From an uncultured Clostridia bacterium (GTDB lineage Bacteria > Bacillota_A > Clostridia > TANB77 > CAG-508): 15,951 nucleotides of DNA. The position numbers and the translations under genes were made by a program. Positions 1 through 15,951 of the stretch are shown piece after piece; the stretch's first letter is position 1; every line of letters starts with the position of its first letter. The notes under the pieces are model-generated. The model did no database searches. It saw only the letters and a program-made list of their open reading frames with translations, and had not been told where the DNA came from. The stretch spans positions 1 through 15,951 of the forward strand of contig CALXJS010000035.1 of assembly GCA_944388685.1 (NCBI GenBank). The letters are read 5' to 3'.

Positions 1-9
1 GTGTTCTAA

Positions 10-97
10 TGGTGCAGATGGCCGGAATCGAACCGGCACGGTTTATTCAACCGCAGGATTTTAAGTCCTGTGCGTCTACCAGTTCCGCCACATCTGC
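10..97 (-). tRNA. tRNA-Leu (anticodon UAA), CCA encoded
   Basis: Read on the minus strand this folds as a class II tRNA. The 7-bp acceptor stem pairs GCAGATG (91-97) with CATCTGC (14-20). A D-arm follows, then the anticodon stem CAGGA/TCCTG closing loop CTTAAAA, whose central TAA is the anticodon. The long variable arm CGGTTGAATAAACCG is diagnostic of Leu/Ser/Tyr tRNAs. The T-arm carries GGTTCGATTCC. The 3' CCA is genome-encoded at 10-12, with discriminator base A. Anticodon UAA plus the leucine-type variable arm gives tRNA-Leu reading UUA/UUG, a heavily used codon family in an AT-rich genome. Confidence 0.97.
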
Positions 98-132
98 ATA
101 TTTAAACTGGTTTTATCTTGACGACAATAGTT

Positions 133-161
133 ATTATAATATTTGTTTGTTTGTTTGTCAA
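133..161 (-). promoter_or_regulatory. Consensus SigA-type promoter of tRNA-Leu
   Basis: On the minus strand, -35 TTGACA (156-161) and -10 TATAAT (133-138) are separated by exactly 17 bp, with a repetitive AAAC spacer. Both hexamers match the vegetative consensus perfectly. Transcription would start near 126, about 30 nt before the mature tRNA 5' end, as expected for a stable RNA gene. The carD terminator lies just upstream, so the tRNA is a separate transcription unit. Confidence 0.88.
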
Positions 162-214
162 TAGATTTTCACATATTTTTTTAAATTTTACTTCAACTCC
201 AATAGCAAAATGTT

Positions 215-239
215 AAGAAGCCTGTATATTAGGCTTCTT
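215..239 (-). terminator. Intrinsic terminator after carD
   Basis: A 9-bp perfect stem AAGAAGCCT/AGGCTTCTT has a 7-nt loop and starts 11 nt past the carD stop codon. On the minus strand it is followed by a modest T-rich tail (AACATTTT). The tail is weaker than in the other terminators here, so termination may be partial. Confidence 0.65.
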
Positions 240-249
240 TGTGTTAATT

Positions 250-816
250 TTAATTATCGTTTGTTCCTGTTCCTTCAAAAGGAATAAATTTGTTTACAAC
301 ACTTTCTGTTGTTACGTCATCTGCTCTAAACATCATAAATGAAGTATTAATTTTGTTTTCTACTAACTGTTCTACTTCTTCTTGTGTAGCATGTTCTGCT
401 AAAACTAATTCACTAACTAATATTTGTTTTGCATTGTTTAACATTTTTTTCTCGCCTGTTGAAAGCCCTTTTTCTTTTTGTTTAAAACTTAAGTTTCTAA
501 CAACATCAGCTATTTCATAGATATCTCCGCTCTTCATCTTTTCCATATTATCTCTATAACGTTTATTCCAATTTTTATCCATAGCTGTTTCGTCTTGCTC
601 TAAAACTCCAAATACTTTATCTGCTGATTCTTTGTTAATTATATTTCTAACCCCAACTTCTTCTGCTTTTGCGGTTGGTATCATTACTTTAACCTCACCT
701 GGCATTTTTAAAATATAATAAGACTGTTTTTGTCCTAAAATATCTTTTTCTTCTATTGCATCTATTGTTCCTGCCCCGTGCATTGGGTATACAATTTTGT
801 CTCCTACATTGAACAT
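250..816 (-). CDS. carD: CarD/CdnL-family RNA polymerase-binding transcription regulator
   Basis: The 188-residue protein is of the CarD family, which binds the RNA polymerase beta subunit and stabilises open promoter complexes, especially at stable-RNA promoters. Residues 1-65 form the RNAP-interaction (TRCF-like RID) domain, starting MFNVGDKIVYPMHGAG. Residues about 70-155 form the helical C-terminal domain with NWNKRYRDN, SGDIYEIADVVRNL and GLSTGEKKML. Trp83 matches the conserved tryptophan that contacts the upstream edge of the transcription bubble in characterised CarD proteins. I start at 816, not at the ATG 21 nt upstream, because AAAGGAG sits 8 nt before it and the family begins here. 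A C-terminal tail of about 30 residues goes beyond the usual 150-170. The gene has its own promoter and terminator. The tRNA gene downstream is fitting context but not proof of a target. Confidence 0.93.
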   Translation of the reverse strand: MFNVGDKIVYPMHGAGTIDAIEEKDILGQKQSYYILKMPGEVKVMIPTAKAEEVGVRNIINKESADKVFGVLEQDETAMDKNWNKRYRDNMEKMKSGDIYEIADVVRNLSFKQKEKGLSTGEKKMLNNAKQILVSELVLAEHATQEEVEQLVENKINTSFMMFRADDVTTESVVNKFIPFEGTGTNDN

Positions 817-862
817 GTAAGTCACTCCTTTCAGCATTTTTATTGATTTGGCAGAAAAATAT

Positions 863-896
863 AATAAAGTTATGTATACCTTTTTATAACTTTATT
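863..896 (-). promoter_or_regulatory. AT-rich 11-bp hairpin in the carD mRNA leader
   Basis: A perfect inverted repeat AATAAAGTTAT/ATAACTTTATT (863-873 and 886-896) has a 12-nt loop. It lies between the predicted carD transcription start (about 909) and the carD ribosome binding site. It has no T-tract and begins about 13 nt after the predicted start. It could affect mRNA stability or be a protein-binding palindrome. Its function is unknown. Confidence 0.45.
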
Positions 897-915
897 GGAT
901 TTTTTAACCATATTT

Positions 916-944
916 ATTATACAACAAAAAACGGTAAAAGTCAA
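916..944 (-). promoter_or_regulatory. SigA-type promoter of carD, overlapping the dut terminator
   Basis: Minus-strand -35 TTGACT (939-944) and -10 TATAAT (916-921) are spaced by 17 bp. The -35 lies inside the loop and inner stem of the dut terminator hairpin, and the terminator's T-tract forms part of the spacer. The predicted start near 909 gives a carD leader of about 90 nt. Confidence 0.8.
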
Positions 945-956
945 AGCCATTACCGT
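931..956 (-). terminator. Intrinsic terminator after dut
   Basis: Stem ACGGTAA/TTACCGT (950-956 with 931-937), followed on the minus strand by a run of six T (the last base of the stem plus five more) and then GTTG. It lies about 70 nt after the dut stop codon and has the standard Rho-independent layout. Confidence 0.8.
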
Positions 957-1027
957 CGTTTTTTATGTATATTTTCTTTGTATTCCTTATCGCTCTAAGA
1001 AAAAATTTTTTTACTTATTTTTAGAAT

Positions 1028-1489
1028 TTATTTCGTTGTTGAACCAAATCCTCCAAGCCTTTCTCCTTCTGCTATATCATCATCTGTTACTAAATATTTT
1101 TGGAAAATAGCTTGTCCAATTGCCTCTCCTTTTTTTATAACGACATCTTCTTCTTTTATATTATAAAAAGCAAACATGATATGTCCATCATTATCAGGAT
1201 TTCCATAGTAGTCTTTGTCTACTACTCCTACACTATTTGATAAAATTAATCCTTTCTTTTTTGGATTTGAACTACGGTTATATAATAATAGCATTTCGTC
1301 TTCTTGCATATATGCTTTTAATCCTGTTTTTACTAATGTTGGATTCATTCCTTTCTTGAAACTTGGAATAACTGTATCTTCTGCTGCTTCTATATCATAT
1401 CCTGCACTATATTTTGTTTTTCTAATTGGAAGATTTATATCTTTATTTTCAAATCCTTTTGCGATTTCAAATCCTCTCTTTTTTTCCAT
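1028..1489 (-). CDS. dut: dUTPase (deoxyuridine triphosphate nucleotidohydrolase)
   Basis: The 153-residue protein has the ordered motifs of trimeric dUTPases, which hydrolyse dUTP to dUMP and diphosphate. That keeps uracil out of DNA and supplies the thymidylate precursor. Motif 1 is AGYDIEAAED (residues 29-38). Motif 2 contains RSSNPKKKG (about 72-80). Motif 3 is GVVDKDYYGN, with the catalytic aspartate. Motif 4 is GEAIGQAIFQKY. Motif 5 is the glycine-rich C-terminal GGFGSTTK. Length is normal for the family. The ATG at 1489 has AAGGAGG eight nt upstream. The terminator downstream and the spoVS terminator upstream suggest a single-gene unit. The dUTPase call is firm; a dCTP deaminase is unlikely given motif 5 and length. 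Confidence 0.95.
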   Translation of the reverse strand: MEKKRGFEIAKGFENKDINLPIRKTKYSAGYDIEAAEDTVIPSFKKGMNPTLVKTGLKAYMQEDEMLLLYNRSSNPKKKGLILSNSVGVVDKDYYGNPDNDGHIMFAFYNIKEEDVVIKKGEAIGQAIFQKYLVTDDDIAEGERLGGFGSTTK

Positions 1490-1601
1490 TATTTAGTCCT
1501 CCTTGTTTTTATATTTTATTAAATAGGAATAAATTTGCTTATGTCTTTATCCTATATGATTTTATCTTTTGTATTTTTTCATAATATTTAATAAATGTCA
1601 A

Positions 1602-1641
1602 GTGTCATTTTGTCCAATTGGGAACCTTCCCTTTTGAGACA
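1602..1641. repeat. Short palindromic repeat remnant (GTGTC...GAGACA type)
   Basis: A 40-bp stretch begins GTGTCATTTTGTCCAATTG, contains the palindrome GGGAACCTTCCC (1620-1631) and ends TTTTGAGACA. It resembles the ends of the palindromic element at 11016-11191, which share GTGTC and TTGGACA words, so it may be a remnant or solo copy of the same family. It sits between the spoVS terminator and dut, within the likely dut promoter region. Family membership is inferred from short words only. Confidence 0.4.
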
Positions 1642-1648
1642 AAAACAA

Positions 1649-1674
1649 AACAGACTGCTATTTCACAGTCTGTT
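1649..1674 (-). terminator. Intrinsic terminator after spoVS
   Basis: A 9-bp perfect stem AACAGACTG/CAGTCTGTT has an 8-nt loop. On the minus strand it is followed by TTGTTTTTGTC. It begins 8 nt after the spoVS stop codon. Confidence 0.85.
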
Positions 1675-1682
1675 ATTTATGA

Positions 1683-1946
1683 TTATCCTCTTGATTCTAC
1701 TATCAATTTTATACCTGTTCTGTCTTCTCCTTCCACTTCAACTTCTGCAAATGCAGGTATACATACTAAGTCTACGCCAGCTGGTGCTACAAAGCCTCTT
1801 GCTATTGCAACAGCTTTTACCGCTTGATTTAATGCTCCAGCTCCGATTGCTTGCATTTCTGCTTTGTTTGATTCTTTTACTAATCCAGCAATTGCTCCTG
1901 CTACTGAATTAGGATTTGATTTTGATGAAATTTTTAAAACTTCCAT
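1683..1946 (-). CDS. spoVS: Stage V sporulation protein S
   Basis: The 87-residue protein is strongly recognisable as SpoVS: it starts MEVLKISSKSNPNSVAGAIA, continues with the invariant core AIGAGALNQAVKAVAIARGF, and ends with a VCIPAF...DRTGIKLIVE segment. B. subtilis SpoVS is 86 residues and affects septation, engulfment and coat formation. The fold is Alba-like, suggesting nucleic-acid binding. I use the ATG at 1946, with AGGAGG nine nt upstream. A longer reading from 1985 adds 13 lysine-rich residues absent from the family and would translate through the ribosome binding site. The order rny-ymdB-spoVS matches B. subtilis. A Spo0A-box-like sequence lies upstream at 2077-2083. Presence of this gene supports a spore former, although spoVS homologues also occur outside spore formers. 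Confidence 0.96.
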   Translation of the reverse strand: MEVLKISSKSNPNSVAGAIAGLVKESNKAEMQAIGAGALNQAVKAVAIARGFVAPAGVDLVCIPAFAEVEVEGEDRTGIKLIVESRG

Positions 1947-2034
1947 TTTCTTTTGCCTCCTATAATTTTTATTTTTTTGTTGCAACTCTTACATTTTGTA
2001 TTTTACAATATCTGGAAATTTGTGTAAAGTATTT

Positions 2035-2064
2035 TTTATAAAAATTTATAGGTTTTCATCGCAA
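2035..2064 (-). promoter_or_regulatory. Weak candidate spoVS promoter
   Basis: Minus-strand TTGCGA (2059-2064) and TATAAA (2035-2040) are separated by 18 bp, in the 141-bp gap between ymdB and spoVS. The match is only moderate in an AT-rich region. No AGGAWWW/GAAT pair of a SigH promoter was seen. Confidence 0.35.
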
Positions 2065-2076
2065 TAAAATTATTAA

Positions 2077-2083
2077 TTCGACA
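2077..2083 (-). promoter_or_regulatory. Spo0A-box-like site upstream of spoVS
   Basis: The minus strand reads TGTCGAA, identical to the 7-base core of the Spo0A binding site (0A box). It lies just past the ymdB stop codon and 12 bp upstream of the weak -35 of spoVS. The position suits an activator site. A 7-base match alone is weak evidence, and the same word also occurs in the unrelated ABC leader at 11053-11059. Confidence 0.35.
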
Positions 2084-2087
2084 TTTT

Positions 2088-2858
2088 TCACATATTTATT
2101 CTTGTTATACTTTTAACTTTATTGGTAGTATCTTCTATATCAAAAATAACACCATTTAACATTCCTTCTCCTGTTGCAACTTTATATCTTTCTGGCAATG
2201 TTGTTTCAAACCTTTTTATAGCAACAGATATATCCATTCCAAGTGCCGAATTTTTTGTTCCTGTCATACCTATATCACTAATATATGCTGTTCCCTTTGG
2301 CAATATTCTTTCATCTGCTGTCTGAACATGTGTATGTGTTCCAAAAACTACTGTTGCCATGCCATCTAGATAATATCCCATTGTTATTTTTTCTCCTGTT
2401 GCTTCTGCATGAAAGTCTACTATAATAATATCTACTTTATCTTTTATTTTTTTTATGATTTCTTTTCCTATCAAAAATGGATTTTCTGATAATACATTTA
2501 TATAAACTCTTCCAATTAAATTAATAACCGCTATTTTTTTATTTTTACATTTATAAATTCCATACCCTTTTCCTACTATATCTTTAGGATAATTTGCTGG
2601 TCTAATTAATTTTGGGTGATCTATAAATTTGAAAATATCTTTTTTTCCCCAAGTATGATTTCCCATTGTTACAACATCAACATTTTGTGAAATAATATCA
2701 TTAAAATTTTTTTCTGTAATTCCCATTCCATCTGCTGCATTTTCTCCATTCACAATTACAAAATCTATTTCTTCTTTTTGCCTTAATTGATATAATTTAT
2801 TTTTCAATTCTTTTATTCCCGTTTCTCCAATAATATCTCCCACTGCTAAAATTTTCAA
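2088..2858 (-). CDS. ymdB: YmdB-family metallophosphoesterase
   Basis: The 256-residue protein is a YmdB/DR1281-type calcineurin-like phosphoesterase. The B. subtilis homologue hydrolyses 2',3'-cyclic nucleotides and controls the choice between biofilm formation and motility. All expected metal ligands are visible at the family positions: Asp8 (MKILAVGD), Glu39-Asn40 (NGEN), Asn67-His68 (MGNHTW), His150 (DFHAEAT) and His175/His177 (GTHTH). Length is normal. The start is TTG at 2856-2858: the family begins with this MKILAVGD segment and GAAGGA lies 6 nt upstream. The gene sits directly downstream of rny, as in B. subtilis, but here an intrinsic terminator and a separate promoter lie between them. 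spoVS follows. Confidence 0.95.
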   Translation of the reverse strand: MKILAVGDIIGETGIKELKNKLYQLRQKEEIDFVIVNGENAADGMGITEKNFNDIISQNVDVVTMGNHTWGKKDIFKFIDHPKLIRPANYPKDIVGKGYGIYKCKNKKIAVINLIGRVYINVLSENPFLIGKEIIKKIKDKVDIIIVDFHAEATGEKITMGYYLDGMATVVFGTHTHVQTADERILPKGTAYISDIGMTGTKNSALGMDISVAIKRFETTLPERYKVATGEGMLNGVIFDIEDTTNKVKSITRINM

Positions 2859-2894
2859 ACCTATTCCTTCTTTCTCTATCTTTTATATAGATAT

Positions 2895-2923
2895 ATCATA
2901 CTATATTTTTTTTGAATTCGCAA
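2895..2923 (-). promoter_or_regulatory. Candidate ymdB promoter
   Basis: Minus-strand -35 TTGCGA (2918-2923) and -10 TATGAT (2895-2900) are separated by exactly 17 bp, directly downstream of the rny terminator. This would give ymdB a leader of about 30 nt, independent of rny. Confidence 0.6.
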
Positions 2924-2938
2924 GATATCTCTAATGCA

Positions 2939-2974
2939 AAAAAAGAATGTAGTCTAAAAACCACATTCTTTTTT
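2939..2974 (-). terminator. Intrinsic terminator after rny
   Basis: A 12-bp stem AAAAAAGAATGT/ACATTCTTTTTT has a 12-nt loop. On the minus strand the right arm ends in a T-run. It lies about 65 nt after the rny stop and separates rny from ymdB. Confidence 0.8.
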
Positions 2975-2989
2975 ATTTCTCATTGTATC

Positions 2990-3028
2990 GAAAAATCTGT
3001 TTTATCTGAATCTTATATAAGATTTTTC
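2990..3028 (-). other. Additional hairpin in the rny 3' UTR
   Basis: GAAAAATCT (2990-2998) pairs with AGATTTTTC (3020-3028). The enclosed sequence overlaps a second self-complementary word, TCTTATATAAGA (3011-3022). The two foldings are mutually exclusive. It lies between the rny stop codon and its terminator, and no role is apparent. Confidence 0.4.
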
Positions 3029-3037
3029 TATCTTCCC

Positions 3038-4579
3038 TTATTTTGCATAATCAACTGTTCTTGTCTCTCTAATAACATTAACTTTTATTTGTCCTGGATA
3101 ATCCATTTCATTTTCTATTTTCTTAGAGACTTCTCTTGCTAATATTGTCATTTGATCATCTGAAATTTTTTCTGGTTTTACCATAACCCTAATTTCACGT
3201 CCTGCTTGTATAGCAAAAGATTTTTCAACTCCATCAAATGAATCTGCAATTTCTTCAAGATTTTGTAATCTCTTAATATATGCTTCTAATGTTTCTCTTC
3301 TAGCACCTGGTCTTGATGCTGAGATTGCATCTGCTGCTTGTACTAAAACAGCTTCTAATGTCTGAGGTTCAACATCGCCATGATGTGCTTCTACTGCATT
3401 AATAACTAATGGATTTTCCTTATACTTCTTTAATATTTCTACACCGATTTCTACGTGTGTTCCTTCCATATCATGATCTAATGCCTTTCCAATGTCATGT
3501 AATAGTCCTGCTCTTCTAGCACGTTTTGCATCTAATCCCAATTCTTCTGCCATAATTCTTGCCAAGTTTGAAACTTCTATTGAGTGATTTAATACATTTT
3601 GTCCATAACTTGTTCTGTATTTTAATTTTCCAATTAGTTTTACTAAATCTGGATGCAAGCCAATAACACCTGTTTCTAGCACTGCTCTTTCTCCCTCTTC
3701 TTTGATAGTTGTATCCAACTCTTCTTTTGCCTTTTCTACCATTTCTTCAATTTTTGCTGGATGTATTCTTCCATCATCAATCAATTTTTCTAAAGCAATT
3801 CTAGCTACTTCTCTTCTTAATGGATCAAATCCTGACAATACGACAGCTTCTGGTGTATCATCGATTATTAAATCAATTCCTGTCAATGTTTCTAATGCTT
3901 TTATATTTCTTCCTTCTCTACCAATAATTCTTCCTTTCATGTCATCATTAGGAAGTGGAACAATTGATACTGTTGTTTCTTGTGAATGATCTGCTGCACA
4001 TTTTTGCACGGCATAACATAAAATTTCTTTTGCATTTTTATTCGCATCTTCTTTAGCTTTTTGTTCTTTTTCTCTTATTAAAGTTGCCTTTTCCGCTGTA
4101 AGTTCTTTATCCATCGCTGAAAGCAATCTTTGTTTTGCTTCTTCTTTACTTAAAGATGCAATTTTTTGAAGTTCAATCATTTCCTGTTCGTGCAATTTTT
4201 CTAATTCTTCTTTTTCTTTTTCAATATTTTGTCTTTCATTTTCTAATTCTTGTTCTCGTTTTTCAAAATTTTCTGCACGCCTTTCTAAATTTTCTTCCTT
4301 TTGAATAAGTCTTGTTTCCTGTTTTTGTATTTCGCCCCTTCTTTCTTTAATCTCTTGATCTAATTCTTTTCTATTGTTCATAATTTCTTCTTTAGCTTTA
4401 AAAATCTCTTCTTTTTTAAGATTTTCTCCTTCTTTTTTAGCTAAATCAATTAATCTTTTCGCTTCGTTTTCTGCTCCTTGAATTTTAGATTCTGCAACTT
4501 TTTTTCTGTATATCATTCCTACTAGAAATCCTATTGCAAGTGAGATTAAGACAGCGGCGATAATGATTACAATCATCAT
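3038..4579 (-). CDS. rny: Ribonuclease Y
   Basis: The 513-residue protein has the full RNase Y architecture. An N-terminal transmembrane anchor spans about residues 3-22. A long, highly charged coiled coil (about 25-185) is followed by a KH RNA-binding domain with [10 protein letters not shown] at 216-225. The metal-dependent HD phosphohydrolase domain has His332 (NHS) and the HD pair His361-Asp362 in [12 protein letters not shown]. RNase Y is the membrane-bound endoribonuclease that initiates mRNA decay in many Firmicutes and drives riboswitch and operon mRNA processing. Length is close to the B. subtilis protein (520). AGAGGTG precedes the first of two tandem ATG codons at 4579. It has its own strong promoter and a terminator downstream. 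Confidence 0.97.
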
Positions 4580-4664
4580 AATCGTACACCTCTTTCTTAT
4601 TTAATTTTCAATGTTCGAAATAAATATATATGTTTTTTTAAATATATTTTTTCCTACCATATCT

Positions 4665-4693
4665 ATTTTATATTTATTATTGTAAACTGTCAA
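4665..4693 (-). promoter_or_regulatory. SigA-type promoter of rny
   Basis: Minus-strand -35 TTGACA (4688-4693) and -10 TAAAAT (4665-4670) are spaced by 17 bp. The predicted start near 4658 gives a leader of about 75 nt before the rny ATG. Confidence 0.8.
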
Positions 4694-4730
4694 GCATTTT
4701 TACGATAAAAGGAGAATATATTAACATAAA

Positions 4731-4769
4731 AATAAAGTAAATGCTTATTTTTAAGCTATTTACTTTATT
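4731..4769 (-). terminator. Intrinsic terminator after the MBL hydrolase gene
   Basis: A 12-bp perfect outer stem AATAAAGTAAAT/ATTTACTTTATT, with further inner pairing (AGCTT with AAGC), begins 5 nt past the stop codon. On the minus strand it is followed by TTTTTATG. Confidence 0.85.
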
Positions 4770-4774
4770 TATTC

Positions 4775-5689
4775 TTATTTCGTTTTCTCTATTTCTAAAT
4801 TATTACCATCTGATATTATTCTTATTGTTCCGTTTTCATCTGTTCTATAGATTTCACTACCAAGAGTTTTTAACTTGTCAATTGTTTCTTGTTTTGGTAA
4901 CTTATACGAATTGTCTTTTCCTACCATTATAATAGCATATTTAGGTTGAATTTGTTCTAAGAATTCTTTTGAACTACTCGTATCTGATCCATGATGTCCT
5001 ACTTTTAATACATCTACCTTTGACCATGATATACTTTCTTCGTTTTCTTTTTCTGCATCTCCCATAAATAGAAAACTATTATTTCCAAATTCTAACCTAA
5101 TTACTAAAGATGATGAATTTAAATTATCTTCGTCCAATATTGGATCTGTCATAAATTCTGCTTTGGCTTGTCCAAATTCTATTTTATCCCCTTTTTTCGG
5201 AGAGGTTACTTTTAAATTTTTATTTTCTATAGCTTCTAACACATCTTGAAACGTTTTCGTTGTTGTTTCTATTTTAGGCATATAAATTTGTTCTATTTCA
5301 AAATTGTTTATCACATCATCCAATCCTCCAATATGATCTTCATGCGGATGTGTTCCTACTAAATAATTGATATGTGTAATTCCTAATTTTTTTAAATACT
5401 CGACGACTGTTTCTCCTGCTTCATTTGTCCCTGCATCTATTAGCATTACTTTATCTTGATTTCTAATCAAAATACTATCGGCTTGTCCTACATCAATGAA
5501 ATCTACTAATAAATTTTCCTCAGCTACAAAATCTATCTGTTGCATATTTTGCTGGTTTGTTTGATTTTCTGCAGTAGAAATTGTATTTAAAAATTGTTGG
5601 TTCGTACCTAAAATACTAGCAATTCCTATAATAATTAGTGTTATAATCCCTGATATAAATTTCTTCATTCCTTTTTTTCTTCTTGCCAT
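4775..5689 (-). CDS. Membrane-anchored ComEC-like metallo-beta-lactamase-fold hydrolase
   Basis: The 304-residue protein has a basic N-terminus (MARRKKGMKK), one hydrophobic segment at about 11-28 and a Gln/Asn-rich linker. This suggests a signal anchor or lipid-free secreted form. The MBL domain starts near 60 with the FIDVGQADSILI motif typical of ComEC/Rec2 C-terminal domains. It continues with LIDAG (83-87), the metal-binding HPHEDH (114-119), GDAE with Asp211, and GHHGSDTS with His232/His233. Relatives of the ComEC MBL domain are thought to degrade nucleic acid outside the membrane during DNA uptake. This one lacks the ComEC channel, so that role is only an analogy. GGGGAGG lies 6 nt before the ATG. 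Only 30 nt separate it from the upstream DUF3006 gene, so the two are probably co-transcribed. Confidence 0.88.
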   Translation of the reverse strand: MARRKKGMKKFISGIITLIIIGIASILGTNQQFLNTISTAENQTNQQNMQQIDFVAEENLLVDFIDVGQADSILIRNQDKVMLIDAGTNEAGETVVEYLKKLGITHINYLVGTHPHEDHIGGLDDVINNFEIEQIYMPKIETTTKTFQDVLEAIENKNLKVTSPKKGDKIEFGQAKAEFMTDPILDEDNLNSSSLVIRLEFGNNSFLFMGDAEKENEESISWSKVDVLKVGHHGSDTSSSKEFLEQIQPKYAIIMVGKDNSYKLPKQETIDKLKTLGSEIYRTDENGTIRIISDGNNLEIEKTK

Positions 5690-5719
5690 CTTTTGCCTCC
5701 CCTTATTCTTTCTTTAGTT

Positions 5720-6058
5720 TTAATTCCATAATTTATCCATTTTTTCTTTAATTTCTTCTCTTGCTTTTTGTGTTAATTCTTGATTATATATATATTGACC
5801 ATTAATATATTGAACGATACTTCCTTCTTTTATGTTTTTTGGCAACATATCTTTTTTTACGTTTTTTATTTCATTTGTTTTTCTATTCTCTAAAACAACA
5901 TTATCACCTTCAATTCTATCTATGGCATATTCTTCTGTAGAATTTAATTTTGTTGTTATTTGTGTTTCTTCTCTCGTATTATTCTGTTCGATTTCTTTTT
6001 TTATATCTGTTATTTTTTCTTGTATACTATTAAGTAAATCTAAATTCATCATTGTCAT
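5720..6058 (-). CDS. DUF3006-domain protein with N-terminal extension
   Basis: The 112-residue protein has residues about 44-112 matching the small DUF3006 family: an AIDRIEGDNVVLE strand pair, then LPKNIKEGSIV, and an amphipathic C-terminal helix ending KMDKLWN. DUF3006 proteins are often only 70-80 residues. The first 40 residues here are an extra charged, helix-prone segment (LLNSIQEKITDIKKEIEQ). The biochemical function is unknown. Genes of this family are frequently found next to ComEC-like MBL hydrolases, and here the MBL gene starts 30 nt downstream, suggesting a functional pair. The predicted start at 6058 has TAGGAT five nt upstream; internal ATGs lie 6 and 9 nt later. No convincing promoter was found in the 150 nt upstream. 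Confidence 0.8.
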   Translation of the reverse strand: MTMMNLDLLNSIQEKITDIKKEIEQNNTREETQITTKLNSTEEYAIDRIEGDNVVLENRKTNEIKNVKKDMLPKNIKEGSIVQYINGQYIYNQELTQKAREEIKEKMDKLWN

Positions 6059-6207
6059 CTTATATCCTACACTAAAAATTTTAATATAGATATATTTCCT
6101 TTCTCCATTAATTATTTTATTTCTATAATTTTGGTTTAATGGTTACCTTTATTTTTTATTAATGATTAACATGATAGAAAATTTTTCTATTTCCTTAAGA
6201 AAATATA

Positions 6208-6249
6208 TAGCAGTATATAAATAATCTTTACTTTATTTATATACTGCTA
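6208..6249 (-). terminator. Long hairpin after the XRE regulator, probable terminator
   Basis: A 17-bp perfect inverted repeat TAGCAGTATATAAATAA (6208-6224) with 6233-6249 has an 8-nt loop. It begins 24 nt past the stop codon of the XRE gene. On the minus strand it is followed by TATATTTTC, which is U-rich but not a clean T-tract. It may also act as a barrier or stability hairpin. Confidence 0.6.
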
Positions 6250-6273
6250 AATTAAATTTGTCAATTTTTTTTA

Positions 6274-6600
6274 CTATTTTTTGTTAAAATACATAATTAA
6301 ATGTGCGATTGTTTTTTTATCTTCCTCTGATAATTTTTCATAACCTGCTAGTGGATATGCTAAACTTTTATTTTCTGTCACAGTTAAATATTCGCTAAAT
6401 ATTTGATCTAGACTTATTTGGAATGTATTACAAATTCTAATAAGGACTTCATAAGATGGTTTTGCTCTGTCTTGCTCAACATCACTAATATATCTAACAG
6501 ACACCTCCACTTTTTCTGCTAATTGTTCTTGTGTATATCCATTACTTTTTCTGATTGCTTGAAGTTTTTTTCCTATTTTTATTGTGCTTATTTTTCTCAT
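6274..6600 (-). CDS. XRE-family helix-turn-helix transcriptional regulator
   Basis: The 108-residue protein has a canonical Cro/C1-type HTH at about residues 8-65: IGKKLQAIRKSNGYTQEQLA, then VSVRYISDVEQDRAKPSYEVLIRI and FQISLDQIF. The C-terminal tail (LAYPLAGYEKLSEEDKKTIAHLIMYF) is a short helical, probably dimerising segment common in small clostridial regulators. I choose the ATG at 6600, with AGGTGG five nt upstream, because an upstream in-frame ATG at 6651 has no such site and adds 17 lysine-rich residues. A 10-bp inverted repeat lies 49 bp upstream and is a candidate autoregulatory operator. The tiny ORF at 6692-6835 precedes it on the same strand. No phage genes are nearby, so the target is unknown. 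Confidence 0.9.
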   Translation of the reverse strand: MRKISTIKIGKKLQAIRKSNGYTQEQLAEKVEVSVRYISDVEQDRAKPSYEVLIRICNTFQISLDQIFSEYLTVTENKSLAYPLAGYEKLSEEDKKTIAHLIMYFNKK

Positions 6601-6648
6601 GATTACCACCTTTATTTTTTTGTTTATCTTATCAGATTTTTTGATTTG

Positions 6649-6673
6649 CATAAACGAATTATTTTCGTTTATG
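6649..6673. promoter_or_regulatory. Candidate operator: 10-bp inverted repeat upstream of the XRE gene
   Basis: Perfect arms CATAAACGAA and TTCGTTTATG are separated by 5 bp (ttatt). The size, symmetry and position suit a dimeric XRE repressor. On the minus strand the distal arm overlaps a weak -35 (TTTATG, then 17 bp, then TAAGAT). That pairing is low confidence, but occlusion would explain autorepression. It could alternatively be a hairpin in a transcript from the upstream promoter. Confidence 0.55.
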
Positions 6674-6691
6674 TTGCGATTTTATTTCTTA

Positions 6692-6835
6692 TTATTGTAA
6701 ATCTTTTACAAATTTTTCTAGCAAACTATCTAATTTTTTTCGTTGATTATCTATTTTATTTTTTTCCTCCTTATTTTCTATCATTTCTTCTAAAATTTTC
6801 AATTCTTCTTTTATTTGTTTTTTCAAATCTTCCAA
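6692..6835 (-). CDS. Small 47-residue helical protein, weakly Spo0E-like
   Basis: A short minus-strand frame starts at TTG (6835) and ends in TAA at 6692. It encodes a charged two-helix protein: helix 1 about EDLKKQIKEELKILEEMIEN, a polar turn, and helix 2 about RKKLDSLLEKFVKDLQ. AGAGGTG lies 7 nt upstream of the TTG, and an in-frame TGA three codons upstream makes this the only start. Length, two-helix pattern and the LDSLLEKF segment recall Spo0E-like aspartyl-phosphate phosphatases, which remove phosphate from Spo0A. However, the signature Ser of SQELD is Arg here (RKKLD), so this is tentative. An alternative is a coiled-coil partner of the XRE regulator encoded 91 nt downstream. Coding is supported by the ribosome site, periodic hydrophobics and a candidate promoter. 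Confidence 0.6.
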   Translation of the reverse strand: MEDLKKQIKEELKILEEMIENKEEKNKIDNQRKKLDSLLEKFVKDLQ

Positions 6836-6875
6836 ATCCCATCACCTCTATACTATTTTTTGTAATATTCTTTAT

Positions 6876-6905
6876 TTTATACCTTGAATGCAAACATTAA
6901 ATCAA
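6876..6905 (-). promoter_or_regulatory. Candidate promoter of the small ORF/XRE unit
   Basis: Minus-strand TTGATT (6900-6905) and TATAAA (6876-6881) are separated by 18 bp, placing a start about 30 nt before the TTG codon. The match is moderate in very AT-rich DNA. Confidence 0.45.
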
Positions 6906-7073
6906 AGCAAGTTTTCTGGTATAAAAAGATCCTCAATTATTTCTTTTACATAAATTATAAATAAAGGTTGTGATTTATAATTCAAATGTTTTTTACTAAA
7001 GCAAAATGATAACTTTTATAGTTTATCTTGGTTTTAATGCACATAACTTAAAAGTCTCATAGGATTTCTATTA

Positions 7074-7102
7074 AAAAAATACAGCATAAAACTGTATTTT
7101 TT
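7074..7102 (-). terminator. Intrinsic terminator after the pilin-like gene
   Basis: An 11-bp perfect stem AAAAAATACAG/CTGTATTTTTT has a 7-nt loop. It begins 13 nt past the stop codon and runs into T on the minus strand. Confidence 0.88.
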
Positions 7103-7115
7103 ACTCTTATATGAT

Positions 7116-8405
7116 TTATTCACTTTCTAAATATAAAATTGTTCTAAAAGATATACTCTCATTTTGAGTTGTATTTCCTTCTTCCTGTCGCGTACTTGTA
7201 CAACAAAATTTCTTACTACTATACGCATCTCCTCTTCTTACGCAACGTGAATTATTTTTGATTTCTGTTGTCCATTCATAGCAGTTACTTGCTAAATCAT
7301 AAATATTGCATACTACATCTCCAGATTCTCCTGTCTTTAACAGTCCGTCTTCCATTGCATTTTTGCTTTGTTCTATTGAATATGCACTGTTTTGCTTTTG
7401 TATAAATAATAATACTGTATCAAAAGCATAACTATTCATTAAAGCACTATTCACTGTTTTATATAGTCCTTGACTATTGCTCACAGCTTCTGATTGTTCA
7501 ATTCTATTCCATACTTCTTGTCCATATTTACTTCCTACTTTAGTTTCTGTTCCTTTTGAAGCTTCATATCTAGCTATATAATAGCCACCATTTTCTTCAA
7601 CACTTTCAATAAACCCTTCTAATGTTGAATAATCTTCTTTATATCTGTCTCCAGACGCTTGTGTAGGCTTTAATTCTTTATCCAGAGCATCTGGTGTTAA
7701 TGTTTCATTAATCGTTCCATCATTATTAAAAACATATCTTCCTAATATAACTTCACCTTCTACTGCGTTTGTAACTGTCTTATTTCTTCCCATTAAACCA
7801 TCGACTGGTATCCATACATATTGATTTCCATACTTGTCTTCGATTACCATCCCATTACCAACATTTTCTTTTACAACTATATTTCCATTTTCATCTTTCC
7901 ATTTAGATGTATCTGTGTTTACTGGTTTAAAACCAGCTGGTATCATAGGATTTGTTGAACCTGATTCTGCCCCATCAATTGTACTAGGTACCGTAAAAAT
8001 ACCATCTTCTCCTGCTTCACCTGGAGTCCATCTTCCTTCCACTACACTACCATCGCTTTTTATTGTTACTTCATATCCATCAACGGCTACTGTCACTGGA
8101 TAGCTAGCCGAGGTTATACTAAATGGTATATCTGTTATATTCTCTATTTTTTCTAAATTCACTTTCAATGTGTCATTATTTATAATCTTATCTGCTTCTC
8201 TACTTCCCATAACTGCCATTTGTACTTGTTCTAATGCTTTTGCTTTATTCGTATCTTCTTTTGCCTCACTTGCTCTATTCATTATACCATTTTCTCCTGC
8301 AAGAGTTGCGATGCTAACGCCTGCTAGAATTAATAATACAATAATTGTAATAACTAGTGCAATTAAAGTAATACCCTTATTACACTGTTTTTGCTGTTTT
8401 TCCAT
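7116..8405 (-). CDS. Type IV pilin-like protein with degenerate SUMF1/FGE-like C-terminal domain
   Basis: The 429-residue protein has a short basic leader, a prepilin-type junction at Gly11/Ile12 and a hydrophobic helix at about 12-33. It lacks the usual Glu at +5 (Ala16 here), as often in clostridial pilin-like proteins. The C-terminal half (about 190-429) has the pattern of the formylglycine-generating-enzyme-like fold: YVWIPVDG (196-203), GGYYIARYEAS (273-283), IYDLASNCYEWT (368-379, compare GNVWEW), RRGDAY (390-395, compare RGGSW) and SFR near the end. Catalytic activity is doubtful, so a binding or display role on the cell surface is more likely. Five cysteines cluster at 366-402. AAAGGAAG precedes the ATG. 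It is a single-gene unit with its own promoter and terminator; no pilus assembly genes are in the window. Confidence 0.8.
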   Translation of the reverse strand: MEKQQKQCNKGITLIALVITIIVLLILAGVSIATLAGENGIMNRASEAKEDTNKAKALEQVQMAVMGSREADKIINNDTLKVNLEKIENITDIPFSITSASYPVTVAVDGYEVTIKSDGSVVEGRWTPGEAGEDGIFTVPSTIDGAESGSTNPMIPAGFKPVNTDTSKWKDENGNIVVKENVGNGMVIEDKYGNQYVWIPVDGLMGRNKTVTNAVEGEVILGRYVFNNDGTINETLTPDALDKELKPTQASGDRYKEDYSTLEGFIESVEENGGYYIARYEASKGTETKVGSKYGQEVWNRIEQSEAVSNSQGLYKTVNSALMNSYAFDTVLLFIQKQNSAYSIEQSKNAMEDGLLKTGESGDVVCNIYDLASNCYEWTTEIKNNSRCVRRGDAYSSKKFCCTSTRQEEGNTTQNESISFRTILYLESE

Positions 8406-8467
8406 AAAAAACTTCCTTTCTTTTGTTTTTCATTCCATCTTTTGTTTATTATTCCTACTATATGTAT

Positions 8468-8496
8468 ATTTTATATTTAGATTTATTTTAAGTCAA
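8468..8496 (-). promoter_or_regulatory. SigA-type promoter of the pilin-like gene
   Basis: Minus-strand -35 TTGACT (8491-8496) and -10 TAAAAT (8468-8473) are separated by 17 bp, giving a leader of about 55 nt. Confidence 0.72.
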
Positions 8497-8535
8497 TACT
8501 TGATAATAAATACTTCGTTAATTTCTGTATAATGT

Positions 8536-8608
8536 GTTACAGTTCAGTATATAAATCCTAGGAAAGTATATATTATATTTTCCCAGGATTTGTATACTGA
8601 ACTGTAAC
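8536..8608. repeat. 73-bp near-perfect palindromic element
   Basis: Outer arms of 16 bp (GTTACAGTTCAGTATA at 8536-8551 with 8593-8608), a middle 7 bp (AAATCCT/AGGATTT) and an inner 5 bp (GGAAA/TTTCC) give 28 pairs with two isolated mismatches around a 13-nt AT loop. It starts 31 bp after the ABC permease stop and lies 40 bp upstream of the pilin promoter. Neither strand has a T-tract after it, so it is not a standard terminator. It may be a mobile palindromic repeat (MITE or REP-like), or a strong RNA hairpin capping the ABC operon mRNA. Confidence 0.8.
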
Positions 8609-8638
8609 TATAATTCTAACATACGTTTCTTTTCTTTC

Positions 8639-9883
8639 TTAATTATTTTTATCTTTATATACTTTTACAATATCTTTAAATGTCATTTTTGTTCCATAAT
8701 TCAATATTGCATTTGAATATATTTTTATAGCTACTTTTGCGATAATTAGTATAGTAACAATTAATATAACAATTGATAATATAACTTCTGAAGTTGACGC
8801 AATTCCCATCATAATTCTAAATGGCATACAGAATGGAGAGGAAATTGGAAAGATTGCTGCAAATTGGTTTAATTCACTTGTTGGATTCATCATTGTAAAA
8901 TATGATAAATAAAATCCTATTACTGCCAATATGGCAACTGGTGTATTAGCTGATTGTATATCCTCTGGTTTGCTTACAGTTGAACCTGTTAGCGCATATA
9001 ATAAGGCATAAGCAAAATATCCTAAAATGAAATAAACTATTGTCATAATTGCCAAATATGGCGTTATCATAGACATATCCAAAACAACATTTAATAATTC
9101 TGGCTCTAAAAATACATTTGCACATATCAATGCCACTCCTACAATGACACATATTTGAATTAATCCTACAATTCCAATACCAATTGTTTTTCCCAATACA
9201 ATTGTTCTTGGTGATGTTGAAGTCACTAAAGTCTCCATGATTTTTGAAGTTTTCTCTGTCGTAATAGAACTTGATACTTGGTATGCACAGAAGTAGATAG
9301 CATAGAATAAAACAATCGATAACATCATAATGACAAATAAGTTTCCGCTTACTTCTTGTTCTTCTGTTTGTTCAATTGAAAATTCAAAATTTGGAGATAG
9401 ACTTGCTATTTGTTCCTGTGTTAATCCTAATTTTGAAATTTGTAAATTTGTATATAGTGTATTTATAGCATTTACTAAATCCTCTGGAACAGTTGCAATT
9501 TGTGTCATATTTTCCACAATGTACCTTAATTTATATGTTCCATCTTCTTTTTGTTCGATAATCATTGCTTCATTTATATCTTTATTTTCTATTCTACTTT
9601 TTATATCTTCAAAAGAAACATCATTATTTGCCACTTCGATTGCATATCCTAATTCCATATAATTTAAACTTGGTAAAGTACCTTCAAATAAATTTGTGTT
9701 ATCAACTATTAGTAACGTTGTTTCTCCTAAGTTGTCTTCTTCATCTGTAAACATATTTATAATATTGGGTATGTTAAATCCTATGACAATTAATACTAAA
9801 ATAATTAATGTAGAAATGATAAAAGATTTTCGTTTTACCATATCTTTAATTGAAAACGCAATAACGGTTTTTAAATCTCTCAT
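8639..9883 (-). CDS. ABC-2-type transporter permease (NatB/COG1668-like)
   Basis: The 414-residue integral membrane protein has the topology of ABC-2 export permeases. One N-terminal transmembrane helix (about 18-38) is followed by an extracytoplasmic domain of about 140 residues (to about 178). Then come five helices at about 181-203, 234-256, 274-299, 314-331 and 364-387. The segment with ITTEKTSKIMETLVTSTSP is the family coupling region. The start is ATG at 9883, with AAAGGAA ten nt upstream. A longer frame to 9988 would translate an intergenic hairpin and has no ribosome site. It pairs with the ATPase gene 112 nt upstream. NatB and YhaP in B. subtilis are the nearest named relatives I can recall; sodium export is suggested by kinship only. 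Confidence 0.9.
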   Translation of the reverse strand: MRDLKTVIAFSIKDMVKRKSFIISTLIILVLIVIGFNIPNIINMFTDEEDNLGETTLLIVDNTNLFEGTLPSLNYMELGYAIEVANNDVSFEDIKSRIENKDINEAMIIEQKEDGTYKLRYIVENMTQIATVPEDLVNAINTLYTNLQISKLGLTQEQIASLSPNFEFSIEQTEEQEVSGNLFVIMMLSIVLFYAIYFCAYQVSSSITTEKTSKIMETLVTSTSPRTIVLGKTIGIGIVGLIQICVIVGVALICANVFLEPELLNVVLDMSMITPYLAIMTIVYFILGYFAYALLYALTGSTVSKPEDIQSANTPVAILAVIGFYLSYFTMMNPTSELNQFAAIFPISSPFCMPFRIMMGIASTSEVILSIVILIVTILIIAKVAIKIYSNAILNYGTKMTFKDIVKVYKDKNN

Positions 9884-9956
9884 TTTTCTAAAATTCCTTT
9901 CTTTACTATAATATAATTCTAAAAAGAATTCGTATATTGCTAGACAAACAAATTTG

Positions 9957-9995
9957 AAATTTATGAAACGTACTTTTTGTACGTCCATTAAATTT
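9957..9995. other. Symmetric hairpin in the ABC operon intergenic region
   Basis: ACGTAC (9968-9973) and GTACGT (9979-9984) enclose TTTTT. This core is flanked by AAATTT (9957-9962) and AAATTT (9990-9995), which pair across a symmetric internal loop. It lies between the ATPase and permease genes, where a processing or stability signal could set differential expression. Function not known. Confidence 0.5.
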
Positions 9996-10043
9996 TAAAT
10001 GAAATTTAACGACGCAAGATACTGATTATTGTTATAAACAACA

Positions 10044-10096
10044 AGGTTCTGGGGTAACCAACTGCAATCTTTGATTGCTTAGTTGGGTCAGGTTCT
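10044..10096. repeat. Hairpin flanked by AGGTTCT direct repeats, between the two ABC genes
   Basis: CCAACT-GCAATC-ttt-GATTGC-tt-AGTTGG (10058-10086) forms a strong 12-bp hairpin with a 2-nt bulge. It is bracketed by identical 7-bp direct repeats AGGTTCT (10044-10050 and 10090-10096). It begins 12 nt past the ATPase stop codon. The layout could be a small inserted palindromic element with target duplication, an IS200/IS605-type end, or an intercistronic RNA structure. There is no T-tract, so no clear terminator. Confidence 0.5.
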
Positions 10097-10107
10097 TATT
10101 TTTAGAA

Positions 10108-10995
10108 TTATCCCACTTTTTCTATAAAAATATCATTCAAAGTTGGTTTTTTAATTTCAAACTTATCAACTTCTATATGATTTGTAACCAATTTTTCTAA
10201 TAATTGATGTGCTTTTTCTTCAGAATCAATCTTAATAGAATATTCATTATTTTTAGAAAACTCTACTTTCATATTAAATTCTTTAACAAATTCATCAATA
10301 TTTCTATTTGTTGATAGTTCTAATCGATTCGCTTTATATCCTTCTTTAATTTCTTTCAAATTTCCTTTTAAAACAGTTTTTCCTTTATTTAATATTAAAA
10401 TATCTGTACAAAACTCTTCGATAGAAGCCATTTGATGGCTAGACATGATAATATATTTTCCCATCTTTACTAAATCAATAATGACATTTTTTAAGATTTC
10501 AGAGTTCACTGGATCTAATCCACTAAATGGTTCATCTAGTACAATTAATTCTGGGTCATGAATAATGGCTGTCATAAATTGAATTTTTTGTTGATTTCCT
10601 TTTGACAATTTCTCAGCTGGCATTGGTATATATTCTTCTACTTTCAATACCTTTGCCCATTTTTTAATTGCTGCAGCTGCATCTTTTTGATTCATGCCTT
10701 TTAATTTTGCAAAATACATTAGTTGGTCATAAATTTTTGTTTTTGGATACACACCCCTTTCCTCTGGTAAATATCCAAAATTCACACTTTTTCTTTCAAC
10801 TTTTTTCCCATTCCAGGTAATCTCACCTGTATCTTTTTTAATAATTCCAAGAAGCATTCTAATGGTTGTTGTTTTACCAGCACCATTTGTACCAAGTAAT
10901 CCAAATACACCTGGTTTAGTCACTTCAAATGAAATATTGTCTACAGCTTGTTTACCAACAAACTTCTTAGAAACATTTTCTAGTTTTAATCCCAT
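10108..10995 (-). CDS. ABC transporter ATP-binding protein (NatA-like)
   Basis: The 295-residue cytosolic ATPase has all nucleotide-binding motifs: Walker A GTNGAGKTT at 35-43, Q-loop region GYLPEERGVYP, signature LSKGNQQK, Walker B LIVLDEPFSGLDP and switch histidine in SSHQM. The extended C-terminal part (about 215-295), ending PTLNDIFIEKVG, is typical of ABC-2 exporter ATPases of the NatA/YhaQ group. The start is the ATG at 10995, with AAAGGAGG six nt upstream. The open frame runs 12 codons further up, into the leader element, but without support. It energises the permease encoded downstream. Substrate is unknown: Na+, drug or peptide are all seen in the family. Its leader contains a structured repeat element and an operator-like palindrome. 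Confidence 0.94.
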   Translation of the reverse strand: MGLKLENVSKKFVGKQAVDNISFEVTKPGVFGLLGTNGAGKTTTIRMLLGIIKKDTGEITWNGKKVERKSVNFGYLPEERGVYPKTKIYDQLMYFAKLKGMNQKDAAAAIKKWAKVLKVEEYIPMPAEKLSKGNQQKIQFMTAIIHDPELIVLDEPFSGLDPVNSEILKNVIIDLVKMGKYIIMSSHQMASIEEFCTDILILNKGKTVLKGNLKEIKEGYKANRLELSTNRNIDEFVKEFNMKVEFSKNNEYSIKIDSEEKAHQLLEKLVTNHIEVDKFEIKKPTLNDIFIEKVG

Positions 10996-11015
10996 CTTTT
11001 TCCTCCTTTGGGGAC

Positions 11016-11191
11016 GTGTCAAATTGGACATTTAAGAACAATAGTGGGCTATTTCGACATTTTATCTGTTTTGGACATTTCAAAGCCCACGTCATTGTTC
11101 GTGTGCCAAATTTTACAAAGTAAAATTTGTGTACAATGTTTGCAATTTTAGAAAAATCAAAGATTTTTCTAAAATTGTCCAAAAGGGACAC
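11016..11191. repeat. 176-bp palindromic element forming the ABC operon leader
   Basis: This element fills most of the 450-bp gap between the ABC ATPase and the repeat-protein gene. It has imperfect terminal inverted repeats, GTGTCAAATTGGACA (11016-11030) and TGTCCAAAAGGGACAC (11176-11191). Inside are three consecutive hairpins: a 16-bp perfect stem at 11143-11158/11162-11177 with a 3-nt loop, a 10-bp perfect stem at 11107-11116/11120-11129, and a larger stem GAACAAT..TGGGCT with AGCCCA..ATTGTTC (11036-11050/11084-11100). No transposase ORF is present. Its end lies 6 bp from the ATPase ribosome binding site. It looks like a MITE-like repeat captured as a 5' UTR, or a structured leader RNA. 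Partial look-alikes occur at 1602-1641 and about 11281-11295. Confidence 0.6.
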
Positions 11192-11210
11192 TCCTTATTT
11201 TTTCTCATGT

Positions 11211-11239
11211 ATTATATTATTTAATTTCTATATTTACAA
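11211..11239 (-). promoter_or_regulatory. SigA-type promoter of the ABC transporter operon
   Basis: Minus-strand -35 TTGTAA (11234-11239) and -10 TATAAT (11211-11216) are spaced by 17 bp, just outside the palindromic element. A start near 11204 would put the whole element in a leader of about 209 nt. Confidence 0.65.
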
Positions 11240-11245
11240 TAGTTC

Positions 11246-11272
11246 TATGACAAATTGTTGTGATTTGTCATA
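11246..11272. promoter_or_regulatory. Operator-like inverted repeat upstream of the ABC promoter
   Basis: Perfect 10-bp arms TATGACAAAT and ATTTGTCATA are separated by 7 bp, ending 6 bp upstream of the predicted -35. The position just upstream of -35 suits an activator or a dimeric regulator. No regulator gene is adjacent. The rest of the gap (11273-11362) is AT-rich with no recognisable feature apart from a short TIR-like word near 11281-11295. Confidence 0.5.
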
Positions 11273-11362
11273 AAATTAATAATTGTCCTTTTGGGTAAAT
11301 TTTTATAGTTAAAGTACTTATGTGTTGTAATTTCAATAACAAAAATTATATTTTCATCTAAT

Positions 11363-11404
11363 AAAAAAATAGAGATATTTTTAAATCACTACCCCTATTT
11401 TTTT
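11363..11404 (-). terminator. Intrinsic terminator after the repeat-protein gene
   Basis: Stem AAAAAAATAG/CTATTTTTTT (11363-11372 with 11395-11404) can be extended to about 15 pairs with G-U wobbles. On the minus strand it ends in a run of seven T. It lies about 40 nt past the stop codon. Confidence 0.75.
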
Positions 11405-11445
11405 ATATCGTTCTGCTATGCTAAATTTTATCTTGTTATCAGTTT

Positions 11446-14169
11446 CTAATATTCCATTCCTTTTTCATTGCTTTTACTTAAATTTAAAACACGATTATAT
11501 AAATTTTCTATATATTGCGTGTCTTTGCTTTTTTCTGCTATTCTTTCTAGTAAAATTTCTATTCTATCCCATTTACTGATAGCATCTGACTGAATCTCTA
11601 CATTTTGAGATTGCATATTTACATACACTTTTTCTCTTTGTTTTTGTATAAATTGATGTATGTAATTTATCATCATTTGCGTTTGATTGTTAACATTTTT
11701 CTCTTCATTATTTCTGTGATTTATTATGTTTGGTTGTTCATTTGATGTTTTAGGACTCGTTACTGCTAACTTTTTTCTATATTCTGCACTTTTGTCTAAT
11801 TTTTCTCCGCTATGTGTTGGAGCTTTAGGATGCTTTTCGACTGGCTTTATGGTAGACTGCGTGGTCTCTATTTTGGGAAGTACTGTTATTTGTTGTTTCT
11901 TTGCTTCTTGCTCTTCTCGTTCTACTTTTAATTCTTCCTCATATTGGGCTTTTAATTTGTCGTTAAATGACCAATGCAATATCAAGTCATATTTTGCAAT
12001 ATCAAAAATTTGTGGTTTTTTTGATTTAATTCTTTCCATAATTCCATTGACTACACTTTTTTCTTGCTTATCTGTTGGATGAAACGTTTTTAAAACTTCT
12101 TTTGCCTTTCCTTTCATATTTCTTTTTTCACAGATAGCAAGTAAACTAACTATTTTTTCAAATTCATCTAAATCCTCGCTTAATTCTATTTCACTGATTA
12201 ATTGATCATCTACTTTATCAAAGTATAGTTTTGTTTTTAGAGAATCTAATATTTTTTTCTTATTATTTTTACGATTTATCTTACTGTTTACTTTCGTTTG
12301 TTTTATCTCTTCTTCTATTTCAAATATTTTTTCATACTTTTTCAACTCTTTCATCTTTGCTATTTGATGTTGGATTAGTTCATTATTGGGAAATTTCATT
12401 CCTATTTCTTTTGCTCTATCAAAATCACCTTCTCGAATTGCTATTGTTATCATTTGAGATTGGATTGGTGCATAATTTTCAAATCTTTCGCCTATTTCTT
12501 TTGCTCTTTTTAAATCTCCTTCTTTGATTGCTATTGTTGCCATTTGAGATTGAATTGGTGCATCTTTCTCAAATCTTTTACCTATTTCTTTTGCTCTATC
12601 AAAATCATCTTCTTGGATGGCTATTGTTACCATCTGCGATTGAATTGGTCCATGTTTTGGAAATCTTGATCCAATTTCTTTTCCTTTATTAAAATCTCCT
12701 TCTTGGATGGCTATCGTTACCATCTGTGATTGAATAGGTGCATTTTCTGGAAATTTTGCACCTATTTCTTTTGCTCTTTTTAAATCTCCTTCTTTGATTG
12801 CTATTGTTGCCATTTGAGATTGAATTGGTGCATCTTTCTCAAATCTTTTACCTATTTCTTTTGCTCTTTTTAAATCTCCTTCTTGGATTGCTATTGTTAC
12901 CATTTGAGATTGGATTAGTGCATTTTCTGGAAATTTTGCACCTATTTTTTTTGCTCTATCAAAATCATTTTCTTGGATGGCTATTGTTACCATCTGAGAT
13001 TGGATTGGTGCATTTTCTGGAAATTTTGCACCTATTTTTTTTGCTCTATGAAAATCATCTTCTTGGATAGCGATTGTTATCATTTGAAATTGGATTGGTG
13101 TATAATTTTCAAATCTTTTACCTATTTCTTTTGCTCTTTTTAAATCTCCTTCTTGGATGGCTATTGTTACCATTTGAGATTGAATTGGTGCATATTTCTC
13201 AAATGTTTTTCCTATTTCTTTTGCTCTTTTTAAATCTCCTTCTTGGATGGCTATTGTTGCCATTTGAGATTGAATTGGTGCATTTTCTGGAAATTTTGCA
13301 CCTATTTCTTTTGCTCTTTTTAAATCTCCTTCTTGGATTGCTATTGTTACCATTTGAGATTGAATTGGTGCATTTTCTTGAAACTTTGCACCTATTTCTT
13401 TTGCTCTATCAAAATTTCCTTCTTGGATTGCTATTGTTACCATTTGAGATTGAATTGGTGCATTTTCTTGAAACTTTGCACCTATTTCTTTTGCTCTATC
13501 AAAATTTCCTTCTTGGATTGCTATTGTTACCATTTGAGATTGGATTGGCGCATATTTCTCAAATCTTTTACCTATTTCTTTTGCTCTTTTTAAATCTCCT
13601 TCTTGGATGGCTATTGTTACCATTTGAGATTGAATTGGTGCATTTTCTGGAAATTTTGCTCCTATTTCTTTTGCTCTATCAAAATTTCCTTCTTGGATGG
13701 CTATTGTTACCATTTGAGATTGGATTGGTGCATGTCCTTCAAATGTTTTTCCTATTTCTTTTGCTCTTTTTAAATCTCCTTCTTGGATGGCTATTGTTAT
13801 CATTTGAGATTGTATTGGTGCATCATTTAGAAATCTTTCTCCAATTCTTTTAGCTTCTTTAAATCTTTTTTCTTTTATTAGCCTTTTTATTATTTTTGAT
13901 TGTTCAATAGCCTGCATTATAAATGTTTTTTCTTTAGTATCTTCATTTGATTGCTTAAAACCTACTATTTTCTTTTCTTTTTCTATTTCTTTTTTTGTAC
14001 TTTTATTAGTTTCATCTTTTTCCTGATTTTCTTTTGATAAATTTGCTTTGTTTCTCCACTTATATAACGTTGGTATACTAATTCCCGTTTCTTCAGATAT
14101 ATTTTTTATCTTATCACCATTTTCTATTCTCTTCAAAATTTTTTGTTTTATTTCTTCAGAATAAGCCAT
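11446..14169 (-). CDS. HTH protein with sixteen 30-residue helical (TPR-like) repeats
   Basis: I do not recognise this 907-residue protein as a named family. Residues 1-45 are a helix-turn-helix like that of IS3-type transposase OrfA (ISIPTLYKWRNKA), but no transposase catalytic domain follows. A lysine/glutamate-rich linker (45-85) and one divergent helical hairpin (about 90-116) lead into sixteen tandem 30-residue units (117-596) and a decayed seventeenth. Each unit looks like two short helices, similar to TPR/PPR solenoids but shorter. Residues about 640-760 are another helical region, 760-830 a charged Pro/Thr/Asn-rich linker, and 830-907 a helical tail. There is no signal peptide, so it is probably cytoplasmic. 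GGAGGGTGA precedes the ATG at 14169, and it has its own promoter and terminator. The HTH suggests DNA binding and the solenoid protein or nucleic-acid binding; both are inference. Confidence 0.9.
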   Translation of the reverse strand: MAYSEEIKQKILKRIENGDKIKNISEETGISIPTLYKWRNKANLSKENQEKDETNKSTKKEIEKEKKIVGFKQSNEDTKEKTFIMQAIEQSKIIKRLIKEKRFKEAKRIGERFLNDAPIQSQMITIAIQEGDLKRAKEIGKTFEGHAPIQSQMVTIAIQEGNFDRAKEIGAKFPENAPIQSQMVTIAIQEGDLKRAKEIGKRFEKYAPIQSQMVTIAIQEGNFDRAKEIGAKFQENAPIQSQMVTIAIQEGNFDRAKEIGAKFQENAPIQSQMVTIAIQEGDLKRAKEIGAKFPENAPIQSQMATIAIQEGDLKRAKEIGKTFEKYAPIQSQMVTIAIQEGDLKRAKEIGKRFENYTPIQFQMITIAIQEDDFHRAKKIGAKFPENAPIQSQMVTIAIQENDFDRAKKIGAKFPENALIQSQMVTIAIQEGDLKRAKEIGKRFEKDAPIQSQMATIAIKEGDLKRAKEIGAKFPENAPIQSQMVTIAIQEGDFNKGKEIGSRFPKHGPIQSQMVTIAIQEDDFDRAKEIGKRFEKDAPIQSQMATIAIKEGDLKRAKEIGERFENYAPIQSQMITIAIREGDFDRAKEIGMKFPNNELIQHQIAKMKELKKYEKIFEIEEEIKQTKVNSKINRKNNKKKILDSLKTKLYFDKVDDQLISEIELSEDLDEFEKIVSLLAICEKRNMKGKAKEVLKTFHPTDKQEKSVVNGIMERIKSKKPQIFDIAKYDLILHWSFNDKLKAQYEEELKVEREEQEAKKQQITVLPKIETTQSTIKPVEKHPKAPTHSGEKLDKSAEYRKKLAVTSPKTSNEQPNIINHRNNEEKNVNNQTQMMINYIHQFIQKQREKVYVNMQSQNVEIQSDAISKWDRIEILLERIAEKSKDTQYIENLYNRVLNLSKSNEKGMEY
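12382..13821. repeat. In-frame tandem array, 16 x 90 bp
   Basis: Sixteen contiguous 90-bp units encode the solenoid of the preceding gene. No length changes occur, and conservation extends to synonymous positions. Two segments show exact recent copying: 13327-13452 equals 13417-13542 (126 bp, a tandem one-unit shift), and 12491-12597 equals 12761-12867 (107 bp, a three-unit shift). Variation concentrates at codons 15-18 and 25-30 of the unit. The opposite strand stays open in long frames because the unit has no stop in those frames; those are artefacts. Confidence 0.97.
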
Positions 14170-14211
14170 AAGTCACCCTCCACTTCTATCCTTGTAATTT
14201 GGATTTATATT

Positions 14212-14240
14212 ATTATACAATGATATAGTTGATTTTTCAA
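14212..14240 (-). promoter_or_regulatory. SigA-type promoter of the repeat-protein gene
   Basis: Minus-strand -35 TTGAAA (14235-14240) and -10 TATAAT (14212-14217) are spaced by 17 bp, about 43 bp upstream of the ATG. A near Spo0A-box word, TAGTCGAA (14246-14253, one mismatch to TTGTCGAA), lies 5 bp upstream of the -35; this is weak evidence for Spo0A control. Confidence 0.72.
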
Positions 14241-14297
14241 TGTTTTTCGACTATTTGTTTCAAAAATGAGTTAAAAATGGAAACACACAAAAAGTGC

Positions 14298-14340
14298 AAA
14301 AAGGCGATATCAATTTCACATTTATTGATATCGCCTTTTT
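14298..14340 (-). terminator. Strong intrinsic terminator after ileS
   Basis: A 17-bp perfect stem AAAAAGGCGATATCAAT (14298-14314) with 14324-14340 has a 9-nt loop and ends in five T on the minus strand. It begins 9 nt past the ileS stop codon. Confidence 0.93.
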
Positions 14341-14349
14341 ACTATATTA

Positions 14350-15951
14350 TTATTTTACCACTTCTACATTAACTTTCAAATTCTCTCCATTAATATTCGT
14401 ATCTGTATACTCTCTTCCTTCTTTGTTATAGAAGATGTTGTCTGCTAATGTGTCATGTTTTATGGTTTCTTCGTATTTTTTGATAACAGCTTCTACTTTT
14501 TCATTTCCTGCTACATATAGATTGATTCTGTCTAATACTTCAAATCCACTGTCTTTTCTCATGTTTTGTACTTTTGATAAGACTTCTCTTAGAACTCCTT
14601 CTTCTGCTAGTTCTGGTGTGATGGTTGTGTCTAATACGACACCAATTTCTCCTTCTCCACTAAATGCAAATCCTTCTTTTCCTTGCATGGTGACTAATAG
14701 ATTTTCTGCATTTAATCCGATTTGTGTGTCATCGATTTCAATATATTCTACTCCACCATTTTTTACAGTATTTGCTAAGTCCATTTGATTTTTCTTTGCA
14801 ATTGCTTCTTTGATTTTTGGTATTAGTCTACCATATTCTTTTCCTAATACTGGTAAGTTTGGTTTGATTTCGAAGTTTACGTATTTAGACATTTCTGCGC
14901 CTAATACAACTTTTTTAACATTTAGTTCTTCTTTTACAATGTCTGCATAATATTCTGGAAGTGTGTCGATTGAGATTAACATTTCTGATAATGGTTGTCT
15001 GTTTTTGATATTTGCAGAGTTTCTTGCACTTCTTCCTAGTTTTACAATTTTATATGCTAAGTCCATTTCTTTTTCTAAGTTTTTATCGATTACTGCTTCA
15101 TCTACTTCTGGCCATGAACAGAAATGAATACTTTCAGGTGCTGTTTTGTCTAAACCAACTACTAAGTTTTGATAGATTTCTTCTGTCATGAATGGTACAA
15201 ATGGTGCTGATACTTTGCATAAGTCTACTAATACTTTATATAGTGTTACATATGCTCCAATTTTTTCATCATTTAACCCTTGATTCCAGAATCTCTCTCT
15301 ATTTCTTCTAACATACCAGTTTGATAAACTGTCTGTAAATTCTTCTATTTCTAATGCTGCTCCTGTAATATCATAACTATCTAGTTTATTATCTACATCT
15401 TTGATTAATGTATTTAATTTTGAAATAATCCATTTATCCATAACATTTGTTACTTTGAAGTCTTTATATTTTAATGGATTGAATTGGTCTATTTCTGCAT
15501 ATAACACATAGAAAGAATATACATTCCATAAAGTACTTAAAAATCCTCTTTGTGTTTCTTTTACATTATCTAGTGATAATCTTGTTGGTAGCCATGGAGC
15601 GCTACATGTATAGAAATGCCATCTTGTTGCATCTGCCCCTACTGTATTTAGTAATTCCATTGGGTCTACACCATTTCCTTTTGATTTAGACATTTTTTGT
15701 CCTTTTTCATCTAGAACATGGCCTAAAACCACACAGTTTTCAAATGGTGATCTATTAAATAATGCTGTTCCTACTGCTGTTAATGTGTAGAACCATCCTC
15801 TTGTTTGATCAACCGCTTCTGAAATAAATTGTGCTGGGAAGTTGTTGTCAAACATTTCTTTATTTTCAAATGGGTAATGCCATTGTGCAAAAGGCATTGA
15901 ACCTGAGTCAAACCAACAGTCAATAACTTCTTTTGCTCTATGCATTTTTTT
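14350..15951 (-). CDS. ileS: Isoleucyl-tRNA synthetase, C-terminal half (gene runs off the window)
   Basis: The frame is open to the right edge, so only about the last 533 residues are present of an enzyme normally over 1000. It charges tRNA-Ile with isoleucine. Visible parts: [20 protein letters not shown] of the class I catalytic core, [10 protein letters not shown], the KMSKS signature in [15 protein letters not shown], then the anticodon-binding helical domain ([15 protein letters not shown], and [15 protein letters not shown]). The C-terminus ([28 protein letters not shown] onward) is the extended domain of the eukaryote-like IleRS type, and there is no bacterial-type terminal zinc finger. 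That subtype often goes with mupirocin tolerance; this is a family-level remark, not shown here. ValRS is excluded by the SMPFAQ context and the tail. Confidence 0.95.

Follow-up and report, generated by a model that had tools for sequence, protein, structure and literature searches.

The consensus of tetratricopeptide repeats (TPR) joins its units at a 'DPNN-A' junction, helix-A positions 2, 5, 9, 12 and 13 are variable in ordinary TPR proteins, and partners are bound in the groove on the concave side. TALE proteins use a unit of 33-35 amino acids in which variation is confined to one adjacent residue pair on the DNA-facing side. The protein described here shares with TALE, STAR, MOON and pTERF proteins a conserved unit that varies at few positions, and pTERF, with units of three helices, also comes from gut Clostridia MAGs (PMC11417379, in excerpt). 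The rules of the PPR code name residue 5 and the last residue of the unit, with K, R or Q at position 13 (PMC4837458 and PMC11094755, excerpts). RRNPP receptors have a published signature of 250-500 amino acids with TPRs (PMC10075063, in part). A screen for TALE-like variable repeats set TPRs aside as known (PMC5472282, partial text). Literature searches found no paper on a family in which an HTH is followed by TPRs and the C-terminal end found here.

The window, the whole stretch of 15,951 nucleotides that was analysed, contains an open reading frame with an ATG start, present as the sequence-only reading had described it (Table 1). The host is a low-GC gut bacterium that carries spoVS and has Clostridium MAGs as its kin. 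The promoter-like element upstream is weak evidence, because a consensus scan of the region gave 20 such sites, compared with 16.1 ± 4.3 for shuffled sequence. The hairpin that separates the gene from the ileS-like frame folds at -26.3 kcal/mol (z -8.2), and none of 200 shuffles was equally good. The N-terminal transposase-like HTH proposed from the sequence is supported by HTH_Tnp_1, which exceeds its cut-off of 24.1 bits. This profile is common to IS3-type transposases; the window protein differs from them in having no transposase-sized match, and the NCBIfam IS3 model scored 17.1 bits where 160 are required. The two cap units were absent from the earlier unit list. A Pfam search up to E 0.1 gave no match for residues 640-907, and fold searches with both models returned solenoid matches in place of any to C-mid or C-end. 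Residues 597-907 are under purifying selection (dN/dS 0.29 against the G001 orthologue, 287 codons).

Table 1. Features of the gene, its flanks and the encoded protein (positions in the window).
Feature	Position	Strand	Basis
HTH - TPR solenoid - C-terminal region protein gene, 907 aa	11446..14169	-	ORF list; relatives share architecture
Terminator-like inverted repeat with U-rich side, 3' of stop codon	11361..11406	-	arms 17 nt, 88% complementary
Helical C-end (MQS..WD motif), residues 818-907	11449..11718	-	retained in members without repeat units
Disordered linker, residues 763-817	11719..11883	-	pLDDT <50 at 762-825
Helical C-mid region, residues 631-762, common to much of family	11884..12279	-	
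Degenerate C-cap unit, residues 597-626	12292..12381	-	unit register; model helix 597-624
Sixteen 30-aa TPR-like units, residues 117-596, gap-free	12382..13821	-	unit register, profile, model
Degenerate N-cap unit, residues 87-116	13822..13911	-	register of 30-aa units
Helical/charged linker, residues 46-86, partly low confidence	13912..14034	-	pLDDT <50 at 56-61 and 63-77
Transposase-type helix-turn-helix, residues 1-45	14035..14169	-	Pfam HTH_Tnp_1 32.1 bits; model helices 5-16, 21-28, 32-67
Shine-Dalgarno-like GGAGGG, 6 nt 5' of ATG	14176..14181	-	sequence reading
Promoter-like TTGAAA-17-TATAAT (11/12), 5' of gene	14212..14240	-	consensus scan
Terminator-like strong hairpin with U tail, between ileS-like ORF and gene	14296..14342	-	

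Tandem Repeats Finder reported a period of 90 nt with 16.3 copies, 85% matches and a score of 1889, a tandem repeat far above chance expectation, and the sixteen 30-residue units claimed earlier were confirmed. Unit residues 15-18 are GDLK in eight units, as had been noted; the other eight carry GNFD (three units), DDFH, NDFD, GDFN, DDFD and GDFD (one each). Residue 28 is E in seven units and P or Q in nine. The units had been described as almost invariant outside two patches. Residues 15-18 and 28 do vary, but so do positions 8 (V/I/A) and 13 (Q/K/R), and 71% of the unit entropy sits in the eight most variable positions. L17 occurs with E28 in 6/8 units and F17 with P or Q28 in 7/8 (Fisher p = 0.04). 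The patches are thus linked rather than free, and for the most part they distinguish two subtypes of unit, which mix to some degree. The two subtypes alternate across units 2-7 of the relative P0001. A 60-residue higher-order repeat was rejected for the window, where there was no lag-2 signal (0.838 against 0.853 in shuffles). S5 is present in 15 of the 16 units, and the last unit residue is N, Y, D or H. At position 13 the window has Q, and 33 of the 44 array consensuses have K; all 44 retain IQSQ. The window array is nearly neutral in charge (+2 over 480 residues).

The Pfam profile TPR_19 matched the window protein at 105.7 bits against a curated cut-off of 25, in 12 stretches. The AlphaFold model is a regular two-helix solenoid, with tandem antiparallel hairpins in a superhelix and a short helix B (residues 17-26). 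Profile and predicted model together indicate that the units are TPRs with a short helix B. The sequence-only reading had kept a plain TPR-like scaffold as its fallback, and this is what the data favour; the profile search that it proposed as a check on its code idea assigned the units to TPR. They resemble the OGT TPR domain (1w3b) and consensus TPRs in the two-helix unit and the fold match, in a TPR-type turn (G15-x-[LFY]17-x-x-A20) and in an 'FPNN-A' junction similar to the TPR one. They differ in length (30 residues against 34), in the short helix B and in helix-A positions 2, 5, 9, 12 and 13, which are nearly constant in the window except for 13, and less so in relatives. Clathrin (52.6 bits), YqaH (50.8), TPR_30 (45.9, TPR kin), AAA_lid_RFC1 (36.8), DUF2007 (36.2) and HTH_10 (27.6) also exceeded their cut-offs over the array. 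We regard these, and the PHROG rows over the array, as matches to repetitive helices and not as domains. Among PDB sequences the best match was 7rdr, a designed circular repeat protein (E 4.5e-9); the third was a synthetic PPR-DYW (E 0.3).

It had been suggested that the solenoid might read sequence as TALE or PUF proteins do, and that this could be checked by whether the variable positions fall on one surface. As judged from model secondary structure, residues 15-18 form the A-B turn and the start of helix B, and residues 27-30 the loop into the next unit, at the opposite end of helix B. With the TPR assignment, this largely realises both outcomes that the sequence-only reading had named as refuting its idea. 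Dividing amino-acid by silent change at residues 15-18 gave a ratio of 3.56 for 15 of the 16 window units, with its interval above zero, and 2.3 for the full sixteen. The values in L017, L018, L056 and L057 were 0.67, 0.31, 1.77 and 0.49, with no interval above zero; the excess is clear in the window array only, one of five. For the patches, dN/dS was 1.61 versus 0.16 in the window, a figure biased by their post hoc choice. We reject a TALE-like code on two grounds: the patches sit at either end of helix B, and a clear excess at 15-18 is confined to the window. Nor would an ordered code be expected to show the differences in unit number seen among close relatives and at one chromosomal site, or to have members without units. 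Compared with TALE, the window array varies at 15-18, 25-30, 8 and 13 and not at one adjacent pair; compared with DNA-reading repeats in general, its units are TPR hairpins in which the patches that vary do not share a face.

We favour, at somewhat better than even, a DNA-tethered TPR scaffold with short 30-residue units under rapid tandem turnover, whose function we infer as follows. The array would grow, shrink and be homogenised through tandem duplication, and the two flavours of unit would be subtypes left by this history. The HTH would place the protein on DNA, and the C-terminal end may join copies. The solenoid would show a repeated polar groove of helix-A residues Q4, S5, Q6, T9 and Q/K13, nearly invariant in the window protein. 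This groove might grip an extended partner, of which a polypeptide backbone is the simplest candidate, in the way that the asparagine ladder of OGT does, and unit number might tune length and avidity. The excess amino-acid change in the inter-unit loop hints that the groove rim, and not residues 15-18, could be where specificity is tuned. The ratio over groove positions 4, 5, 6, 9, 12 and 13 was 0.14 in the window and 0.50, 0.13, 0.39 and 0.50 in relatives. With the textbook TPR set 2, 5, 9, 12 and 13 it was 0.37 in the window and 1.08, 2.38 (L018, interval above zero), 0.92 and 0.94 in relatives; without position 2 it was 0.33 in the window, and the relatives gave 0.80, no silent change, 0.68 and 0.64. 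Relatives are thus unconstrained at the textbook set, and a frozen groove is claimed for the window and not as a family trait.

The main rival to the TPR-scaffold reading, which we consider unlikely, is a recognition receptor with high internal conservation, in which selection reshuffles and diversifies the array so that it keeps pace with a changing partner such as a phage, a rival or a self marker. Fungal NLR arrays of TPR, ANK and WD repeats are thought to evolve in this way; fungal TPR arrays have 2 to more than 14 units under positive selection (PMC4986451, excerpt), which counts for this rival, as does the change of unit number among relatives. The Podospora arrays likewise have near-identical units, numbers of units that vary among close relatives, and positions at which amino-acid change exceeds silent change. 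For nine positions pre-set from other arrays, dN/dS was 1.95 over 15 of the 16 window units, but 1.01, 0.73 and 1.25 in L017, L018 and L056, where an excess is not clear. In the inter-unit loop (the last three residues plus residues 1 and 2), pN/pS was 1.27, 1.34, 1.33, 1.47 and 2.51 in the five IQSQ arrays, against 0.48, 0.21 and 0.64 in three canonical-TPR relatives, but the interval lay above zero in only two of the five. The L018 value at the textbook groove positions also favours selection. However, the selected fungal sites reported in the same excerpt all lie on concave helices. A concave-helix excess is seen here in at best one of five arrays, not that of the window, whose varied positions are in loops. 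The NOD domain of the fungal proteins was not found, and the only Pfam match suggestive of an effector or nucleotide-binding domain was the AAA-lid one over the repeats, taken as spurious. Inspection of the neighbourhoods by eye turned up no defence gene, and a search for a defence gene with PADLOC gave only weak matches (best E 0.0033).

Less likely again is neutral or near-neutral inflation, in which units accumulate by slippage in a scaffold that tolerates them, and length only spaces the HTH and the C-terminal end. The persistence of members that have two units or fewer, down to none, is consistent with it. So are an unequal IQxQ count in 195 of 353 near-identical pairs (a count that metagenome assembly may distort), a patchy presence in 15 of 292 genomes and internal stops in the matches of G168 and G240. 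The window core is nevertheless constrained (pN/pS 0.10 at core positions), the frame is open across sixteen units, and the retention of IQSQ described above also counts against this reading.

A PPR-like reader tethered by the HTH is very improbable. Each 30-residue hairpin would take one base of ssRNA or ssDNA, with S5 fixed, K/Q13 on the phosphate and the base chosen by the last residue (N/Y/D/H) and the inter-unit loop. The window protein resembles PPR proteins in its helical-hairpin superhelix, in a polar residue 5, in K, Q or R at 13 and in N, D, Y or H as the last residue. The window model fits RNA-bound dPPR and ssDNA-bound cPPR at 5.2-6.0 Å, and free cPPR-Telo1 (5orm) at 10.9 Å only; some relatives have PF01535 (PPR) as a precomputed domain. 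However, PPR units have 35 residues, residue 5 is nearly constant in the window, and the Pfam list for the window protein has no PPR model at E up to 10. The near-zero net charge of the window array also sets it apart from PPR proteins. If true, this would be a PPR-like reader lengthened and shortened by tandem duplication, in which patch 15-18 plays no part.

A peptide-sensing transcription regulator akin to the RRNPP receptors of Gram-positive bacteria shares the HTH-then-TPR order and would suit the low-GC host with spoVS and its Clostridium-MAG kin, but it is the least probable reading, since the window protein has 907 residues against the 250-500 of the signature (PMC10075063, in part), its HTH is transposase-type and the Pfam list contains none of Cro/C1 type, and among the short ORFs listed on either side none was convincing by eye as a small secreted propeptide gene. 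Phage and plasmid origins were also rejected: 50,697 phage records gave no match, none of 101 pattern stretches in viral contigs was confirmed, and one weak plasmid match had 29% identity and spanned 27% of the query.

The constants of the family are the HTH and the C-terminal end; between them, the array varies in size, is missing or consists of other TPR units. Units number none in L058 and four other proteins, one or two in L053 and L049, seven in P0001 and sixteen in the window, counts that metagenome assembly may distort. The same caveat applies to the variation of unit number among close relatives and at one chromosomal site. Some relatives carry units of 32-35 amino acids instead, with spacings of 30, 32, 33 and 35 observed among relatives. 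Because the repeat itself is of known type, the surprise lies in its evolution and not in its fold. With constant ends and a middle running from no unit to sixteen, the family offers a natural series for how repeat proteins grow, and also for the role of unit number and for the question whether bacterial recognition draws on shuffled near-identical repeats, as it seems to in some fungi.

The gene of the repeat protein comprises the parts listed below. A profile match bore out the transposase-like helix-turn-helix (HTH) that the sequence-only reading had placed at the N-terminus, and its sixteen 30-residue units were found in register. At the nucleotide level the array is a 90-nt repeat of 16.3 copies. 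The helical region beyond the array and its degenerate end unit (C-mid, window 11884-12279) matched no family in a Pfam search, and its fold was barely probed by fold searches. Plus-strand open frames of up to 259 aa lie opposite the array, for example at window 13074-13853 (+); these antisense frames seem to arise from the repeat and not to be genes.

Parts of the repeat-protein gene and its product
Feature	Position	Strand	Basis
907-aa protein gene	window 11446-14169	minus	ORF
Transposase-type helix-turn-helix	residues 1-45		HTH_Tnp_1, 32.1 bits (cut-off 24.1)
Sixteen 30-aa units, in register	residues 117-596		
Degenerate flanking units	residues 87-116 and 597-626		
Helices after the array (C-mid)	residues 631-762		predicted
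Linker	residues 762-825		low confidence in model
C-terminal helices	residues 818-899		predicted

The gene appears to form a unit by itself. Its upstream neighbour is an ileS-like ORF truncated by the window end, whose best part scored 337 bits against TIGR00392, under the whole-protein cut-off because the ORF is partial; downstream is an ABC transporter pair. A strong terminator-like hairpin (-26.3 kcal/mol, z -8.2) stands 5' of the gene and an inverted repeat 3' of it. Promoter-like and Shine-Dalgarno-like sequences precede the ATG; with 16.1 promoter-like sites in shuffled sequence against the 20 found, the promoter match counts as weak evidence. Several inverted repeats based on TGTCCAAAA and CAATTTTAGAAAAATC in the intergenic stretch 11020-11340 could be the remnant of a small mobile element. 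The protein at window 7116-8405 (-) has a prepilin-like hydrophobic stretch near its start, GITLIALVITIIVLLILAG, and matched nothing in Pfam at E up to 0.001; by eye, the proteins at L023 8491-9855 and L053 290-1765 (both loci of relatives), which lie near family members in other genomes, begin in a similar way. Also at L023 (genome G039), two pieces at 12925-14440 beside the family member appear by eye to be one transposase gene. A metallo-beta-lactamase-fold protein (window 4775-5689, minus) neighbours a DUF3006 protein (5720-6058, minus), and by eye this pair recurs in locus L025, past the ABC transporter.

The protein search found at least 96 relatives, the 7990 candidates with most words in common being scored, and the genome-contig scan found one, L001, in an uncultured Clostridium MAG. 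The window protein as query matched 8 of 145 genomes in the family of G001. The C-terminal-region profile A3 matched 15/292 genomes in that family, 11/191 in the order, 4/291 in the class (two weakly, at 21.0 and 18.6 bits) and 1/299 in the phylum; G001 is in every count and the samples overlap. Two genomes that by their handle numbers belong to the A3 family sample, G118 and G079, were found with the window protein and missed by A3. In five of the 18 A3-matched genomes of the family and order samples (G001, G155, G240, G039 and G372) the frame runs off the contig end, which is what assemblies broken at near-identical repeats would show. Absence of the gene is therefore probably overcounted.

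Array length is elastic in this family. Locus L049, between ileS (963 bits) and ABC transporter genes, has two units by eye; L053, directly after ileS (968 bits) on a contig that ends past the gene, has one; and the 183-aa protein of L058 has none, with the window HTH matched at 60% and the C-terminal end (residues 818-907) at 31%. Four more short proteins share this build, one beginning within the HTH, and by eye L050 and L051 are without the HTH. Among the 67 of 96 relatives whose N-terminus could be classed and whose C region was recognisable, the number of IQxQ motifs differs in 195 of 353 pairs with C regions at least 95% identical; stray motifs and shared descent both enter this figure, which therefore does not stand for 195 events. 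Identical C regions in proteins with HTH and MNEKIS N-termini (P0029/P0061 and P0025/P0054) indicate either recombination between loci, with domains swapped, or chimeric assembly. The dN/dS of the C-terminal part was 0.29 against G001 (287 codons) and 0.42 against both L049 and L053, and that of the HTH 0.23 and 0.50 over 45 codons. These codon comparisons place the C-terminal part under purifying selection, and the gene is thus not junk.

Of 104 sequences, the 91 that contain four or more regular 30-aa units entered the array comparison and were reduced to 44 distinct consensuses; those with units of 32 aa or more, or with fewer units, were left out. Q4, S5 and Q6 are consensus in 44/44 (mean within-array entropy 0.33-0.37 bits) and T9 in 43/44 (0.89 bits). 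Within-array variation patterns of the window and the family overlap (Spearman 0.56), with a wider spread in the family, where the top eight positions account for 43% of the entropy against 71% in the window. GDLK occupies positions 15-18 in 8/16 units, as claimed. Positions 17 (L or F) and 28 (E, or P/Q) co-vary in 13/16 window units (Fisher p = 0.04), and so mark two subtypes of unit, not two independently set dials. In the relative P0001 the subtypes alternate strictly from unit 2 to 7; DNA identity by lag gave no signal of alternation in the window array.

The plain TPR-like scaffold that the sequence-only reading had offered as its alternative agrees with the TPR fold found by profile and model, and we lean modestly towards a general TPR scaffold for the window protein. 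An array diversified under selection to track a changing partner is unlikely. Amino-acid and silent differences between units were counted within five IQSQ-type arrays (14 units in L017, 9 in L018, 8 in L056, 16 in L057, and 15 of 16 in the window because the script required a following unit); all intervals on the ratios are rough because units share descent. At residues 15-18 the window's ratio was 3.56 (2.3 if all 16 units are used), with an interval above zero, and 0.67, 0.31, 1.77 and 0.49 in L017, L018, L056 and L057, none with an interval above zero. The inter-unit loop (last three residues plus 1 and 2) gave 1.27 in the window and 1.34, 1.33, 1.47 and 2.51 in the same relatives, of which L017 and L057 had an interval above zero; three canonical-TPR relatives gave 0.48, 0.21 and 0.64 from only 5, 7 and 10 units. 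Helix A of L020 showed amino-acid change and no silent change. Groove positions 4, 5, 6, 9, 12 and 13 gave 0.14 in the window and 0.50, 0.13, 0.39 and 0.50 in L017, L018, L056 and L057, and the textbook set 2, 5, 9, 12 and 13 gave 0.37 and 1.08, 2.38 (interval above zero), 0.92 and 0.94. The window's groove is therefore almost fixed, whereas that of the relatives is not. Among the systems compared, the closest evolutionary parallel is the fungal NLR set (PMC4986451), in which the units are nearly identical, TPR arrays run from 2 to more than 14 units, and the concave face is under positive selection; turnover is common to those arrays and the present ones.

A sequence-reading solenoid found no support in the form proposed. 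Residues 15-18 and 25-30, suggested as recognition patches, fall in the predicted structure on the A-B turn with the start of helix B and on the end of helix B with the inter-unit loop, that is, at opposite ends of one helix as judged from secondary structure, not distances. Helix A is uncharged except for K or R at 13 in 3/16 window units, and the window array has a net charge of +2 over 480 residues, so nucleic-acid binding by the solenoid is not favoured. Synthetic PPRs do tolerate glutamine at 13 (PMC11094755). A PPR-like form of sequence reading is very improbable. The pTERF proteins, DNA-reading repeats from gut Clostridia, are built of three-helix units (PMC11417379), unlike the two-helix TPR-like units here, and a TALE-inspired screen classed TPR arrays among known non-TALE repeats (PMC5472282). 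RRNPP regulators share the HTH-TPR order, but the protein, at 907 aa, does not fit their length.

Our data show the architecture, a TPR fold by profile and model, a constrained unit core and a unit number that differs among relatives. In the scaffold that we prefer, the HTH would bind DNA and the solenoid groove a partner. In the simplest use of the groove, a Q4/S5/Q6/T9 ladder would grip an extended polypeptide, with rim loops adding specificity; an asparagine ladder within the TPR superhelix of OGT holds the substrate backbone (PMC8586251). The feature is real and was well observed, and is best filed as a TPR array of short units and elastic length within a DNA-binding-domain protein.
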